DNA of 64,000 nucleotides, from positions 417,501 through 481,500 of the forward strand of contig NC_012778.1 of NCBI RefSeq assembly GCF_000146185.1, written 5' to 3'. This document shows, piece after piece, positions 1 through 64,000 of this stretch (the first letter of the stretch is position 1; the number at the start of each line of letters is the position of its first letter). Source of the stretch: [Eubacterium] eligens ATCC 27750. GTDB lineage: Bacteria > Bacillota > Clostridia > Lachnospirales > Lachnospiraceae. Under the pieces are notes generated by a model that searched no databases, was not told the origin of the DNA, and saw only the letters and a list, made by a program, of their open reading frames with translations. A program made the translations under genes and the position numbers.

Positions 1-822
<822 letters not shown>

Positions 823-934
823 AAGAGAAAAGGTTAAGACGGTTTGGATAGAACAAAGAGAGTTATTCTTAAGAGTAATCGGATGAAAGAATTTTAATGT
901 GCAGTTTTGAAAGAGCAATCTTTCAATTTTATAA

Positions 935-1006
935 TCCTCGATAGCTCAATGGTAGAGCACTCGGCTGTTAACCGAGTTGTTGTAGGTTCGAGCCCTACTC
1001 GGGGAG
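935..1006 (+). tRNA. tRNA-Asn (GTT)
   Basis: Full cloverleaf: acceptor arms 'tcctcga' and 'tcgggga', anticodon loop 'ctgttaa', discriminator G, no encoded CCA. First tRNA after the 23S and probably cotranscribed with it. Confidence 0.95.
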
Positions 1007-1069
1007 TTATAAGAATGGATATAGGACAATAGGATAATTGTTCCAATTCATTCTTATATTTTTTTATAC

Positions 1070-1141
1070 GGCTCCATGGTCAAGCGGTTAAGACACCACC
1101 CTTTCACGGTGGTATCAGGGGTTCAAATCCCCTTGGAGTCA
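1070..1141 (+). tRNA. tRNA-Glu (TTC)
   Basis: Acceptor arms 'ggctcca' and 'tggagtc' with one G-T pair, loop 'ctttcac' giving TTC, discriminator A, no CCA. Second gene of the rRNA-linked array. Confidence 0.95.
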
Positions 1142-1171
1142 TAGAGTAGAACATAAAAGGGAATTCAAATT

Positions 1172-1243
1172 GCCGACTTGGCTCAATGGCAGAGCAGCTG
1201 ATTTGTAATCAGCAGGTTGTTGGTTCGACTCCGACAGTCGGCT
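1172..1243 (+). tRNA. tRNA-Thr (TGT)
   Basis: Acceptor arms 'gccgact' and 'agtcggc', anticodon TGT in loop 'tttgtaa', discriminator T, no CCA. Four bases separate it from the next tRNA. Confidence 0.95.
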
Positions 1244-1247
1244 TTTT

Positions 1248-1321
1248 GGACCTTTAGCTCAGTTGGTTAGAGCAACCGGCTCATAACCGGTCGGTCCTGG
1301 GTTCGAGTCCCCGAAGGTCCA
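1248..1321 (+). tRNA. tRNA with CAT anticodon (Met, or Ile2 if lysidine-modified)
   Basis: Acceptor arms 'ggacctt' and 'aaggtcc', anticodon loop 'ctcataa'. The body resembles the Bacillus CAT tRNA that is a candidate TilS substrate (Ile2) more than the second CAT tRNA at 59725, which looks like elongator Met. The amino-acid identity cannot be fixed from the anticodon alone. Confidence 0.85.
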
Positions 1322-1338
1322 CTTGTTCTACTCGTTAT

Positions 1339-1412
1339 GGCCTGGTGGCTCAGCTGGTTAGAGCGCCGCCCTGTCACGGCGGAGGTCGTGGGTTCGAACC
1401 CCATCCGGGTCG
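1339..1412 (+). tRNA. tRNA-Asp (GTC)
   Basis: Acceptor arms 'ggcctgg' and 'ccgggtc', loop 'ctgtcac' giving GTC, discriminator G. Its charging enzyme is encoded at 36.6 kb behind a T-box. Confidence 0.95.
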
Positions 1413-1451
1413 CTGCTATCATTATGATGGCGATAATTAATAATACACCAA

Positions 1452-1538
1452 GCCGGTGTGGCGGAACTGGCAGACGCACAGGACTTAAAATCCTGCGGGA
1501 CTTATACTCCCATACGGGTTCGATTCCCGTTGCCGGCA
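1452..1538 (+). tRNA. tRNA-Leu (TAA)
   Basis: 87-nt class II tRNA with a long variable arm. Acceptor arms 'gccggtg' and 'tgccggc', anticodon TAA in 'acttaaaa', discriminator A. Confidence 0.95.
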
Positions 1539-1561
1539 CTAAACACGAAAGTGTTTAGGAA

Positions 1562-1635
1562 GTACGTGTAGCTCAGCTGGATAGAGCGTCTGGCTACGGA
1601 CCAGAAGGTCGCGAGTTCGAATCTTGTCACGTACA
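1562..1635 (+). tRNA. tRNA-Arg (ACG)
   Basis: Acceptor arms 'gtacgtg' and 'cacgtac', anticodon ACG (inosine in the mature tRNA, decoding CGN), discriminator A. Last member of the array; a terminator follows after 6 nt. Confidence 0.95.
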
Positions 1636-1641
1636 TTTATT

Positions 1642-1668
1642 AACCTTGCAACTATGCAAGGTTTTTTT
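1642..1668 (+). terminator. rho-independent terminator of the rRNA-tRNA transcript
   Basis: Stem 'aaccttgca' / 'tgcaaggtt' with a short loop, followed by a seven-T run. Confidence 0.9.
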
Positions 1669-1696
1669 ATTTTTACGAAAATAATTGAAACAATAT

Positions 1697-1725
1697 TTGA
1701 AAGCATTTTCATCTATGAATAAAAT
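1697..1725 (+). promoter_or_regulatory. sigma-A-type promoter for the small Asn/Ser-rich protein
   Basis: TTGAAA, 17-nt spacer, TAAAAT, placed about 50 nt before the ribosome binding site of the 57-residue gene. Confidence 0.6.
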
Positions 1726-1779
1726 AAGACAAAATAGCAATACTACATTAATGTAAAAATATTTATGGAGGTTGATATT

Positions 1780-1953
1780 ATGTCAAAGAACACATCTAAA
1801 AACTCAACAAATTCAAAGAATTCTACTAATTCCAGCAATTCAACAAACTCAAGAAATTCTTATAATGAAACTGATTCAACAAACAGCAAGAATCAGTCAT
1901 CTAAGAATTCCAAGAATAAGACATCAGGTTCTGATGAGTCTGACTGCTATTAG
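1780..1953 (+). CDS. Asn/Ser-rich small protein, unknown function
   Basis: 57 residues, almost entirely Asn, Ser, Thr and Lys, built from degenerate 'N-S-[TK]' triplets. The only Cys is next to last, in the C-terminal 'SDESDCY'. The start at 1780 is preferred over 1765 because 'ggagg' at 1767-1771 is spaced 8 nt before it. The gene has its own promoter and a short hairpin after the stop (about 1964-1980), so it looks like a real single-gene unit. There is no signal peptide or membrane segment. It could be a disordered cell or spore protein, or a peptide substrate. I do not recognise a named family, and no modifying enzyme is adjacent. Confidence 0.65.
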   Translation: MSKNTSKNSTNSKNSTNSSNSTNSRNSYNETDSTNSKNQSSKNSKNKTSGSDESDCY

Positions 1954-2053
1954 TCAGAATATAGGTCGCATATGCGGCCTTACATAACAAAATGGTAATA
2001 AAAAATACTAATTAAAGTATAATATATTAAATTCTATATTGTGTGGGTAAACT

Positions 2054-2404
2054 ATGTCATGTGAAATGATAAGTTCAAGAAAAATAGATTATTATGTAAA
2101 TGATCCATATGTAACAATAATTGATATAAGATTGAAAGAAAAATTTTTACATTCGAGGATAAAAGGAGCAATACATTATGAATATAATAGGTTGATTGAT
2201 GATATAAATAATATATATAAACGCGGAAAGATTTCTTGTGAATTTAGAAAAATATTTGGTAATAAGGAAAAAATATACATATTTTATTGCGATAAAGGTG
2301 CTATGAGTCTTGTTATATGCGAAAAGATGTCTGGGCTTGGATATATATGCAAGACAGTTGTAGGAGGATTTGAGGCATATAAAGGAATGTGTGTAATCAA
2401 TTAA
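2054..2404 (+). CDS. rhodanese-like domain protein
   Basis: 116 residues forming one rhodanese domain. 'VTIIDIR' near residues 20-26 is the usual beta strand and Asp. The active-site loop is 'CDKGAMS', matching the C-x-x-G-x-x-S pattern with Cys as sulfur acceptor. 'VVGGFEAYKG' near the end is the typical closing segment. Single-domain rhodaneses carry persulfide sulfur; the substrate cannot be told here. The ribosome binding site is weak and the coding sequence is very AT-rich, which suggests low expression or a recent origin. Confidence 0.8.
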   Translation: MSCEMISSRKIDYYVNDPYVTIIDIRLKEKFLHSRIKGAIHYEYNRLIDDINNIYKRGKISCEFRKIFGNKEKIYIFYCDKGAMSLVICEKMSGLGYICKTVVGGFEAYKGMCVIN

Positions 2405-2464
2405 CGGATTGACACTCATTTGCGTAGGCATTAATATATATATAAATGTACATTTGGAGGATAT

Positions 2465-3625
2465 ATGAATACATATGAATTAATTGCTCCCTGCCATTTT
2501 GGTCTGGAATCAGTATTAAAAAGGGAGATATATGATCTTGGATATGATATATCATCGGTAGAGGATGGAAAGGTCACTTTTGTAGGTGATTCTGAGGCCA
2601 TATGCCGTGCTAATATAAATTTAAGGACTACAGAGCGTATTTTGATTAAAGTGGGTCAATTTAAGGCTGAGACATTTACAGAGCTGTTTGACAATACTAA
2701 AGCTCTTGAGTGGGAGAATTATATACCTAAGAATGGCAAGTTCTGGGTAACAAAAGCTAATTCTGTTAACAGTAAACTGTTCAGCAGTTCTGATATCCAG
2801 TCAATTGTTAAGAAAGCAATTGTAGAGAGACTTAAAGAACATTATAGAATTGGATGGTTTGAGGAAGATGGTGATTCTTATCCTATAAGAGTAACTATTA
2901 TGAAGGATATTGTGACTATTGCACTTGACACATCAGGTGATTCACTTCATAAGAGAGGATATAGACCGGCAGCTGGAAAAGCTCCTATATCTGAGACACT
3001 TGCAGCGGCGCTTATTATGCTTACGCCGTGGAGAGGCGACAGAATTCTTGTTGATCCATTCTGCGGAAGTGGCACATTTCCAATTGAAGCAGCTATGATA
3101 GCAGCTAATATTGCACCGGGAATGAATCGTAAGTTTACTGCACAGAAGTGGACTAACATAATTGACAAGCAATTGTGGTATGATGCTGTTGATGAAGCCG
3201 AGGATATGATTAATCTTGATATTGAAACGGATATCCAGGGATTTGATATTGACGCAGATGTTATAAGGAAAGCAAGAAGTAATGCGGAGAATGCCGGAGT
3301 AGAGAAGTTAATACATTTTCAGGAAAGAAGCGTGGCAGACCTAAGCCATCATAAGAAATACGGTTTTATTATAACTAATCCGCCTTATGGTGAAAGACTT
3401 GAGGACAAGGAGACACTTCCAGGAATATATTCTGCATTTGGACGACAGTTTGCAAAATTAGATTCATGGTCAGCCTATATGATTACTTCATATGAGGATG
3501 CTGTCAAATATTTTGGCAGAAAGCCGGATAAGAATAGAAAGATATATAATGGAATGTTAAAGACATATTTTTACTCATTCCAGGGACCAAAGCCGCCTAA
3601 GAAAGAGAAGGGACAGGAAAGATAA
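2465..3625 (+). CDS. THUMP-domain class I RNA methyltransferase (RlmL/YpsC-like)
   Basis: 386 residues. The N-terminal ferredoxin-like and THUMP region (about 1-165) binds RNA. The methyltransferase half has the SAM-binding 'DPFCGSGTF' at 197-205 and the catalytic 'NPPYGERL' at 305-312, typical of N2-guanine modification. E. coli RlmL makes m2G2445 in 23S rRNA, and the Bacillus homologue is YpsC. Length fits the single-domain form, without the RlmK half found in E. coli. 'ggagg' sits 4 nt before the start. It begins a tight run with rdgB (2-nt gap) and a phosphoesterase. Confidence 0.9.
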   Translation: MNTYELIAPCHFGLESVLKREIYDLGYDISSVEDGKVTFVGDSEAICRANINLRTTERILIKVGQFKAETFTELFDNTKALEWENYIPKNGKFWVTKANSVNSKLFSSSDIQSIVKKAIVERLKEHYRIGWFEEDGDSYPIRVTIMKDIVTIALDTSGDSLHKRGYRPAAGKAPISETLAAALIMLTPWRGDRILVDPFCGSGTFPIEAAMIAANIAPGMNRKFTAQKWTNIIDKQLWYDAVDEAEDMINLDIETDIQGFDIDADVIRKARSNAENAGVEKLIHFQERSVADLSHHKKYGFIITNPPYGERLEDKETLPGIYSAFGRQFAKLDSWSAYMITSYEDAVKYFGRKPDKNRKIYNGMLKTYFYSFQGPKPPKKEKGQER

Positions 3626-3627
3626 TT

Positions 3628-4215
3628 ATGACTACTATTATTTTAGCGTCTAATAATAAGGACAAGGTTAAGGAAGTTAAAGAGATTCTTAAAGGGTATA
3701 ATGTTATCTCTCTTAAGGATGCTGGAATTGACCTTGATGTGGAGGAAAATGGTACTACATTTGAAGAAAATGCGCTGATTAAGGCAAGAGCTGTATGCAA
3801 ACTTACAGGACAGCTTACAATGGCAGATGATTCAGGACTGGAGATTGATTATCTTAATAAAGAGCCTGGCGTGTATTCTGCCAGATATATGGGACATGAT
3901 ACATCATATGATATTAAAAATGCTTCTCTTATTAAACGACTTGAGGGTGTTGAAGGGCAGGACAGAAGCGGCAGGTTTGTATGTGCTATAGCAGTGTGTT
4001 TTCCTGATGGAAAGGAAATTGTTAAGAGAGGCACAATGGAGGGACTTATAAGCAAGGAAATCGTCGGAGACAATGGTTTTGGCTATGACCCTATAGTTTA
4101 TCTGCCCGAATATGGTAAAACATCAGCACAGCTTGATCCTGAAGAGAAGAATAAGATAAGCCACAGAGGTAAGGCACTTGAACTTATAAAGAAAGAACTG
4201 GATGAGTGCCTCTAA
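3628..4215 (+). CDS. rdgB: XTP/dITP pyrophosphatase (RdgB/HAM1 family)
   Basis: 195 residues. Hydrolyses dITP, XTP and ITP to monophosphates, keeping deaminated purines out of DNA and RNA. The N-terminal 'ILASNNKDKVKE', central 'MADDSGLEID' and C-terminal 'GYDPIVYLPEYGKT' and 'SHRGKAL' blocks are the conserved nucleotide- and Mg-binding elements. Two bases separate it from the upstream methyltransferase, so the two are probably cotranscribed. Confidence 0.94.
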   Translation: MTTIILASNNKDKVKEVKEILKGYNVISLKDAGIDLDVEENGTTFEENALIKARAVCKLTGQLTMADDSGLEIDYLNKEPGVYSARYMGHDTSYDIKNASLIKRLEGVEGQDRSGRFVCAIAVCFPDGKEIVKRGTMEGLISKEIVGDNGFGYDPIVYLPEYGKTSAQLDPEEKNKISHRGKALELIKKELDECL

Positions 4216-4236
4216 TTGGCTCATTCTGGAGGTTTT

Positions 4237-4719
4237 ATGCAGAGGATAATGATTGTTAGCGATTCACATAGAAGACACGGTAATCTGGCAGAGGCAATAT
4301 ATAATGAGCAGCCATTCGATTTACTTATTCATCTTGGTGATATCGAAGGGGAAGAAGATATAATACAGGAGCTTGCCGGGGGTGAAACAATAATGGTACC
4401 GGGTAATAATGATTTCTTTTCACCTCTTCCAAGAGAACGTGAGATAGAACTTGCAGGGAAAAAAGTACTTTTGACACACGGCCATTATTATTATGTTTCT
4501 CTTGATTTGCAGACTCTCAGGGAAGAGTGTATAGCAAGAGGAATAGATATAGTTATGTTTGGACATACTCACAGACCATTGATACAGATAGAAGATGAAC
4601 TTACATTCATTAATCCTGGAAGCATATCATATCCTCGTCAGGCAGATAAAAGATGTACATATATTATGCTTGAAATTGATGATAATGGTGAAATGTCTTT
4701 TAATTTAAAGTATGTATAA
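4237..4719 (+). CDS. YfcE/MJ0936-type metallophosphoesterase
   Basis: 160 residues. The metal-binding blocks appear in order: 'DSHRRHGN', 'HLGD', 'GNND', 'THGHYY' and 'FGHTHRP', i.e. the calcineurin-like fold. Members hydrolyse phosphodiesters such as bis-pNPP in vitro, but the cellular substrate is usually unknown. The start at 4237 follows 'ctggagg' at 4226-4232; an upstream in-frame TTG at 4216 has no ribosome binding site. Last gene of the rlmL-rdgB run. Confidence 0.88.
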   Translation: MQRIMIVSDSHRRHGNLAEAIYNEQPFDLLIHLGDIEGEEDIIQELAGGETIMVPGNNDFFSPLPREREIELAGKKVLLTHGHYYYVSLDLQTLREECIARGIDIVMFGHTHRPLIQIEDELTFINPGSISYPRQADKRCTYIMLEIDDNGEMSFNLKYV

Positions 4720-4793
4720 ATCCAGTAAATATGCGGGTTTACAGACTTGTAGAAAGAATTTTGAAAAAAATTGAAAAAATTTCAAAAAAAGTG

Positions 4794-4822
4794 TTGACAG
4801 ATAGTACACCTTATAATATAAT
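4794..4822 (+). promoter_or_regulatory. consensus sigma-A promoter of the second tRNA array
   Basis: TTGACA (4794-4799), 17-nt spacer, TATAAT (4817-4822): a perfect match. A/T-rich tracts sit just upstream like an UP element, and the first tRNA starts 42 nt downstream. Confidence 0.92.
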
Positions 4823-4864
4823 CATTCTTGCGTTGCGGAACAGAGCAAACGCAAGAAACAAAAA

Positions 4865-4939
4865 CGGGGTGTGGCTCAGCTTGGCTAGAGCGCTTGATTT
4901 GGGATCAAGAGGTCGCAGGTTCGAATCCTGTCACCCCGA
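4865..4939 (+). tRNA. tRNA-Pro (TGG)
   Basis: Acceptor arms 'cggggtg' and 'caccccg', anticodon TGG in loop 'tttggga', discriminator A. Confidence 0.95.
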
Positions 4940-4959
4940 CTTTACAACTTAATAATTAT

Positions 4960-5030
4960 GCGGGTGTAGTTCAATGGTAGAACACTAGCCTTCCAAGCTA
5001 GATACGTGGGTTCGATTCCCATCACCCGCT
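4960..5030 (+). tRNA. tRNA-Gly (TCC)
   Basis: 71 nt. Acceptor arms 'gcgggtg' and 'cacccgc', loop 'cttccaa' giving TCC, discriminator T. Confidence 0.95.
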
Positions 5031-5034
5031 TTGT

Positions 5035-5108
<74 letters not shown>

Positions 5109-5154
5109 CTTTTTTTTATGAGTCATGGCCAGTAGCTTATGACTTTTGCATTAT

Positions 5155-5229
5155 GGTGGGTATAGCACAGCTGGTCAGCGCGTCAGATTGTGGCTCTGAA
5201 GGTCCAGGGTTCGAATCCCTGTACCCACC
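5155..5229 (+). tRNA. tRNA-His (GTG)
   Basis: Anticodon GTG in loop 'ttgtggc'. A G precedes the seven-pair acceptor stem ('gtgggta' / 'tacccac') and faces C73, the identity element of tRNA-His. Confidence 0.95.
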
Positions 5230-5243
5230 CTTTTTTTATTTCT

Positions 5244-5316
5244 TGGGCTATCGCCAAGCGGTAAGGCACAGGGTTTTGATCCCTGCATTACGCTGGTTCG
5301 AATCCAGCTAGCCCAG
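5244..5316 (+). tRNA. tRNA-Gln (TTG)
   Basis: Acceptor arms 'tgggcta' and 'tagccca', loop 'ttttgat' giving TTG, discriminator G. In Firmicutes it is normally charged through GatCAB, encoded here at 38.9-42.1 kb. Confidence 0.95.
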
Positions 5317-5381
5317 CTCGGTAGTTATAATCCGAGGCTGGATGTTTGATATAGATTGTTACTCATAATTGTATACATTGA

Positions 5382-5454
5382 GGGCTCATAGCTCAGTTGG
5401 TAGAGCACTAGACTTTTAATCTAGGTGTCCCGGGTTCGAACCCCGGTGGGCTCA
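5382..5454 (+). tRNA. tRNA-Lys (TTT)
   Basis: Acceptor arms 'gggctca' and 'tgggctc', loop 'cttttaa' giving TTT, discriminator A. The accessory island begins about 100 nt downstream. Confidence 0.95.
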
Positions 5455-5461
5455 TTAAGAT

Positions 5462-5497
5462 GGGAATGGTTGAAAAACCATTCCCTTTTTTCTTTTC
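5462..5497 (+). terminator. terminator of the second tRNA array
   Basis: Ten-pair stem 'gggaatggtt' / 'aaccattccc' with a GAAA loop, followed by a T-rich tract. Confidence 0.92.
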
Positions 5498-5552
5498 GTG
5501 CCTGGTGACTAGGAGGGGAACGGGCGTCTTGAGAAGAAATTCATTCTTTATT

Positions 5553-5725
5553 ATTTCCATGTATTAATTATTGTGATTTTGAAAACCCGCATAAACACTG
5601 GGAATGTTTGTGAGCAAGTTGGGCACTTTTGTGGCACTTGGTGTCAGGGGGAGTAGAATGATTGATAATTGTAGTTTTAACTTGGGTGAGTTTTATGTTA
5701 AAATGGGTAAAACAAATCGGAATTT
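5553..5725 (+). repeat. direct repeat, left copy, bounding the accessory island
   Basis: About 173 bp matching 10045-10219 in the same orientation, at roughly 85-88% identity by eye. It starts with 'atttccatgtattaatta' and contains 'gcataaacactggg'. The left copy has an in-frame stop where the right copy reads through, so neither clearly encodes a protein. The match ends just before the ribosome binding site of the gene at 5742. Confidence 0.85.
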
Positions 5726-5741
5726 TTGGAGGTATATGGAA

Positions 5742-6080
5742 ATGAATAAGGAACAGCTATACGCAGCACAAACAGCAATGATTGAATGGTTATCTGACCC
5801 TCATGAATTAGGAAAAAAGCCTTTCAAAATTGAATGTGCAGGTGAATTTGATTTTAATGAAATGCATTATTACATTTTCAAATTCAAAGCGTCGTTGCTT
5901 GGTAAATGGCTTGTTGGCGTTTGTGGTGGTTTTGAAGATGATGATTTAGAACCATGCGGACATATTTTCAGCAATATGCAAGAATATAATGAAACTACTG
6001 CTAAAAATGAGTGTATTACAATGGTTGAAAATATTATGGCATACTGGAAAGAACAAGCCGCCAAATATAATAACCAATAA
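5742..6080 (+). CDS. hypothetical protein, accessory island
   Basis: 112 residues, soluble, acidic, with no signal peptide. ATG 5742 lies 9 nt after 'ggagg' (5728-5732); ATG 5736 would be only 3 nt away, and an upstream extension to 5604 runs through the direct repeat. The central part ('EFDFNEMHYYIFKFKAS', then 'WLVGVCGGFEDDDLEPCGH') looks like a small alpha/beta fold. I do not recognise a family. It is the first gene of the island, 29 nt before a membrane protein gene. Confidence 0.65.
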   Translation: MNKEQLYAAQTAMIEWLSDPHELGKKPFKIECAGEFDFNEMHYYIFKFKASLLGKWLVGVCGGFEDDDLEPCGHIFSNMQEYNETTAKNECITMVENIMAYWKEQAAKYNNQ

Positions 6081-6109
6081 TACAAATCGAAGTATGTAGG
6101 AGGATTGTT

Positions 6110-6535
6110 TTGAAAAAAGGAATACGCATCTTATATTTTATTACAGTTGTAATTAGCGCTTTGGTTGGACTATGGCATTTCTTTGTTCCATGGATGTTTC
6201 AATGGTATGACTATCTTCCAATGCAGTATGAGAATCTTATAGTAGGGATTGATTACACCAATTACTGCTTTTCATTATTGCTGTTTGGATTAAGTGTGCT
6301 GCTTATCATGCTAGGCAAAAGAGCATTGGCAATGAATCGGGAAGTAATCTACTTTTATTTCTTTCTTACAGTGGTTTGGGTTTTTAGGGCTTGCCTTGCT
6401 TCATTTGTTGAACCATGGCCATTGCAACCTATTCCTGTAGCTGCAATAGGACAGTTGATTGCTTCAGATGTTCAGGCTGTGCTGATGTTGATTGTGAGTG
6501 GATTATTTTTTAAATCACTTAAGAGAAAGGCATAG
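6110..6535 (+). CDS. small integral membrane protein, unknown
   Basis: 141 residues with four hydrophobic segments (about 8-28, 48-68, 80-100, 112-132) and a basic C-terminal tail 'KSLKRKA'. The start is a TTG at 6110 placed 6 nt after a strong 'aggagg'; no ATG fits. No catalytic motif is seen. It lies upstream of an XRE regulator that also carries membrane segments, so the two may work together, but this is a guess. Confidence 0.7.
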   Translation: MKKGIRILYFITVVISALVGLWHFFVPWMFQWYDYLPMQYENLIVGIDYTNYCFSLLLFGLSVLLIMLGKRALAMNREVIYFYFFLTVVWVFRACLASFVEPWPLQPIPVAAIGQLIASDVQAVLMLIVSGLFFKSLKRKA

Positions 6536-6600
6536 ATTCGGAATTTGGCAGATGTAAAAGGATTTTGACACGCATAATAAGTGATGTCAAAGCTATTTTG

Positions 6601-6629
6601 TAGACAATAGTGAGTGTTTTTCCTACAAT
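6601..6629 (+). promoter_or_regulatory. promoter and possible operators of the XRE gene
   Basis: TAGACA, 17-nt spacer, TACAAT. Just upstream, 'tttgaca' (6564-6570) and 'tgtcaaa' (6585-6591) form an inverted repeat, and 'ttgtag' / 'ctacaa' flank the promoter itself. Both are plausible binding sites for the downstream regulator. Confidence 0.5.
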
Positions 6630-6653
6630 AAAAGTGCAAGGAGGTATAGTGGC

Positions 6654-7307
6654 ATGGAGCATGATATTGGATGCAAAATCAAGGCAGCCCGAATTGAAAA
6701 AAAGCTGACGCAAGAACAGGTTGCCGAATTGTTGGGTGTGAGTCGTCAGACCATCTCAAATTGGGAAAATGAAAAATCCTATCCAGATATTATCAGCGTC
6801 ATTAAAATGAGCGAATGCTACGATGTTTCTCTTGACTATCTATTGAAAGGAGAACAAAAAATGAAAAGCTATTATGATTATCTTGAAGAAAGTACGAATG
6901 TTGTGAAAAGCAATGCCAACAGAAACAAGATTATTACGATTCTCTCCTATCTCTTGATTTGGGCGTTTGCAATGATAGTGTTCTGGTTTTTTACAAGTGG
7001 AAGCGACGCTATGGGTTACAGTTTGATGTTTCTTTGGTTTATTCTTCCTATATCCACATTTATTGTATCTATTGTTATTGGTAAAAATAACTTTTGGGGA
7101 AAAGGAAAATGGGCATTCACTCTTTTCTTTGGCGTAATGTATATGCTTGCTGAATATGGCACATTCAAAATGGCAAACAACATTGCTTTTAACAAACTGA
7201 ATGCCCCTGACTTGGGAATGATTGTAGCCGGAGCAATAATCGCTGCAATCGGTATGTTGGTAGGTTCACTGTGGAATAAGAAGCGCCACAATCAAAAAAA
7301 TAAGTAA
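6654..7307 (+). CDS. XRE-family regulator with C-terminal membrane domain
   Basis: 217 residues. The N-terminal HTH (about 6-60) is typical: 'KLTQEQVAELLGVSRQTISNWE' region followed by 'YPDIISVIKMSECYDVSLDYLL'. After a linker come four hydrophobic segments (about 95-115, 122-142, 152-172, 185-205) and a basic tail 'KKRHNQKNK'. This architecture tethers a repressor to the membrane and is common in Firmicute accessory regions. 'aggagg' precedes the start by 10 nt. The target may be its own promoter, where inverted repeats are visible. Confidence 0.85.
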   Translation: MEHDIGCKIKAARIEKKLTQEQVAELLGVSRQTISNWENEKSYPDIISVIKMSECYDVSLDYLLKGEQKMKSYYDYLEESTNVVKSNANRNKIITILSYLLIWAFAMIVFWFFTSGSDAMGYSLMFLWFILPISTFIVSIVIGKNNFWGKGKWAFTLFFGVMYMLAEYGTFKMANNIAFNKLNAPDLGMIVAGAIIAAIGMLVGSLWNKKRHNQKNK

Positions 7308-7365
7308 CAAGAAAAATTCAAGTTTGTAGAATAAAGAAAATCGGGATTTATAAAGGAGAATATTG

Positions 7366-7968
7366 ATGAAACTATTTTTATGTTCGCACTTTTCAAGTGT
7401 AGGAAGTCTGATAAAGGAAGAAATTGAAAATAAGAAAGTCGCATTTATTCCAACAGCTTCACTGCGTGAAGGCTACACCGGTTATGTCGGCTCGGCTCGA
7501 AAATTATTCAAAAAGTTGGGAGCAATCGTAACTGAAATTGATATTTCAACGGAGGCTTATTCAACGATACAGTCTGTTTTTGAAGAAGCAGATGTGATAT
7601 ATTTTACCGGCGGAAATTCTTTCTTTCTTATGGACCAGCTCCGTAAAACGGGAACTGATGGACTGCTGAAAAAGGAATTGGCAAATGGAAAATTGATGAT
7701 CGGCGAGTCGGCAGGCGCAATTATATGCGCTCCAAGCATCCAATATATCGAGCAAATGGATGAAAAGCCGGAGGACTACTCACAAGAAGATGATGCAGGG
7801 ATTGATTTGATTGATTTCTATGTTCTTCCGCATTATCTTACAGCACCATTTAAGAAAGTTACCGAGAAAATAATGACTGAGTTTTCGGATTTGAATCTAT
7901 GCCCAATTAACAACCGTCAGGGAATTGTAATTGATGGTGAAGATTCAAAGGTTATTTGCAAAGACTAA
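7366..7968 (+). CDS. peptidase E-like protein (family S51)
   Basis: 200 residues. The nucleophile elbow 'GESAGA' and the preceding 'IYFTGGNSFFL' match the alpha-aspartyl dipeptidase (PepE) family of class I glutamine amidotransferase-like folds, with Ser as nucleophile. 'DFYVLPHYL' gives the conserved His. The enzyme would cut N-terminal Asp dipeptides in the cytoplasm. ATG 7366 is used because 'aaggag' is 7 nt away; TTG 7363 is less likely. The island location is typical of mobile copies of this gene. Confidence 0.85.
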   Translation: MKLFLCSHFSSVGSLIKEEIENKKVAFIPTASLREGYTGYVGSARKLFKKLGAIVTEIDISTEAYSTIQSVFEEADVIYFTGGNSFFLMDQLRKTGTDGLLKKELANGKLMIGESAGAIICAPSIQYIEQMDEKPEDYSQEDDAGIDLIDFYVLPHYLTAPFKKVTEKIMTEFSDLNLCPINNRQGIVIDGEDSKVICKD

Positions 7969-8034
7969 TTTGAAAATTCAAGTTTATAGATTACATCTTA
8001 TAAATCACCTGTAAATCACCAACTTTAAACTATA

Positions 8035-8110
8035 TATAATAACTTTGATACAAAGAAACAGAGCAAGTACTAAGGCTATAAACAACCTTGGTGCTTGCTC
8101 TTATTTTATT
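8035..8110 (+). promoter_or_regulatory. promoter followed by terminator-like leader hairpin
   Basis: A TATAAT at 8035-8040 is followed by a 15-nt-arm hairpin ('gagcaagtactaagg' at 8061-8075, 'ccttggtgcttgctc' at 8086-8100) and a T-rich tract, then the DUF5688 gene 25 nt later. Either this terminates the upstream gene, or it is an attenuator in the leader of 8125. Confidence 0.55.
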
Positions 8111-8124
8111 TATAGGAGGTTACT

Positions 8125-8976
8125 ATGGATGACAAAATGAATGATGTGATTAATGAAGTGCAGAAAAAACTTGGAGAAGAATATGAGGTGAAAAGGGTTG
8201 AAGTTATGAAGAACAATGACACAAAACTGAAAGGAATTCAGGTCAGGAGAAAAGACATGAATGTTGCAAAGATATGTTACTGGACTAGTGAATCAGTTGA
8301 CGAGATTGTAGCTGTGATTAATAGAAGCCTGTTTCCTAAGTTTGATTGTGAAATCAATTTGGAGAAGCTAAAAGACAGGATTGTCTATACATTGGTGAAT
8401 GCTGATTCTAATAAGAGCAGACTAAAGACTATACCTTACAGGCTATTGAAAGGTACGGATTTAGCCATTACATATAAGCTAATCATTGATATTGATTTCA
8501 ATGCTACGGCTTCATCAGATGTTACAAATGCATTGATAGAGCATTTGGGAGTTACGGAAAATGATTTGTATACATTTGCGACTAAGAATACTCAGAAACT
8601 CTATGCTCCGAGTATCATGTCGCTTACGGATATTGTATCAAAGATAGATAATCAGTCTCAGGAAGATGTCAGCAACACTCCTGAGACTATTTTTGTATTG
8701 ACTAATTTCAAAAAGCATTTTGGGGCTTCATGTATCTTGTATCCAGATGTGTTGAAGAATTTCTGTATAGAGAAAAATATGGATGGTGTTTACATGATTC
8801 CGTCTTCTGTACATGAATTTCTGCTTTTGGTAATGGATAAGGAATATGTAAATTGTGGCTATGTTAAGCAAATGATTAAAGAAGCTAATAGAGAGAGCTT
8901 GGAGAAGGAAGATGTACTGTCTGACAATCTGTATTACTATAACGCCGTAAATGACGCTGTAAGCATTGTGGAATAG
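8125..8976 (+). CDS. DUF5688-like protein
   Basis: 283 residues, soluble. The layout resembles the DUF5688 group found in Lachnospiraceae accessory regions: an N-terminal charged helix, then a region ending near residue 230 with 'GVYMIPSSVHEFLLL', a motif I associate with this family. Function is unknown. It has a strong 'aggagg' and is followed by two small genes at 9 nt and with an 11-nt overlap, so the three form an operon. I am confident it is a gene and moderately confident of the family. Confidence 0.75.
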   Translation: MDDKMNDVINEVQKKLGEEYEVKRVEVMKNNDTKLKGIQVRRKDMNVAKICYWTSESVDEIVAVINRSLFPKFDCEINLEKLKDRIVYTLVNADSNKSRLKTIPYRLLKGTDLAITYKLIIDIDFNATASSDVTNALIEHLGVTENDLYTFATKNTQKLYAPSIMSLTDIVSKIDNQSQEDVSNTPETIFVLTNFKKHFGASCILYPDVLKNFCIEKNMDGVYMIPSSVHEFLLLVMDKEYVNCGYVKQMIKEANRESLEKEDVLSDNLYYYNAVNDAVSIVE

Positions 8977-8985
8977 GAGGCTGAC

Positions 8986-9339
8986 ATGAAATATACATTT
9001 AGGAGTGAAAAAGAGCTCCAAGAGGTTATACAGGCTTGTGCAGGCATTCCACAGAAGGTGATAGATAATGCAAAGTATCACATTGGACTTGTAGAAGAAT
9101 GTTTTGAAGATGGTGCATGTGGAAACTTCTATATACTGACGGATGATGATGGTATAGACAGTGATACATACAAGGATTGTCTCAGGGAGTATAACCTGAT
9201 TGAAGGAGACTATGAGTTTGACGACCTGATATGTGAAGAAAATGGTTCTGAGTGGCATATAAGGGCATTCATAGGTACAGACGCTTACTGGGGATTCTTT
9301 TACAAATGTAAGACTAAGGAGGTTTTCTATGGAAAGTAA
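8986..9339 (+). CDS. hypothetical acidic protein, island operon
   Basis: 117 residues, strongly acidic in the middle ('YILTDDDGIDSDTYKDC'), no membrane segment. It lies 9 nt after the DUF5688 gene with 'aggagg' before the start, and its last 11 nt overlap the next gene. Its size and acidity would suit an antirestriction-like or inhibitor role, but no motif proves this. Confidence 0.65.
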   Translation: MKYTFRSEKELQEVIQACAGIPQKVIDNAKYHIGLVEECFEDGACGNFYILTDDDGIDSDTYKDCLREYNLIEGDYEFDDLICEENGSEWHIRAFIGTDAYWGFFYKCKTKEVFYGK

Positions 9340-9793
9340 GAAAGAACAGTTGATAACAGAAGTTGTCTATCAGGGAAATCATACATATGAGATTAAGAAA
9401 ACGATAGACGGGTTTAAAGGTGACAAAGCAATTCTTATAGGTCTGTATCCGACAGTTGATGGAGATAACATTACAAAGATTGACAGTACACAGTTACATC
9501 TGATTAATCATATGAAAGAACTTGGATTAAATGAGGTAAGGATTATGAACCTGTATTCAGAAGTGTTTGACAGAAAGCCTACTACATCACAGCTGACATA
9601 TGACAAGGAAAACTTTGAGTACATTACACAGGCTGTCAATACTGCAGGAGAATACAAGCTGATAATTGCATATGGCAGTTCACACAGCAGTAATAAGACT
9701 ACTAATACTTTAAAGAAAAATCTGCTCGAAGCTATCAGTAATAGTAAGGCTAAGGACAGAGTATATCAGATAAGTTCAGTGGCGAAATTTTGA
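9329..9793 (+). CDS. DUF1643-like protein
   Basis: 154 residues. 'KAILIGLYPTVDGD' then 'NHMKELGLNEVRIMNLYS' resembles the DUF1643 pattern (an 'MLNPSTAD'-like loop followed by 'G...V.V.NL'), and 'YKLIIAYG' fits the later conserved strand. DUF1643 function is unknown. The ribosome binding site 'aggagg' lies inside the previous gene, pointing to translational coupling. The C-terminus ends at a junction with a dinD fragment, so it could be slightly truncated. Confidence 0.6.
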   Translation: MESKKEQLITEVVYQGNHTYEIKKTIDGFKGDKAILIGLYPTVDGDNITKIDSTQLHLINHMKELGLNEVRIMNLYSEVFDRKPTTSQLTYDKENFEYITQAVNTAGEYKLIIAYGSSHSSNKTTNTLKKNLLEAISNSKAKDRVYQISSVAKF

Positions 9794-9893
9794 AAAAGTA
9801 ATAAAACGTGCAATGATTGTATGTAAAAATAGTGGACATGATGTTTTGGACGATTTTGCTGATGTCAGCAAAATCGTGGAAGCTGGTGCAACA
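9774..9893 (+). pseudogene. fragment of a DinD-like gene
   Basis: Read in the frame starting at 9774, the DNA gives about 40 codons beginning 'VQWRNFEKVIKRAMIVC' and including 'DDFADVSKIV'. This resembles the middle of DNA-damage-inducible protein D (pattern 'WRNF..VI.KA..AC..SG....DHF..V.K'). Both ends are missing and there is no start codon or ribosome binding site. It overlaps the end of the DUF1643-like gene in another frame. Confidence 0.5.
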
Positions 9894-9903
9894 CACAAAA
9901 AAT

Positions 9904-10050
9904 GGATATGCAAATTTGAAGTATAAGTATGGTGATAGACATTTCTGGTGCAGAGGATATTATGTCGACACAGTAGGTAAGAATGCAAAGAAAAATGAAG
10001 AGTATGAAAAAAATTAGATGCAGGAAGATCTGGAATATGATCAGATTTCC
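9904..10050 (+). pseudogene. C-terminal remnant of an IS200/IS605 TnpA transposase
   Basis: The frame from 9904 reads 'NLKYKYGDRHFWCRGYYV' then 'DTVGKN', the signature C-terminal block of IS200-type Y1 transposases. A TAG at 10015-10017 interrupts it, after which 'MQEDLEYDQIS' continues the family pattern. The HUH motif and catalytic Tyr region upstream are gone. The remnant runs into the right direct repeat. Confidence 0.8.
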
Positions 10051-10219
10051 ATGTATTAATTATTGTGATTTTGAAAACCTGCATAAACACTGGGAATGTT
10101 TTTGGACAGGTTGGGCACTTTTATGTCGCTTGGTGTCATGGAAGAGTAGAATGATTGTAAATGGAAGTTCTAACTTGGTTGAGTTTTGTGTTAAAATGGG
10201 TAAAATGAATTGTAATTTA
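10045..10219 (+). repeat. direct repeat, right copy, bounding the accessory island
   Basis: Partner of 5553-5725. Identity is highest in the first 50 bp and lower later. It begins inside the last codons of the TnpA remnant. The two copies enclose about 4.3 kb of accessory genes. Confidence 0.85.
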
Positions 10220-10289
10220 TAGAGAAAAGCACATGTCAAAGAATCTTTGCGTAACTATATATGCAATGTAATGTGATGATTGCTTTATT

Positions 10290-10317
10290 TTGAACATTAT
10301 TTTTCGGATAATATTAT
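10290..10317 (+). promoter_or_regulatory. putative promoter of the truncated XRE gene
   Basis: TTGAAC, 16-nt spacer, TATTAT, located 21 nt before the start codon. The rest of 10220-10289 holds nothing I can identify. Confidence 0.45.
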
Positions 10318-10337
10318 TGAAAGGAGGTCGTAATATT

Positions 10338-10433
10338 ATGAATATAGGAAATCAAATATTGAACATTCGGAAAGAAAATCAATTAACACAAGAGGAGTTT
10401 GGCAATTCGATATTTTTCTTGACACATTACTAA
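10338..10433 (+). pseudogene. truncated XRE-type HTH regulator
   Basis: 31 codons. The first 23 read as the opening of an XRE HTH ('ILNIRKENQLTQEEFGN'), then change to 'SIFFLTHY' and stop, with no recognition helix. 'aaggagg' precedes the start. This looks like an internal deletion of a longer regulator gene. Confidence 0.65.
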
Positions 10434-10447
10434 AGGAGGATTCAAAA

Positions 10448-10549
10448 ATGGTACAATCTATGGATAAAGAAAGAGCAATGGGCATAATAAAACACGAAAA
10501 ATCAAAGAGTGACAAAAAGGCAGTTCAATATATTAAAGAACATGATTAA
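10448..10549 (+). CDS. 33-residue small basic protein
   Basis: Starts 7 nt after 'aaggagga' and ends at 10549. It is highly charged ('KHEKSKSDKKAVQYIKEHD'). It may be a real small protein or the tail of the gene whose front survives at 10338. No family is recognised. Confidence 0.4.
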   Translation: MVQSMDKERAMGIIKHEKSKSDKKAVQYIKEHD

Positions 10550-10613
10550 ATGAATTTGATAAGGGCGGTCCTACTGTGCAGCATGTGTGAGAATAAAAGG
10601 AGATGGCAGTATT

Positions 10614-11285
10614 ATGAACAAGGCATATGAGCGAGAAACAGAAATGTGGAATCAGGTATTTAAGGAATGTACACCTGTGGATTTAAGAACTTTAGATTTA
10701 CAAGTTGAAACAATGTTTGACGAAGCGTTAAAGCTGTTTGCACAAAAAACAACAAATGTATTAGATTTTGGCTGTGGTACAGGAGATATTTCTTTTCAAT
10801 ATTTGCAGTATCAGCCTACACACAAAGTTTTAGGAATTGATGCTTCAAAAACGGGCATTGAATTTGCAACTGAAACAGCAAGATTAAGTGATTATAAAAC
10901 GGCAACTTTTCTTGAAGGTACAGACCATACGGTAAAGCAATTAGAAGAAAATTCATTTGATGGAGTGATATTATCAAATGTGTTGGATGTAATGCCCAAA
11001 GATGTGTCAAAGGAGGTAGTTGAAGATTTAGAACGGGTATTGAAGCCTGGTGGATATTGGTTTATTAAAATGAATCCGTATTATTCAAAAGAAGAACTGG
11101 AAAGTTTCGGATATGAGAATATGGGAAATAACATTTATGAAGAGAATCATATTATGAGACTAAGACAGGCTACAACAAATTACTGGAAAGAAAGATTTGC
11201 ACGTTTTGGAAAGGAAATTATTTATCTGGAATTTGAGTATCCGTGGCAGGAGGGAATGAATCGTCTGTTTGTTTATCAGAGTTAA
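10614..11285 (+). CDS. class I SAM-dependent methyltransferase
   Basis: 223 residues. SAM-binding motif I 'VLDFGCGTGDISF' is near residues 51-63, with 'VLGIDAS' (motif II) and 'FDGVILSNVLDVMP' (motif IV), then 'RVLKPGGYWFIKMNPYY'. This is the UbiE/Tam-like small-molecule methyltransferase fold; the substrate is unknown. ATG 10614 is preferred over GTG 10587 because 'aaaaggaga' lies about 11 nt upstream. It stands alone just beyond the island. Confidence 0.85.
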   Translation: MNKAYERETEMWNQVFKECTPVDLRTLDLQVETMFDEALKLFAQKTTNVLDFGCGTGDISFQYLQYQPTHKVLGIDASKTGIEFATETARLSDYKTATFLEGTDHTVKQLEENSFDGVILSNVLDVMPKDVSKEVVEDLERVLKPGGYWFIKMNPYYSKEELESFGYENMGNNIYEENHIMRLRQATTNYWKERFARFGKEIIYLEFEYPWQEGMNRLFVYQS

Positions 11286-11320
11286 AAGAACCTGGTTAAA
11301 AGAATCTGGCTGTACTACAT

Positions 11321-11349
11321 TTGCAATAATAAGAAGTTTGCGCTATAAT
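11321..11349 (+). promoter_or_regulatory. promoter of the EAL-mrp operon
   Basis: TTGCAA, 17-nt spacer, TATAAT, about 50 nt before the EAL-protein start. Confidence 0.65.
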
Positions 11350-11399
11350 ACTATTTATACAAGACGTGAAATTTAGTATTGATTTAGGAGATATCGCTT

Positions 11400-13670
11400 A
11401 TGAGAGTGTTTTATGGGCTTATTATTACGGCGGTAATTTTAATGATTGGGGCGTGTGCTTTAAAGGCATATAAAAAAGAGGGTGCACTGGCAAGAGTTGT
11501 GTTTTTATATGAGCTTGGTGCATTTATATGTGGGATAATATTTTTAGTGTATACATATGTTCCAGGAACCACCATTACAGTTCTGTGTAAGGGACTTATT
11601 ATGGCGAGCTTTGACTGGCTTCTTATACTTCTTATGTATTATACCCAGTATTATACAGGCATGTTTAAGGGCATTGTGGGTGTAAAAGTTTTTATGATTG
11701 CATATTCGCTGCTTGAGACTGTTGCATTTCTGATTAATACATGGACGAGATGGATATTTGATATAACATATATATCGGATGACCAGATAATTGTCCAGTT
11801 TGCAAAAGGTAATGTTCTGGGCCGGTTACATTATGTATTTGCTTATGGCATTATGTTGCTGCTTATTTTAAGTTATATAGTAATGGTTGAGAGGATGTCA
11901 AGATTCTACAGATTCAGGTATTTTGCTATTCTCATATTATTATTAGCTGCATCTTTGCTTGATATAATGACTACGTGGTCTGATTCAATATATGACATGT
12001 CAATGGCTGCATTTGGCATCATGTCTATACTCATATATTATCTTACATACAGGTATGTTCCTAATGAGCTTATTGAGAATACATTTTCACTTATAATCAG
12101 GGATATGAATAGTGGAATTATATGCTTTGATAATGCTGGAAGATGTATATATTGTAATGGTATTGTTAAAGAAATGTATTCTATTACTGATAATATTAAT
12201 GAAGTGGAGCATAATTATGCAAGCTGGCTTCATACTCAGACAGAGCATGATAATAAGAAATTCAGGCAGACAATCAGCGTGGGAGATGAGAGGAGAAGCA
12301 TCGATATTTCATATAATCGTGTATATGATGATAAGCATAATTTTATATGTGATTATTTTATATTTAATGATCGTACGGAAGCTGTTGAGCTTTTAGAATA
12401 TGAAAAGTTCAGAGCTACACATGATAATCTCACGGGACTTCTTAATAAGGAGCAGTTCTATGAGGAAACTGCCAATGTAGTGAGAAACGACAGGAATCAC
12501 ACATATTGTCTGGTGTGCAGCAATATTAAAGATTTTAAGCTTGTTAATGAGCTTTTTGGAATCGAAAAGGGTGATGAGATTATTAAAATGCAGGCGGGGC
12601 TTATCAAGGCTTCATCTGAAAGTGGCTATATATGTGGAAGAATCCAGAATGACAGATTTGCTGTGTGTATGCCGAAGGACAGTTTTAAGAATGAAATAAT
12701 GCAGAATAGTATTGTAAGTATGCAGGACAGATTCAACAATGCATCATTTAAGATAAGGGTTGTAGTTGGTGTTTATGATATTGAAGATGTTGATGAGCCT
12801 GTAAGTAATATGTGTGATAAAGCATTTATTGCGAGCGAGACTATTAAGAATAATTATGAAACTAATATTGCATACTATGATGATAAGCTGTTAAAGAGAA
12901 CTCTTGAAGAAAGAAGAGTTATCAGTGAGTTTGAAGGGGCAATTGAGAAGAAAGAATTTAAAATGTTTCTTCAGCCACAGGTTAATACTCATGGTAAGGC
13001 TTATGGAGCAGAGGCGCTTGTGCGCTGGCAGCATCCTGAGAGAGGGTTGCTGTCGCCATTCTTCTTCATTGATATTCTGGAGACTACAGGTCTTATATAT
13101 AAGCTTGACATGTATATGTGGGAATGTGCAGCAGCTAAATTAAGTGAATGGAAGAAGAAGGGTGATACGGTTCATTATATCTCTGTAAATATATCTACTA
13201 AGGATTTTTATCTTATAGATGTATATGAGGTTATTACATCAATTGTCAAGAAATATGATATTGAACCTAAGATGTTAAAGCTAGAGATTACCGAGACAGC
13301 ACTTATGTCTGATCTTAAGAAGAATATGGAGGTAATTAAGTCTCTCAGGGATTATGGATTTAAGATAGAGATTGATGATTTTGGAAGTGGATATTCTTCG
13401 TTGAATATGTTAAAAGATATAAGTGCAGATGTTCTTAAGATTGATATGGCATTCCTGCGTGCTACAGAGAATGAGGTTAAAGGACAGGATATTCTGGAGA
13501 CTATTATTTCTCTTGGTGGAAAGCTTGGAATGGAAGTAATTACTGAAGGAGTAGAGACAGACAAACAGCTTATTATGCTGACAGAGATGGGGTGTCATAT
13601 ATTCCAGGGATATTATTTCTCAAAGCCTATACCAGTCGAAGAATTTGAACAAAAATACATGAATGAATAA
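11400..13670 (+). CDS. membrane cyclic-di-GMP phosphodiesterase (7TM, PAS-like, degenerate GGDEF, EAL)
   Basis: 756 residues. Seven hydrophobic segments fill about 1-215 (7TM sensor type), followed by a PAS-like segment, a GGDEF fold and a C-terminal EAL domain. At the cyclase active site the usual GGDEF reads 'IQNDRF' (about 415-420), so synthesis activity is probably lost. The EAL domain keeps E538-A-L, 'EITETAL', D659-D660 in 'DDFGSGYSSL', 'EGVET' and 'QGYYFSKP', so it should hydrolyse cyclic-di-GMP. The signal sensed is unknown. mrp follows after 12 nt. Given flagellin nearby, control of motility is plausible. Confidence 0.9.
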   Translation: MRVFYGLIITAVILMIGACALKAYKKEGALARVVFLYELGAFICGIIFLVYTYVPGTTITVLCKGLIMASFDWLLILLMYYTQYYTGMFKGIVGVKVFMIAYSLLETVAFLINTWTRWIFDITYISDDQIIVQFAKGNVLGRLHYVFAYGIMLLLILSYIVMVERMSRFYRFRYFAILILLLAASLLDIMTTWSDSIYDMSMAAFGIMSILIYYLTYRYVPNELIENTFSLIIRDMNSGIICFDNAGRCIYCNGIVKEMYSITDNINEVEHNYASWLHTQTEHDNKKFRQTISVGDERRSIDISYNRVYDDKHNFICDYFIFNDRTEAVELLEYEKFRATHDNLTGLLNKEQFYEETANVVRNDRNHTYCLVCSNIKDFKLVNELFGIEKGDEIIKMQAGLIKASSESGYICGRIQNDRFAVCMPKDSFKNEIMQNSIVSMQDRFNNASFKIRVVVGVYDIEDVDEPVSNMCDKAFIASETIKNNYETNIAYYDDKLLKRTLEERRVISEFEGAIEKKEFKMFLQPQVNTHGKAYGAEALVRWQHPERGLLSPFFFIDILETTGLIYKLDMYMWECAAAKLSEWKKKGDTVHYISVNISTKDFYLIDVYEVITSIVKKYDIEPKMLKLEITETALMSDLKKNMEVIKSLRDYGFKIEIDDFGSGYSSLNMLKDISADVLKIDMAFLRATENEVKGQDILETIISLGGKLGMEVITEGVETDKQLIMLTEMGCHIFQGYYFSKPIPVEEFEQKYMNE

Positions 13671-13682
13671 TGGGAGGAAGTT

Positions 13683-14507
13683 ATGAGCGAGAATTGTTCA
13701 GGAAGTTGCTCAAGCTGCAGTTCAGACTGCGAATCAAGAAAAGGACCACAGATATTAAGAAATGCCAATAATGGCAAAGTTAAGAAGGTTATAGCTGTTG
13801 TCAGTGGCAAGGGAGGTGTTGGTAAATCACTTGTCACATCAATGCTGGCAGTTAAAGCCAATAAGGATGGAAAGAAATCGGCAATACTTGATGCAGATAT
13901 TACAGGACCATCTATTCCTAAGTCTTTTGGACTTACAGAAAGGGTAACATGTAATGAAGATGGAACTGTAATGTATCCTGAAACTTCAAAGAATGGCATT
14001 AAGGTTATGTCACTTAATCTTCTTATGGAAAAGGAGACTGACCCGGTTATATGGAGAGGACCTGTTATTGCGGGAGTTGTTAAGCAGTTCTGGGAAGATG
14101 TTGACTGGGATGAGACAGACTGTATGTTTGTTGACTGTCCTCCGGGAACAGGAGATGTTCCTCTTACAGTTTTCCAGTCTATGCCGATAGACGGAATTAT
14201 TATTGTAACTTCACCACAGGATCTTGTTTCAATGATTGTGGAGAAGGCAATTAATATGGCTAAGCTTATGAATATTCCGGTTATTGGAATTGTAGAGAAT
14301 ATGTCTTATTTCAAATGTCCAGACTGCGGTAATATCCATTATATATACGGAAAGAGTAAGATTGATGAAGTGGCAGCAGCTAATGATATCAAGACTGTTG
14401 CAAAGCTTCCAATGGACGCAAAGGTAGCTGGACTTGTTGATTCAGGAAAGGCTGAGGAACTTGATGTGTCTGCATTAGATGGAATATTTGATGCAATTAT
14501 GGCTTAA
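13683..14507 (+). CDS. mrp: Mrp/NBP35-family Fe-S carrier P-loop ATPase
   Basis: 274 residues. Deviant Walker A 'GKGGVGKS' at about 42-49, followed by 'DADITGPSIPK' and 'VDCPPGTGD'. The Cys-rich N-terminus ('CSGSCSSCSSDC') and the late pair 'FKCPDCG' are the predicted cluster-binding sites. The family assembles and hands over [4Fe-4S] clusters. 'gggagg' precedes the start, and the gene is probably cotranscribed with the EAL gene. Confidence 0.92.
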   Translation: MSENCSGSCSSCSSDCESRKGPQILRNANNGKVKKVIAVVSGKGGVGKSLVTSMLAVKANKDGKKSAILDADITGPSIPKSFGLTERVTCNEDGTVMYPETSKNGIKVMSLNLLMEKETDPVIWRGPVIAGVVKQFWEDVDWDETDCMFVDCPPGTGDVPLTVFQSMPIDGIIIVTSPQDLVSMIVEKAINMAKLMNIPVIGIVENMSYFKCPDCGNIHYIYGKSKIDEVAAANDIKTVAKLPMDAKVAGLVDSGKAEELDVSALDGIFDAIMA

Positions 14508-14519
14508 CAGAGAAGAATA

Positions 14520-15755
14520 ATGAAAAGATTGATTTTATTTAAAGGCGGAGTAGAAACATTAGAATTCTTTACAGAGCAGATGGCTGCTGTATGGGAGAAG
14601 ATGGGCTGCTCCGTTTTCTGGTATAATTTAATGTTACAGCAGGCCAGTTCTTCTGCACTGGTGGAATTTTTCAAGGCTCACAGCTCAGACGAGTGGTATA
14701 TGTTTACATTTAACTTTGAAGGAATAGCAGGAGAAGCCGGTCTGTATCGTGATGATGGCTGGAATTTCTGGGACTGGGCAGGTGTTAAGGTTGTAAATGT
14801 GGTTGTAGATCACCCGCTTTATTACAACAAATATATCCGAAAGCACCCTGAAAAGTATATCCAGCTTGATATTGATGAAATGCATGTTGCATACATGAAC
14901 AGGTTTTTCCCGGAAGTACATACTGAATATATGCTTACAGCCGGAACAGAGCTTAATTATAACAGATGTATAATGCCTGATAAGAATTACCTGTCAATGA
15001 AGGAAAGACCGATAGATATTATATTTACAGGTAATTACACTCCGAAAAGAATACTAAGGAAACATCTGGATAACATGGATGATGAGTATATAGATTTCTA
15101 TGAGGGTGTGCTGTCATATCTGATAGACAATCCGTCAGAGACGATTGATGCGGCGGCGGAAAATGCGTTACGCAGGGAATTCCCTGATATTACAGATGAA
15201 CAGCTTGTCGACTGCATGCCTAATATGATGTATGCAGACCTTGCTGTAAGATTCCACTACAGGGAGCTTGCAATAAGGGCACTGGCTGATTCAGGACTTA
15301 AGATTCATACTTATGGCGAAGGTTATAATTATATCGAATGTAACCACCATGAGAATATAATTGAGCATGGAGGTGTTGATTCCAAGGTGTGTCTTGATAT
15401 GATTAGTCAGGCAAAGATTTCTCTTAATGTAATGCCATGGTTTAAGATGGGCGCACACGACAGAGTGTTTAATACTATGCTTAATGGAGGTGTTGCACTT
15501 ACTGATACTTCGCTGTTTTATGAGAACACATTTGCAGATGGTGAAAATGTGTTGTTCTATTCACTTGAGGATTTAAGAGACTATGAAAAGTCGGGATATG
15601 ATGCGTGTATTGCGGCACGAATTACGGATAAGGTTAAATGTGCATTAGCTGATACAAAACATTTGCAGGAAATCGCTGACAGCGGGTATGAATGCTGTAA
15701 GGGCAGACATAGCTGGATTGAGAGGGCTGTAGTGATTGAAAAGTATTTTCGTTAA
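14520..15755 (+). CDS. CgeB-like glycosyltransferase (DUF3880 / GT4-like)
   Basis: 411 residues, no membrane segment. The N-terminal half resembles the DUF3880-like domain; the C-terminal half has the CgeB/GT-B pattern 'SLNVMPWFKMGAHDRVFNTM' followed by 'NGGVALTD' and 'FADGENVLFYSLEDL'. Donor and acceptor are unknown. Twelve bases separate it from mrp. Its position near flagellin would allow a role in flagellin or surface glycosylation, but other genes lie between. Confidence 0.75.
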   Translation: MKRLILFKGGVETLEFFTEQMAAVWEKMGCSVFWYNLMLQQASSSALVEFFKAHSSDEWYMFTFNFEGIAGEAGLYRDDGWNFWDWAGVKVVNVVVDHPLYYNKYIRKHPEKYIQLDIDEMHVAYMNRFFPEVHTEYMLTAGTELNYNRCIMPDKNYLSMKERPIDIIFTGNYTPKRILRKHLDNMDDEYIDFYEGVLSYLIDNPSETIDAAAENALRREFPDITDEQLVDCMPNMMYADLAVRFHYRELAIRALADSGLKIHTYGEGYNYIECNHHENIIEHGGVDSKVCLDMISQAKISLNVMPWFKMGAHDRVFNTMLNGGVALTDTSLFYENTFADGENVLFYSLEDLRDYEKSGYDACIAARITDKVKCALADTKHLQEIADSGYECCKGRHSWIERAVVIEKYFR

Positions 15756-15895
15756 ATGGAATTGAATAATACAAATAAACATGTGTGTGCAATTTTTCTG
15801 TACTCCATGCCATAAATCACTAGAATATATAACTCAATTACAGTATTATTATAATTAACAGATACAGACAGGTTATTTTATGATAGGAGTATATT

Positions 15896-17263
15896 ATGGC
15901 AAATTCACAAAAAGGCAAGATTGATATGACCACAGGTCATATCATGAGAAATATTATACTGTTTGCGATACCGATTATTATTGGAAATGTTTTGCAGCAG
16001 TTATATACTACGGTTGATGCACTTGTAATAGGTAAATACTGTGGTGATACATCTTTAGCTGCGGTAGGAACGAGTTCGCAGCCTGTTGAAGTATTATTAT
16101 GTGTCTTTTTAGGAATAGGAACAGGTGTGTCTATTCTTATTTCACAATATACCGGGGCCAGGGAATCGAGAAAGGTTGTTTCAGTATGTGGAACTTCAAT
16201 AACATTTATATATATTATAGGTATTCCGATTGGAATTCTTGGATGGTTTGCAGCACCGTATATTCTGGAATTTATGAAAGTGCCGCAGGATGTGTGGAAT
16301 GCCGCATTAATCTATACAAGGGTTGTATTCTTAGGCACACTTGGTAATCTGGGGTATAATATGAACGCCGGAATTTTAAGAGGACTTGGAGACAGCAAGG
16401 CTTCGCTATGGTTTCTGGTTGTGTCATGTGTTTCTAATATAGTATTTGATTTATTGTTTGTTGCAGGTTTTGGAATGGATGTAGCCGGGGCAGCACTTTC
16501 TACAAGTATTGCCATGTTTATTTCATGGATTGTAAGTATTGTTTATATAAGAAAGAAGTTTCCAGAGATACAGTTTACATTTTTGCCGAGAAGATTCTCT
16601 GGAACAATGATGAAGGATATTCTGGCTATTGGCTTACCTGTTGGTCTTAACAATTCGCTTTATTCATTAGGACATGTTGCATTACAGACCTTTAATAACT
16701 CACAGGGTGCTATATTTATGGCAGGAGGTGCAGTAGCAGGAAGAATTACAGGATGCTCTAACATAGCAATTACCGGATTGTCTTCGGCGGCCACTACATT
16801 TTCAGGACAGAATTACGGTGCTAAGAAATACTCAAGAATTAAAGAAGGACACTGGAGAATTCCATTGTGTTCAGGTCTTATTACATTAAGTTGTGGATTG
16901 TTTTTCATAATGATACATAAACCTATAATACGTTTCTTTTCATCAGATGAAATGGTATTGATGTATGCGAGCAGGCATGTTGTTGTCATGCTGCTTTCAC
17001 AGTGGTTTTTTGCTATCTTTAACTGTATAATATCTATTGTAAACGGAACCGGAAAGGTGCGTTATACTACAATTGTCAATATTCTTATGCTTTGGGCGGT
17101 CAGAATTCCAAGTGCCTATATTATTAACAGATACTTTGATGGAACATGGGTAATGTTGTGCTTCCCAATTTCTTTCAGTTTTGGAATGTTTGCAATGATA
17201 GGTTATTATCTGTTCTCGCCAGCATGGAAGGAAGTTATGAGAATGGCAGAAAAAAATTCATAA
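15896..17263 (+). CDS. MATE-family multidrug/cation exporter
   Basis: 455 residues, about 12 membrane segments. The N-terminal 'IPIIIGNVLQQLYTTVDALVIGKY' region is the signature of MATE exporters, which use Na+ or H+ gradients to expel cationic compounds. 'ataggag' precedes the start by 8 nt. A related but distinct MATE gene is at 60.7 kb. Confidence 0.92.
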   Translation: MANSQKGKIDMTTGHIMRNIILFAIPIIIGNVLQQLYTTVDALVIGKYCGDTSLAAVGTSSQPVEVLLCVFLGIGTGVSILISQYTGARESRKVVSVCGTSITFIYIIGIPIGILGWFAAPYILEFMKVPQDVWNAALIYTRVVFLGTLGNLGYNMNAGILRGLGDSKASLWFLVVSCVSNIVFDLLFVAGFGMDVAGAALSTSIAMFISWIVSIVYIRKKFPEIQFTFLPRRFSGTMMKDILAIGLPVGLNNSLYSLGHVALQTFNNSQGAIFMAGGAVAGRITGCSNIAITGLSSAATTFSGQNYGAKKYSRIKEGHWRIPLCSGLITLSCGLFFIMIHKPIIRFFSSDEMVLMYASRHVVVMLLSQWFFAIFNCIISIVNGTGKVRYTTIVNILMLWAVRIPSAYIINRYFDGTWVMLCFPISFSFGMFAMIGYYLFSPAWKEVMRMAEKNS

Positions 17264-17280
17264 TGCCGGTAAAATATAAA

Positions 17281-17318
17281 CCCCTGTATCAACATGCATG
17301 GAATTGTTGATACAGGGG
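17281..17318. terminator. bidirectional terminator between MATE and flagellin genes
   Basis: Fourteen-pair stem 'cccctgtatcaaca' / 'tgttgatacagggg' with A/T-rich flanks on both sides, placed between convergent genes. Confidence 0.85.
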
Positions 17319-17350
17319 TATTAATTTAACAAAATATTATTTCAGAATAA

Positions 17351-18844
17351 TTACTGAAGGAGTGTAAGAACACCCTGGTTAGACTGGTTAGCCTGAGCAA
17401 GCATAGACTGTCCAGCCTGAGCTAAGATGTTGTTCTTGCTGTAGTTAACCATTTCTTCAGCCATATCTGTATCACGGATACGAGATTCAGCTGTCTGCAT
17501 ATTCTCAGAAGCTGTGTCAAGGTTGTTGATTGTGTGCTCAAGTCTGTTCTGAACGGCACCCATCTGACCTCTTGCCTTAGATATCTTCTTAATAGCTGCA
17601 TCGATAGTTGTTGTAGCTGTCTTAGCAGTTTCCTGCTTACTTAAATCTACTTTACCAACACCTACGCCAAGTGCATCAGCGCTCATGTCGTCAAGAGTGA
17701 AGCTCATTGTCTGACCTTCGTTAGCACCAATCTGGAGTTCAATACCCTTGCCTGTATTAGATGAACCTGCCTTTAAGCTAATATTTCCATTTTTATCTGC
17801 TTCAGCACTAATACCAGTCTTTGAGTTGATTAATTTAGCCATCTTAGCCGCTTCTGCAGGGTCTATTGTAGCAGCTGCTGTTTCAATATAGTTAACATCC
17901 TTATAATCATCACCTAATTTAGTTGCATCTGTAACATACGCAAATTTCTGTCCATTAACAGTAAAGATTGCATCTTCAATATTACCAGATCCATCATATG
18001 CCGCATAATCTTTACTTAACTTAGAATAAGCATCTGTACCTGGTGTTACAGTTGCAGCAGCAGCCTTAGCTGTACCCAGCTGTGTTAACACAACATTTGA
18101 TGATACACCTTCTTCTTTAGAAGTGAATGTAATTGTTTTATCTCCTGTAGCATATGTCATGTCAAACTTATCTGCTAAATCTGTATCTTTCAATGCCTTA
18201 ATAATTGCATTTGCATCCGCTTCTTCATCAGCTCCAGCTGTAAATTTAACAGTTGTTGTAGAAGCATTGCCATCTTTATCCATAACTGTTACAGCATATG
18301 TTGACTCTGTACCATCTGCAGTATTTGTAAGTGCTGCTGATACTGATTTACCTGTTGTTGCAGGCTCAGTTGTAAGCATAGCATCTGCGCTCTTACTTAC
18401 AGAAGCCTGTACCTTGCTTCCTGACTGTGAACCATCAAGTAACTTCATTGTATTGAACTCTGTTGTATCAGAGATTCTTGTAAGCTCGCTCTGAAGCTGC
18501 TCGATTTCGTTCTGTACTGCCTCTCTATCGTCATCTGTCTCAGTTCCGTTAGCTGCCTGTACTGAAAGCTCTCTCATTCTCTGAAGGATTGAGTGTGATT
18601 CATTCAAAGCACCTTCTGCTGTCTGGATAAGTGAAATACCATCCTGTGCATTATCAGATGCCTTATTAAGACCTCTGATCTGGCTTCTCATCTTTTCTGA
18701 GATTGAAAGTCCTGCAGCATCATCAGCTGCACGGTTAATTCTGTAACCTGAAGATAACTTCTCTGTTGACTTTGACTGTGCAGATGAAACTCCGCTGAGC
18801 ATTCTGTTAGCATTCATAGCTGCCATATTGTGTTGTACTACCAT
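17351..18844 (-). CDS. flagellin
   Basis: 497 residues. The N-terminal D0/D1 block ('[20 protein letters not shown]', '[20 protein letters not shown]') and the C-terminal block ending '[11 protein letters not shown]' are typical; the middle (about 150-400) is the variable surface part. It is the filament subunit, exported by the flagellar type III system. 'ggagg' is 8 nt before the start. No sigma-28 promoter is visible in the 129-bp gap to csrA, so transcription may come through csrA from the invertible promoter. The leader has several GGA triplets that could bind CsrA. Confidence 0.96.
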
Positions 18845-18852
18845 AGTATATA

Positions 18853-18901
18853 CCTCCGTGTATAAATAATATTTTTATGGAAGGAAATCCGTTCCCGTTC
18901 C
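18853..18901 (-). promoter_or_regulatory. candidate CsrA-binding leader of flagellin mRNA
   Basis: Read on the minus strand, the leader has three closely spaced GGA triplets ('ggaacgggaacgga', 18888-18901) plus a GGA inside the ribosome binding site (18853-18857). 'ggaa' and 'ttcc' can pair around the inner triplets. CsrA recognises GGA in hairpin loops and represses flagellin translation in Bacillus. Confidence 0.55.
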
Positions 18902-18926
18902 ATTAGTTAATTAAATAGAAATGCAC

Positions 18927-18957
18927 TTGACATAACTATTTGATTAGTGTTTATAAT
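18927..18957 (+). promoter_or_regulatory. possible rightward promoter, antisense to csrA
   Basis: TTGACA (18927-18932) and TATAAT (18952-18957), both perfect hexamers, with a long 19-nt spacer. It would transcribe across csrA in antisense and on into the recombinase gene in the sequenced orientation. Confidence 0.45.
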
Positions 18958-18973
18958 AAACAGAATTACCATG

Positions 18974-19267
18974 CTAATCCTGAGTATTATTTTTTTTAGT
19001 ATTCTTATCCTCTTTGATAAGATGGCGGATTTTGGAGACTGTCTCCTGCGAGAGCTTAGGTTCTGCATAGTAAGACGGGGCAGAATGCGGATAATTATTT
19101 TCTGAGCTGTCTTTTTTCCTAGAAAGAACCTTACTTCTTACAATGTTAAGTTCTCTGGGGGCATCAATAAGAAGATGAATGTTGCCATCTGTTCCGCCCG
19201 AATACACTACCCGGATATCATTACCAATATTAATAAATTCACCGGGTTTGATTGTGAGCTTTAACAT
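18974..19267 (-). CDS. CsrA-like RNA-binding regulator with C-terminal extension
   Basis: 97 residues. The first 50 ('MLKLTIKPGEFINIGNDIRV', 'IDAPRELNIVRSKV') follow the CsrA pattern, including the Arg aligned with E. coli R44, but the usual R6-R7 are I-K. About 45 extra residues, basic at the end, follow the core, against 61-75 for typical CsrA. The start at 19267 has 'aaggagg' 8 nt upstream. CsrA binds GGA-containing mRNA leaders and blocks translation, classically of flagellin. fliW, the usual antagonist, is not nearby. The start lies 27 bp from the left inverted repeat of the switch. Confidence 0.8.
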   Translation of the reverse strand: MLKLTIKPGEFINIGNDIRVVYSGGTDGNIHLLIDAPRELNIVRSKVLSRKKDSSENNYPHSAPSYYAEPKLSQETVSKIRHLIKEDKNTKKNNTQD

Positions 19268-19294
19268 TTCAAAACCTCCTTGCTTTCCATGACC

Positions 19295-19327
19295 ATGCAA
19301 CAAAATATTTCAAATTGTTGCATCCCA
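19295..19327 (+). repeat. left inverted repeat / recombination site
   Basis: 33 bp, exact reverse complement of 20028-20060. It holds a core with 9-bp arms 'atgcaacaa' and 'ttgttgcat' around an 11-bp spacer 'aatatttcaaa', the arm-spacer-arm geometry of tyrosine-recombinase core sites. Confidence 0.95.
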
Positions 19328-19350
19328 ACAATTACATGGAGGTAAATAAT

Positions 19351-19914
19351 ATGGGAACATCTCAACCAATCAGAAGCTTGGATGAACTGACAGCTTTTCG
19401 TAGTTATTATTTAAATAAGGAGGTTAATCTTCGTAATTACATGCTGATATGTATGGGACTAAATACTGCATTAAGAATTAGTGATATGTTGCAGTTAAAA
19501 TGGGGGAATGTGTATGACTTTGATAGGAAACATTATGTGAAACATATTGTTGTATGCGAAGGGAAAACAGGAAAGGAGACAAGAATAGCAATTAATAATA
19601 ATCTTATAGAAGCATTTGAAATGTACATGGGAAGTTTAAAGAGTGTTTCAGGTAATGATTATATTTTTACTGGAAAAACAAAGGGAACGCATTTGTCACG
19701 TTCACAGGCATTCAGAATAATTACACATGTAGCGGAAGCCCTTAATATGGAGAATGGAATAAGTTGTCATTCCTTAAGAAAAACTTTTGGATATTATGCA
19801 TGGAAATATGGAACGCCTCCGGCAATGTTAATGGAAATATATAATCATTCGTCATATGAAATTACTAAAAGATATCTGGGAATCAAACAGGATGACAGAG
19901 ATAATGTTTTTTGA
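19351..19914 (+). CDS. short FimB/RecV-like tyrosine recombinase (DNA invertase)
   Basis: 187 residues, catalytic domain only. The active-site set is complete: Arg in 'TALRISD', Lys in 'GKTGKE', 'HSLR' (H-x-x-R), His in 'IYNHSS', and nucleophile Tyr in 'KRYLGI'. The N-terminal core-binding domain of phage integrases is absent, as in the ~200-residue FimB/FimE inverters. The start at 19351 has 'ggagg' 8 nt upstream; an extension to 19315 would begin inside the repeat. It lies entirely between the inverted repeats, so it very probably acts on them. Confidence 0.9.
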   Translation: MGTSQPIRSLDELTAFRSYYLNKEVNLRNYMLICMGLNTALRISDMLQLKWGNVYDFDRKHYVKHIVVCEGKTGKETRIAINNNLIEAFEMYMGSLKSVSGNDYIFTGKTKGTHLSRSQAFRIITHVAEALNMENGISCHSLRKTFGYYAWKYGTPPAMLMEIYNHSSYEITKRYLGIKQDDRDNVF

Positions 19915-19969
19915 AAGTGAATTTATAAATATATTAATAATTAATTTTAAATTAAATTGAAATTTAGAC

Positions 19970-19996
19970 TAAAGAATTTGATGTCGATGTCGATAT
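19970..19996 (+). promoter_or_regulatory. sigma-28 (SigD/FliA) promoter inside the invertible segment
   Basis: TAAA (19970-19973), 15-nt spacer, GTCGATAT (19989-19996); consensus is TAAA-N15-GCCGATAT, one mismatch. The wider 'ctaaag...cgatataa' also matches well. It reads right, towards the right repeat and tRNA-Leu. Sigma-28 normally drives late flagellar genes, and none lies downstream in this orientation. Confidence 0.8.
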
Positions 19997-20027
19997 AACA
20001 TATGAAGTTAATAAATAATGATTAATA

Positions 20028-20060
20028 TGGGATGCAACAATTTGAAATATTTTGTTGCAT
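20028..20060 (-). repeat. right inverted repeat / recombination site
   Basis: 33 bp, exact reverse complement of 19295-19327. Sequence outside both repeats diverges at once, which sets the element's boundaries. Confidence 0.95.
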
Positions 20061-20094
20061 CCATTTAGTTTTTATTATTCTTCTTTTTTAAGAT

Positions 20095-20122
20095 ATAATA
20101 CTAGAAAAGAATTTAGTTTCAA
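20095..20122 (-). promoter_or_regulatory. putative leftward promoter facing the switch
   Basis: On the minus strand: TTGAAA (20117-20122), 16-nt spacer, TATTAT (20095-20100). It would read antisense to the recombinase gene now, but into it (sense) after inversion. Confidence 0.5.
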
Positions 20123-20124
20123 TA

Positions 20125-20153
20125 TTGACGCATATTCATGAATATGATAATAT
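20125..20153 (+). promoter_or_regulatory. promoter of tRNA-Leu (TAG)
   Basis: TTGACG, 17-nt spacer, TAATAT, 11 nt before the tRNA. It diverges from the leftward promoter at 20095-20122. Confidence 0.7.
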
Positions 20154-20164
20154 AGCACATGTTC

Positions 20165-20246
20165 GCGGATATGGCGGAATTGGCAGACGCGCTAGATTTA
20201 GGTTCTAGTGTCAACAGACGTGCAGGTTCAACTCCTGTTATCCGCA
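20165..20246 (+). tRNA. tRNA-Leu (TAG)
   Basis: 82-nt class II tRNA. Acceptor arms 'gcggata' and 'tatccgc', anticodon TAG in 'tttaggt', long variable arm, discriminator A. The stretch 19915-20351 otherwise holds the switch promoter, the right repeat and the promoters listed. Confidence 0.95.
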
Positions 20247-20351
20247 TATTTTTTAAGGCTGATGCACTTCTTTGTGTGTCAGCTTTTTTGATTTGGAAAA
20301 TATCAGATTGTGGTGTACAATAAAGAAAACATGTCCGGAAAGGAGGCCAAT

Positions 20352-21221
20352 ATGGCAGAGTATGTATTAGAAAACAACATTTTAAAAGTTACGGTGGATT
20401 CTAAGGGATGTGAAATAAGAGATGTATTGTGTAAAACTGACAATACACACAGAATGTGGAACGCCAATCCCGAAGGATGGAAAAGAGTTGCACCTGTTCT
20501 TTTCCCGCTTATTGGCAAATATAAGGATAACCAAAGCATTTATAATGGAAAAGTATATGAAATGGGTCAGCACGGATTTGCAAGAGATATGGAATTCACA
20601 CTTGTTAAGCATAATGACGATATGCTGGTTATGAGACTTGAATCCGATGAAAACACTAAAGAAAAATATCCTTTTGATTTTGCATTGGAGCTGGAGTATC
20701 ACCTTATTGACAATGAGATTAAAGAAGTATACAGAGTAATCAATAAAGATAATGAAATGATGCATTTCAGCATAGGTGGTCATCCGGCTTTTGTAACACC
20801 AGAGAATGATGCAAGCATGGCTGGCTGTAAGATAAGATTTGATGCAGACAGAATTACATATCATCTGATAGGAGATTATCAATTAATGGCGAGGGATGAG
20901 TATGAGCTGCCATTAATTAATCATGAATATACAATACAAGAGGACAGCTTTGAAAAAGATGCATTTATAATTGAGGGAAGTCAGGCAGGAACGGTAAGTC
21001 TTGTTAAAAATGAAAAGCCTTTTGTTACAGTTAAGTTTGATACGCCGGTATTTGGTCTGTGGTCATGCAAATCAAAAAATGTTCCATTTGTATGTATAGA
21101 GCCGTGGTATGGAAGAACAGATGCCATAGATTTTACAGGGGAGCTTAAGGACAGGGAATACAGTAATCATCTTGATGCCGGAGAAGTTTTCGAGAAGTCA
21201 TTTTCAATCTTATTTTATTAA
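20352..21221 (+). CDS. aldose 1-epimerase family protein (LacX-like)
   Basis: 289 residues. The pattern 'APVLFPLIGKYKDN...YEMGQHGFARDMEFTL', later 'GGHPAFVTP' with a conserved His, and 'FVCIEPWYGRTDA' with the catalytic Glu, fits the galactose-mutarotase fold in its LacX branch. It would interconvert sugar anomers; the exact sugar is not clear. ATG 20352 is chosen over 20310 because 'aaaggagg' is 5 nt upstream. Single gene followed by a terminator. Confidence 0.87.
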   Translation: MAEYVLENNILKVTVDSKGCEIRDVLCKTDNTHRMWNANPEGWKRVAPVLFPLIGKYKDNQSIYNGKVYEMGQHGFARDMEFTLVKHNDDMLVMRLESDENTKEKYPFDFALELEYHLIDNEIKEVYRVINKDNEMMHFSIGGHPAFVTPENDASMAGCKIRFDADRITYHLIGDYQLMARDEYELPLINHEYTIQEDSFEKDAFIIEGSQAGTVSLVKNEKPFVTVKFDTPVFGLWSCKSKNVPFVCIEPWYGRTDAIDFTGELKDREYSNHLDAGEVFEKSFSILFY

Positions 21222-21236
21222 TAACATTATTAACAT

Positions 21237-21282
21237 AAAAACAGCGCCGTATGCCATTGTATGCAATATAGCGCTGTTTTTT
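21237..21282. terminator. bidirectional terminator, epimerase and aldehyde dehydrogenase
   Basis: Stem 'aaaaacagcgc' / 'gcgctgtttttt' between convergent genes, with an A-run on one side and a T-run on the other. Confidence 0.88.
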
Positions 21283-21293
21283 ATGCAAAGTGA

Positions 21294-22673
21294 TTACTTT
21301 AAAAACATATGAATTAAACTGTTATTTGTTTTTGTGTATGGCTGGTAGCGCATAGGCAGGTCAAGCCAGCATTTTTTATCTACAATGCTCTTATAGTGTG
21401 AAAATGTATCAAATCCGGCTTTTCCGTGATATGAGCCCATGCCGCTTTCACCGAATCCGCCAAAGCCCATCTTGGAAGTTGCAAGGTGAATGATTGTATC
21501 ATTGATACAGCCACCACCGTAATTGCATCTTGAGGTTACATAACGGGTTTCTTTCTTATTCTTAGTGAATATATACAGAGCAAGCGGGTGCATGTGTGCA
21601 TTGACAGTGTTTACTGCCTCCTCGACAGAGTGAAAGGTAAGTATTGGCATAAGTGGACCGAATATTTCTTCCTGCATCACAGCATCGTCAAATGTAACAT
21701 TATCCATTATCGTAGGTTCAATACGCAGAGAATCTGCATCTGATGCACCACCAAGAACGACTTTGCTATTATCGATAAGACCTGATATCCTGTTAAAATG
21801 CTTTTCATTAACAATTTTGCCATAATCATTGTTGTTAAGTGGAGAATCTGTAAACTGGCGCTTTGTTTCGTTGATAAGTTCTTTCACAAGATGGTCTTTG
21901 ATACTGTCCTGAACATATATGTAATCAGGCGCAACACATGTCTGCCCGCAATTCAAGAATTTGCCGAATACAATTCTTCTGGCAGCAAGCTTTAAGTCCG
22001 CAGATTCTGTTACTATACATGGGCTTTTTCCGCCAAGCTCAAGTGTTACCGGGGTTAAGTATTCAGCGGCTTTGCGCATAACTTCCTTGCCGACAGCCTG
22101 GCTTCCTGTAAAAAATATGTAATCAAAATGTTCATTAAGCAGACAGTTATTTTCAGCTCTTCCGCCAGTTACAACAGATACATAAGCAGGGTCAAATATT
22201 TCTTTTATTATGAGACATATAACATCGCTGACATAAGGTGAGTACGCACTTGGTTTAAGAATCGCTGTGTTTCCTGCGGCAATTGCATCAACAAGGGGTT
22301 CCATTGTCAGAAGAAATGGATAATTCCAAGGACTCATAATAAGGACAACTCCGCGTGGTGACGGCTTCTTAAAGCTTCTGGAATGAAACTGTGCAAGGGG
22401 TGTTGGAACATTTTTCTCCCTGCTGAATGTCCTTATATGTTTTATCATATAAGATATCTCGCTGAGAGTAAGCCCGACTTCACACATATAACTTTCAAAC
22501 TGGCTTTTGCCAAGGTCTTTATAGAGAGCATCAAATATTTCATTCTCATGTTTCTTAATTGCCGAATATAGTTTCTTTAAGGCATCAATTCTTACATTTA
22601 CATCAAGTGTTGTACCTGTAAGAAAGAAATGTCGCTGCGATTGTACAAGTTTATTGATTTGTGTAGCTTCCAT
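21294..22673 (-). CDS. aldehyde dehydrogenase (NAD(P)+)
   Basis: 459 residues. Catalytic Cys in 'NCGQTCVAPDY', general-base Glu in 'LELGGKSPC', and 'MSPWNYPF' near residue 110 mark the class 3/YwdH-like ALDH group. Oxidises aldehydes to acids. ATG 22673 is used: it starts 1 nt after the alcohol dehydrogenase stop, with 'gaggt' inside that gene, so translation is coupled. The C-terminus is hydrophobic enough for weak membrane contact. Confidence 0.92.
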   Translation of the reverse strand: MEATQINKLVQSQRHFFLTGTTLDVNVRIDALKKLYSAIKKHENEIFDALYKDLGKSQFESYMCEVGLTLSEISYMIKHIRTFSREKNVPTPLAQFHSRSFKKPSPRGVVLIMSPWNYPFLLTMEPLVDAIAAGNTAILKPSAYSPYVSDVICLIIKEIFDPAYVSVVTGGRAENNCLLNEHFDYIFFTGSQAVGKEVMRKAAEYLTPVTLELGGKSPCIVTESADLKLAARRIVFGKFLNCGQTCVAPDYIYVQDSIKDHLVKELINETKRQFTDSPLNNNDYGKIVNEKHFNRISGLIDNSKVVLGGASDADSLRIEPTIMDNVTFDDAVMQEEIFGPLMPILTFHSVEEAVNTVNAHMHPLALYIFTKNKKETRYVTSRCNYGGGCINDTIIHLATSKMGFGGFGESGMGSYHGKAGFDTFSHYKSIVDKKCWLDLPMRYQPYTKTNNSLIHMFLK

Positions 22674-22674
22674 A

Positions 22675-23898
22675 TCATACCTCATTTTCACATGTATTAT
22701 CTTTCATAAGTTTATAGTAGAATTGTTCGAGTGTCTTAGCGTCCATAAGAACCGGAACAGGGTAGAGAGGATTAGCCTCTTTGTCGGCATACCCTGCAAG
22801 CTTAGGAATATCCGCCTCTTTAATCTCAGGAATTGTATCGCCAATGTTAAATCTTGCTTTCATATCTCTGACTGCCTGTATAAATGCTTTGGCAGCAGTC
22901 TCATCTGGCATATCCTTATCTGCAACACCGGCGGCAATTGCAAGGTCATGCAGCTTCGTATAGATGGATTCTCCATAGCTTTCAAGAACCATTGGGAGAA
23001 TTACTGCATTTGCAAGTCCATGAGGAACATTATATTCGCCACCTAGAGAATGTGCAATTGCATGGACATATCCTACATATGATTTAGTGAATGCACATCC
23101 GGCATAATAAGCAGCTTTAAGCATATTCTTTCTTGCTGTTGTATCAGAACCGTTAGTGTATGCTCTGTCAAGATTGTTAAATATTAATTCAGTAGCCATA
23201 AGTGCGTCTTTTCTTGTACCCGGAGTTGTTGAGTTTCCGATGTAGGCTTCAACGGCATGTGTAAGTGCATCCATTCCTGTAGTTGCGGTAATTGAAGCAG
23301 GAAGTGTAAGGGTTACCTTCGGGTCAAGGACTGCATATCTTGGAATAAGCGGAAAGTCGTTGATTGCGTATTTGTGGCGGGTTGTGGCGTCTACAATTAC
23401 GGCTGCAAGAGTAGTTTCACTTCCAGTTCCTGCTGTTGTAGGAATTGCAACCAGCAGAGGAAGCTTTGAGTGAACCTTAAGGATTCCGCCCAGCTTAGAC
23501 AGATGTGTCTTAGGTCTTGCAATTCTTACACCAACAGCTTTGGCACAGTCCATGCTTGAACCGCCGCCAAAGCCGATTATGCAGTCACATTTGTTATCTT
23601 TATATATGGCAAGTGCTTCTTCCACGGTATCAGTTGTAGGGTTAGCTACAGTTTTATCATAAACATGGTATTCAATGCCAGCATTGTCAAATACATCTGT
23701 AAGCATAGAGAGAATGCCAAGCTTTGCAATTCCGGGATCAGTAATAATTACAGGACATGACTTCTTCTTTTTGTTAAGTACAGATGGAATGTCAGACAAC
23801 GCGCTTACAATTTTAGGCTTCCTGTATGGAAGAAATGGCAGTGCAATCTTGAATACAGTCTGAAAACTTCTGCAGTATATTTTCTTGAAAATGTTCAT
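22675..23898 (-). CDS. iron-containing alcohol dehydrogenase
   Basis: 407 residues, group III. 'GGGSSMDCAKAVG' is the nucleotide-binding loop, 'TTAGTGSE' follows, and metal ligands lie in 'HAIAHSLGG' and 'NVPHGLAN'. With the coupled aldehyde dehydrogenase it could take an alcohol to an acid, or work in reverse for fermentation. A good promoter lies 40 nt upstream. Confidence 0.92.
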   Translation of the reverse strand: MNIFKKIYCRSFQTVFKIALPFLPYRKPKIVSALSDIPSVLNKKKKSCPVIITDPGIAKLGILSMLTDVFDNAGIEYHVYDKTVANPTTDTVEEALAIYKDNKCDCIIGFGGGSSMDCAKAVGVRIARPKTHLSKLGGILKVHSKLPLLVAIPTTAGTGSETTLAAVIVDATTRHKYAINDFPLIPRYAVLDPKVTLTLPASITATTGMDALTHAVEAYIGNSTTPGTRKDALMATELIFNNLDRAYTNGSDTTARKNMLKAAYYAGCAFTKSYVGYVHAIAHSLGGEYNVPHGLANAVILPMVLESYGESIYTKLHDLAIAAGVADKDMPDETAAKAFIQAVRDMKARFNIGDTIPEIKEADIPKLAGYADKEANPLYPVPVLMDAKTLEQFYYKLMKDNTCENEV

Positions 23899-23937
23899 TG
23901 TACACCTCTTTTGAATTTAAAATATTTTGACTACCAA

Positions 23938-23966
23938 ATTATAATACCCGAAGTTCATATTGACAA
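23938..23966 (-). promoter_or_regulatory. promoter of the alcohol/aldehyde dehydrogenase operon
   Basis: On the minus strand: TTGTCA (23961-23966), 17-nt spacer, TATAAT (23938-23943). Confidence 0.8.
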
Positions 23967-23970
23967 GGGG

Positions 23971-24978
23971 TTAGTCAGGAATCTGCAGTCCGGTTCCATC
24001 CATATGAAAATTTTCAGTATTAATAAGCTGTGATACAGGCACGATTTCGTAGCCTTGGGACTGCAGCCCGGTTATTACAGATTCGAGAGCTTCGGCTGTA
24101 TATTTAGCACCGTTGTGCATAAGAATTATGGAACCGTTCTTAAGAGCTTTATGTGTTGTCACGGTCTTAATTATGTTGTCTGTTCCATAGTCCTTCCAGT
24201 CAAGGGAATCTACATCCCATTCTATAGGATAGAAGTTACAACCATAGACTGTATCAATAAGTGTTGAATTATAATCACCGTATGGCGGGCGGAACAAGAA
24301 GCTCGTATATCCGGTGATTTCTTTTATTTTATTGGCAACAGACATGATTTCATCTTTCTGCTCATTTACAGAAAGTTTACTCATTTCTTTATGGTTCTGG
24401 CTGTGATTGCCGAGGTCGTGACCACGGTTATAGATTTCAAGAACCTTATCAGGGTAGCTGTCAACCCAGCCTCCGGTCATGAAAAATGTGGTTTTGATAT
24501 TATATTTATCAAGAATGTCAAGAATTTTTATAGTATCTTCATCGCCCCATGCGGCATCAAATGATATGGAAACATATTTTTTGGAGGTATCGAGATTAGT
24601 CTTTTTACTAAGGTCAACACAGTATATAGGAAGTTTACGGCTGCCTATGCTGCAATTGCCCATGATTGCACCGCCGCCAATTCCGTTTCCCTGATTGGAT
24701 GAGTTGTATGGCGGTAATCTGTTGGAATCTGATGAAATTGACTGATTAGAACTGCTTGAATCATTTGATGAACTGGATTTATCGGAGTTGTTTGATTTAT
24801 CGAAAGTACCTGAACTGTCCGATGATTTAGGTGGCTCATTGGTAATTGTAGATGTGTTTGCAGAATTTTCAGAAGAGGATTGTTTATGTCTTGCGGTTAT
24901 TATGCCGCAGATTACTAAAATGATTATAACGCAGTATATGAATATAATGCGCATTTGTTTATTAGAAAAAAGAGACAT
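23971..24978 (-). CDS. membrane-anchored polysaccharide deacetylase (NodB domain)
   Basis: 335 residues. One N-terminal membrane segment (about 10-28), then a long Ser/Asn-rich linker (to about 95), then a NodB domain. Active-site blocks: 'SFDAAWGDED' with catalytic Asp, 'HSQNH' (H-x-x-x-H metal ligands), 'RPPYGDYN', and the late 'ILMHN'. It would deacetylate peptidoglycan or a similar surface glycan. ATG 24978 is chosen because 'gagg' lies 7 nt upstream. Confidence 0.88.
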   Translation of the reverse strand: MSLFSNKQMRIIFIYCVIIILVICGIITARHKQSSSENSANTSTITNEPPKSSDSSGTFDKSNNSDKSSSSNDSSSSNQSISSDSNRLPPYNSSNQGNGIGGGAIMGNCSIGSRKLPIYCVDLSKKTNLDTSKKYVSISFDAAWGDEDTIKILDILDKYNIKTTFFMTGGWVDSYPDKVLEIYNRGHDLGNHSQNHKEMSKLSVNEQKDEIMSVANKIKEITGYTSFLFRPPYGDYNSTLIDTVYGCNFYPIEWDVDSLDWKDYGTDNIIKTVTTHKALKNGSIILMHNGAKYTAEALESVITGLQSQGYEIVPVSQLINTENFHMDGTGLQIPD

Positions 24979-25047
24979 ACTGATACCTCGGATAATGCTT
25001 AGTATCAATATATCTCTTTACATTTTAAAAAATTACTGCTTTTTTCA

Positions 25048-26385
25048 TTACTTAGCAGAAGAACTGCTTTCTGTTGCAGATGTATCTTTAACAAGGCCAT
25101 CAGGATGGAGTGAAACATTTAATTCACTTGTGCTTTCATCGTAATCATCGCCAAGAATCTGCTTAACGAGAGTCTGGCAGTATGAAAGGCTGAAATCAGA
25201 GCAGCCGGAATCGTTGCGGATTGCATTGCCTGATGCAAGTGATTCTGTGTAATCACTTAATTTATATGTAGTGATTGCTTTCTTGCCGAAAAGCTTCTGT
25301 GTTATGACAGGTGTAAGATTGTAATTCTTAACATAACAGCCTGTTTCATCTTTAACAAGTGTCATCTTAGCCATACCGCCTATCATACGAGGCTTCTGGT
25401 CCTGATTAGAAACGAAGTTACCAAGTGAATAGTATACAAGCATTTCATGCCCCTTAGTATCAGATACTACCTCGACAGGCTCAAGGACATGAGGATGTGT
25501 ACCGATAACAACATCAACACCAAGGCTTAAGAAAAGCTGTGTCCAGTAATTCTGGTTAGAATCTGGTGTGTAGACATATTCAGTACCCCAGTGTGGAAGT
25601 ACAATAACCATATCAGCAAGCTGTTTAGCCTTAGTTACATCTGCTGTAATCTTATCCTTATCAAGCATGTTTACAATATAAGGCTTGGAATCAGGAATAG
25701 GAATTCCATTAGTTCCGTATGTGTAGTTAAGAAATGCTATCTTGAAGCCTTCTTTTTCATAAACATATATATTCTCATAATCTTCCTCTGTTTCGTTGAT
25801 ACCAAGAACAGTAGTATCAGGATGATAAGTCTTCCAGAATGAAAGGCAGTTCTCAACACCCTTAAGTCCTTTGTCTAATGTGTGGTTGGTAGCATGAAGG
25901 ATAATGTTGAAGCCTGCTTTAACTTCTGCATCACCAAGTGCCCATGGTGAGTTAAATGTTGGATATCCTGTGTAAGCAAAATCAGAACCGCCGAGGATTG
26001 TTTCCTGATTAACGATTTTTATGTCTGCAGAGCTGATATCCTTAGCTATGTTAGTGTAGAGGTGGTCGAAGTTGTAAGTTTCATCATCCATAAGACCACT
26101 TTTTACAACACCTTCATGCATAAGCATATCACCAATCATCATAAGGTCGACTTCGACAGTAGGAACCTTGGTTGTAGTTTCTTCCTCTGTTGTGGGTTCA
26201 GCAGTAGTCTCATTATTCTGGTTATCGGCAACAGAAGGATTATTTTCTTTTTTGTGACTGCCAATAACAGCGAATACGATACTTATAGTTACAACAAAGA
26301 GTACAGCAGCAATGATAGCAATGAGTTTTACATTAAGTTCAGAGCGTCTGCGTCTCTTAAGAGGTACATTTGTTTTCTTAGCCAT
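25048..26385 (-). CDS. CapA-family protein, membrane-anchored
   Basis: 445 residues. Basic cytoplasmic start ('KRRRRSE'), one membrane segment (about 20-42), an acidic Thr-rich linker, then the CapA metallophosphatase-like fold: 'IGDMLMHEGVV', 'NQETILGG', 'LHATNHTLDKG', 'LPHWGTEY' and 'GTHPHVLEPVE'. Related proteins take part in poly-gamma-glutamate or other surface-polymer handling. 'aagggag' precedes the start. The deacetylase gene follows on the same strand, and both act at the cell surface. Confidence 0.88.
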   Translation of the reverse strand: MAKKTNVPLKRRRRSELNVKLIAIIAAVLFVVTISIVFAVIGSHKKENNPSVADNQNNETTAEPTTEEETTTKVPTVEVDLMMIGDMLMHEGVVKSGLMDDETYNFDHLYTNIAKDISSADIKIVNQETILGGSDFAYTGYPTFNSPWALGDAEVKAGFNIILHATNHTLDKGLKGVENCLSFWKTYHPDTTVLGINETEEDYENIYVYEKEGFKIAFLNYTYGTNGIPIPDSKPYIVNMLDKDKITADVTKAKQLADMVIVLPHWGTEYVYTPDSNQNYWTQLFLSLGVDVVIGTHPHVLEPVEVVSDTKGHEMLVYYSLGNFVSNQDQKPRMIGGMAKMTLVKDETGCYVKNYNLTPVITQKLFGKKAITTYKLSDYTESLASGNAIRNDSGCSDFSLSYCQTLVKQILGDDYDESTSELNVSLHPDGLVKDTSATESSSSAK

Positions 26386-26575
26386 AATTTATCTCCCTTA
26401 AAATTATTAATATATGTCTTAAAAAGACAAAATATGCATAACTATGGTACATTAAGAAACAAAATTTTTCAAGAAAAATATTAGTATTCTACACAAAGAG
26501 ATTAAAATGTAGTATATTTATAAAAGTTGGCAATAAGCCACAATAAGAAATATATAATTATAACGGAGGTTTCTT

Positions 26576-27910
26576 ATGAGCAGATACACTAAGGACGATA
26601 TATTCAGAATGGTTGAAGAAGAGGATGTAGAGTTTATACGTCTTCAGTTTACAGATATTTTTGGAACACTCAAGAATATTGCAATTACTTCAAGCCAGCT
26701 TGAGAAGGCACTTGATAACAAATGCATGTTTGACGGTTCTTCTGTTGAAGGCTTTGTAAGAATTGAAGAGTCAGATATGTATCTGTATCCTGACTACGAT
26801 ACATTTGAAATATTCCCATGGAGACCACAGCAGGGAAAGGTTGCAAGACTTATCTGTGATGTGTATACACCAGATGGCAAGCCTTTTGAGGGCGACCCAA
26901 GATGGATACTTAAGAAAACTATTAAAGAAGCGAATGAAATGGGATACCGCTTTGATGTCGGTCCAGAATGTGAATTTTTCTTATTCCATACAGATGACAA
27001 CGGACTTCCTACAACTTTAAGCCATGAAAAAGCTGGATATTTTGATCTTGGACCTAATGACCTGGGCGAGAATATAAGAAGAGATATGGTTCTTACTCTT
27101 GAGGATATGGGGTTTGAGATTGAGGCTTCACATCATGAGGTTGCTCCTGCACAGCATGAGATTGATTTTAAATATGATGAGGCTTTAAAGACAGCAGATA
27201 ATATACAGACATTTAAGATGACAGTTAAGACAATTGCCAAGAGACATGGACTTTATGCAACATTTATGCCAAAGCCAAAGTTTGGTATCAGCGGTTCTGG
27301 AATGCATATTAATATGTCACTTGCAACTGAAGAGGGTAAGAATATATTTGCAGATGAGAATGGAAAGATTGGTTTATCAGATGATGCATATCATTTTATT
27401 GCTGGTATTATGAAGCACGCAAGAGGTATGTCAGCAATAACTAATCCGCTTGTTAATTCATATAAAAGACTTGTTCCGGGATATGAAGCACCTGTATATA
27501 TAGCATGGTCAGCAAAGAACAGAAGTCCGCTTATAAGAATACCTGCATCAAGAGGAAATGGAACAAGAGTTGAGTTAAGAAATCCGGATCCTACAGCTAA
27601 TCCATATCTCGTGCTGGCACTCTGCCTTGCAGCAGGACTTGATGGTATTAAGAACAAGATAGAAGTACCTGAGAGTGTTGACTGCAATATATATGAGATG
27701 ACACCTGGCGAGAGAAGGGCAGCAGGAATAGAGAATATGCCGGCAGACCTTAAGGAAGCTGTTGACTGTCTTGTGACAGACGAATTTTTATGCAGCGTAC
27801 TTGGAGAACATATTACAACCAAATATGTTGAAGCTAAGATGAAAGAATGGGAAAACTACACAACAAGGGTCTCACAGTGGGAAATTGATGAATATCTCTA
27901 CAAGTATTGA
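26576..27910 (+). CDS. glnA: glutamine synthetase, type I
   Basis: 444 residues, the length of the Firmicute GSI-alpha form. '[10 protein letters not shown]', '[10 protein letters not shown]', 'GPECEFFLF', '[11 protein letters not shown]' and 'NRSPLIRIP' are active-site blocks. No adenylylation-type Tyr loop is obvious. Makes glutamine from glutamate, ammonia and ATP. 'acggagg' precedes the start. An ANTAR regulator follows after 44 nt, suggesting joint nitrogen control. Confidence 0.96.
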
Positions 27911-27954
27911 TTAAACATGGTAAAGCGTATGCTAAGTAGAAAAGGAGTTAATTG

Positions 27955-28509
27955 ATGTCCACATTGATTGTAGCATTTCCTAAGTTAGAGGAGGCTAAAA
28001 CAGTAAGGAATCTTTTGATTCACAGAGGCTTCGATGTCGCTGTACCATGTACAAGTGGGGCACAGGCAATCAATCAGGCTGATACTTTGTCTGATGGAAT
28101 CATAATATGCGGATATAAGCTGTCAGATAATATGGTTTATACTGAATTATATGAATATAAGCCAAAGAGCTTTGAGATGTTGTTAGTTGCGTCCCAGAAC
28201 AGATGGGAAGATTGTCAGGACAATGGAATTGTATGTGCAGCAATGCCAATAAAGGTTAATGACCTTGTGTCAACTATAGAGATGATGCTTCAGGCACAGA
28301 TAAGGCGTAGAAGGAAATTAAGGTCACAGCCAAGAAAGAGAAGTCCGGAAGAACAGAAGATAATTGATGATGCAAAGCATCTGCTTATGGAAAGAAATAA
28401 TATGTCAGAGCAGGAGGCATTCAGATATATCCAGAAATGCAGCATGGACAGTGGCAATACAATGGTAGAGTCAGCAACTATGGTAATGGGAATATATCAG
28501 GATGTATAA
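27955..28509 (+). CDS. ANTAR-domain RNA-binding regulator with pseudo-receiver
   Basis: 184 residues. The N-terminal half has a receiver-like fold but lacks the acidic pocket and phospho-Asp: the beta-3 end reads 'GIIICGYKLSD', with Cys where Asp is expected. The C-terminal ANTAR domain ('EEQKIIDDAKHLLMERNNMS', 'EAFRYIQKCSMD') binds paired hexaloop hairpins in nascent RNA and prevents termination. Placement after glnA suggests nitrogen regulation, as known for other ANTAR proteins. No obvious target hairpin pair is seen in the glnA leader. Confidence 0.88.
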   Translation: MSTLIVAFPKLEEAKTVRNLLIHRGFDVAVPCTSGAQAINQADTLSDGIIICGYKLSDNMVYTELYEYKPKSFEMLLVASQNRWEDCQDNGIVCAAMPIKVNDLVSTIEMMLQAQIRRRRKLRSQPRKRSPEEQKIIDDAKHLLMERNNMSEQEAFRYIQKCSMDSGNTMVESATMVMGIYQDV

Positions 28510-28556
28510 CAAATGTGTTTCATTACTACATTTATAATATGAAAAGGAGACCAGGT

Positions 28557-29456
28557 ATGAAGTTTACTAAAATGCATGGAGCAGGCAACGACTACATATA
28601 CGTAGACTGCACACAGTCGGTAATTGATAATCCGTCACAGGTCGCAATTGATTTAAGTGACAGACATTTTGGAATAGGTTCAGATGGACTTATTCTTATT
28701 AAGAACTCAGATAAAGCTGATTTCTTTATGGAGATGTACAACGCAGATGGTTCGCAGGGACAGATGTGTGGCAATGGAATAAGATGTGTTGGAAAGTTCG
28801 TATATGACAACGGACTTACAGATAAAACAACAGTTACTATTGATACACTTGCAGGTGTGAAGATACTTGAGCTTAAAACTGGTGCAGATGGCAAGGTTGA
28901 GACGGCAAGGGTTAACATGGGCGCACCAATTCTTGAGGCAGCACAGATTCCTGTCGATACGAAGGGACTTAAAGAATATAAAGGCTGTGAGATAGAGACA
29001 ATTGCCGGAAAGGTTGTTAAGACACCTGTTGTGGATGAGACTATTGTTGTAGAAGGTAAGGAGTACAAGGTAACAGCAGTTTCAATGGGTAATCCTCATG
29101 CTATTGTTTATCTTGATAAAGATATTGATATTAAGAAATTTGAGATTGAAAAAATCGGACCTTTCTTTGAAAATCACAAAGCATTTCCAGAGAGAATTAA
29201 TACTGAATTCATTCAGGTTGTAGATAAGAATAATCTTAATATGCGTGTGTGGGAGAGAGGTTCCGGGGAGACACTTGCCTGTGGTACAGGTGCATGTGCG
29301 AGCCTTGTTGCAACTGTTCTTAACGGAATGTGCGACACAACAGCAACACTTCATCTTCTTGGAGGTGACTTAAAGATTACATGGGATAAAGATGAGAATA
29401 CCGTATATCTTGAAGGCCCGGCTAAAACAGTATTTACAGGGGAGGTAGATATTTAA
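28557..29456 (+). CDS. dapF: diaminopimelate epimerase
   Basis: 299 residues. The two catalytic Cys lie in 'QMCGNGIRC' and 'ACGTGACA', and 'MHGAGNDYIYVD' opens the protein. Converts LL- to meso-diaminopimelate for lysine and peptidoglycan. ATG 28557 is the start: 'aaaggaga' is upstream, and the product begins at the family's usual position. Confidence 0.95.
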   Translation: MKFTKMHGAGNDYIYVDCTQSVIDNPSQVAIDLSDRHFGIGSDGLILIKNSDKADFFMEMYNADGSQGQMCGNGIRCVGKFVYDNGLTDKTTVTIDTLAGVKILELKTGADGKVETARVNMGAPILEAAQIPVDTKGLKEYKGCEIETIAGKVVKTPVVDETIVVEGKEYKVTAVSMGNPHAIVYLDKDIDIKKFEIEKIGPFFENHKAFPERINTEFIQVVDKNNLNMRVWERGSGETLACGTGACASLVATVLNGMCDTTATLHLLGGDLKITWDKDENTVYLEGPAKTVFTGEVDI

Positions 29457-29457
29457 T

Positions 29458-30087
29458 ATGATGACAGATATGACAATGGATAATTTCCTTGCGGTTTTAT
29501 CTTCAAGTGAGCCGGTGCCGGGTGGCGGCGGAGCATGCGGATATGTGGCAGCAGTAGGTATGAGCCTTGGTAATATGGTGCTGGCACTTACTACCGGAAA
29601 GAAGAAATACGCAGAGTATCAGGAAGAGATTGAAGAACTTATTGTTAAAGCTACAGATCTTACAAAGAGACTTGCAGAGTGCATGGATAAGGATGCAGAG
29701 AGCTTTAAGCCTCTTGCAGCAGCTTATGGTCTTCCTAAGGATACAGAAGAACAGATTAAGGAAAGAGAAGCAATTATGGCAAAGGCACTTGTTACAGCCT
29801 CAGAAGCCCCTCTGTCAATGATGGAGCTTATACTTGAAGCCATGAAGCTTATCAACCGTATATCTGTAATTGGAAGCAGAATTGCAATCAGTGATGCAGG
29901 TGTCGGCATAACAATGTGTGAGGCTGCAATGAAGGGTGCTTCGCTTAACGTATTTATCAATACAAAGCTTATGAAGGACAGAGAACTTGCTGAAGATATG
30001 AACTTTAAGGCAGATAAGATGCTTGCTGAAGCAGCACAGATTGAAGAAGAAACATTTGGAAGAGTTATGGACGCTGTAAGACCATAG
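29458..30087 (+). CDS. cyclodeaminase/cyclohydrolase family protein (FchA-like)
   Basis: 209 residues, helical. 'PVPGGGGACGYVAAVG' near the start is the family signature shared by methenyl-THF cyclohydrolase FchA and formimino-THF cyclodeaminase. It begins 1 nt after dapF and is followed by folD, so a one-carbon folate role is likely. Since FolD also has cyclohydrolase activity, this enzyme may be redundant or may serve formimino-THF. Confidence 0.88.
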   Translation: MMTDMTMDNFLAVLSSSEPVPGGGGACGYVAAVGMSLGNMVLALTTGKKKYAEYQEEIEELIVKATDLTKRLAECMDKDAESFKPLAAAYGLPKDTEEQIKEREAIMAKALVTASEAPLSMMELILEAMKLINRISVIGSRIAISDAGVGITMCEAAMKGASLNVFINTKLMKDRELAEDMNFKADKMLAEAAQIEEETFGRVMDAVRP

Positions 30088-30091
30088 AACA

Positions 30092-30184
30092 GGATTGCAA
30101 AATAAGGAGGAAAATTCCTCTCCTCGCTGGGGGAGACAATGTGCTTAAAAAGCACATGGATTTTGCTTCGCAAAACAAGGAGGA
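30092..30184 (+). repeat. repeated leader element supplying the folD ribosome binding site
   Basis: Contains two units ending in a Shine-Dalgarno: 'gattgcaaaataaggagg' (30093-30110) and 'attttgcttcgcaaaac' with 'aaggagg' (30160-30183), separated by about 50 nt that includes 'gtgctt'/'aagcac'. The last unit forms a hairpin 'ttttgc-ttc-gcaaaa' next to the ribosome binding site. A matching arrangement lies at 35139-35218 on the other strand. Confidence 0.75.
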
Positions 30185-30187
30185 ATA

Positions 30188-31030
30188 ATGGAGACACTTA
30201 AGGGATTACCGGTTGCTAATGCTATTAATGAGAAGATTATTGAAGAGATGAAGGACTGGAAGGGCGCAATTCCACATCTTGCAATTGTGCGTGTTGGTGA
30301 AAGACCAGATGATATGTCATATGAGCGTGGCGCTACCAAGAAGATGGAAAAAGTAGGATTCAGATGTACTTCATATACATTTCCTGCTGATATTGATAAT
30401 GATACTTTCCAGAAAGAATTTGACAAGATTAATGAAGATGAGGATATTGACGGAATTCTTCTTTTAAGACCTTTGCCAAAGCATCTTGATGAGAAGGCAA
30501 TTGAGAACAGAATTGCCAGTGTGAAGGATCTGGACGGAATATCACCTATGAATCTTGCAAAGGTATATGCAGGGGATCCGACAGGATATGGTCCATGTAC
30601 AGCAGAAGCTGTAATTGAGATGTTAGATTATGCAGGAGTTGACTTAAAGGGTAAGAGAGCAGTAGTTATCGGAAGAAGTCTTGTTATCGGTAAGCCGGTT
30701 GCGATGATGCTTATGAAGAAGAATGCAACAGTAACAGTGTGTCATACTAAGACAGTTGATATGCCGGGAGTATGTAAGGGTGCTGAGGTGCTTGTTGCGG
30801 CAGCAGGCGTTGCAAAGATGGTTGACAAATCATTTGTTGCAGATGGTGCAGTTGTAATTGACGTTGGAATAAATGTTGATGAAGACGGCAATCTGTGTGG
30901 TGATGTTGATTTTGAAGATGTTGCAGAGAACGCTTCTGTATGTACACCGGTTCCTGGAGGAGTAGGTTCGGTAACAACATCAGTTCTTGCAAAACATCTG
31001 CTTAAGGCAGCTAAGGCAAGAAGAGCATAA
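30188..31030 (+). CDS. folD: methylene-THF dehydrogenase / methenyl-THF cyclohydrolase
   Basis: 280 residues. 'YERGATKKMEKVGF' is the catalytic Lys region (the usual Y-x-x-x-K), 'DGILLLRPLPKHL' and 'VIGRSLVIGKPVAMML' are conserved blocks, and 'TPVPGGVGSVTTSVL' closes the protein. One variation: the usual 'VGRS.IVG.P' is intact, but 'QLPLP' reads 'RPLPK'. Interconverts methylene-, methenyl- and formyl-THF. Preceded by the repeated leader. Confidence 0.94.
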   Translation: METLKGLPVANAINEKIIEEMKDWKGAIPHLAIVRVGERPDDMSYERGATKKMEKVGFRCTSYTFPADIDNDTFQKEFDKINEDEDIDGILLLRPLPKHLDEKAIENRIASVKDLDGISPMNLAKVYAGDPTGYGPCTAEAVIEMLDYAGVDLKGKRAVVIGRSLVIGKPVAMMLMKKNATVTVCHTKTVDMPGVCKGAEVLVAAAGVAKMVDKSFVADGAVVIDVGINVDEDGNLCGDVDFEDVAENASVCTPVPGGVGSVTTSVLAKHLLKAAKARRA

Positions 31031-31066
31031 AAAAGTCCTTGCTTTATTGTACATAAGAATGTATTA

Positions 31067-31114
31067 TAATTTGCGGTATGAATTGGTAGCACCAATTTAT
31101 ACCGCAAATTTTTA
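31067..31114 (+). terminator. terminator of folD or attenuator of lrgAB
   Basis: Long stem 'aatttgcggtat' / 'ataccgcaaatt' extended by 'aattgg' / 'ccaatt', then TTTTT. A TATAAT at 31064-31069 overlaps its left arm, so an lrgA promoter may be interlocked with it. Confidence 0.8.
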
Positions 31115-31129
31115 TTATGGAGAAATGTT

Positions 31130-31525
31130 ATGAAATTATTGAGACAGTTTCTTATAATACTGGCTATTTCATTTGTCGGAGAAGCACTTAAATATCTGCT
31201 TCCGCTGCCGGTTCCAGCCAGTATATATGGAATGGTGATACTTTTTGTTGGACTTCTTACCGGACTTATAAAGCTTAGCTGGGTAAAAGACGCAGGAAAA
31301 TTTCTTATAGCTGTAATGCCTGTTATGTTCATTCCGGCAGGAGTAGGACTGATGTCTTCATGGGGGGTATTAAAACCTATGCTCGTGCCGGTGCTTGTTG
31401 TTACGGTTGTTGCTATAATTACGGTTATGGCGGTTACAGGTCAGGCTTCACAGATAATCATACGTGCTGACAGGAAGAGAGAATTACGCAAAGCACAAAG
31501 AAATGAGGTTAATACTAATGAATGA
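31130..31525 (+). CDS. lrgA: LrgA/CidA-family membrane protein
   Basis: 131 residues with four membrane segments. 'LPLPVPASIYGMVILF' and 'FIPAGVGLM' are the family motifs. LrgA/CidA proteins are holin-like and affect murein hydrolase activity or pyruvate transport. It overlaps lrgB by 8 nt. Confidence 0.9.
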   Translation: MKLLRQFLIILAISFVGEALKYLLPLPVPASIYGMVILFVGLLTGLIKLSWVKDAGKFLIAVMPVMFIPAGVGLMSSWGVLKPMLVPVLVVTVVAIITVMAVTGQASQIIIRADRKRELRKAQRNEVNTNE

Positions 31526-32210
31526 TTTTTTCAGAGAATCACTTTTTGCCGGAGTCACATTAAGTCTTTTATCATACTTTATTGGTTCTGTGCTTAAGAA
31601 AAAATTTAAGCTTGGAATATTCAATCCACTGCTTATATCAATAATAATAACAATAATAGTACTTGCAGTATCAGGCGTTGATTATGATGTATATAATCAG
31701 GGTGCCAGGTATCTTAGCTGGTTTCTTACACCGGCAACTGTATGTCTTGCAATTCCGCTGTATGAGCAGTGGAGTCTTCTTAAGAAGAATTACAAGGCAG
31801 TTGTTGTAGGAATAGCATCAGGTGTGCTTACAAGTTTAACAACGGTACTTGTGTTATCTAAAATTATGAATCTGAGTCATGCAGAATATGTTACTCTTCT
31901 TCCGAAGTCAATAACTACTGCTATTGGTATGGGAGTTTCTGAGGAACTTGGAGGTTATGTAACAATCACAGTTGCAGTTATTGTTGTAACAGGAGTTCTT
32001 GGAAATATATTTGGTGAGCTTATATGTAAAATATTCAGAATAAAAGAACCGATTGCCAAAGGACTTGCGTTAGGATCTGCTGCACATGCGATAGGAACAG
32101 CCAAGGCTATGGAAATGGGCGAAGTTGAAGGTGCAATGAGCAGCTTATCAATTGCAGTTGCAGGTATACTTACAGTTGTACTTTCATCAGTATTTGCTGG
32201 ATTTATGTAA
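31518..32210 (+). CDS. lrgB: LrgB-family membrane protein
   Basis: 230 residues, about seven membrane segments. 'LLPKSITTAIGMGVSEELGG' and 'GSAAHAIGTAKAMEMGE' are the LrgB signatures. Partner of LrgA. ATG 31518 overlaps the lrgA stop and has 'gaggt' 10 nt upstream; extension to 31464 would only repeat lrgA sequence in another frame. Confidence 0.92.
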   Translation: MNDFFRESLFAGVTLSLLSYFIGSVLKKKFKLGIFNPLLISIIITIIVLAVSGVDYDVYNQGARYLSWFLTPATVCLAIPLYEQWSLLKKNYKAVVVGIASGVLTSLTTVLVLSKIMNLSHAEYVTLLPKSITTAIGMGVSEELGGYVTITVAVIVVTGVLGNIFGELICKIFRIKEPIAKGLALGSAAHAIGTAKAMEMGEVEGAMSSLSIAVAGILTVVLSSVFAGFM

Positions 32211-32228
32211 AATTAGGAGGCGTTAAAC

Positions 32229-32804
32229 ATGATAATCACAATTGCAAGACAATGTGGATGTATGGGAGACCAGATAGGAAAAGCACTGGCAGAGAAATAT
32301 TTTATACCATTTTATGATAAGGATGCCGTGTGCAGACTTGCGAAAGAAAAAGGCTTGTATGAGAAGTATCCATATTTTTATGGAGAAATGCCTCTTGATA
32401 TGCTGCTGTATGCTGATACAATGGCAGGCGATGATACAACAGATAATGGAAAAACTCCACGCAAGGCTATGGCTGACATAATCGGTAATGAAAATTGCGT
32501 AGTTGTCGGCAGATGCGGAAATAATGCATTCAGACACAGAGAAGATGTTATATCAGTATTTCTCACAGGAAACAAAGAAAAAAGAGTAGAACTTATAGAA
32601 AAGAAGCACAATGTCAGCCCTAAGAAAGCAGCTAAGATAGTTGAAGATACAGACCTTAGAAGACGTTCATATCACAATTATTATACAGGTGAAGAATGGG
32701 GAAATGCAGAATATTACGATATATGCATAGATGTTTCAAAGGTTGGGGAAGATGGTGCACTAAGACTTATAGAAGCCTATATTAATGAGACAGGGGTGTT
32801 ATAA
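32229..32804 (+). CDS. cytidylate kinase-like protein
   Basis: 191 residues, matching the cytidylate-kinase-like family (AAA/P-loop related). It opens 'MIITIARQCGCMGDQIGKAL', where the normal Walker A is replaced by a G-x-x-G-x-x-I-G pattern, and has 'VVGRCGNNAF' and 'RVELIEKKHNVSPKKA'. Substrate unproven. 'aggagg' is present, and it follows lrgB by 18 nt. Confidence 0.8.
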   Translation: MIITIARQCGCMGDQIGKALAEKYFIPFYDKDAVCRLAKEKGLYEKYPYFYGEMPLDMLLYADTMAGDDTTDNGKTPRKAMADIIGNENCVVVGRCGNNAFRHREDVISVFLTGNKEKRVELIEKKHNVSPKKAAKIVEDTDLRRRSYHNYYTGEEWGNAEYYDICIDVSKVGEDGALRLIEAYINETGVL

Positions 32805-32820
32805 GCTGAAACAGGATAAT

Positions 32821-33501
32821 ATGAATCAGAAGAAAATATCGCAGGAATACGAAAAGGCAATTCAATATATTTATGAGCTTATGAAAAGCGGGGAGCTTAC
32901 AATAGGAAGCAGGCTGCCTACTGAGCGTGCACTTGCAGAAACACTTGGAATAGGACGCAATTCAACAAGAGAAGCTTTAAGTATTATGCATGGAATGGGA
33001 CTTATAGAACGCCGTCAGGGTTCTGGTAATTATATATCAGAGAATGTCGGTCAGTCTATAAAGCAGACTATATTAATGATGATTGCATTAAAGACTATTA
33101 CTAAGCGTGAAGTATGTGAATTCCGCCGCATGATGGAAAAGTCAGTGTGTAATGCAGTAATACATACAGGTCTTACGAAAGAACAACAGGAGCGCTTGGA
33201 AAGCATGGTTAATCATATGAGCATGGTAACAGGTGAAAACCTTGTTGATACTGATAAAGCATTTCACGAGGAACTGATTGCAGATACCGGAAACAACCTG
33301 TGGATTACACTGATGGAAGCTGTTGTTGAAGTCTACCGCGAATGGATAGATTATGTCATAAAGCATGCAGATGGAATTAAGAAAAAGAAACTTTTAAAGA
33401 CACATGAAATGATATATGATAGCCTTATAAAGAAGGATATTGAGACACTTAATGCAGCGATTGATGAGCATTACGATATAATTGAGGAGCTGCTGGGATA
33501 A
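32821..33501 (+). CDS. GntR-family transcription regulator (FadR type)
   Basis: 226 residues. Winged HTH at about 8-75 ('SRLPTERALAETLGIGRNST', 'LIERRQGSGNYIS') and an all-helical FCD-like ligand domain ('FRRMMEKSVCNAVIH', 'KAFHEELI', 'HEMIYDSLI'). The start at 32821 is the first ATG with the conserved N-terminus; the ribosome binding site 'cagga' is weak. It may regulate the lrgAB-kinase genes just upstream. Confidence 0.88.
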   Translation: MNQKKISQEYEKAIQYIYELMKSGELTIGSRLPTERALAETLGIGRNSTREALSIMHGMGLIERRQGSGNYISENVGQSIKQTILMMIALKTITKREVCEFRRMMEKSVCNAVIHTGLTKEQQERLESMVNHMSMVTGENLVDTDKAFHEELIADTGNNLWITLMEAVVEVYREWIDYVIKHADGIKKKKLLKTHEMIYDSLIKKDIETLNAAIDEHYDIIEELLG

Positions 33502-33524
33502 AGAAGTCATAACAAGGAGGATAT

Positions 33525-34175
33525 ATGAAATACAAAATTGTTGTATTTGATCTGGACGGAACGATACTTAATACATTGGAAGACCTTGCAGATAGTACTA
33601 ATTATGCACTTTCAGTATTTGACATGCCTGAGAGGACGATTGAAGAAATCAGACATTTTGTTGGTAATGGGATAAGAAAGCTGATGGAAAGAGCAGTACC
33701 ACAGGGAACACCAGAAAGCATGATAGTTAAGGTGCATGAAACATTTACAGAGCATTACAAGAAGCACTGTGCCGATAAGACAAGACCTTATGATGGAATA
33801 AAAGAACTTATTGAGAATATAAGAAATGCCGGTGTGTACACTGCGGTTGTATCTAACAAGGCTGATTATGGAGTGCAGATTTTATGCAAAGATTATTTTC
33901 CGGGACTATTTGATTATGCGGTTGGAGAGAGAGAAGGCATAAGAAGAAAACCATATCCGGACAGCGTTAATGAAGTATTAAGACAGTTTGATGTTGACAG
34001 AACACAGGCTGTATATGTCGGGGATTCAGAAGTAGATGTCCAGACAGCGGCTAATGCAGGAATGGATGTATGTATGGTTGGCTGGGGCTTCAGAGATGAA
34101 GAATTCTTAAAGGAAAACGGGGCTGAGTTTGTTGTACACAGCCCCGAAGAAGCATGGGAATTCATTAATAAGTAA
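33525..34175 (+). CDS. HAD-family phosphatase (phosphoglycolate phosphatase-like)
   Basis: 216 residues. HAD motifs: I 'DLDGTILNT', II 'VVSNKAD', III 'KPYPDSV', IV 'YVGDSEVDV'. The helical cap after motif I is that of Gph/PGMB-type enzymes. Likely dephosphorylates a small sugar phosphate or phosphoglycolate. 'aaggagg' is 5 nt before the start. Confidence 0.88.
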   Translation: MKYKIVVFDLDGTILNTLEDLADSTNYALSVFDMPERTIEEIRHFVGNGIRKLMERAVPQGTPESMIVKVHETFTEHYKKHCADKTRPYDGIKELIENIRNAGVYTAVVSNKADYGVQILCKDYFPGLFDYAVGEREGIRRKPYPDSVNEVLRQFDVDRTQAVYVGDSEVDVQTAANAGMDVCMVGWGFRDEEFLKENGAEFVVHSPEEAWEFINK

Positions 34176-34180
34176 TATAC

Positions 34181-35134
34181 TTATACCACGTTATGAAGCA
34201 GGGAAGACTGCAATTCACAAAGCTGGGGGTTCTTGGATTCACGAATCAGTTCTACCAGACCTTCGGTGATAAGCATTGCTCCATCCTTGTTAAAATGTGT
34301 ATTCTCAGAAACAGTTTCTGGCTTGGCAAGTTCTTTTAAGAAATCGTCAGGCCATTTTCCTTTATTGATACCTTTTTTGATTGAAGTATATCTGTGGATA
34401 TTGTCATGTCCGATTTTTTCAAAAAGTTCAACTGAATAAGAAAACAGGTCAAGTACAGGAGTGCCGGTTTCTTCGCCAATCTGGCGCATAGCTCTTATAT
34501 AGCTGAAATTATTACCGCCGTGGCAGCCGGGAGCGTCCATGATTGTTCCGTCATCATTAAAAAATGTTCTTGCAGGCGCAGTAACTAACACAGGAACTGC
34601 ATCATGCTTTCTTGCCATATCAATAAACTGTTTGATGAACCATTTGTAACTGCCCATAGAAGCGTCTTTTGAGTATGGATAGTAAGTGTCATATGGATAA
34701 GACTGGTTTATGGCTAGAACACTGTTAAGAACAGCCTGTTTATCAGTTATCGAATCATCGTTATTAAGTGCCTCAATATATTCAGGTGGTATATAATTCT
34801 TAGGCATCTTAACTCCTGCTATAACAGGAAATCGACCTGATTCATCTGGTACGCCAAGCGGAGTCTGGCGGTTAAACATAGATTTGTAATCCTTTGAATC
34901 GTCATCATTATGACAAAACTCTATAAAAAGATAGTCTCCTGACTGAATATGTCTGTCAATCTCTTCAAATCTTCCTTCATTAATAAAAAGTCTTGAACTT
35001 CTGCCACCCTTGGCATAGTTAAATACATTTACATCAGGCTTAAAGAAGCGTGGCAGAAACTGTCCCCAGCCTGCAATAAATTCTTCTTCAGTATAATTCT
35101 GTACAATAGAATCTCCAGCAAGATAAATGTTCAT
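34181..35134 (-). CDS. rhamnogalacturonan acetylesterase-like SGNH hydrolase
   Basis: 317 residues. Block I 'LAGDSIVQNY' holds the nucleophile Ser, 'NYAKGGRSSRLF' is block II, 'FIEFCHNDDD' is block III, and 'NTHFNKDGA' gives the catalytic His. The closest known type is CE12 rhamnogalacturonan acetylesterase. No signal peptide is present, so it would act on imported pectin fragments in the cytoplasm, as would the GH28 enzyme at 42.2 kb. Its ribosome binding site comes from the repeated leader at 35139-35218. Confidence 0.83.
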   Translation of the reverse strand: MNIYLAGDSIVQNYTEEEFIAGWGQFLPRFFKPDVNVFNYAKGGRSSRLFINEGRFEEIDRHIQSGDYLFIEFCHNDDDSKDYKSMFNRQTPLGVPDESGRFPVIAGVKMPKNYIPPEYIEALNNDDSITDKQAVLNSVLAINQSYPYDTYYPYSKDASMGSYKWFIKQFIDMARKHDAVPVLVTAPARTFFNDDGTIMDAPGCHGGNNFSYIRAMRQIGEETGTPVLDLFSYSVELFEKIGHDNIHRYTSIKKGINKGKWPDDFLKELAKPETVSENTHFNKDGAMLITEGLVELIRESKNPQLCELQSSLLHNVV

Positions 35135-35138
35135 ACAT

Positions 35139-35218
35139 ACCTCCTTGTTTTGCGGAGCAAAATGCGACTGCCCATGCAGGAGCAGAGGTATTGCCTCCGT
35201 TGTTTTGCAAAGTAAAAT
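35139..35218 (-). repeat. repeated leader element supplying the acetylesterase ribosome binding site
   Basis: On the minus strand, 'attttactttgcaaaac' with 'aacggagg' (35194-35218), about 30 nt of spacer, then 'attttgctccgcaaaac' with 'aaggagg' (35140-35163). The second unit differs from the folD copy by one base over 24. Confidence 0.75.
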
Positions 35219-35321
35219 GCTTTCAATAAGTTAATTATAGCCTTAAATGTTTTGACAAACTACATTTGTTTTGTGAATATACTCATTAAAAACAGATATT
35301 TAATGTTTCAGGCGGACAGCA

Positions 35322-35351
35322 TTGCACAGCTTAAAGAAAAGGTGTTATAAT
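35322..35351 (+). promoter_or_regulatory. promoter of the hemerythrin gene
   Basis: TTGCAC, 18-nt spacer, TATAAT, 35 nt before the start codon. Confidence 0.6.
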
Positions 35352-35386
35352 ACAAGGCAAATATAAGCACGAGGAGATTGATATAT

Positions 35387-36229
35387 ATGTACGAATTTAC
35401 AGAAGACTGTATGATACACATTGATAATATTGATGAAGAACATAGAAAACTGTTCCAGATGCTTAATGAAGCATTTGCACTGGTAAAAGAAACAGATAAT
35501 GCTGCGTCAATTGCGAAGAATCTTATAGATAATCTTAAGGATTATGCTATTACACATTTTGCTCATGAAGAAGAATACATGAAGAGTATTCATGACCCGG
35601 AGCTGCCAATACAGCAGAGAGAACACAAAGCATTTGCAGAAAAGATTAATACATTTAAGTTAGATGAATCTTCACCGGAGGCAGCAACAAATTCTCTTAA
35701 TGAGCTGCTGCTTTATCTTACCAGATGGCTTTACAGCCACATCTTGAGCAGCGACATGATGATTGGAAAGATGGCACCAGAAACTAATGTTGATGACGCA
35801 TTTGCATTTACAGACAAATATATAACAGGAATTGAGCTTGTCGATGAGGAACATAAGCATCTTTTTGATATTATCAGGGACACTAATGATGTTATACATG
35901 CAGAACTTCTTCATGATAAATATGATGAAATCATAAGACTTCTCTCAGAACTGAGGGAATACACGGAGACGCATTTCAGTGATGAGGAAGAACTGATGAA
36001 GAAAATCGGATATCCTGAAATTGAAGCACAGAAAAGGGCACATTCAGCATTTGTAGAAAAGCTTGTAAATATTGATTTCAGGGAGCTTGAGGCAATGGAT
36101 GATAATCAGGAGGAATATCTTATGGATCTTATAGGATTCCTGCTTGGCTGGCTGTCTAACCATATACTTGGTTCGGATAAAAAGATTGGTAAATATATAA
36201 AAGAACACAATATTGTACTTGAAAAGTAA
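35387..36229 (+). CDS. tandem bacteriohemerythrin
   Basis: 280 residues in two hemerythrin domains (about 1-133 and 140-280). Each keeps the diiron ligands: 'DEEHRKLF', 'HFAHEEEYM', 'REHKAFAEK', 'HILSSDMMIG' in the first, and 'DEEHKHLF', 'HFSDEEELM', 'RAHSAFVEK', 'HILGSDKKIG' in the second. Likely binds O2 for storage, sensing or protection in an anaerobe. The two halves share ~40% by eye, so this is an internal duplication. ATG 35387 has 'gaggag' 10 nt upstream. Confidence 0.9.
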   Translation: MYEFTEDCMIHIDNIDEEHRKLFQMLNEAFALVKETDNAASIAKNLIDNLKDYAITHFAHEEEYMKSIHDPELPIQQREHKAFAEKINTFKLDESSPEAATNSLNELLLYLTRWLYSHILSSDMMIGKMAPETNVDDAFAFTDKYITGIELVDEEHKHLFDIIRDTNDVIHAELLHDKYDEIIRLLSELREYTETHFSDEEELMKKIGYPEIEAQKRAHSAFVEKLVNIDFRELEAMDDNQEEYLMDLIGFLLGWLSNHILGSDKKIGKYIKEHNIVLEK

Positions 36230-36261
36230 TATTCTTTATGATATCATTTATGTGTATGAAT

Positions 36262-36520
36262 ATCTTAAAGACTATGAAAGAGACTTCTTTTCATGGAACC
36301 TGACAGGAAAGCGATGCCACCGACTGAAAGCATACGCAGGGAATTGATAAGAGGAACGCTCTGGAGTTGGATGGTTGAGCAGCCACGGCTGGGTAGGTCA
36401 TTCCGTTACACGCGTTAAGTGCAATGAGATGAGAAGCTTAGAACTTTTCAATGCGGGTGGTACCGCGGATAACACAGTTTATTCGCCCCGGGATGTATAT
36501 TACATCCTGGGGCTTTTTTG
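36262..36520 (+). promoter_or_regulatory. T-box leader of aspS
   Basis: Conserved T-box 'gggtggtaccgcgg' at 36455-36468, followed by a strong terminator (arms 'gccccgggatgta' 36485-36497 and 'tacatcctggggc' 36501-36513, then TTTTTT). The upstream 200 nt contain the stem I and stem III region. Uncharged tRNA binding favours the antiterminator. Asp specificity is inferred from the downstream gene; I could not fix the specifier codon with confidence. Confidence 0.93.
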
Positions 36521-36628
36521 CGCGGTATGGCAGATAACTGTCTGGCAAAGAAACAGCGCGGGATGTTAGATTTTATGATTTGACAGGACACAACATTTTT
36601 ACCTGTCCAGAAAAGAAAGGAGATTGCA

Positions 36629-38374
36629 ATGGCAAACATGTACAGAGATGTTAACTTAAGTGAAGTTAATGAAAGTTACATCGGCAAGGAGTTAAAGGTT
36701 GCAGGATGGGTTGAGAACATCCGTGACCACGGAGGAGTTTCATTTATCGATTTAAGAGATATGTATGGAGTACTTCAGGTAGTACTTCGTGATACAACAT
36801 TACTTGATGGTATTCATAAGGAAGAGTGTATCGCTATCGAGGGTATTATGGAGCAGAGAGATGAGGAAACTTATAATCCTAAGATTCCTTCAGGAACAAT
36901 CGAGCTTGAAGCTAAGAAGATTACAATACTTGGACAGGTATACCAGCAGCTTCCATTTGAAGTACAGACTTCTAAGGAAGTAAGAGAGGATGTACGTCTT
37001 AAGTACAGATATCTTGATTTAAGAAACCAGAAGGTTAAGGATAACATGATATTCAGGTCAAAGGTTATCGCATTCCTTCGTCAGAAGATGACAGACATGG
37101 GATTCCTTGAAATCCAGACACCTATTCTTTGTGCTTCATCACCAGAGGGTGCAAGAGATTATATCGTACCTTCAAGAAAATATAAGGGCAAATTCTATGC
37201 TCTTCCACAGGCACCACAGCAGTATAAGCAGTTACTTATGGTATCTGGTTTTGATAAATATTTCCAGATTGCACCTTGCTTCAGAGATGAGGATGCAAGA
37301 GCTGACCGTTCACCAGGAGAATTCTACCAGTTAGATTTCGAGATGAGCTTTGCTACACAGGAAGATGTATTCAGAATCGGTGAAGAGGTTCTCACAGAAA
37401 CATTTGCAAAATTCGCACCAGAAGGATACGAAGTTACACAGGCACCTTATCCAATCATCAGCTACAAGCAGGCAATGCTTGAGTTTGGTTCAGATAAGCC
37501 AGATCTTCGTAATCCACTTAGAATTATTGACCTTTCAGAATTCTTTAACAAATGTACATTCAAGCCTTTCCAGAACAAGACTGTAAGAGCAATCAATGTA
37601 CATGCAAAGCTTTCAAAGGGACAGCATGAGAAGTTACTTAAGTTCGCTACAGGAATCGGAATGGGCGGACTTGGATACCTTGAGGTTCTTGAAGACGGAA
37701 GCTACAAGGGACCAATTGATAAATTTATTCCAGAAGAACTCAAGGGAGAAATCAAAGACCTTGCAGGACTTCAGCCAGGAGATACAATCTTCTTCATCGC
37801 TGATAAGGAAGACAGAGCTGCGTACTTCGCAGGACAAATCAGAAACGAACTTGGTGAGAGACTTGACCTCATTGAGAAAAATGCATACAGATTCTGTTAT
37901 GTTAATGACTTCCCAATGTTTGAAAGAGATCCAGAAACTAAGAAGATTGGATTTACACATAATCCATTCTCAATGCCACAGGGTGGACTTGAGGCACTTA
38001 ATACAAAAGATCCACTTGATATTCTTGCATACCAGTATGATATCGTATGCAACGGTGTAGAGTTATCATCAGGAGCAGTCCGTAACCATGACATGCAGAT
38101 AATGGTTAAGGCATTCGAAATTGCCGGATATGACGAAGAAGTATTAAAGGCAAAATTTGGAGCATTATACAATGCATTCCAGTTTGGTGCACCACCACAT
38201 GCAGGTATGGCACCAGGTGTTGACCGTATGATTATGCTCCTTAGAAATGAAGAGAATATCCGTGAGATAATTCCATTCCCAATGAGCGGAACAGCACAGG
38301 ATTTAATGTGCGGAGCACCAAATGAGGTAACAGAGCAGCAGCTTAGGGAAGTTCATATTAAGGTTAGGGATTAG
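36629..38374 (+). CDS. aspS: aspartyl-tRNA synthetase
   Basis: 581 residues, bacterial-type class IIb with the GAD insertion. 'GWVENIRDHGGVSFIDLRD' is the anticodon-binding OB fold; 'FRDEDARADRSPGEFYQLD' is motif 2 and 'APPHAGMAPGVDRMIMLL' is motif 3. Charges tRNA-Asp. Being upstream of gatCAB, it could also supply Asp-tRNA-Asn for transamidation if non-discriminating. Controlled by the T-box. Confidence 0.96.
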   Translation: MANMYRDVNLSEVNESYIGKELKVAGWVENIRDHGGVSFIDLRDMYGVLQVVLRDTTLLDGIHKEECIAIEGIMEQRDEETYNPKIPSGTIELEAKKITILGQVYQQLPFEVQTSKEVREDVRLKYRYLDLRNQKVKDNMIFRSKVIAFLRQKMTDMGFLEIQTPILCASSPEGARDYIVPSRKYKGKFYALPQAPQQYKQLLMVSGFDKYFQIAPCFRDEDARADRSPGEFYQLDFEMSFATQEDVFRIGEEVLTETFAKFAPEGYEVTQAPYPIISYKQAMLEFGSDKPDLRNPLRIIDLSEFFNKCTFKPFQNKTVRAINVHAKLSKGQHEKLLKFATGIGMGGLGYLEVLEDGSYKGPIDKFIPEELKGEIKDLAGLQPGDTIFFIADKEDRAAYFAGQIRNELGERLDLIEKNAYRFCYVNDFPMFERDPETKKIGFTHNPFSMPQGGLEALNTKDPLDILAYQYDIVCNGVELSSGAVRNHDMQIMVKAFEIAGYDEEVLKAKFGALYNAFQFGAPPHAGMAPGVDRMIMLLRNEENIREIIPFPMSGTAQDLMCGAPNEVTEQQLREVHIKVRD

Positions 38375-38391
38375 GAGACATACGGACGGCT

Positions 38392-38553
38392 GCAGGATTT
38401 TTATAAATTCACCGCAGGCACGCTCTCGCTGCTTGGAGACTCGCAGCGGTACTAAACTACTTGGAATTTGGCTGCCTAAAGGCAGCCGCTTCCAACTCGT
38501 TAAGTGCCGGCGGCTCCAAAGCACCTTGCTTGTGAATTTATAAAAAATCCTGC
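38392..38553 (+). repeat. palindromic unit 1 (forward)
   Basis: Terminal arms 38392-38412 and 38532-38553 are inverted repeats ('gcaggattt' to 'aatcctgc'). Inside, in order: 'cacgctctcgct', box 'ctcgcagcggtactaa' (38440-38455), a hairpin with 'ggctgcc-taaa-ggcagcc' (38470-38487), and a 21-bp box starting 'taagtgccggcggctcc' (38501-38521). GC content is far above neighbouring DNA. No convincing gene. Confidence 0.85.
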
Positions 38554-38688
38554 TGCCTGCCCTTCGACCACCAATACCTGACGGAATATAAATTCCTCTG
38601 ATGGAAAGAAAGTAGAGATTCCCGCCACACTTCGCCAACGGCGACGAGCAAAGCGATGTCGTGCGCTCGTTCCGGGGTAGATGTGTGA
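38554..38688. other. spacer between palindromic units, no gene seen
   Basis: GC-rich, with small inverted repeats ('ttcgcc'/'ggcga', 'cgagc'/'gctcg', 'cacac'/'gtgtg'). It may be a third, degenerate unit. Open frames crossing it span repeats and lack start signals. Confidence 0.5.
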
Positions 38689-38890
38689 GCCTGGAGAAAT
38701 TGGATAAAGCGTGAACAAGACACTTTGGAGCCGCCGGCACTTAGCAAAATCGGCTGGCGGAGTCTGAAAAGCTAGCTTTTCAGACGGAGGTGGCCGATTT
38801 TGCTTAGTACCGCTGCGAGCGAAATCTGAATCAAAGATTCAGATAGTAGCGAAAGCGTGTCTTGTGATGATTTATCCAATTTCTCCAGGC
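38689..38890 (-). repeat. palindromic unit 2 (reverse)
   Basis: Terminal arms 38689-38708 and 38871-38890 are perfect 20-bp inverted repeats. On the minus strand it carries the same boxes as unit 1: 'cacgctttcgct', 'ctcgcagcggtactaa' (38804-38819) and the same 21-bp box (38723-38743). Its arms and internal hairpins differ: 'gtctgaaaagc'/'gcttttcagac' (38762-38785) inside 38743-38804, and 'atctgaatc'/'gattcagat' (38824-38844). An inner stem 'acaagacac'/'gtgtcttgt' adds to the arm. Confidence 0.85.
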
Positions 38891-38921
38891 GTATATAACG
38901 ACAACGAAAGGAGACGCACAC

Positions 38922-39218
38922 ATGGCTAATGTAATTAGTGATGAGACAATTGAGTATGTTGGTATCCTTGCCAAGCTTGAACTCTCTGATGAAGAGAAGG
39001 AAGCTGCCAAGAAGGATATGGCGAGCATGCTTGATTATATTGACAAGCTTGGAGAGCTTGATACTACAGGGGTAGAACCTATGTCACATGTGTTCCCTGT
39101 TAATAATGTAATGAGAGAAGACGTTGTTACTAATGGTGACGGAAGCGAGGCAACTCTTGCTAATGCACCTGAATGTAATGAATCAGGATTTATTGTACCT
39201 AAAACTGTTGAATCATAG
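38922..39218 (+). CDS. gatC: Asp-tRNA(Asn)/Glu-tRNA(Gln) amidotransferase subunit C
   Basis: 98 residues. '[20 protein letters not shown]', '[16 protein letters not shown]' and 'MREDVV' match GatC, the small linker subunit. 'aaaggag' precedes the start. First gene of gatCAB. Confidence 0.95.
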
Positions 39219-39229
39219 AAAGGACGCAT

Positions 39230-40675
39230 ATGAGTTTATTAGATTATACAGCTGTTGAACTGGCTGCTAAGATTAAAGCGGGTGAGACAACAGCAACAGA
39301 GGCTATGGAAGCTGTTATTGCACAGATTGAAAAATCTGAAGATGAGCTTAACTGTTATGTCACATTTGACAAGGAAAAGGCTCTTGCAGCAGCAAAGAAA
39401 GCAGATGAGGATATCAAGGCAGGTAAGCTTACAGGACCTTTAGCCGGAGTACCATTTGCAATCAAAGATAATATGTGTACAGAGGGCATGCTTACTACAT
39501 GCTCATCAAAGATACTTGGTAATTTCGTTCCAACTTACACAGCAGACGCTGTAGAAAGACTTCAGAATGCAGGAGCTGTAATTATCGGAAAGACTAACAT
39601 GGATGAATTCGCGATGGGTTCTACAACTGAGACAAGTGCATTTGGTGCAACTAAGAATCCACGCAATCCTGAGCATGTACCTGGTGGTTCATCAGGTGGT
39701 TCAGCAGCAGCAGTAGCAGCTAATGAGTGTTTTGCAGCACTTGGTTCTGATACAGGTGGATCAATAAGACAGCCAGCTTCTTACTGTGGTGTTGTAGGCT
39801 TAAAGCCAACTTATGGAACAGTTTCACGTTACGGACTTATCGCTTATGGTTCATCATTAGACCAGATTGGACCTTTATGTAAGGATGTAACTGACTGTGC
39901 AACTATCATGGAAGCTATCGCAGGCAAGGACGATAAGGATTCAACATCTATCGGAAGGGATGATTATTCATTTACAAATGCATTAGTTGATGATGTTAAG
40001 GGAATGAAAATCGGTATTCCAAGAGATTATTTTGGAGAAGGTCTTGACCCAGAGGTTAAGGAAGCTGTTCTTAACGCTGCCAAAGTTCTTGAGAGCAAGG
40101 GCGCAATCGTTGAAGAGTTTGATTTAAGCCTTGTTGAGTACGCAATTCCTACTTATTATACAATCGCAGCAGCAGAAGCAAGCTCTAACCTTGAAAGATT
40201 CGATGGTGTTAAATATGGATACAGAACTAAAGAATACGAAGGACTCCACAACATGTACAAGAAGACACGTTCAGAGGGCTTTGGACCAGAGGTTAAGAGA
40301 AGAATTATGCTCGGTTCTTTCGTATTAAGTTCAGGATATTATGACGCTTATTATCTTAAGGCATTAAGAGTTAAGGCTCTTATTAAGAAAGCATTTGATG
40401 AAGCATTTGCAAAATACGATGTAATTCTTGGACCTGTTGCACCTACAACAGCACCAAAGCTTGGTTCATCACTTTCTGACCCTATTAAAATGTATCTTGG
40501 AGATATCTATACTATTTCTGTAAATCTTGCCGGACTTCCGGGACTTTCTGTTCCATGCGGTAAGGACAAGAATGGTCTTCCAATCGGCTTACAGCTTATT
40601 GGCGACTGCTTTAAAGAGAATAATATTATCCGTGCGGGCTACGCTTATGAGCAGGCACGAGGAAGATTTGAATAG
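39230..40675 (+). CDS. gatA: Asp-tRNA(Asn)/Glu-tRNA(Gln) amidotransferase subunit A
   Basis: 481 residues, amidase-signature family. 'GVPFAIKDNMC' carries the catalytic Lys, 'GGSSGGSAAAVA' the cis-Ser, and 'GSDTGGSIRQPASYCG' the nucleophile Ser. It releases ammonia from Gln for transamidation of misacylated tRNA. Eleven bases after gatC. Confidence 0.96.
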   Translation: MSLLDYTAVELAAKIKAGETTATEAMEAVIAQIEKSEDELNCYVTFDKEKALAAAKKADEDIKAGKLTGPLAGVPFAIKDNMCTEGMLTTCSSKILGNFVPTYTADAVERLQNAGAVIIGKTNMDEFAMGSTTETSAFGATKNPRNPEHVPGGSSGGSAAAVAANECFAALGSDTGGSIRQPASYCGVVGLKPTYGTVSRYGLIAYGSSLDQIGPLCKDVTDCATIMEAIAGKDDKDSTSIGRDDYSFTNALVDDVKGMKIGIPRDYFGEGLDPEVKEAVLNAAKVLESKGAIVEEFDLSLVEYAIPTYYTIAAAEASSNLERFDGVKYGYRTKEYEGLHNMYKKTRSEGFGPEVKRRIMLGSFVLSSGYYDAYYLKALRVKALIKKAFDEAFAKYDVILGPVAPTTAPKLGSSLSDPIKMYLGDIYTISVNLAGLPGLSVPCGKDKNGLPIGLQLIGDCFKENNIIRAGYAYEQARGRFE

Positions 40676-40690
40676 GAGGGAGGCATAAGT

Positions 40691-42142
40691 ATGAAAGATT
40701 ATGAAGTTGTAATCGGACTTGAAGTCCATGTTGAATTAGCTACTAAGACAAAGATTTTCTGCGGATGCTCAACTGAGTTTGGTGGAGCACCTAACTCACA
40801 TACTTGCCCTGTGTGTACAGGTATGCCGGGTTCTCTTCCTGTTCTTAATAAGAAGGTTGTTGAATATGCAGCAGCAGTAGGACTTGCAACTAACTGTACA
40901 ATTACACAGGACTGCAAGTTTGACAGAAAGAATTATTTCTATCCTGATAATCCACAGAATTATCAGATTTCACAGCTTTATCTTCCAATCTGCCGTAACG
41001 GACATGTTGATGTTACATTATCAGATGGAACAGAAAAGACAATAAGAATCCACGAGATTCATATGGAAGAGGATGCAGGAAAGCTTGTTCATGATGAGTG
41101 GGAAGGTGTGTCATATGTAGATTATAACCGTTCAGGTGTGCCACTTATCGAAATTGTTTCTGAACCGGATATGCGTTCAGCAGAAGAAGTTATTGCTTAC
41201 CTTACTAAGTTAAGAACAACAATCCAGTATCTTGGTGCTTCTGACTGCAAGCTTCAGGAAGGTTCTATGAGAGCAGATGTCAACCTCTCTGTAAGAGAGC
41301 GTGGTTCAAACGAGTTCGGAACAAGAACAGAAACTAAGAACCTCAATTCATTTGCAGCGATTGAAAGAGCAATTAAGGCCGAGACAGCTAGACAGATTGA
41401 CTTAATCGAAGCAGGCGAGAAGGTTGTGCAGGAAACAAGAAGATGGAATGATGACAAGGAATATTCATATGCTATGCGTTCAAAGGAAGATGCGCAGGAT
41501 TACAGATATTTCCCAGATCCAGACCTTGTTCCAATTCACATCAGTGATGAGTATTTAGCAGAACTTAAGGCAAAACAGCCAGAGTTCAAGGACGAGAAGA
41601 AGGCACGTTATATTGAAGAATTCGGACTTCCTGAATATGATGCAGAGATTCTTACAGATTCTAAGAAGTTCACAGAAATCTTTGAGGAAGCTACAGCCAT
41701 CTGCAATCAGCCAAAGAAGGTTTCCAACTGGATTATGGGCGAGACAATGCGACTCATGAAGGAAGAATCAGCTAAGACTGGAAGAGAATTCAGAGCCGAG
41801 GAATTAACATTTTCACCTGAAAGCCTTGCCAAGATTATTACTCTTGTTGAAAAGAAGGAAATCAACAATGCAGCAGCTAAAGAAATATTCGAGCATGTAT
41901 TTGCTGAAAATGTTGATGTTGACGCATATGTTGAGGAACACGGATTAAAGCAGGTTAATGATGAAGGCGCGCTCAGAGCAACAGTCGAGAAGGTTATCGC
42001 TGATAATCCACAGTCAGTTGCTGATTATAAGGGCGGTAAGAAGCAGGCAATCGGTTATCTTGTAGGCCAGACTATGAAGGCAATGCAGGGAAAAGCTAAT
42101 CCGGGAATGGTTAATGCTCTTTTACAGGAGCTTTTAAAGTAA
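40691..42142 (+). CDS. gatB: Asp-tRNA(Asn)/Glu-tRNA(Gln) amidotransferase subunit B
   Basis: 483 residues. 'VIGLEVHVEL', 'CPVCTGMPGSLPVLN', 'FDRKNYFYPDNPQNYQISQ' and the C-terminal YqeY-like helical tail fit GatB, the kinase and tRNA-binding subunit. The Cys pair in 'FCGCSTEFGG...CPVC' is the zinc site. Confidence 0.96.
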   Translation: MKDYEVVIGLEVHVELATKTKIFCGCSTEFGGAPNSHTCPVCTGMPGSLPVLNKKVVEYAAAVGLATNCTITQDCKFDRKNYFYPDNPQNYQISQLYLPICRNGHVDVTLSDGTEKTIRIHEIHMEEDAGKLVHDEWEGVSYVDYNRSGVPLIEIVSEPDMRSAEEVIAYLTKLRTTIQYLGASDCKLQEGSMRADVNLSVRERGSNEFGTRTETKNLNSFAAIERAIKAETARQIDLIEAGEKVVQETRRWNDDKEYSYAMRSKEDAQDYRYFPDPDLVPIHISDEYLAELKAKQPEFKDEKKARYIEEFGLPEYDAEILTDSKKFTEIFEEATAICNQPKKVSNWIMGETMRLMKEESAKTGREFRAEELTFSPESLAKIITLVEKKEINNAAAKEIFEHVFAENVDVDAYVEEHGLKQVNDEGALRATVEKVIADNPQSVADYKGGKKQAIGYLVGQTMKAMQGKANPGMVNALLQELLK

Positions 42143-42174
42143 CACATGAACTTAAAACTAGAAGGAGATGTGGA

Positions 42175-43551
42175 ATGAAAAAAGTTAATTTTGATGTAAA
42201 ACTCCCAGCATTTGTGGAGAGAATAGTATATGTTGATAACTATGGTGCAAGACCATACTGTTACACTATTGAGGATGCATCAAGAAATGCGGATGCGATA
42301 AACAGGGCTATTAACTATATTTCAGAGAAGGGTGGCGGAACTGTTGTGATTCCTGATGGAATCTGGTTTACAGCACCAATTGAGATTAAGAGTGATGTTG
42401 AGTTAAGAATTGAGAAGAATGCAATACTTAAATTTTCTAAAGATATTGACCAGTATCCGCTTATTATCACTAACTATGAAGGTCAGGAATGTATAAGAGC
42501 CAAGTCACCTATTACAGCTGAAAATGCTATTAACATCGGTATAACAGGTGGCGGTGTTATTGATGGAAGTGGTGATATGTGGCGCCCTATAAAACAGTTT
42601 AAGATAACTGACAGACAGTGGGAAGCTCTTATGAAAAAGAGCCAGTATATAATTGATACTAAAGGGGGCGGCATATGGATGCCGACAGAAAGCTCATTTA
42701 AAGGTAATGAGCATAATATCCAGCTTGACGCTGAGAATGCACTTGAGAAAGCAAGCGAATATTATGATTTCTACAGACCTGTAATGGTAAGCCTTCGTCA
42801 CTGTAAAAGAATTCTTCTTGATGGTGTAACATTTAAGAATTCACCAGCATGGAATATACACCCATTTTTCTGTAAGAATCTTACAGTAAGAAATGTTACG
42901 GTGAGCAATCCTTATTATGCGCAGAACGGTGATGGAATTGATGTTGAATCATGCAAGAAGGTTCATATACACAACTGTACATTTGAAACAGGTGATGATG
43001 CAATCTGCTTAAAGTCAGGCAAGAATGCCGTCGCAAGACAGATTGAGGGACCTTGTGAGGATGTATATATCCATGATTGTCTCGTTAATGAGGGACATGG
43101 CGGCTTCGTTATCGGAAGCGAGATGAGCCGTGGTATTAAAAATGTATTGGTAGAGAATTGTACTTTCCTTGGAACTGATGTCGGAGTCCGCATTAAGAGC
43201 GCACTTGGACGAGGTGGCGTTATCGAAAATATTAACATAAAGAATATTAATATGGTTGATATTAAGGAACAGGCAATTATTCTTACAATGTCATATGTGC
43301 TTAATTCTCTTAACAGAGATGAAGAAATTAACGGAATCGACAAAGACGACATTCCTTATTTTAAGAATATTAATTTTGAAGGAATTAACTGTCTTGGAGC
43401 AAAGGAAGCGGTTGTTATTGAACCGATAAAGGATATGCCTGAGACAATCACAGATATACACATTAAGGCTTCATCATTTGTTACAAGTGGTGAGAACCGT
43501 GTTGGATGTGACTGCCTTACAAGTGAACAGACAACTTATGAGATATTATAA
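42175..43551 (+). CDS. glycoside hydrolase family 28 (polygalacturonase-like), cytoplasmic
   Basis: 458 residues, right-handed beta-helix. Catalytic acids D253 ('NGDGID'), D274-D275 ('TGDDAICLKS') and H308 ('GHGGFVIGSE'), and the late 'RIK' are present. No signal peptide, so it probably trims imported oligogalacturonides, like exo-acting GH28 enzymes. It follows gatB by only 32 nt with 'agaaggag' as ribosome binding site, and may be read through from the gat operon. Confidence 0.92.
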   Translation: MKKVNFDVKLPAFVERIVYVDNYGARPYCYTIEDASRNADAINRAINYISEKGGGTVVIPDGIWFTAPIEIKSDVELRIEKNAILKFSKDIDQYPLIITNYEGQECIRAKSPITAENAINIGITGGGVIDGSGDMWRPIKQFKITDRQWEALMKKSQYIIDTKGGGIWMPTESSFKGNEHNIQLDAENALEKASEYYDFYRPVMVSLRHCKRILLDGVTFKNSPAWNIHPFFCKNLTVRNVTVSNPYYAQNGDGIDVESCKKVHIHNCTFETGDDAICLKSGKNAVARQIEGPCEDVYIHDCLVNEGHGGFVIGSEMSRGIKNVLVENCTFLGTDVGVRIKSALGRGGVIENINIKNINMVDIKEQAIILTMSYVLNSLNRDEEINGIDKDDIPYFKNINFEGINCLGAKEAVVIEPIKDMPETITDIHIKASSFVTSGENRVGCDCLTSEQTTYEIL

Positions 43552-43553
43552 AG

Positions 43554-43591
43554 AAATCCCGGCAGCACTGATATATGTGCTGCTGGGATTT
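43554..43591. terminator. bidirectional terminator, GH28 and PilZ genes
   Basis: Stem 'aaatcccggcagcac' / 'gtgctgctgggattt' between convergent genes. Confidence 0.85.
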
Positions 43592-43603
43592 ATGCGTTGT
43601 GTC

Positions 43604-43972
43604 TTAATTTTTCTTTTCAATCTTAGCCTCATATTCATCAAAGATATAACCAAGAATCGGTGCCATACCGACAAACTCGCAGCCATAAAGATAATTGTCA
43701 GTGCCCTCAATCGGCTGACTTCTTATAATCTTGACAACACTGTAGAGAGTATCTGTTTCAGAGCCAAGATTAAGTGCAGCGTTAAAATAGAAGTTGATAG
43801 GCAGCATGCTTTTTGATTCAAATGCAATTCCGCCTTCAGATATATTGGTAACTGTAATAGGGGAATCAAGGTTCTTAATCTCTTTATTATCCTGATTAAA
43901 CAGTGAGGATACATTAAGCCTTAAATCAGCTTTCATTCTTTTAAAACGTCTTTTTTCAATTCCATTAGCCAT
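43604..43972 (-). CDS. PilZ-domain protein
   Basis: 122 residues, a single PilZ domain. 'EKRRFKRMKA' provides the R-x-x-x-R motif and 'ITVTNISEGGIAFES' the [DN]-x-S-x-x-G motif (Asn for Asp), together the cyclic-di-GMP binding site. A likely effector for cyclic-di-GMP, whose hydrolase is at 11.4 kb. ATG 43972 has 'gggag' 8 nt upstream; 43987 is less likely. Confidence 0.87.
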   Translation of the reverse strand: MANGIEKRRFKRMKADLRLNVSSLFNQDNKEIKNLDSPITVTNISEGGIAFESKSMLPINFYFNAALNLGSETDTLYSVVKIIRSQPIEGTDNYLYGCEFVGMAPILGYIFDEYEAKIEKKN

Positions 43973-44103
43973 AATAAAATCTCCCATCTTAATATTATTA
44001 TTCGAGTGAATAGTACACTTCTAAAAACTGACTATATTTATATTTTTAATAATACACTTTAATGAGGTAATGCGCAATGTATTATTGCAAAAGATAAAGT
44101 CTA

Positions 44104-44132
44104 TTGATTTTGAATGGACGCTGGTATATAAT
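44104..44132 (+). promoter_or_regulatory. promoter of purC-purF
   Basis: TTGATT, 17-nt spacer, TATAAT. About 90 nt of leader follow before purC. No purine riboswitch core is visible. Confidence 0.7.
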
Positions 44133-44148
44133 ATTTTTGTTTGTTTTT

Positions 44149-44171
44149 AAACCGCATAAACACTACGGTTT
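44149..44171 (+). promoter_or_regulatory. small leader hairpin before purC
   Basis: 'aaaccg' / 'cggttt' around 'cataaacacta', followed by 'gataacttttt'. The string 'gcataaacact' also occurs in both island repeats (5589 and 10081). Role unknown; possibly a weak attenuator. Confidence 0.45.
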
Positions 44172-44222
44172 GATAACTTTTTAACTAATAATTATATTAA
44201 GAAGAAAAGGATGGATGAACTC

Positions 44223-45101
44223 ATGGGAAAATGTGAATTACTCTATGAAGGAAAAGTAAGAGAAGTATATGATTGCGATGACAAGCTTGTTATGGTTGCT
44301 ACAGACCGTATCTCAGCATTTGATCACATTTTAAAGAATAAGGTTACAGAAAAGGGAGCAATTCTTACACAGATGTCAAAGTTCTGGTTTGATTATACTA
44401 AGGACGTTGTTGCTAATCATATGGTTTCGGTTGATGTTAATGACATGCCAGAGTTCTTCCACAAAGATGAATATATTGGAAGAAGCATGCTTTGCAAGAA
44501 GCTTACAATGCTTCCTGTTGAGTGTATCGTAAGAGGATACATTACAGGTAGTGGCTGGGCAAGCTACAAGGAAAACGGAACAGTCTGTGGAATTAAGCTT
44601 CCAGAGGGACTTAAGGAATCAGAGAAGCTTCCTGAACCAATCTACACACCAAGTACTAAGGCTGAGATTGGCGACCATGATGAGAATATTTCATTTGAGA
44701 AGAGTATAGAAGTTCTTGAGAAGCAGTTCCCAGGTAAAGGTCTTGAGTATGCTACTAAGATTAAGGATGCAACTATCACTCTTTACAAGAAGTGTGCAGA
44801 GTACGCTTTAAGCAAGGGTATTATTATTGCAGATACTAAGTTTGAATTTGGTCTTGATGAGAATGGTGAGGTAGTTATCGGTGATGAGATGCTTACACCA
44901 GACAGCTCAAGATTCTGGCCATTAGAAGGATATGAGGCAGGAAAGAGCCAGCCATCATATGACAAGCAGTTTGTAAGAGACTGGTTAAAGGCTAATCCAG
45001 ACAGTGATTATTTACTTCCAGATGATGTAATCGAGAAGACAGTTGAAAAGTACAAGGAAGCATATAAGCTTCTTACAGGCAAGGATTTTTCCCGCAAATA
45101 A
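44223..45101 (+). CDS. purC: SAICAR synthase
   Basis: 292 residues. 'LLYEGKVREVYD', 'TDRISAFDHI' and 'ECIVRGYITGSGW' are ATP- and substrate-binding blocks. Joins CAIR and aspartate in purine synthesis. ATG 44223 gives the canonical N-terminus and 11-nt spacing from 'aaaagga'; ATG 44211 directly abuts the ribosome binding site. Length is greater than the ~240-residue Bacillus form. Confidence 0.94.
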   Translation: MGKCELLYEGKVREVYDCDDKLVMVATDRISAFDHILKNKVTEKGAILTQMSKFWFDYTKDVVANHMVSVDVNDMPEFFHKDEYIGRSMLCKKLTMLPVECIVRGYITGSGWASYKENGTVCGIKLPEGLKESEKLPEPIYTPSTKAEIGDHDENISFEKSIEVLEKQFPGKGLEYATKIKDATITLYKKCAEYALSKGIIIADTKFEFGLDENGEVVIGDEMLTPDSSRFWPLEGYEAGKSQPSYDKQFVRDWLKANPDSDYLLPDDVIEKTVEKYKEAYKLLTGKDFSRK

Positions 45102-45127
45102 TCACAGTCGATAAGGAATGGAGAATT

Positions 45128-46570
45128 ATGAATCAGATTGATATTAATGACAGCCACTATGCTGAAGATGAACTTCATGAGGAATGCGGAGTCTTTGGTG
45201 TATATGATTTCGATGGCAATGATGTTTCATCTACAATATATTATGGCCTTTTTGCCCTTCAGCACAGAGGACAGGAAAGCTGCGGTATAGCAGTCAGTGA
45301 TACAGAAGGACCTAAGGGAAAGGTTCTTTCATATAAGGATATGGGACTTGTTAATGAAGTTTTTAATCCTGAAAAGCTTGAAAAGCTTAATGGTAATATA
45401 GGTGTCGGACATGTAAGATATTCAACAGCCGGAAGCAGCAGCCGTGAGAATGCACAGCCACTTGTTCTTAACTATGTTAAGGGAACTCTTGGTATGGCAC
45501 ATAACGGTAATCTTCTTAATGCGGTTGAACTGCGTGAGGAGCTTTCTTATACAGGAGCTATCTTCCAGACAACTATTGATTCGGAGGTTATTGCTTACTT
45601 AATCGCAAGAGAAAGACTTAATGTTCCTACTGTTGAGGGAGCTGTTTTAAATGCGATGAAGAAGATTAAGGGTGCTTATTCACTTATCGTAATGAGTCCT
45701 AGAAAGCTTATCGGAGCAAGAGACCCATTTGGTTTCAAGCCATTATGTATCGGTAAGAGAGATAATGCATATTTCTTATCATCAGAGACATGTGCACTCG
45801 ATACTGTAGGTGCAGAGTTTGTAAGAGATGTTGAGCCGGGTGAAGTTGTTACTATCACTAAAGACGGAATCAAGTCTGATAAGTCACTCTGCCAGAAAAA
45901 TACAGCAAGATGCATATTTGAATACATTTATTTTGCAAGACCAGACAGCAAGATTGACGGAATGGGCGTATATGAGTCAAGAATTAATGCAGGTAGAATC
46001 TTAGCAAAGACTCATCCTGTAGAAGCTGATATTGTTGTAGGTGTTCCAGAATCAGGTAATCCTGCAGCACTTGGTTTCTCAATGGAATCAGGAATTCCTT
46101 ATGGTAATGCATTTATCAAGAATAACTACGTTGGACGAACATTCATCAAGCCTAAGCAGGAACAGAGAGAGTCAAGTGTTAAGGTTAAGCTGAATGTACT
46201 TAAGGAAGCAGTTGCAGGCAAGAGAGTTGTCATGATTGATGACTCAATTGTACGAGGAACAACAAGTGCGAGAATTGTAAGTCTTCTTAAGGCAGCAGGT
46301 GCTAAGGAAGTTCATGTAAGAATAAGTTCACCAGCGTTCCTTCACCCATGTTATTTTGGAACAGATATTCCTTCAGAAGACCAGCTTATCGCATCAGGCC
46401 ATTCTGTAGATGAAATCTGTGAAATTATCGGTGCAGATTCATTAGGCTATCTTGAGGTTGACAAGTTAAGTGAGATGATATGTGGACAGACAGGTTACTG
46501 TGATGCTTGCTTTACAGGCAATTATCCAATTGAGCCGCCTAAGATTGATATCCGCGGCGAGATGGGCTGA
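45128..46570 (+). CDS. purF: amidophosphoribosyltransferase
   Basis: 480 residues. C20 in 'EECGVFGVYD' becomes the N-terminal nucleophile after propeptide removal. The PRPP loop is 'VVMIDDSIVRGTTS'. Cys residues such as 'CIFEYIYFARPDS' and those near the C-terminus fit the 4Fe-4S form. First committed step of purine synthesis, 26 nt after purC. Confidence 0.95.
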   Translation: MNQIDINDSHYAEDELHEECGVFGVYDFDGNDVSSTIYYGLFALQHRGQESCGIAVSDTEGPKGKVLSYKDMGLVNEVFNPEKLEKLNGNIGVGHVRYSTAGSSSRENAQPLVLNYVKGTLGMAHNGNLLNAVELREELSYTGAIFQTTIDSEVIAYLIARERLNVPTVEGAVLNAMKKIKGAYSLIVMSPRKLIGARDPFGFKPLCIGKRDNAYFLSSETCALDTVGAEFVRDVEPGEVVTITKDGIKSDKSLCQKNTARCIFEYIYFARPDSKIDGMGVYESRINAGRILAKTHPVEADIVVGVPESGNPAALGFSMESGIPYGNAFIKNNYVGRTFIKPKQEQRESSVKVKLNVLKEAVAGKRVVMIDDSIVRGTTSARIVSLLKAAGAKEVHVRISSPAFLHPCYFGTDIPSEDQLIASGHSVDEICEIIGADSLGYLEVDKLSEMICGQTGYCDACFTGNYPIEPPKIDIRGEMG

Positions 46571-46615
46571 TTTGGTAGGCATTTTTAAGCAGAATAATAG
46601 AATATATGACACAAG

Positions 46616-46660
46616 ATGCCTACTAAAAGCATGGAATATGTTATTTAGTAGGCATTTTTA
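46616..46660 (+). terminator. terminator of purC-purF
   Basis: Stem 'atgcctactaaa' / 'tttagtaggcat' followed by TTTTTA. 'ggtaggcattttta' also occurs once just after the purF stop (46574), a partial duplicate of the right arm. Confidence 0.85.
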
Positions 46661-46773
46661 GTAAAAATATAGCGCTATTATAATAGTCACGAGCAAAATT
46701 TATCTACTAAATTGCTGAATATGCGACTATTTATAGGTATCATGACAATAATTACAAGAAAAAGGGGAACAGG

Positions 46774-48150
46774 ATGAGTTATTTTCCGTTTTTTAGAGAA
46801 ATAGAAGGGGAGAAATGCCTTGTTATCGGTGGCGGTAAGGTGGCAGCAAGAAAGATAAGCAGGCTGAAGGGATTTGGCGTGAAGATTAAAGTTGTTGCAC
46901 CGTCTATAGTTTCTGACATAGAGGCAGTGGCGCAGGCTTGCGATAATATAAGTGTTGAAAGAAGAATATTCACACCACAAGATATTGAAAATGTGGATTT
47001 TGTTATCGCGGCGGCTGGTGAAGAAGTGGATAAAGAAGCTACAAGATTGTGCAAAGAAAAGGCAATTCCTGTAAATGTTGTGGATAACCAGGAGTTATGT
47101 GATTTTATATTCCCTTCAATTGTGCAGAAGGGTGATATGGTTGCAGGCTTTGTTACAGGTGGGAAGAGTCCGCATGTTGCAGCTAAGTTAAGAAGAGATT
47201 TTGAAGCAAATGTATCTGATAATATAGAGAGCATATTAGATTATCTTTCAGAGGTCAGGACACTTGCCAAAGAAAAGATAGATGATGACAGAAAAAGAGC
47301 AGCATTTATAAGAGAAGTTTCTGAATTCTGCATGAAAGCAGACAGAGTGTGCAGCAACAAGGAAGAAAATGCATTTTTACAGAAATATCTTGATAACAGG
47401 AGTGAGACAGTGCTTCCGGGGGCAGCACTTGTTGGAGCAGGATGCGGCTCATATGAACTCATCACAATAAAAGGTCTTAATGAGATAAGACGGGCAGAGG
47501 TTATAGTGTATGATGATTTGATTGATGAGCATCTGCTGGAATTTGCACCGGAGAGCTGTGAGCTTATATACGCCGGAAAGAGGAGTGGCAGACATTCCAA
47601 GGCACAGGAGGAGATTAATGAGCTTCTTGTAGAAAAAGCTCTTGAAGGCAGATATGTTGTGAGACTAAAAGGTGGTGACCCTTATGTGTTCGGCAGGGGC
47701 GGAGAGGAAGCACTTGCACTTAAAGAACATGGAATACCAGTGCATGAAGTTCCGGGGGTTACATCAGGTATCGGTCTGTGTGGAATGGCAGGAATTCCGG
47801 TGACACACAGGGGTGCAAGCCGTGGATTTCATGTGATTACCGGACATACGGCAGATAATCTGTCACCAGAGGTTGAGGAAATCAGGTGGAAATCATATGC
47901 GAAGCTTGATGAAACATTTGTATTTCTTATGGGTTTAAAGAGTATAGACATGATTACGGAAAAGCTGATGAGATATGGAAAGTTGTCAGATACGCCGGTT
48001 GCGGTAATTCACGGTGAGAATACAGATGGTACATATGTAAAGCTTGTCGGAACACTTTCGGATATTGCAGCAAAGGTGAAAGAAGTAGACTTCCCATCAC
48101 CAGCTATTATAGTTGTTGGCGAGGTTGCGTCACTGGAATTGACGGATTAG
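46774..48150 (+). CDS. fused precorrin-2 dehydrogenase / uroporphyrinogen-III methyltransferase
   Basis: 458 residues. Residues 1-200 form the Met8/CysG-N domain ('CLVIGGGKVAARK', 'VVDNQELCDFIFPS'). From about 212 a SUMT domain follows ('VRLKGGDPYVFGRGGEEA', 'GVTSGIGLCGMAGIPVTHRG'). The usual SUMT opening 'GAGPGDPELLT' reads 'GAGCGSYELIT', losing the Pro-Gly-Asp-Pro loop, so methylation may be altered. Leads to sirohydrochlorin for siroheme or cobalamin. Order of domains is as in CysG. Confidence 0.88.
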   Translation: MSYFPFFREIEGEKCLVIGGGKVAARKISRLKGFGVKIKVVAPSIVSDIEAVAQACDNISVERRIFTPQDIENVDFVIAAAGEEVDKEATRLCKEKAIPVNVVDNQELCDFIFPSIVQKGDMVAGFVTGGKSPHVAAKLRRDFEANVSDNIESILDYLSEVRTLAKEKIDDDRKRAAFIREVSEFCMKADRVCSNKEENAFLQKYLDNRSETVLPGAALVGAGCGSYELITIKGLNEIRRAEVIVYDDLIDEHLLEFAPESCELIYAGKRSGRHSKAQEEINELLVEKALEGRYVVRLKGGDPYVFGRGGEEALALKEHGIPVHEVPGVTSGIGLCGMAGIPVTHRGASRGFHVITGHTADNLSPEVEEIRWKSYAKLDETFVFLMGLKSIDMITEKLMRYGKLSDTPVAVIHGENTDGTYVKLVGTLSDIAAKVKEVDFPSPAIIVVGEVASLELTD

Positions 48151-48197
48151 CAGAAACTTAAGATGCGCTGAAAAGCAGCGCAGGAATAGAGGTTAAC

Positions 48198-48794
48198 ATG
48201 GATAAAGACAGACTTGACAGACAGATAGAGTTTATAAGAGAGATTGATAAGGAAAAGAGCATTGGCAGACAGACGTATCTGGCGGATGCGTCAAGAAAGG
48301 AAGATGACGCTGAGCATGCATGGCATATGGCAATTATGACTGTGCTGTTGTCTGAATATGCCAACGAAAAGATTGATGTGCTCCGCACAATGACAATGCT
48401 TCTTATACATGACCTTGTAGAGATAGATGCAGGCGATACATATGCTTACGATGAGAATGCTAAGAAGACACAGCGTGAAAGAGAGTTAAAATGTGCTGAC
48501 AGAATATTCAGTATTCTTCCAGAAGACCAGGGGAAATATATGCGTGAATTGTGGGAGGAATTCGAGGCACAGGAAACACCAGAAGCAAAGTTTGCAAGAA
48601 CTATGGATAACTTCCAGCCTGTAATTTTAAATGATGCTTCAAAAGGAAAAAGCTGGGCAGAAAAGGGTGTGCATCTTAGCCAGATATTAAAAAGAAATGC
48701 ACGAACAGGAGAAGGCTCAGAAGAACTCTGGAAATATTCGTATGAAAAATTTATAATGCCTAATGTGAAAAAAGGGAATATTAAAGAGGATTAA
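48198..48794 (+). CDS. HD-domain hydrolase (YfbR/HD_3-like)
   Basis: 198 residues. Metal ligands: 'EHAWHMA', 'LLIHDLVEIDAGDT' (HD pair) and a late Asp in 'ARTMDNFQP'. This is the 5'-nucleotidase-like HD group; substrate unknown. 'gaggt' is 8 nt before the start. Confidence 0.86.
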   Translation: MDKDRLDRQIEFIREIDKEKSIGRQTYLADASRKEDDAEHAWHMAIMTVLLSEYANEKIDVLRTMTMLLIHDLVEIDAGDTYAYDENAKKTQRERELKCADRIFSILPEDQGKYMRELWEEFEAQETPEAKFARTMDNFQPVILNDASKGKSWAEKGVHLSQILKRNARTGEGSEELWKYSYEKFIMPNVKKGNIKED

Positions 48795-48809
48795 AATAGT
48801 AGAAATTCG

Positions 48810-48858
48810 AGTTAAGGGGGTAAAATTTACAAAAAAGTAAAAAAATACCCCCTTAACT
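48810..48858. repeat. 13-bp inverted repeat hairpin
   Basis: Perfect arms 'agttaagggggta' (48810-48822) and 'tacccccttaact' (48846-48858) around a 23-nt A-rich loop. It could terminate the HD gene, but no strong T-run follows at once. It sits at the broken 5' edge of the DUF4143 fragment. Confidence 0.65.
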
Positions 48859-48894
48859 TAAAAAAACATTTCTTTTGCTATAATAAAAATATAA

Positions 48895-49590
48895 AACGGA
48901 AATTTTCCGAAAACAATATTTTATGATAATCCAGACGATAAGAGAACATATATTAAGAGTGTTATAGGAGAAATATTAGAAAAGGATATTAAGCACAGGG
49001 TAAAGATACGTAATGTTTCAGTTTTTGAAAAAGTGCAGACATATCTTATTAACAACTTTGGCTCAACAACTAGTTTGAAGAGTATCTTGAAAGAACTTCA
49101 TAAATCTGGAATGGACATAAAGAGAGAAACTTTGAACCGTTATATTAATATATTAATGGATGCAAAAATAATATACGAATGTAAGAGGTTTGATTTAAAA
49201 TCCATAAATGGTGAGCAGAAGTATTATTTATCAGATATGGGTTTCTATTTTGCAACAAATACTGATAACAGAATTAATTATGGACCAGCCCTTGAAAATG
49301 TTGTTTTTAACTATGCAAAATCAAAGGGGTATGATATCAGTATTGGAAGAATAGGAAAGTTAGAATGTGATTTTATTATGAGAGATAATATGAACAACTA
49401 TGGTTATGTTCAGGTGACGATGACAACAATGTTAAACAGAGAAACAGAGGATCGAGAGTATGCTCCATTAGAGATGATTAAAGATAACTATCCTAAATAT
49501 GTGCTTACAAGAAATGATATGATACAAAAAAGAAATGGAATCATTCATGAAAATATACCGCAGTTTATGGCATCTGGAAAGCTTTTCTAA
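48895..49590 (+). pseudogene. C-terminal half of a DUF4143-type AAA ATPase
   Basis: The reading frame is open from 48895, just after a stop. It encodes 'KTIFYDNPDDKRTYIKSVIG' and 'EKDIKHRVKIRNVSVFEKVQ', then the DUF4143 part ending in the PD-(D/E)XK-like 'LECDFIMRD' and 'YVQVTMT'. The N-terminal ATPase domain with Walker motifs is absent. A GTG at 49033 could start a short product, but no ribosome binding site supports it. The stop overlaps the convergent kinase gene. Confidence 0.8.
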
Positions 49591-50891
49591 GGATGCTCCA
49601 GCATAACCACAACGCGGAATTCCTGCTTTTCCTCCGAGTAAACATAATTGAGCAGACCATTATATTTATCTGCAATGCGCTTTACACTTTTAAGACCATA
49701 ACCGTGAAAACCAGTGTCCTGTTTTCTGGAATGAAGTTTTCCGTCATGGCCTAAAGGAGATGATTTGCATGAGTTAGCAATGCTTATAAGGTCAGCGTTG
49801 CCGCCTCTGATAAGAGAAACATTACAATCTATATATGGTTCATCACATGATAGGGATGCATCAATGGCGTTATCAAGAAGATTGCAGAATATGGAAGTGA
49901 AATCCTGTGCGGGAAGATATTCAAGGGTGTTGGCGCGTATGTCTGCCTCAAAGCTTATACCTGAATTACTACATTGTTCGGCATATCTTGAGATAATTAC
50001 ATTCAGTATATCAATTTTGCAATATCTTTTGGATTTTCTTAGTGCATCACTTCCCAGAATGTTATTGATATATCCGGTTATTTCGTCAATATGTTTTCCA
50101 TCATTCAGCTGGCTGATAGTATTAAGGTGGTTCTTAATATCGTGAATAAGAATGTGCTGTTTCTCATTAACTTCCTGAACATAATTATAATAATGTTCAG
50201 TGTCAGTCTCTTTCTGTAATTCAATCTGCAATCTGGCATATTCAACATTTTTCTGGCTGATATCCTGCTGCAGATAGAAAGTCAGGATATTGATTGAGAG
50301 CAGCAGAACCAGACATATGAATACAATAACAGAGTCAGAGCCAGACAGTTTACCGTTGAGACATATATAGCCAAGAGAAACGGTAATGATAGAGGACATA
50401 ACAGGTATCAGATACAGCATAAGGGTGCTTTTGCGTATAGAAGCATTATTGACTGTATTTTTAGAGAAAATTCTGGTTACTAACTGTGAAATACATAAAT
50501 AGACAGATTTGCTTAATATAACAAATGTAAATGCCGAACTATGTATGTTTCCATCACGGAATGCATATATCGTTATGTCAGGAATAGCTGCGGCAATAAG
50601 TCCTTCTGATAATGCCATAAGAATTGTCAGGGCAAGGGCATGAAACAGTGCCCAAACCGGTTTTGAATCATAATTAAGCACGATGCAGCACAGATAGACA
50701 ATGAATGAGCAAAATGCATTGAGTGCCGCATTAGTGAGAATTGCTACAGGTATAAGCAGACTGAACATGCCAATAGTGATTAAAAGAGATAAAAATGTGT
50801 TCTTTCGTGAAGTAAATATCCGGTTGCAGTATAGCCATAGAATAATGGCTTCTATAAGATATACAAATAAATAGTACAATATTAAATTCAT
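49587..50891 (-). CDS. AgrC-like GHKL sensor histidine kinase
   Basis: 434 residues. Six or seven membrane segments (1-200), then a coiled-coil link and a GHKL kinase. Phospho-acceptor His lies in 'ILIHDIKNHLNTI'; N box 'LLDNAIDAS'; G box 'HGYGLKSV'. Typical peptide-sensing partner of LytTR regulators. ATG 50891 with 'gaggggg' upstream is the start; an extension to 50978 would overlap the regulator gene. 22 nt after the regulator. Confidence 0.92.
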   Translation of the reverse strand: MNLILYYLFVYLIEAIILWLYCNRIFTSRKNTFLSLLITIGMFSLLIPVAILTNAALNAFCSFIVYLCCIVLNYDSKPVWALFHALALTILMALSEGLIAAAIPDITIYAFRDGNIHSSAFTFVILSKSVYLCISQLVTRIFSKNTVNNASIRKSTLMLYLIPVMSSIITVSLGYICLNGKLSGSDSVIVFICLVLLLSINILTFYLQQDISQKNVEYARLQIELQKETDTEHYYNYVQEVNEKQHILIHDIKNHLNTISQLNDGKHIDEITGYINNILGSDALRKSKRYCKIDILNVIISRYAEQCSNSGISFEADIRANTLEYLPAQDFTSIFCNLLDNAIDASLSCDEPYIDCNVSLIRGGNADLISIANSCKSSPLGHDGKLHSRKQDTGFHGYGLKSVKRIADKYNGLLNYVYSEEKQEFRVVVMLEHP

Positions 50892-50913
50892 AAATCCCCC
50901 TCTGATTAATAAA

Positions 50914-51624
50914 CTAGCGCAATGTTGTAAGAAATGCTGAATAGGTATTAAAAAAATCATTATACTTGCGCAAGGCAATATCAGCGTAAAGATGATTTTC
51001 CATATATATTCTGCTGTTATTATAAGACATAATATAATTCATATTCACTATATAACATCGATGGCTCTGATAAAAGCTCCCAGACGGAAGCATTGATTTA
51101 ATGCTGGCGAGAGTCTGGGTGGTTGTATATGTATCTGAAACCGTGTGGATAGTAAGATTGCGGCAGTGAGGATTAACCTCCACCATAATGATATCCTTTG
51201 CTGATAATACATATGTTTTGCCTTTACATTTTACAATAATCCTGCCGCCAATAGAATTGAATTCAGATATGGCGTCTTCAAGGTTACGCATAAAACGTTT
51301 ACTTTCAACAGGCTTTGAAATATAACGGAATACATGAAAGCGCATGGCTTCGTCAAGATATTCCGGAAAGGAAGTTATAATAATTATTATTGCTGCCGGA
51401 TAAGATTTAACAAGCGAATTACCAACGGCAATGCCATCTATGCCAGACATCTGGATATCTAAATATACAATATCGGGTTTGATATCTGAAGCCAGAATGT
51501 CTTCACCAGAGTGAAATATGTAAATATCAGGTCTTTTCAGTTTATGTTCAATATAATAACTTTCGCACAGAGTTTTAATCTGCTCGCATATCAAATTGTC
51601 ATCATCACATATAAATATATTCAT
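50914..51624 (-). CDS. LytTR-family response regulator (AgrA-like)
   Basis: 236 residues. Receiver with acidic pair in 'ICDDDN' and phospho-Asp in 'VYLDIQMSGIDG', then a LytTR DNA-binding domain ('YQSHRCYIVNMNYI'). ATG 51624 ('ggaga' 7 nt upstream) gives the normal receiver start; the extension to 51720 adds a false hydrophobic stretch. It probably controls the divergent genes at 51.9-55.8 kb. Confidence 0.93.
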   Translation of the reverse strand: MNIFICDDDNLICEQIKTLCESYYIEHKLKRPDIYIFHSGEDILASDIKPDIVYLDIQMSGIDGIAVGNSLVKSYPAAIIIIITSFPEYLDEAMRFHVFRYISKPVESKRFMRNLEDAISEFNSIGGRIIVKCKGKTYVLSAKDIIMVEVNPHCRNLTIHTVSDTYTTTQTLASIKSMLPSGSFYQSHRCYIVNMNYIMSYNNSRIYMENHLYADIALRKYNDFFNTYSAFLTTLR

Positions 51625-51781
51625 TATCCAATCTCCATAAAATAAAACTATTGTTATTATAACCGATGAGAATATTAAAATAAATGTTATTTTAAACACG
51701 AAAAGTGTCATTTCACGCAATTGGTATTGAATTAATAAAATAGATGTGGTATTAAAGGCTTATATAAAGCGTTGTACACAT

Positions 51782-51895
51782 ATGCGCATGGGTATGGGAG
51801 AAGACCAGCTCATGTATATAGATAAGAGAGAAATTGAAAAAGCCGAAGAATGGAAAAATATTTTTAGTGAGCCAGTTCATTTACTAGGGAGATGA
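51782..51895 (+). CDS. 37-residue ORF, doubtful
   Basis: Charged, ends 'WKNIFSEPVHLLGR'. Its stop overlaps the ribosome binding site region of the next gene. There is no ribosome binding site of its own. It might be a tail left from a lost gene, for instance an ABC ATPase, since the permease downstream lacks one. Weakly supported. Confidence 0.25.
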   Translation: MRMGMGEDQLMYIDKREIEKAEEWKNIFSEPVHLLGR

Positions 51896-51901
51896 TATTA
51901 A

Positions 51902-53089
51902 ATGAAGAGAAGAGGCATTAGGTATGTGATTCCAATTATATTTATTGCAGTATTGGTGGGAGCAATGGTGACATATGTTCTACTCCATAAGAATACAGAA
52001 GCAGAGAAGGGCTTAGATTATGCAAGTCTTATCGGGGTAACAGGAGACAGTGATTTTCAGAATTACTGGGATACAGATGGATGGTATGATCTGGCTGCAG
52101 TTGAAGATGGATATTATTACATGAATTTTGAACAGAAGTTGTTGTTTTTGAATCTGGAGACAAATGATGTTATACCTGTGTGTGCAAAACCTGAGTGTGA
52201 TCATAAATCTTCAAGTTGTAATGCTTTTTTTGGAAATGGAGCGGCATTGAGGAGTATATATTATTATAGAGGATATATATATTATTTTGGACTTTCTAAT
52301 GGCATGGCACAGTTATGCCGCATGGATAAGAGTGGCACAACAAGAGAAGTTATAGGTGAACTTATACCTAATGATGGGGTTGACTCGATTCGAGCTGTTT
52401 TTCAGGGGGAATACGCTTTTATATATGATGGGAGTGGCCTTGCTGATGAGCAAGAGACTACAAAGAGCATAATAGAAGTATCTCTGACATCAGGAGACAA
52501 GAAAATTGTATATGAAGTTACTGGAAAAGGGATATCAATAACTAATGTTAAATGTTTTGGTGATAAAATATTTTTTACTGTGAGGAAAGCCGATTCCATA
52601 TCAGATAAAGCCATAAGTGTGCATAGCAGAGGTTTGTTTAGCTATTCGTGCAGCAATGATGAGATAGAAGAAGTGAGTGGACAGAATATTAATGATTATT
52701 ATGTTGTGGATGGAACAATGTATTACTTTGTTACGGGAGAGGGGCTTTACAAGATAGATATTGGAAGTGATATATCACAAAAAATATGGGAGTCAACAGA
52801 ACAATGTGATATGTGTAGTGTATCTTCAGATGGAGAATACATTTATCTTAATAATCATAAGTACTGTTATTATATGTGGGAATTATATGGCTTTTCAGAA
52901 AACAGATATATAGTTATTGATAAAGGTGGAAATGTTATTAATGAGATATTGTGTCCTGATGCATTGGCGTTATATTTTGGGGATGACAGGTATTTATTTT
53001 ATAAAAGTATGAACGATGCAGAAGGTCTTATGTATATGAAAAAAGATGATATAGAGACTGGTGGAGATTGGAAGCAGGTGTTTGAATGA
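51902..53089 (+). CDS. membrane-anchored beta-propeller-like protein (DUF5050-like)
   Basis: 395 residues. N-terminal membrane anchor (about 8-28), then repeated 'YYY...G.IYY' strands typical of DUF5050-like propellers. A Cys motif 'CAKPECDHKSSSC' lies near 98-110; this is common in such Lachnospiraceae proteins beside peptide-type ABC systems. Probably extracellular. It overlaps the next gene by 4 nt. Confidence 0.75.
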   Translation: MKRRGIRYVIPIIFIAVLVGAMVTYVLLHKNTEAEKGLDYASLIGVTGDSDFQNYWDTDGWYDLAAVEDGYYYMNFEQKLLFLNLETNDVIPVCAKPECDHKSSSCNAFFGNGAALRSIYYYRGYIYYFGLSNGMAQLCRMDKSGTTREVIGELIPNDGVDSIRAVFQGEYAFIYDGSGLADEQETTKSIIEVSLTSGDKKIVYEVTGKGISITNVKCFGDKIFFTVRKADSISDKAISVHSRGLFSYSCSNDEIEEVSGQNINDYYVVDGTMYYFVTGEGLYKIDIGSDISQKIWESTEQCDMCSVSSDGEYIYLNNHKYCYYMWELYGFSENRYIVIDKGGNVINEILCPDALALYFGDDRYLFYKSMNDAEGLMYMKKDDIETGGDWKQVFE

Positions 53090-53814
53090 CAAAGTATATA
53101 AGGCTGTTTAAGAAAGGAATGTATAGATTTTGTATGATGTTTCTTCTTATATTGATATCATCAGGATGCAATGTAAAGGAAATAGAAACACAGACACAAA
53201 CAGAGACTAATAACCAATATGCAGTACAAGAACCAGAAATGACAGTTATAGATGGAATAAATTATATAACGGAGCAAGGCATTAAGTTAAAGGTGACATA
53301 CCCAATAATATCTAAAGATATCGCCGATGGTAATTTGGTTGGAACATATATGGTAAATCCAGTAAAATTAGGCAATGGATTGGGAGAAAAGGATGAAATG
53401 GCGTATATTGTTGCCGGTATTATAGAGTGGCCATCATTATATAATGATGAAAATATAGAGAAATTAGAGTATACGGCATATAATGCATCCTGCATATTTG
53501 ATTACAGTGATATGAGTGAGAATAAATATACAAAAAAACAGATGGATATAAAAGGCGAAACAAAAACAATATATGGAAATGATGAAAATAAGTTAAAGTT
53601 AATAATTATAAATGAACTCCCAACATCTGATAAAGCAGCTTATAGTTATATGCAGCCTGAGTATGTTGAGATAAAGAGTGTTATTGACGATATCAATAAA
53701 ATGATTGTAGGAGTCCATGTTTATTATATGGATGGGAGCGAAGATTCTGATTATTATAGAGTAGAAAGTATATCTAAGAGTGATATAAGCAGGATACAAA
53801 TATACAGGTTATGA
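53086..53814 (+). CDS. lipoprotein of unknown function
   Basis: 242 residues. Signal peptide with lipobox 'LISSGC' (Cys near 28), Gln/Thr-rich linker, then a soluble domain of unknown fold. The ATG overlaps the previous stop, so it is translationally coupled. Extracellular partner of the propeller protein is likely. Confidence 0.8.
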   Translation: MTKYIRLFKKGMYRFCMMFLLILISSGCNVKEIETQTQTETNNQYAVQEPEMTVIDGINYITEQGIKLKVTYPIISKDIADGNLVGTYMVNPVKLGNGLGEKDEMAYIVAGIIEWPSLYNDENIEKLEYTAYNASCIFDYSDMSENKYTKKQMDIKGETKTIYGNDENKLKLIIINELPTSDKAAYSYMQPEYVEIKSVIDDINKMIVGVHVYYMDGSEDSDYYRVESISKSDISRIQIYRL

Positions 53815-53833
53815 TTGGCATATAGGGGGAAAT

Positions 53834-55792
53834 ATGCAGGAATTAAAACGTATCATCAATTATAAACGGATTATATTGTTGTTAATTGCTGCAACAGTTA
53901 ATGTTGTATTCTTTTTGTATGACAATAAGCCGGTAATGGATGAAGATATAATCAACAAAGAAAATGTTGCTCATGAGACATATATTAAGAATTATCACGA
54001 AGAAGTGAATGCAATAATTGATAATGCTGATAAACTTAAGAAATATAGTATTTTTAATAAAGCTGGAAGTTTTTCGTATGCGAATATATTGCAGACGGCA
54101 AGGGATTTTGAACGGGTAAAGAACGTTATTTTACCAGAGGATGAGTATAAAGGGGTGCAGGCATATACAACTTATTATTATCAATATTTCTTTACTATGC
54201 TTGTAATGATGTTTGTTATATACGATATGTTTGCACAGCGGGATAATGGCATGTGGAGCATAACATATAGCTGCGCTAATGGAAGAATCATGTATGCGAT
54301 AAAGCAGACGGGAGTTATTGTTGTTACAGGAGCTTTTACACATACTCTGATATACTGGTCTACGTTTATTGCGGCAATGCTGCAAAGAGGAGGCGTCAGG
54401 GACTTAGTAAATCCAGTGCAGACAATTGAGACATTTGATAAATTTACATATCCGTGGAGCAAAATAAAGTATGTGACGGTGCTATATCTGATATCAATGG
54501 TGTGTATAGTTGCCCTATGCATTACTATATGGGGTGTTTTTGTTATGTTCCGTAATCGTGTCTATGCACTGGTTACAATGCTTATATTTGCGGCTGTGGA
54601 GCAGTTTATATATTCTCATATAGACATACATAGCGTGTGGAATGGTCTGCATTATATTAATATTATTAATATAATTAATATAAATGCTACATTTTCATCA
54701 TATAGAAACTGGGGTGTGGGAACTTATGTATTTCCTGTATTTTCAGTGGTGCTGTTCGTGCATATTATATGTGCAGGTGTAATAGGTTATATTGCTATAA
54801 ATGTGTCTGCTTCAATGAAACCATACAAAAATACAACATTTATAAAACGGTTTACAGATTGTGTATCAGCTGGCTGTCAGAAAATTCTTGCAAGGATTCC
54901 GTTTCTATTTAAGGAAATACATAAATTTATATTTACTTCTCATTGTGGCTGGGTTGTTGTGGTAATGCTGACAGTTACAGCGTATGTATGCCAGACAGGC
55001 CAGTATCACTATACAGATGACAATAAGTATATGGATAGTGAATACATGTTACATGGAGGGAAAGATTATACATATTTTCAGGATTATCTTGATAATCTAT
55101 ACCAGCAGAGAGATGAGCTGCAAGCTGACATAGATGATTATGGAGATATATTGACAAGAGATGAAAGCGTTGATATTGGTAGTTATGTTAATCTGAAAAC
55201 AAAACAACAGCAGATACTAAAGCTGATAGAAAGTCGTAGGGAATACGCGGACAAGATTGAATATATCGGACATATGGATGAAACATTTAATATAAGAGCA
55301 TGGATGATATCGGACAGAGGATATGAAGTGATATTGGGCAAGAAAGGACTGTATCGCAGAATAATGGTAAATCTTGCACTGATATGCGGTTTTATACTTA
55401 TGTCAGCAGATGCAGGAAGACTTGAAAGAGTCAGCGGCATGATACTTTTTGAACATAGTACAGCATTGGGACGTAATAAGATGAGATGCAATAAATATTT
55501 GTCGTGCATAACAATTACAATAATAATGACTGTTATTATATGTGGAATGGAATTCTTATGGATGAGACATATATATGGGATACCTTACATGAATGCGCCG
55601 GTCGTGAGTCTTACATTTATGGGGAATAAACTTGGAATGGGACTATATGCATCTGGAATTCTTAAGTGGATGCTGTTACATATGACAATATGGCAGTATA
55701 TGCTTATGCAATTTATCATGAGGCTTGTAATATGTCTTATATTAAGTGTTGGCATAATGAAAATAACAAGAAGCATTAAGAATATAAAATAA
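53834..55792 (+). CDS. ABC-2-type permease-like membrane protein
   Basis: 652 residues in two halves, each with an N-terminal membrane segment, a large extracellular loop (about 30-110 and 395-500) and further membrane segments, i.e. ABC-2 permease architecture. No ATPase gene is in the operon. Typical of export or immunity systems for peptides. 'ggggga' precedes the start, 19 nt after the lipoprotein. Confidence 0.72.
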   Translation: MQELKRIINYKRIILLLIAATVNVVFFLYDNKPVMDEDIINKENVAHETYIKNYHEEVNAIIDNADKLKKYSIFNKAGSFSYANILQTARDFERVKNVILPEDEYKGVQAYTTYYYQYFFTMLVMMFVIYDMFAQRDNGMWSITYSCANGRIMYAIKQTGVIVVTGAFTHTLIYWSTFIAAMLQRGGVRDLVNPVQTIETFDKFTYPWSKIKYVTVLYLISMVCIVALCITIWGVFVMFRNRVYALVTMLIFAAVEQFIYSHIDIHSVWNGLHYINIINIININATFSSYRNWGVGTYVFPVFSVVLFVHIICAGVIGYIAINVSASMKPYKNTTFIKRFTDCVSAGCQKILARIPFLFKEIHKFIFTSHCGWVVVVMLTVTAYVCQTGQYHYTDDNKYMDSEYMLHGGKDYTYFQDYLDNLYQQRDELQADIDDYGDILTRDESVDIGSYVNLKTKQQQILKLIESRREYADKIEYIGHMDETFNIRAWMISDRGYEVILGKKGLYRRIMVNLALICGFILMSADAGRLERVSGMILFEHSTALGRNKMRCNKYLSCITITIIMTVIICGMEFLWMRHIYGIPYMNAPVVSLTFMGNKLGMGLYASGILKWMLLHMTIWQYMLMQFIMRLVICLILSVGIMKITRSIKNIK

Positions 55793-55801
55793 AGGCATAA
55801 A

Positions 55802-55830
55802 TTGCAAACGCAGTTCTGCTATGATATACT
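55802..55830 (+). promoter_or_regulatory. promoter of purB
   Basis: TTGCAA, 17-nt spacer, TATACT, 66 nt before purB. Confidence 0.65.
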
Positions 55831-55895
55831 TAATCTGTATATAGCCCTGCGATGGCTGAATAATGAATTTTTGATATATGAAAGGCGGATACGAG

Positions 55896-57326
55896 ATGAA
55901 CGACAGATATCAGACACCACTTGCAGAAAGATACGCAAGCAAGGAAATGCAGTACATTTTCTCTCCTGACATGAAGTTTAAGACATGGAGAAGACTCTGG
56001 ATTGCATTAGCAGAGACAGAGCATGAACTTGGACTTCCTATTACACAGGAGCAGATTGATGAGTTAAAGGCTCACAAGGATGATATTAACTATGAGGATG
56101 CCAAGAGACGAGAGAAGGAAGTAAGACATGATGTTATGTCTCATGTATATGCTTACGGACTTCAGTGCCCTAAGGCTAAAGGTATCATACATCTTGGAGC
56201 AACTTCATGCTATGTTGGTGATAATACTGATATCATCATCATGACAGAAGGCTTAAAGCTTGTTCGTAAGAAGCTTGTTAATGTTATTGATGAGCTTTCT
56301 AAGTTCGCAGATAAATATAAGGCACAGCCTACACTGGCTTTCACACATTTTCAGCCAGCACAGCCAACTACAGTTGGTAAGAGAGCTACATTATGGCTCA
56401 ATGAATTAGTTATGGACCTTGAAGACCTTGATTATGTACTCTCTACAATGAAGCTTTTAGGCTGCAAGGGTACAACAGGTACACAGGCTTCTTTCCTTGA
56501 ACTTTTCAATGGAGATCAGGATAAGATCCGCCAGATTGACGGAAAGATTGCAGAAAAGATGGGATTTGACGCATGTGTTCCAGTTTCAGGACAGACATAT
56601 TCAAGAAAAGTTGATACAAGAGTGCTTAATGTACTTGCAGGAATTGCTGCGAGCGCACACAAGTTCTCTAATGATATCAGATTATTACAGCATCTCAAGG
56701 AAGTTGAAGAGCCATTTGAAAAGTCACAGATTGGTTCATCAGCTATGGCTTACAAGCGTAATCCTATGAGAAGTGAGCGTATGGCTTCACTTGCAGATTT
56801 CGTTATCAGTGATGCACTTAACCCTGCTATTGTTTCATCTACACAGTGGTTTGAGAGAACACTTGATGATTCAGCTAACAAGAGAATGTCAGTTCCAGAG
56901 GGATTTCTCGCTGTTGACGGAATCCTTGACCTCTACTTGAATGTTGTTGACGGACTTGTTGTATATGACAAGGTTATCATCAAACATATGATGGCAGAGC
57001 TTCCATTCATGGCAACTGAGAATATTATGATGGACGCTGTTAAGGCTGGTGGAGACAGACAGGAGCTTCATGAGAAGATCAGAGAGCTTTCTATGATAGC
57101 AGGAAAGAGAGTTAAGCAGGAAGGTCTTGATAATAACCTTCTTGAGCTTATTGCAGCAGAGCCAATGTTTGGTGTTACTCTTGAAGAGCTACAGTCAAAG
57201 CTTGACCCTATGAAGTATGTTGGCCGTTCTAAAGAACAGGTTGACGAATATCTTGCTGATGTTATCAAGCCTATCCTTGATGCTAACAAGGAAGAACTTG
57301 GTATGAAGGCAGAGATTAATGTTTAA
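55896..57326 (+). CDS. purB: adenylosuccinate lyase
   Basis: 476 residues. Fumarase/aspartase superfamily: 'LGATSCYVGDNTD', 'TLAFTHFQPAQPTTVGKR' with catalytic His, and signature 'GSSAMAYKRNPMRSERM'. Acts twice in purine synthesis, on SAICAR and adenylosuccinate. ATG 55896 is preferred to 55878 for the normal N-terminus, with 'aaaggcgg' upstream. Confidence 0.95.
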   Translation: MNDRYQTPLAERYASKEMQYIFSPDMKFKTWRRLWIALAETEHELGLPITQEQIDELKAHKDDINYEDAKRREKEVRHDVMSHVYAYGLQCPKAKGIIHLGATSCYVGDNTDIIIMTEGLKLVRKKLVNVIDELSKFADKYKAQPTLAFTHFQPAQPTTVGKRATLWLNELVMDLEDLDYVLSTMKLLGCKGTTGTQASFLELFNGDQDKIRQIDGKIAEKMGFDACVPVSGQTYSRKVDTRVLNVLAGIAASAHKFSNDIRLLQHLKEVEEPFEKSQIGSSAMAYKRNPMRSERMASLADFVISDALNPAIVSSTQWFERTLDDSANKRMSVPEGFLAVDGILDLYLNVVDGLVVYDKVIIKHMMAELPFMATENIMMDAVKAGGDRQELHEKIRELSMIAGKRVKQEGLDNNLLELIAAEPMFGVTLEELQSKLDPMKYVGRSKEQVDEYLADVIKPILDANKEELGMKAEINV

Positions 57327-57350
57327 TTAATAATTTGGAGGTGTTATAAC

Positions 57351-57932
57351 ATGAAGGTTGTATTAGTTAATGGCAGCAGAAGAGATGCAGGCTGTACATA
57401 TACAGCACTTTCTGTCGTTGCTAAGGAATTAGAGGCACAGGGAATTGATACTGAGATAGTTGCAGTTGGCAGCAGAGTTGTTAAGGGCGAGCTTGACGCA
57501 GTTGTCAAGGAAGTTGGCGCTAAGATAACTGATGCAGACGGACTTATTGTTGGTTCACCTGTTTATTATGCTTCTCCAACAGGAGAGATATTAATGTTTC
57601 TCGACAGATTATTTGGTGCATATGGTAACGAGCTTCGTTACAAATGTGGTTCTTCAATTGCATCTGCCCGCCGTGGCGGAACAACATCAACAGTTGACGT
57701 GTTGAATAAGTATTTCCAGATTAACCAGATGCCAGTTGTATCATCTAACTACTGGAATATTGTACATGGCAATACACCTGATGAGGTTGTTAAGGACGAA
57801 GAAGGCATGCAGACAATGAGACTTTTAGGTCAGAATTTTGCATGGCTTGTTAAGTCAATAGACGCAGCAAAGAAGGCTGGAATTGAGCTTCCACAAGGCG
57901 AGAATAAGATTAAGACCAACTATATCAGATAA
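57351..57932 (+). CDS. NADPH-dependent FMN reductase family flavoprotein
   Basis: 193 residues. 'VLVNGSRRDAGCTYTAL' binds FMN phosphate; 'GLIVGSPVYYASPTGEIL' is the second flavin loop; 'SARRGGTTSTVDVL' follows. Flavodoxin-like fold reducing flavins, quinones or other acceptors. 'ggagg' is 9 nt before the start. Confidence 0.88.
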   Translation: MKVVLVNGSRRDAGCTYTALSVVAKELEAQGIDTEIVAVGSRVVKGELDAVVKEVGAKITDADGLIVGSPVYYASPTGEILMFLDRLFGAYGNELRYKCGSSIASARRGGTTSTVDVLNKYFQINQMPVVSSNYWNIVHGNTPDEVVKDEEGMQTMRLLGQNFAWLVKSIDAAKKAGIELPQGENKIKTNYIR

Positions 57933-57966
57933 TTTATAATTCTTCATAAATATTTAATGTCATAAG

Positions 57967-58009
57967 AGGCGTGCTGTATATATAATTATGTATATACAGC
58001 ACGCCTTTA
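57967..58009 (+). terminator. terminator of the flavoprotein gene
   Basis: Perfect 16-bp arms 'aggcgtgctgtatata' / 'tatatacagcacgcct', short loop, then TTT. Confidence 0.85.
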
Positions 58010-58083
58010 CTGCGCGGGCAGTGATGAGGATAGACAGATATTTAAGGAGTATTGTCGTGAAGTCTTACAAAAGGAGAAAACTT

Positions 58084-59502
58084 ATGAAGAGAATAATTCT
58101 TGGGGCAGTGATACTGCTTGTGGTGCTTATTGCCGCAATCGTAGCCTGCGCCCTGATAAGTTACCACAAACAGCCAGAGCTTACTGCTGATGAGATTAAT
58201 CAGCTTGATGAGCAGGGCATATGGAAAGAGAGAACAAGTGCCGAGCGGGCGCGCATTATTGAGGATAATGACGAGGCACTTAAAGAGCGTATAAGAATGA
58301 TAAGCAATGCAAAGAGTGAGATTATACTCTCAACATTTGACTTCAGGTCAGATGACAGCGGAAAGCTGATGCTTGGAGCACTTATTGATGCTGCAGACAG
58401 AGGTGTATCGGTCAATGTTATAGTTGACGGGGTATCCGGTTTTACCAAGATGAAGGGCAATCCTGATTTTAAGGCACTTGCGTCATCAGACAATGTTAAT
58501 GTCAAGATATACAACAAGGTCAATCCTTTTAAGCCGTGGCAGTCAATGGGAAGGCTTCATGACAAATATGTCATAGCCGACAGGACTAATTATATACTTG
58601 GTGGAAGAAATACATTTAACTATTTTCTGGGAGCATATCCGGGACATAAGAATTACGACAGAGATGTGCTTGTGTACTGCGAAAGTCCTGATGAAACCAG
58701 CTCTGTGAATGATGTTCTTGCTTATTATGAGAGTGTCTGGAACTATAAGGAGAGCAAGGCATTTTTAAAGAATAACAAATGTGCAGGCAATAAGAAGGTC
58801 AAGGCGGCAAGGAAAGAACTGCTTGATAATTACAACATTTATTATGCAGATAACAAAGATTACCTGACCGACACTGATTATACAGACGAAACAGTTGAAG
58901 TCAACAATATAGCGCTTCTCAGCAATCCGATAGAATGTGGCGCAAAAAAGCCGGTAGTGTGGTATCAGCTTACTAAGCTCATGGAGCAGGCGGATTCGCA
59001 GGTTAAGATACATACGCCTTATATTATCTGCAATGAGTATATGTATGACGGATTAAAGAAGGTATGCGATTCTGTTGAAAATGTGTCATTGATGACTAAT
59101 TCAGTAGGCAATAATGGCAATCCATTTGGATCAGCAGATTATTATGCGCATAAGGATAAGGTGCTTGGCACAGGGCTTGAAGTGTGGGAATATGAAGGCG
59201 GATATTCATACCACGGAAAGTCGGTTCTTATAGATGATGATATATCGGTGGTTGGCTCATTTAATATTGATATGAGAAGCGTGTATCTTGATACAGAGCT
59301 TATGCTTGTTATTGACAGCAAGGAGATTAATGAACAGCTTGGCGGTGCCATGCAGACGTATGAGCATAGTGCAAGAAAGGCTAATGCTGATGGCACATAC
59401 GATAATCCATATAATGTGCAGCCTGTAGCGCTTACGCCTAAGAGAGAACGCAGAATGAAGCTGATTAAGAATTTCCTGTTGTGGACGAGGTATTTGTTCT
59501 AA
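58084..59502 (+). CDS. membrane-anchored phospholipase D-like protein
   Basis: 472 residues. N-terminal membrane segment (about 3-25), then two PLD domains: 'LHDKYVIAD' (HKD 1) and 'YHGKSVLIDD' (HKD 2). Resembles cardiolipin synthases but with a single anchor. Likely a phosphatidyltransferase or phospholipase. ATG 58084 follows 'aaaggag'; the longer frame starts in a terminator. Confidence 0.87.
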   Translation: MKRIILGAVILLVVLIAAIVACALISYHKQPELTADEINQLDEQGIWKERTSAERARIIEDNDEALKERIRMISNAKSEIILSTFDFRSDDSGKLMLGALIDAADRGVSVNVIVDGVSGFTKMKGNPDFKALASSDNVNVKIYNKVNPFKPWQSMGRLHDKYVIADRTNYILGGRNTFNYFLGAYPGHKNYDRDVLVYCESPDETSSVNDVLAYYESVWNYKESKAFLKNNKCAGNKKVKAARKELLDNYNIYYADNKDYLTDTDYTDETVEVNNIALLSNPIECGAKKPVVWYQLTKLMEQADSQVKIHTPYIICNEYMYDGLKKVCDSVENVSLMTNSVGNNGNPFGSADYYAHKDKVLGTGLEVWEYEGGYSYHGKSVLIDDDISVVGSFNIDMRSVYLDTELMLVIDSKEINEQLGGAMQTYEHSARKANADGTYDNPYNVQPVALTPKRERRMKLIKNFLLWTRYLF

Positions 59503-59546
59503 TTAAAATTTTGTGAAAAAAGTTTTGAAAAAAGTCAAAAAAGTGC

Positions 59547-59576
59547 TTGACATATATCAAGTTTTAATATTATAAT
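59547..59576 (+). promoter_or_regulatory. promoter of the tRNA-Val/tRNA-Met pair
   Basis: TTGACA, 18-nt spacer, TATAAT, with A/T tracts upstream like those before the tRNA array at 4.8 kb. Confidence 0.88.
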
Positions 59577-59621
59577 AGCAGAGCAGTTTGCGAGAGAAAT
59601 CAAGCGAATTGTTCTGAATGT

Positions 59622-59694
59622 GGGGTCTTAGCTCAGCTGGGAGAGCATCTGCCTTACAAGCAGAGGGTCACAGGTTCGAGCCCTGTAGGCCCCA
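59622..59694 (+). tRNA. tRNA-Val (TAC)
   Basis: Acceptor arms 'ggggtct' and 'aggcccc', anticodon TAC in 'cttacaa', discriminator A. Confidence 0.95.
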
Positions 59695-59724
59695 TTTCTT
59701 TTTAAGACATTCAGCATATAATAT

Positions 59725-59798
59725 GGCGAGATAGCTCAGTTGGCTAGAGCACACGGTTCATACCCGTGGTGTCGTGGGTTCAAATCCCTCTCTCGCTA
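59725..59798 (+). tRNA. tRNA-Met (CAT), elongator-like
   Basis: Acceptor arms 'ggcgaga' and 'tctcgct' with a first G-T pair, anticodon loop 'ttcatac', discriminator A. Not the initiator type (no C1-A72 mismatch). Confidence 0.92.
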
Positions 59799-59810
59799 CT
59801 ATCTAGGAAG

Positions 59811-59839
59811 TGGAAGCAGATTATGCTTCCATTTTTTTT
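59811..59839 (+). terminator. terminator of the tRNA pair
   Basis: Stem 'tggaagca' / 'tgcttcca' followed by eight Ts. Confidence 0.92.
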
Positions 59840-59972
59840 GCGCGAGTAGCGATGAGAGAAGCCATGGAAAGTTTACAGCCGTGCTTGCACGGACTGGGAA
59901 CTTTGTATGGCTTTACGAGGAGCACCGCGACAACGACAGAACGAAGTTCTGGAGTATGAGCTGCTCGCGCAA
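59839..59972 (+). other. structured GC-rich element before the alkD-like gene
   Basis: Outer arms 'tgcgcgagtagc' (59839-59850) and 'gctgctcgcgcaa' (59960-59972) enclose a long imperfect stem-loop ('aagccat' 59859-59865 with 'atggctt' 59907-59913, inner 'cgtgc'/'gcacg') and a small hairpin 'cagaac-gaa-gttctg' (59937-59951). This is a three-way-junction layout, richer in GC than its surroundings. Confidence 0.65.
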
Positions 59973-60009
59973 CCCGCGGCGATGAGCTAGCTCACATAGG
60001 AGGGGAATA

Positions 60010-60684
60010 ATGACACATTTGCAGGAAGAACTGTTTAAGTTACAGGATACGGCGTACAGGGATTTTCACAGCAGCCTTATGCCGGGGGTAGATAAAGAGG
60101 CTGTTATAGGAGTAAGAACCCCGGTTTTAAGAGCATTTGCAAAGAAATTCTCTAAGACAGAGGAGGCGGAACAGTTTATGACGGAGCTGCCACATAAGTA
60201 TTATGAAGAAAATAATCTTCATATGATGCTGATTGCACAGATTAAGGATTATAATATGTGCGTTAGTGAAACAGAGAAGTTTCTGCCATATATTGATAAC
60301 TGGGCAACCTGTGATTCACCGCTTCCAAAATGTTTTGATAAGAATAAAGAAGATATTATTGTGAGAGCTAAGAATTGGATTGCCACAGATGACACATATG
60401 TTAAAAGATACGGAATGGGTGTTATGATGCGTCTGTTTCTTGATGAGGATTTTAAGGAAGAATATATACAGCTTGTTGCAGGTGTTAAGTCAGAGGAGTA
60501 CTATGTAAATATGATGATTGCATGGTATATGGCTACAGCACTTGCTAAACAGTGGGATGCGGCGATTCCTTATATACAGGAACACAGGCTTTCTGAATGG
60601 GTACACAGAAAGTCAATACAGAAGGCTGTAGAGAGTTACCGCATTACACCAGAGCAGAAGGATTATTTAAAGGGTTTAAGATAA
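60010..60684 (+). CDS. DNA alkylation repair protein (AlkD-like)
   Basis: 224 residues, all-helical HEAT-like repeat fold. 'GVRTPVLRAFAKKF', 'DNWATCDS' and 'EYYVNMMIAWYMA' are family blocks; Asp in 'NWATCD' matches the catalytic region. Removes bulky or cationic alkyl-purines. 'aggaggg' is 5 nt before the start, and the upstream structured element may be in its leader. Confidence 0.88.
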   Translation: MTHLQEELFKLQDTAYRDFHSSLMPGVDKEAVIGVRTPVLRAFAKKFSKTEEAEQFMTELPHKYYEENNLHMMLIAQIKDYNMCVSETEKFLPYIDNWATCDSPLPKCFDKNKEDIIVRAKNWIATDDTYVKRYGMGVMMRLFLDEDFKEEYIQLVAGVKSEEYYVNMMIAWYMATALAKQWDAAIPYIQEHRLSEWVHRKSIQKAVESYRITPEQKDYLKGLR

Positions 60685-60688
60685 GGTT

Positions 60689-62026
60689 ATGAAATCAAAT
60701 GAAATAGATATGACGACAGGTTCCCTGCCAAAGAAAATATTAATGTATTCAGTTCCGCTTATGTTGTCAAATGTACTGCAGGTTATGTTCAACCTGTGTG
60801 ATGTGGCGGTAGTTGGTAAATTTGTAGGACCACTGGCACTTGGTGCGGTAGGTTCAACGAGTATAATTATTACATTGACAACCGGAATCCTGCTAGGACT
60901 AGCAGGTGGTGTCAATGCTGTAGTCGCGCTGTTTGTGGGGGCTAAGAATAGTGCAAATGTAAAGAAAGCAGTCCACACTTCAATTGTAATATGTATGATT
61001 GCGGGACTGCTGTTGCTTTTGTCTGGGCTGTTCCTTTCAAGACCGGTGCTGAATCTTATAGGAACTAAGAAAGAACTGATAGATGGTGCAGTTATATATC
61101 TTACAATATATCTTCTTGGTTCACCGGCACTTGCAATGTATAACTATGGTAACGCCGTGTTAAGTGCAGTTGGAGATACTAAAAGGCCACTTATGTATCT
61201 TATTACAGCAGGTATAATTAATGTGGTACTTAATCTGTTCTTTGTAATAGTATGCAGGCTTGGGGTTGTCGGTGTTGCACTGGCAAGTATAATATCACAG
61301 TATATATCAGCATTTCTGATACTTAAATTCCTGTTTGGCTGTGGCAAGGATTACGGACTTTATATAACAAATATAGGAATGGACTCGCATATAGCAGCGA
61401 GAGTTTTAAGGATTGGCCTGCCGGCAGCAGTACAGTATTCACTTTTTGCAGTTGCCAATCTGTACATACAGTCGGCAGTTAATTCATTTGACCATGTAGT
61501 TGTTGAGGGCAATTCGGCTGCGGCTAATGCTGATAACATTGTGTATGATATGATGGCGGCATTCTATACTGCATGTACAAGCTTTATAGCACAGAATCTT
61601 GGAGCAAGAAAGCGTGACAGAATTAAGAAAGCATATCTTGTTACACAGATGTATTCATTTATTATAGGAGCAGTGCTTGGTGCATTGCTTGTAGTTTTCA
61701 GGACACAGTTTCTTAGCATATTTACAAGTGATCCGGATGTGATGCATTACGGCTCAATAAGACTTGGAATAATGGGATGCTCTTATTTTATATCCGCATT
61801 TATGGATAATGCGGCAGCAGGAGCAAGAGGACTTGGCAGAAGCGTTATACCTACAATAATAGTAATAATGGGTTCTGTTGTGTTCAGAATCGTGTGGGTG
61901 TGTACAATATTTGCAAGTATACATACGCTGATGTCACTCTATCTTGTGTATGCGAGTGCGTGGGCATTTACATCTATTATAGGAACGGTGTATTTTATAA
62001 TAATATTCAGAAAGACTTTGAGATAA
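60689..62026 (+). CDS. MATE-family exporter
   Basis: 445 residues, about 12 membrane segments; starts 'MTTGSLPKKILMYSVPLMLS' region after 'KSNEID', then 'LSNVLQVMFNLCDVAVVGKF'. It begins 4 nt after alkD, so the two are probably cotranscribed. A distant paralogue of the protein at 15.9 kb. Confidence 0.92.
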   Translation: MKSNEIDMTTGSLPKKILMYSVPLMLSNVLQVMFNLCDVAVVGKFVGPLALGAVGSTSIIITLTTGILLGLAGGVNAVVALFVGAKNSANVKKAVHTSIVICMIAGLLLLLSGLFLSRPVLNLIGTKKELIDGAVIYLTIYLLGSPALAMYNYGNAVLSAVGDTKRPLMYLITAGIINVVLNLFFVIVCRLGVVGVALASIISQYISAFLILKFLFGCGKDYGLYITNIGMDSHIAARVLRIGLPAAVQYSLFAVANLYIQSAVNSFDHVVVEGNSAAANADNIVYDMMAAFYTACTSFIAQNLGARKRDRIKKAYLVTQMYSFIIGAVLGALLVVFRTQFLSIFTSDPDVMHYGSIRLGIMGCSYFISAFMDNAAAGARGLGRSVIPTIIVIMGSVVFRIVWVCTIFASIHTLMSLYLVYASAWAFTSIIGTVYFIIIFRKTLR

Positions 62027-62091
62027 TCACATACATTTTACAAAAACTTTACGAACACGAGATTATGCATTTTACATAACATTGATAACAT

Positions 62092-62127
62092 ACCCTCTGC
62101 AAGCAGATGCAGAGGGTTTTCTTTTTT
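62092..62127 (+). terminator. terminator of the alkD-MATE transcript
   Basis: Stem 'accctctgca' / 'tgcagagggt' followed by a T-rich tract. The pst genes start 100 nt later. Confidence 0.88.
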
Positions 62128-62228
62128 GAGACGACTCACATATCATTCGGTCAGGAAACTGATTCCAGCCCCTACGAAAATCTTCTGTTAATGCTTGCAA
62201 ATAAAAAACGAGGAAGGTAACGAAAGTT

Positions 62229-63098
62229 ATGAGAAAAGGAATTAAAAAGTTACTTACAGTTGCATTAACAGCAACATTAGGACTTGCAGCATTAGCAGGC
62301 TGTGGAACAGGTACATCATCAAATGGAGATGGCTCAGCAAACGGAGGTACAACTAAGGAGCTTTCAGGAAAGATTCAGTTAGCAGGAAGTACATCAATGG
62401 AAAAGATGTGTGGTGCTCTCATGGAAGCATTCATGGAAGAATATCCTAATGTAACAGTAACAACAGAATATACAGGTTCAGGCGCAGGTATTGAGTCAGT
62501 AACATCCGGAGCAGTTGATATTGGTAACGCTTCAAGAGCTTTATCTGATAAAGAAAAGTCAGCAGGTATTGAGGAGAACATCGTAGCAATTGATGGTATC
62601 GCAATGATTACTGATAAGAACAACAAAGTTACTAATGTAACAAAGCAGCAGCTCACAGATATCTACACAGGTAAGATTACTAACTGGAAGGATCTCGGCG
62701 GTTCAGACGAAGCTATCGTAGTAATCGGCAGAGAGGCAGCTTCTGGTACAAGAGGAGCATTTGAGGAACTTCTTGAAGTTAAGAATAAATGTGCTTATGC
62801 ACAGGAACTTGACAGTACAGGTGCTGTACTTGCCAAGGTAGCAGCAACTCCAGGTGCAATCGGATATGTTTCATTAGATGTAGTTGATAAGACAGTTGCA
62901 GCTTTAAAGCTTGATGGTGTAGATGCAACAGAGGATAACATTAAGGCTGGTAAGTATACGCTTTCAAGACCATTTGTAATGGCTACTAAGGGTTCTGTTT
63001 CATCACAGAGTGAGCTTGTTCAGACTTGGTTTAACTTCGTAAAGTCTGAAGCTGGTAAGAAGGTTATCAAGGGAGTTGGCTTAATCCTCCCAGAGTAA
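62229..63098 (+). CDS. pstS: phosphate ABC transporter substrate-binding lipoprotein
   Basis: 289 residues. Signal peptide with lipobox 'LAALAGC' (C25), Gly/Ser linker, then a PBP fold with 'GSTSMEKMCGAL', 'EYTGSGAGIESV' and 'IGREAASGTRGAFEE', which hold phosphate. Binds phosphate outside the membrane and passes it to PstCAB. 'aggaagg' precedes the start. Confidence 0.95.
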   Translation: MRKGIKKLLTVALTATLGLAALAGCGTGTSSNGDGSANGGTTKELSGKIQLAGSTSMEKMCGALMEAFMEEYPNVTVTTEYTGSGAGIESVTSGAVDIGNASRALSDKEKSAGIEENIVAIDGIAMITDKNNKVTNVTKQQLTDIYTGKITNWKDLGGSDEAIVVIGREAASGTRGAFEELLEVKNKCAYAQELDSTGAVLAKVAATPGAIGYVSLDVVDKTVAALKLDGVDATEDNIKAGKYTLSRPFVMATKGSVSSQSELVQTWFNFVKSEAGKKVIKGVGLILPE

Positions 63099-63133
63099 GC
63101 CGGTAAATATAGATTCTGAATGGAGAGATTGAC

Positions 63134-64000
63134 ATGGAAGAGGTTATAAATGTTGGTATGAATAGAATAAATAAAACACCAGCAGCTGTTAAGGTAACAG
63201 CAAATGGTTCTTTAAAAGGTAATAAAAAGTCAAAGCATGCAAGTGAAAGCGTGGCACGGTTTATATTCCTTATATGTGCGGTAGTAGCTATCCTGGCAGT
63301 ATGCTCCATTACTATCTATATGTTCATAAAAGGAACAGAGAGTCTTAAAAGTGTCGGAATAGCAGATTTGCTCTTTAAAACAGTATGGGCACCAACGGCT
63401 ACACCACCTGCATATGGAATTGTATACATAATTCTTTCTTCAATTGCAGGAACAACACTTGCGATTCTTATCGGTGTTCCAATTGGATTATTAACAGCAG
63501 TTTTTTTGACAGAGATAGCAGGGAAAAAACTTGCAGCAGTAGTTCAGCCGGCGGTTGAATTACTTGCAGCAATTCCTTCTGTTATATACGGACTTCTCGG
63601 ATTAATGTTATTAAACCCCCTCCTTTATAAATTAGAAAAGCATGTATTCGCGAATTCCACAACACATCAGTACACAGGAGGAGCTAACCTCCTGGCTGCA
63701 GTGCTGGTGCTTGCAATTATGATACTTCCAACAGTTATCAATATGAGCGCGTCAGCAATCAGGGCAGTACCAATGAATTTGAGAGCAACATCACTTGCTC
63801 TTGGAGCAACTAAGATACAGACAATTTTCAAGGTTGTAGTTCCGGCAGCCAAGTCAGGAATTATAACAGGAATCGTTTTAGGTATAGGAAGAGCCTTAGG
63901 TGAGGCAATGGCTATTAATCTGGTAGCCGGTGGTTCAGTAAATCTGCCGCTTCCATTCAACTCAGTCAGATTTCTTACAACACAGATTGTAAGTGAGATG
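63134..64000 (+). CDS. pstC: phosphate ABC transporter permease PstC (cut by window end)
   Basis: 289 codons visible, no stop before the window ends. Long N-terminal cytoplasmic tail (about 1-40), first membrane segment near 42-65, then 'GVPIGLLTAVFLTEIAG', 'AAIPSVIYGLLGLM' and the permease loop 'LRATSLALGATKIQTIFKVV' with 'GRALGEAMAI'. ATG 63134 lies 6 nt after 'ggagaga', 35 nt after pstS. Confidence 0.93.
   Translation, partial: MEEVINVGMNRINKTPAAVKVTANGSLKGNKKSKHASESVARFIFLICAVVAILAVCSITIYMFIKGTESLKSVGIADLLFKTVWAPTATPPAYGIVYIILSSIAGTTLAILIGVPIGLLTAVFLTEIAGKKLAAVVQPAVELLAAIPSVIYGLLGLMLLNPLLYKLEKHVFANSTTHQYTGGANLLAAVLVLAIMILPTVINMSASAIRAVPMNLRATSLALGATKIQTIFKVVVPAAKSGIITGIVLGIGRALGEAMAINLVAGGSVNLPLPFNSVRFLTTQIVSEM

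What the first reader, a model, noticed from the sequence alone, without database searches (positions are those of the whole stretch)
19295..20060. Self-contained invertible switch with a sigma-28 promoter facing away from csrA-flagellin
Seen: perfect 33-bp inverted repeats, each with 9-bp arms around an 11-bp spacer, enclose a short tyrosine recombinase with a full catalytic set and a TAAA-N15-GTCGATAT promoter near the right end. Outside the left repeat, 27 bp away, starts a CsrA-like gene followed by flagellin, both on the minus strand. Neither shows its own sigma-28 promoter. Inversion would place the promoter at about 19359-19385 pointing at csrA, with a leader near 85 nt. Inference: this is phase variation of flagellin through a late-flagellar promoter, and the sequenced state is OFF. 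Known cases (fim, C. difficile flg switch) use a recombinase encoded outside the inverting DNA or another sigma factor; recombinase, promoter and target in one compact unit with csrA would be unusual.
Basis: partly seen in the sequence, partly recalled or inferred. Interest (0 to 1): 0.92.

Follow-up and report, generated by a model that had tools for sequence, protein, structure and literature searches.

The report
Flagellin on-off switch by DNA inversion
A gut bacterium carries a small piece of DNA that looks able to flip itself and, depending on its direction, to switch one of its flagellin genes on or off; many relatives carry the same device, a few of them in the opposite direction, and it resembles the classic Salmonella flagellar switch but is built from different parts.

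Summary
Observation confirmed. A 766-bp segment with perfect 33-bp inverted repeats holds an intact short tyrosine recombinase and a sigma-28-type box facing away from a csrA paralogue and a 497-aa flagellin (EUBELI_00422, for which a 2013 paper found no promoter). It is not isolated: of the best 80 recombinase relatives in a GTDB scan, 58 lie beside csrA, 53 of these with flagellin. With the window and two congeners, 59 of 61 such loci show a site pair. The 7-bp core of the two sites is identical within a locus in 36 of 38 pairs, against 26 of 1406 between loci, as strand exchange demands. The box faces away (OFF) in 50 loci and toward csrA (ON) in 4; one ON/OFF pair of species shares both flanks. 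Inversion is thus supported by comparison, not seen within a strain. New points: in most relatives the outer site looks like an intrinsic terminator in the OFF state (weak in this window), and switched flagellins usually carry a CsrA-like ribosome-binding site. A new variant of a known kind.

The parts
19295..19327 (+). left recombination site (29-bp dyad 19295-19323 plus 4 bp of further repeat); predicted strand-exchange core 19306-19312
   Evidence: core position inferred
20028..20060 (-). right recombination site, perfect inverted copy (29-bp dyad 20032-20060); predicted core 20043-20049; in most relatives, less clearly here, also the stem-loop of an intrinsic terminator
19351..19914 (+). 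short tyrosine recombinase, 187 aa, inside the invertible segment, with GGAGG ribosome-binding site
19970..19996 (+). sigma-28-type promoter box TAAA-N15-GTCGATAT facing away from csrA (OFF)
18974..19267 (-). CsrA paralogue, 97 aa, with R44 but without R6, and a C-terminal tail with a YY motif
18853..18861 (-). CsrA-consensus-like sequence ACACGGAGG overlapping the flagellin ribosome-binding site
   Evidence: consensus recalled
17351..18844 (-). 497-aa flagellin, equal in length and N-terminus to EUBELI_00422

Best explanation
This is a self-contained phase-variation switch. The 187-aa tyrosine recombinase binds the two inverted 29-bp sites, exchanges strands across a core of about 7 bp and flips the 766-bp segment that contains its own gene and a sigma-28 promoter. 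In the orientation sequenced (OFF) the promoter fires away from the operon into the right-hand site, which in most relatives looks like an intrinsic terminator together with T-rich flanking DNA. After inversion (ON) the promoter reads through the left site, which lacks a T run, into csrA and the 497-aa flagellin, so that a subpopulation would make the long flagellin under late-flagellar control. The co-transcribed CsrA paralogue probably regulates translation of its own operon. Shown by sequence: sites, box, gene order, core identity, and both orientations among relatives. Inferred: recombinase activity, promoter use, termination, CsrA binding and the phenotype.
For: Perfect repeats enclosing an intact recombinase and the box. 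Prior independent report that this flagellin has a -35-like 'taaa' but no -10 and no identifiable sigma-28 or sigma-43 promoter, whereas the two 270-aa flagellins have sigma-28 promoters (PMC3720852, passages). Six of six congeners with a close recombinase have it beside csrA; flagellin was hit in 4 of 6, the other two contigs (L031, L033) end in or 132 bp after csrA. In 22 genomes of the genus the csrA paralogue and the close recombinase occur in the same 7 genomes and in none of the other 15. 47 of 61 csrA-adjacent loci have an inverted repeat scoring 16 or more across the recombinase; control, off-site regions of other loci, 0 of 553. 7-bp core identical within locus 36 of 38, between loci 26 of 1406, 28 different cores. 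The box lies 12-21 bp from a site in 47 of 50 OFF loci and 13-18 bp in the 4 ON loci. Both orientations exist in two layouts: 43 OFF/2 ON and 3 OFF/2 ON. L111 (ON) and L086 (OFF) share csrA-flagellin on one side and a collinear 3-kb block, 79% identical, on the other.
Against: No same-strain or same-species pair in both orientations and no reads were available. OFF dominates, 50 to 4; 5 further loci have an imperfect box in the OFF direction, judged by eye. One of the 4 ON loci, L129, has csrA but no flagellin hit within its 5.9 kb of flank; other genes follow. Loci are not independent: several come from one genome or from close relatives. In the window the terminator is weak: 3 T in the 8 bases after the site, and the terminator scan, limited to loops of 8, did not list it. 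The box-to-site distance here is 35 bp, as in L060 and L062, not 12-21. No recombinase promoter was found; flanks show no enrichment. 22 of the 80 relatives are not beside csrA.
Confidence: 0.87

Rival explanations
1. The switch is a relic or is locked OFF in this strain; the family inverts, but this copy no longer does.
For: OFF in 50 of 54 classified loci. In the very close congener G007/AF22-9, a draft assembly, the recombinase frame is broken by a one-base difference.
Against: In the window the recombinase frame is intact with all six conserved residues and the repeats are perfect over 33 bp, longer than the core that has to match.
Confidence: 0.09
2. The outward promoter serves something on the right (a small RNA or a gene), and csrA-flagellin is not its target.
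For: In most loci the box faces right. In L136 and L138 a second flagellin lies to the right.
Against: In the window the right flank has a tRNA gene and then an ORF that looks like an aldose epimerase (by eye). Right flanks of the 4 ON loci match no right flank of the other loci with a site pair except L111 with L086. Most right sites look like terminators: 48 of 59 with 5 or more T in 8, against 3 of 59 on the left.
Confidence: 0.05
3. It is a small mobile element that inserted upstream of csrA; the inverted repeats are its ends and inversion is incidental.
For: Terminal inverted repeats round a recombinase gene; relatives of the recombinase in viral contigs at 26-46% identity.
Against: Beside csrA in 58 of 80 relatives, box at a nearly fixed distance from the site, only two sites in the genome, and 4 loci with the recombinase outside the repeats (the second site of L135 is poor).
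Confidence: 0.03

Closest known systems
Salmonella Hin / hix H segment with fljBA
   Same: Recombinase gene and promoter in the inverting segment, flagellin operon outside that also carries a regulator of flagellin expression; ON or OFF by inversion (PMC3535392 and PMC9368917, passages; sigma-28 dependence recalled)
   Different: Hin is a serine invertase with a Fis-bound enhancer; here a tyrosine recombinase. The regulator is FljA there, a CsrA paralogue here, and it lies before, not after, flagellin. The outer site here usually looks like a terminator.
Clostridioides difficile flg switch and cwpV switch (RecV)
   Same: Tyrosine recombinase inversion controlling flagella or a surface protein in a gut clostridium; the cwpV OFF state forms a Rho-independent terminator (PMC5386303, abstract and passages)
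   Different: One recombinase, RecV, serves both switches; the flg switch is 154 bp between 21-bp repeats, acts after transcription initiation and controls the early flagellar operon; neither switch carries a promoter.
E. coli FimB/FimE and fimS
   Same: Short tyrosine DNA invertases; matches far below cut-off to two NCBIfam models named tyrosine-type DNA invertase (38.1 and 27.5 bits against 222 and 221; that these are the Fim proteins is recalled); invertible promoter
   Different: Recombinases outside the switch, though 4 relatives here are like that too; sigma-70 promoter; fimbriae (recalled).
Invertons of gut communities
   Same: Invertible elements near a tyrosine-type recombinase, including a group of 33, 32 of them from Clostridia, linked to one invertase group (PMC11892184, passages)
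   Different: Its main text holds no word beginning with flagell, sigma, eligens, Lachnospir, Roseburia or Eubacterium; its supplementary tables could not be read, so overlap is not excluded.

Membership tests
Tyrosine recombinase (PF00589) | family profile match and conserved catalytic residues | tested here: met
   93.2 bits, cut-off 27.1; R42, K72, H140, R143, H166, Y175 invariant in 6 sequences
Invertible promoter switch | inverted recombination sites enclosing a promoter-like box, with identical strand-exchange core | tested here: met
Invertible promoter switch | both orientations exist at one locus with the same flanks | tested here: inconclusive
   seen between two related species (L111 ON, L086 OFF) and 4 ON of 54 classified; within a strain not tested
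Invertible promoter switch | expression follows orientation | not testable with these tools
   no transcript data
Hin/fljBA family | serine recombinase with hix sites and Fis-bound enhancer | tested here: not met
   the recombinase is of the tyrosine class; so it works like Hin but is not a member
CsrA | CsrA profile match and RNA-binding residues | tested here: inconclusive
   Pfam CsrA 61.9 bits over cut-off 27, but NCBIfam CsrA 30.7 and 25.5 bits under cut-offs 73 and 70.1; R44 in 61 of 61, V, I, L or M at position 6 in 61 of 61; the role of R6 and R44 is recalled
sigma-28 promoter | TAAA-N15..17-CGATA box and dependence on FliA | tested here: inconclusive
   position conserved; box not above chance genome-wide; FliA dependence not testable

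The most novel reading that the evidence does not exclude
A widespread Lachnospiraceae class of self-contained flagellar switches in which the crossing-over site is also the intrinsic terminator that silences the promoter in the OFF state, and in which a phase-coupled CsrA paralogue takes the place of FljA and tunes translation of the switched flagellin. In some relatives the same unit sits between two divergent flagellins and would alternate between them.
Probability: 0.5. Interest if true: 0.82.

Novelty: new variant of a known kind. Interest (0 to 1): 0.73.

Why it matters
Lachnospiraceae flagellins are prominent gut antigens (recalled). If many of them are phase variable and mostly OFF, which flagellin a strain shows to the host cannot be read from its gene list, and the flagellin without a promoter of the 2013 paper is explained. 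The system would be a convergent counterpart of a classic phase-variation switch, built from an unrelated recombinase, and a compact test system: one gene, two sites, one promoter. It makes the division of labour between flagellin types in a commensal testable by orientation PCR.

Tried and rejected
A fixed promoter in the right flank that would express the recombinase only in the ON state and explain the OFF bias: the window has TTGAAA-N16-TATTAT at 20122-20095 (minus), but the scan found fewer such sites than its shuffles (6 against 8.7), and across 54 loci the inward strand scores 8.15, the outward strand 8.20 and shuffles 7.80 on average, with 4 and 5 loci at 10 or more. Rejected; where the recombinase is transcribed from is unknown. 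In 21 of 43 first-layout OFF loci 61 bp or fewer separate the left site from the start of the recombinase match, little room for a promoter inside.

First idea that L035 and L036 are inverted (ON) copies because the recombinase faces csrA: rejected, since their box still faces away; they belong to a second layout, box and recombinase divergent, whose ON forms are L113 and L129.

FljA-like repression of the other flagellins by the CsrA paralogue: not supported as such. ACANGGA near the start codon is in 44 of 53 switched flagellins and 34 of 61 csrA genes, against 4 of 53 recombinase genes. In the window itself flagellin has it, csrA has not, and the recombinase is one of the 4 exceptions. The two short flagellins of the own genome have TCA in place of ACA. 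Control of the own operon is the better guess.

Contig ends near the recombinase as a sign of mixed orientation: 11 of 80 within 500 bp against 3.1 expected. Not used: I did not check that the breaks fall at the sites, and repeated flagellin genes could cause them.

Plasmid collection: no match. Rfam: only the tRNA. Solved structures: only distant recombinases, best XerA at 5.9e-9. Viral contigs: 70 loci, not analysed further. Papers: ten searches; in the listings, capped at 20 papers each, no title or abstract start reports flagellin inversion in Lachnospiraceae. The library lacks most subscription papers and preprints.

Full report
What is there. The window is bases 417501-481500 of a 2,144,190-bp contig in a 2,831,389-bp, three-contig assembly. 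From size and content I take it for Eubacterium (Lachnospira) eligens ATCC 27750 (recalled); the flagellin agrees in length (497 aa), N-terminus ([10 protein letters not shown]) and ribosome-binding site with EUBELI_00422 in PMC3720852 (passages). The features of the finding are present at the stated coordinates.

An old puzzle. PMC3720852 looked for promoters before the flagellin genes of six species. For EUBELI_00422 its table gives a 'taaa' and no -10, and the text says that no sigma-28 or sigma-43 promoter was identified; the two 270-aa flagellins of the same genome were given sigma-28 promoters. An OFF-oriented invertible promoter would explain this. The paper's main text has no 'recombinase' or 'integrase'.

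Relatives. In 22 genomes of the genus, 7 carry a close recombinase (E 1.1e-60 or better, the one of G007 in broken form), and the same 7 carry the csrA paralogue; none of the other 15 has a match to it. By my arithmetic such agreement has a chance of 1 in 170,544 if genomes were independent, which they are not. In the six congeners csrA lies beside the recombinase in each, and flagellin was hit in four; the contigs of the other two (L031, L033) end in or shortly after csrA. Among 298 genomes drawn from the family, own genome included, 22 have a match at 1e-40.

The sites. Of the 80, 58 have csrA within 1.6 kb, and 53 of these 58 have a flagellin hit; L059, L060, L081 and L115 end within about 500 bp beyond the csrA start, while L129 has long flank and no flagellin. 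With the window, L035 and L036 this makes 61. An inverted repeat scoring 16 or more joins the csrA side to the far side of the recombinase in 47 of 61; pairing with off-site regions of other loci gave 0 of 553, maximum 14. A wider search called a site pair in 59 of 61; the two without (L061, L097) lie at contig ends. That search required a similar core, so the core statistics come from a separate choice: the best arm match on each side, without regard to the other side (29-bp sites, 13 or more of 16 arm bases). In those 38 pairs the 7 central bases agree within a locus in 36, and between loci in 26 of 1406; 28 different cores occur. In the outer arms (positions 1-8 and 23-29) the two sites of a locus agree about as well as sites of different loci; positions 9-11 and 19-22 are intermediate. 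A recombinase of this class needs homology in the core (recalled), so the two sites of each locus appear to have kept recombining.

Orientation. The sigma-28 box faces away from csrA in 50 loci and toward it in 4: L111, L113, L121, L129. In 5 more no box met the pattern; each has a near-match at the same place, facing away, judged by eye. There are two internal layouts. In the first, as in the window, the box follows the recombinase gene (43 OFF, 2 ON). In the second it stands before the gene, divergent from it (3 OFF, 2 ON). In 4 OFF loci the recombinase lies outside the repeats, so that only the box is enclosed (the second site of L135 is poor). The best direct comparison is L111 (ON) and L086 (OFF), both labelled Roseburia: csrA-flagellin on one side, a collinear 3-kb block of 79% identity on the other, cassette inverted. 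For L113, L121 and L129 no other locus shares the right flank, so the test could not be made. L129 has no flagellin: genes that look by eye like LicD and a nucleotidyltransferase follow csrA. The loci are not independent; some come from one genome and some are close pairs.

The outer site as terminator. The RNA of the right site plus ten bases each side folds at -19.4 kcal/mol on average over 59 loci, against -11.3 for the left site read toward csrA. In 48 of 59 loci at least 5 of the 8 bases after the right site are T, in 3 of 59 after the left. In three ON loci the right-site fold is weaker than average (L111 -5.9, L129 -10.7, L121 -14.0), as expected if an A-rich stretch inside the segment helps the stem only in the OFF state; but L113 stays strong (-21.5), and some OFF loci are weak too (for example L115 -10.8, L102 -12.4). 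The window folds at -16.5 with 3 T of 8, and the terminator scan, which allows loops of at most 8, did not list it.

CsrA. The paralogue keeps R44 in 61 of 61 loci and has V, I, L or M at position 6 in all 61; it scores below the NCBIfam CsrA cut-offs but above Pfam's. A second csrA of the own genome, with a stronger match, is at C1:262435, near another flagellin at C1:266428. ACANGGA before the start codon is present in 44 of 53 switched flagellins, 34 of 61 csrA genes and 4 of 53 recombinase genes (starts that could not be located were dropped, 8 of 61 for flagellin and 8 of 61 for recombinase). In the window flagellin has it, csrA has not, and the recombinase has. This resembles the recalled CsrA consensus and suggests that the operon is under its own CsrA or the main one.

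What it is like. It works like Salmonella Hin/fljBA, with recombinase and promoter in one inverting segment and a flagellin-plus-regulator operon outside. It is not a member: the recombinase is of the tyrosine class. Compared with the C. difficile switches, the recombinase is carried within and has only these two consensus sites in the genome. I therefore call it a new variant of a known kind.

Limits. Everything rests on sequence. No strain was seen in both states, no transcript was seen, and OFF dominates, so a locked state in this strain is possible. Of the 22 relatives not beside csrA, L064 and L067 have csrA further off, L069, L094, L109 and L117 lie at contig ends, L101 has flagellin without a csrA hit, L136 and L138 stand between two flagellins, L083 and L126 between two proteins that look secreted (by eye), L106 has sites and a box but neither gene, and ten have neither csrA nor flagellin; the family therefore also serves other genes.

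Noticed in passing
L138 5702-6925 and L136 4292-6888: Cassettes between two divergent flagellin genes, with a sigma-28 box facing the right one; right sites found by scan, left sites matched by eye: apparent two-way alternators. LicD-like genes (by eye) follow both flagellins in L136 and the left one in L138.
   Followed up: partly
L083 5893-6684 and L126 5864-6692: Same kind of cassette with a sigma-28-like box between two divergent genes for secreted-looking proteins (by eye), without csrA or flagellin hits nearby.
   Followed up: partly
L063, L075, L087, L135: Short invertible box before csrA with the recombinase gene just outside the repeats, as in fim-type switches (second site of L135 poor).
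   Followed up: partly
L129: ON-oriented cassette before a csrA without flagellin; genes that look like LicD and a nucleotidyltransferase (by eye) follow.
   Followed up: partly
L088: Two recombinase hits and two flagellin N-terminal hits in tandem in one 12.6-kb locus.
   Followed up: no
L032 1-760 (G007, AF22-9): Very close relative of the window unit with the recombinase facing away from csrA as in the window, a one-base difference that breaks the recombinase frame, and the contig ending inside the segment before the box.
   Followed up: partly
L139-L208: Relatives of the short recombinase, 26-46% identical, in viral contigs; their targets are unknown.
   Followed up: no
L067 6631-8903: Site pair enclosing about 2.2 kb with a sigma-28 box facing away from csrA, recombinase outside.
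   Followed up: no
window 20165-20246: tRNA gene close to the right repeat (Leu by its anticodon as I read it); the outward promoter would read toward it in the OFF state unless stopped.
   Followed up: no
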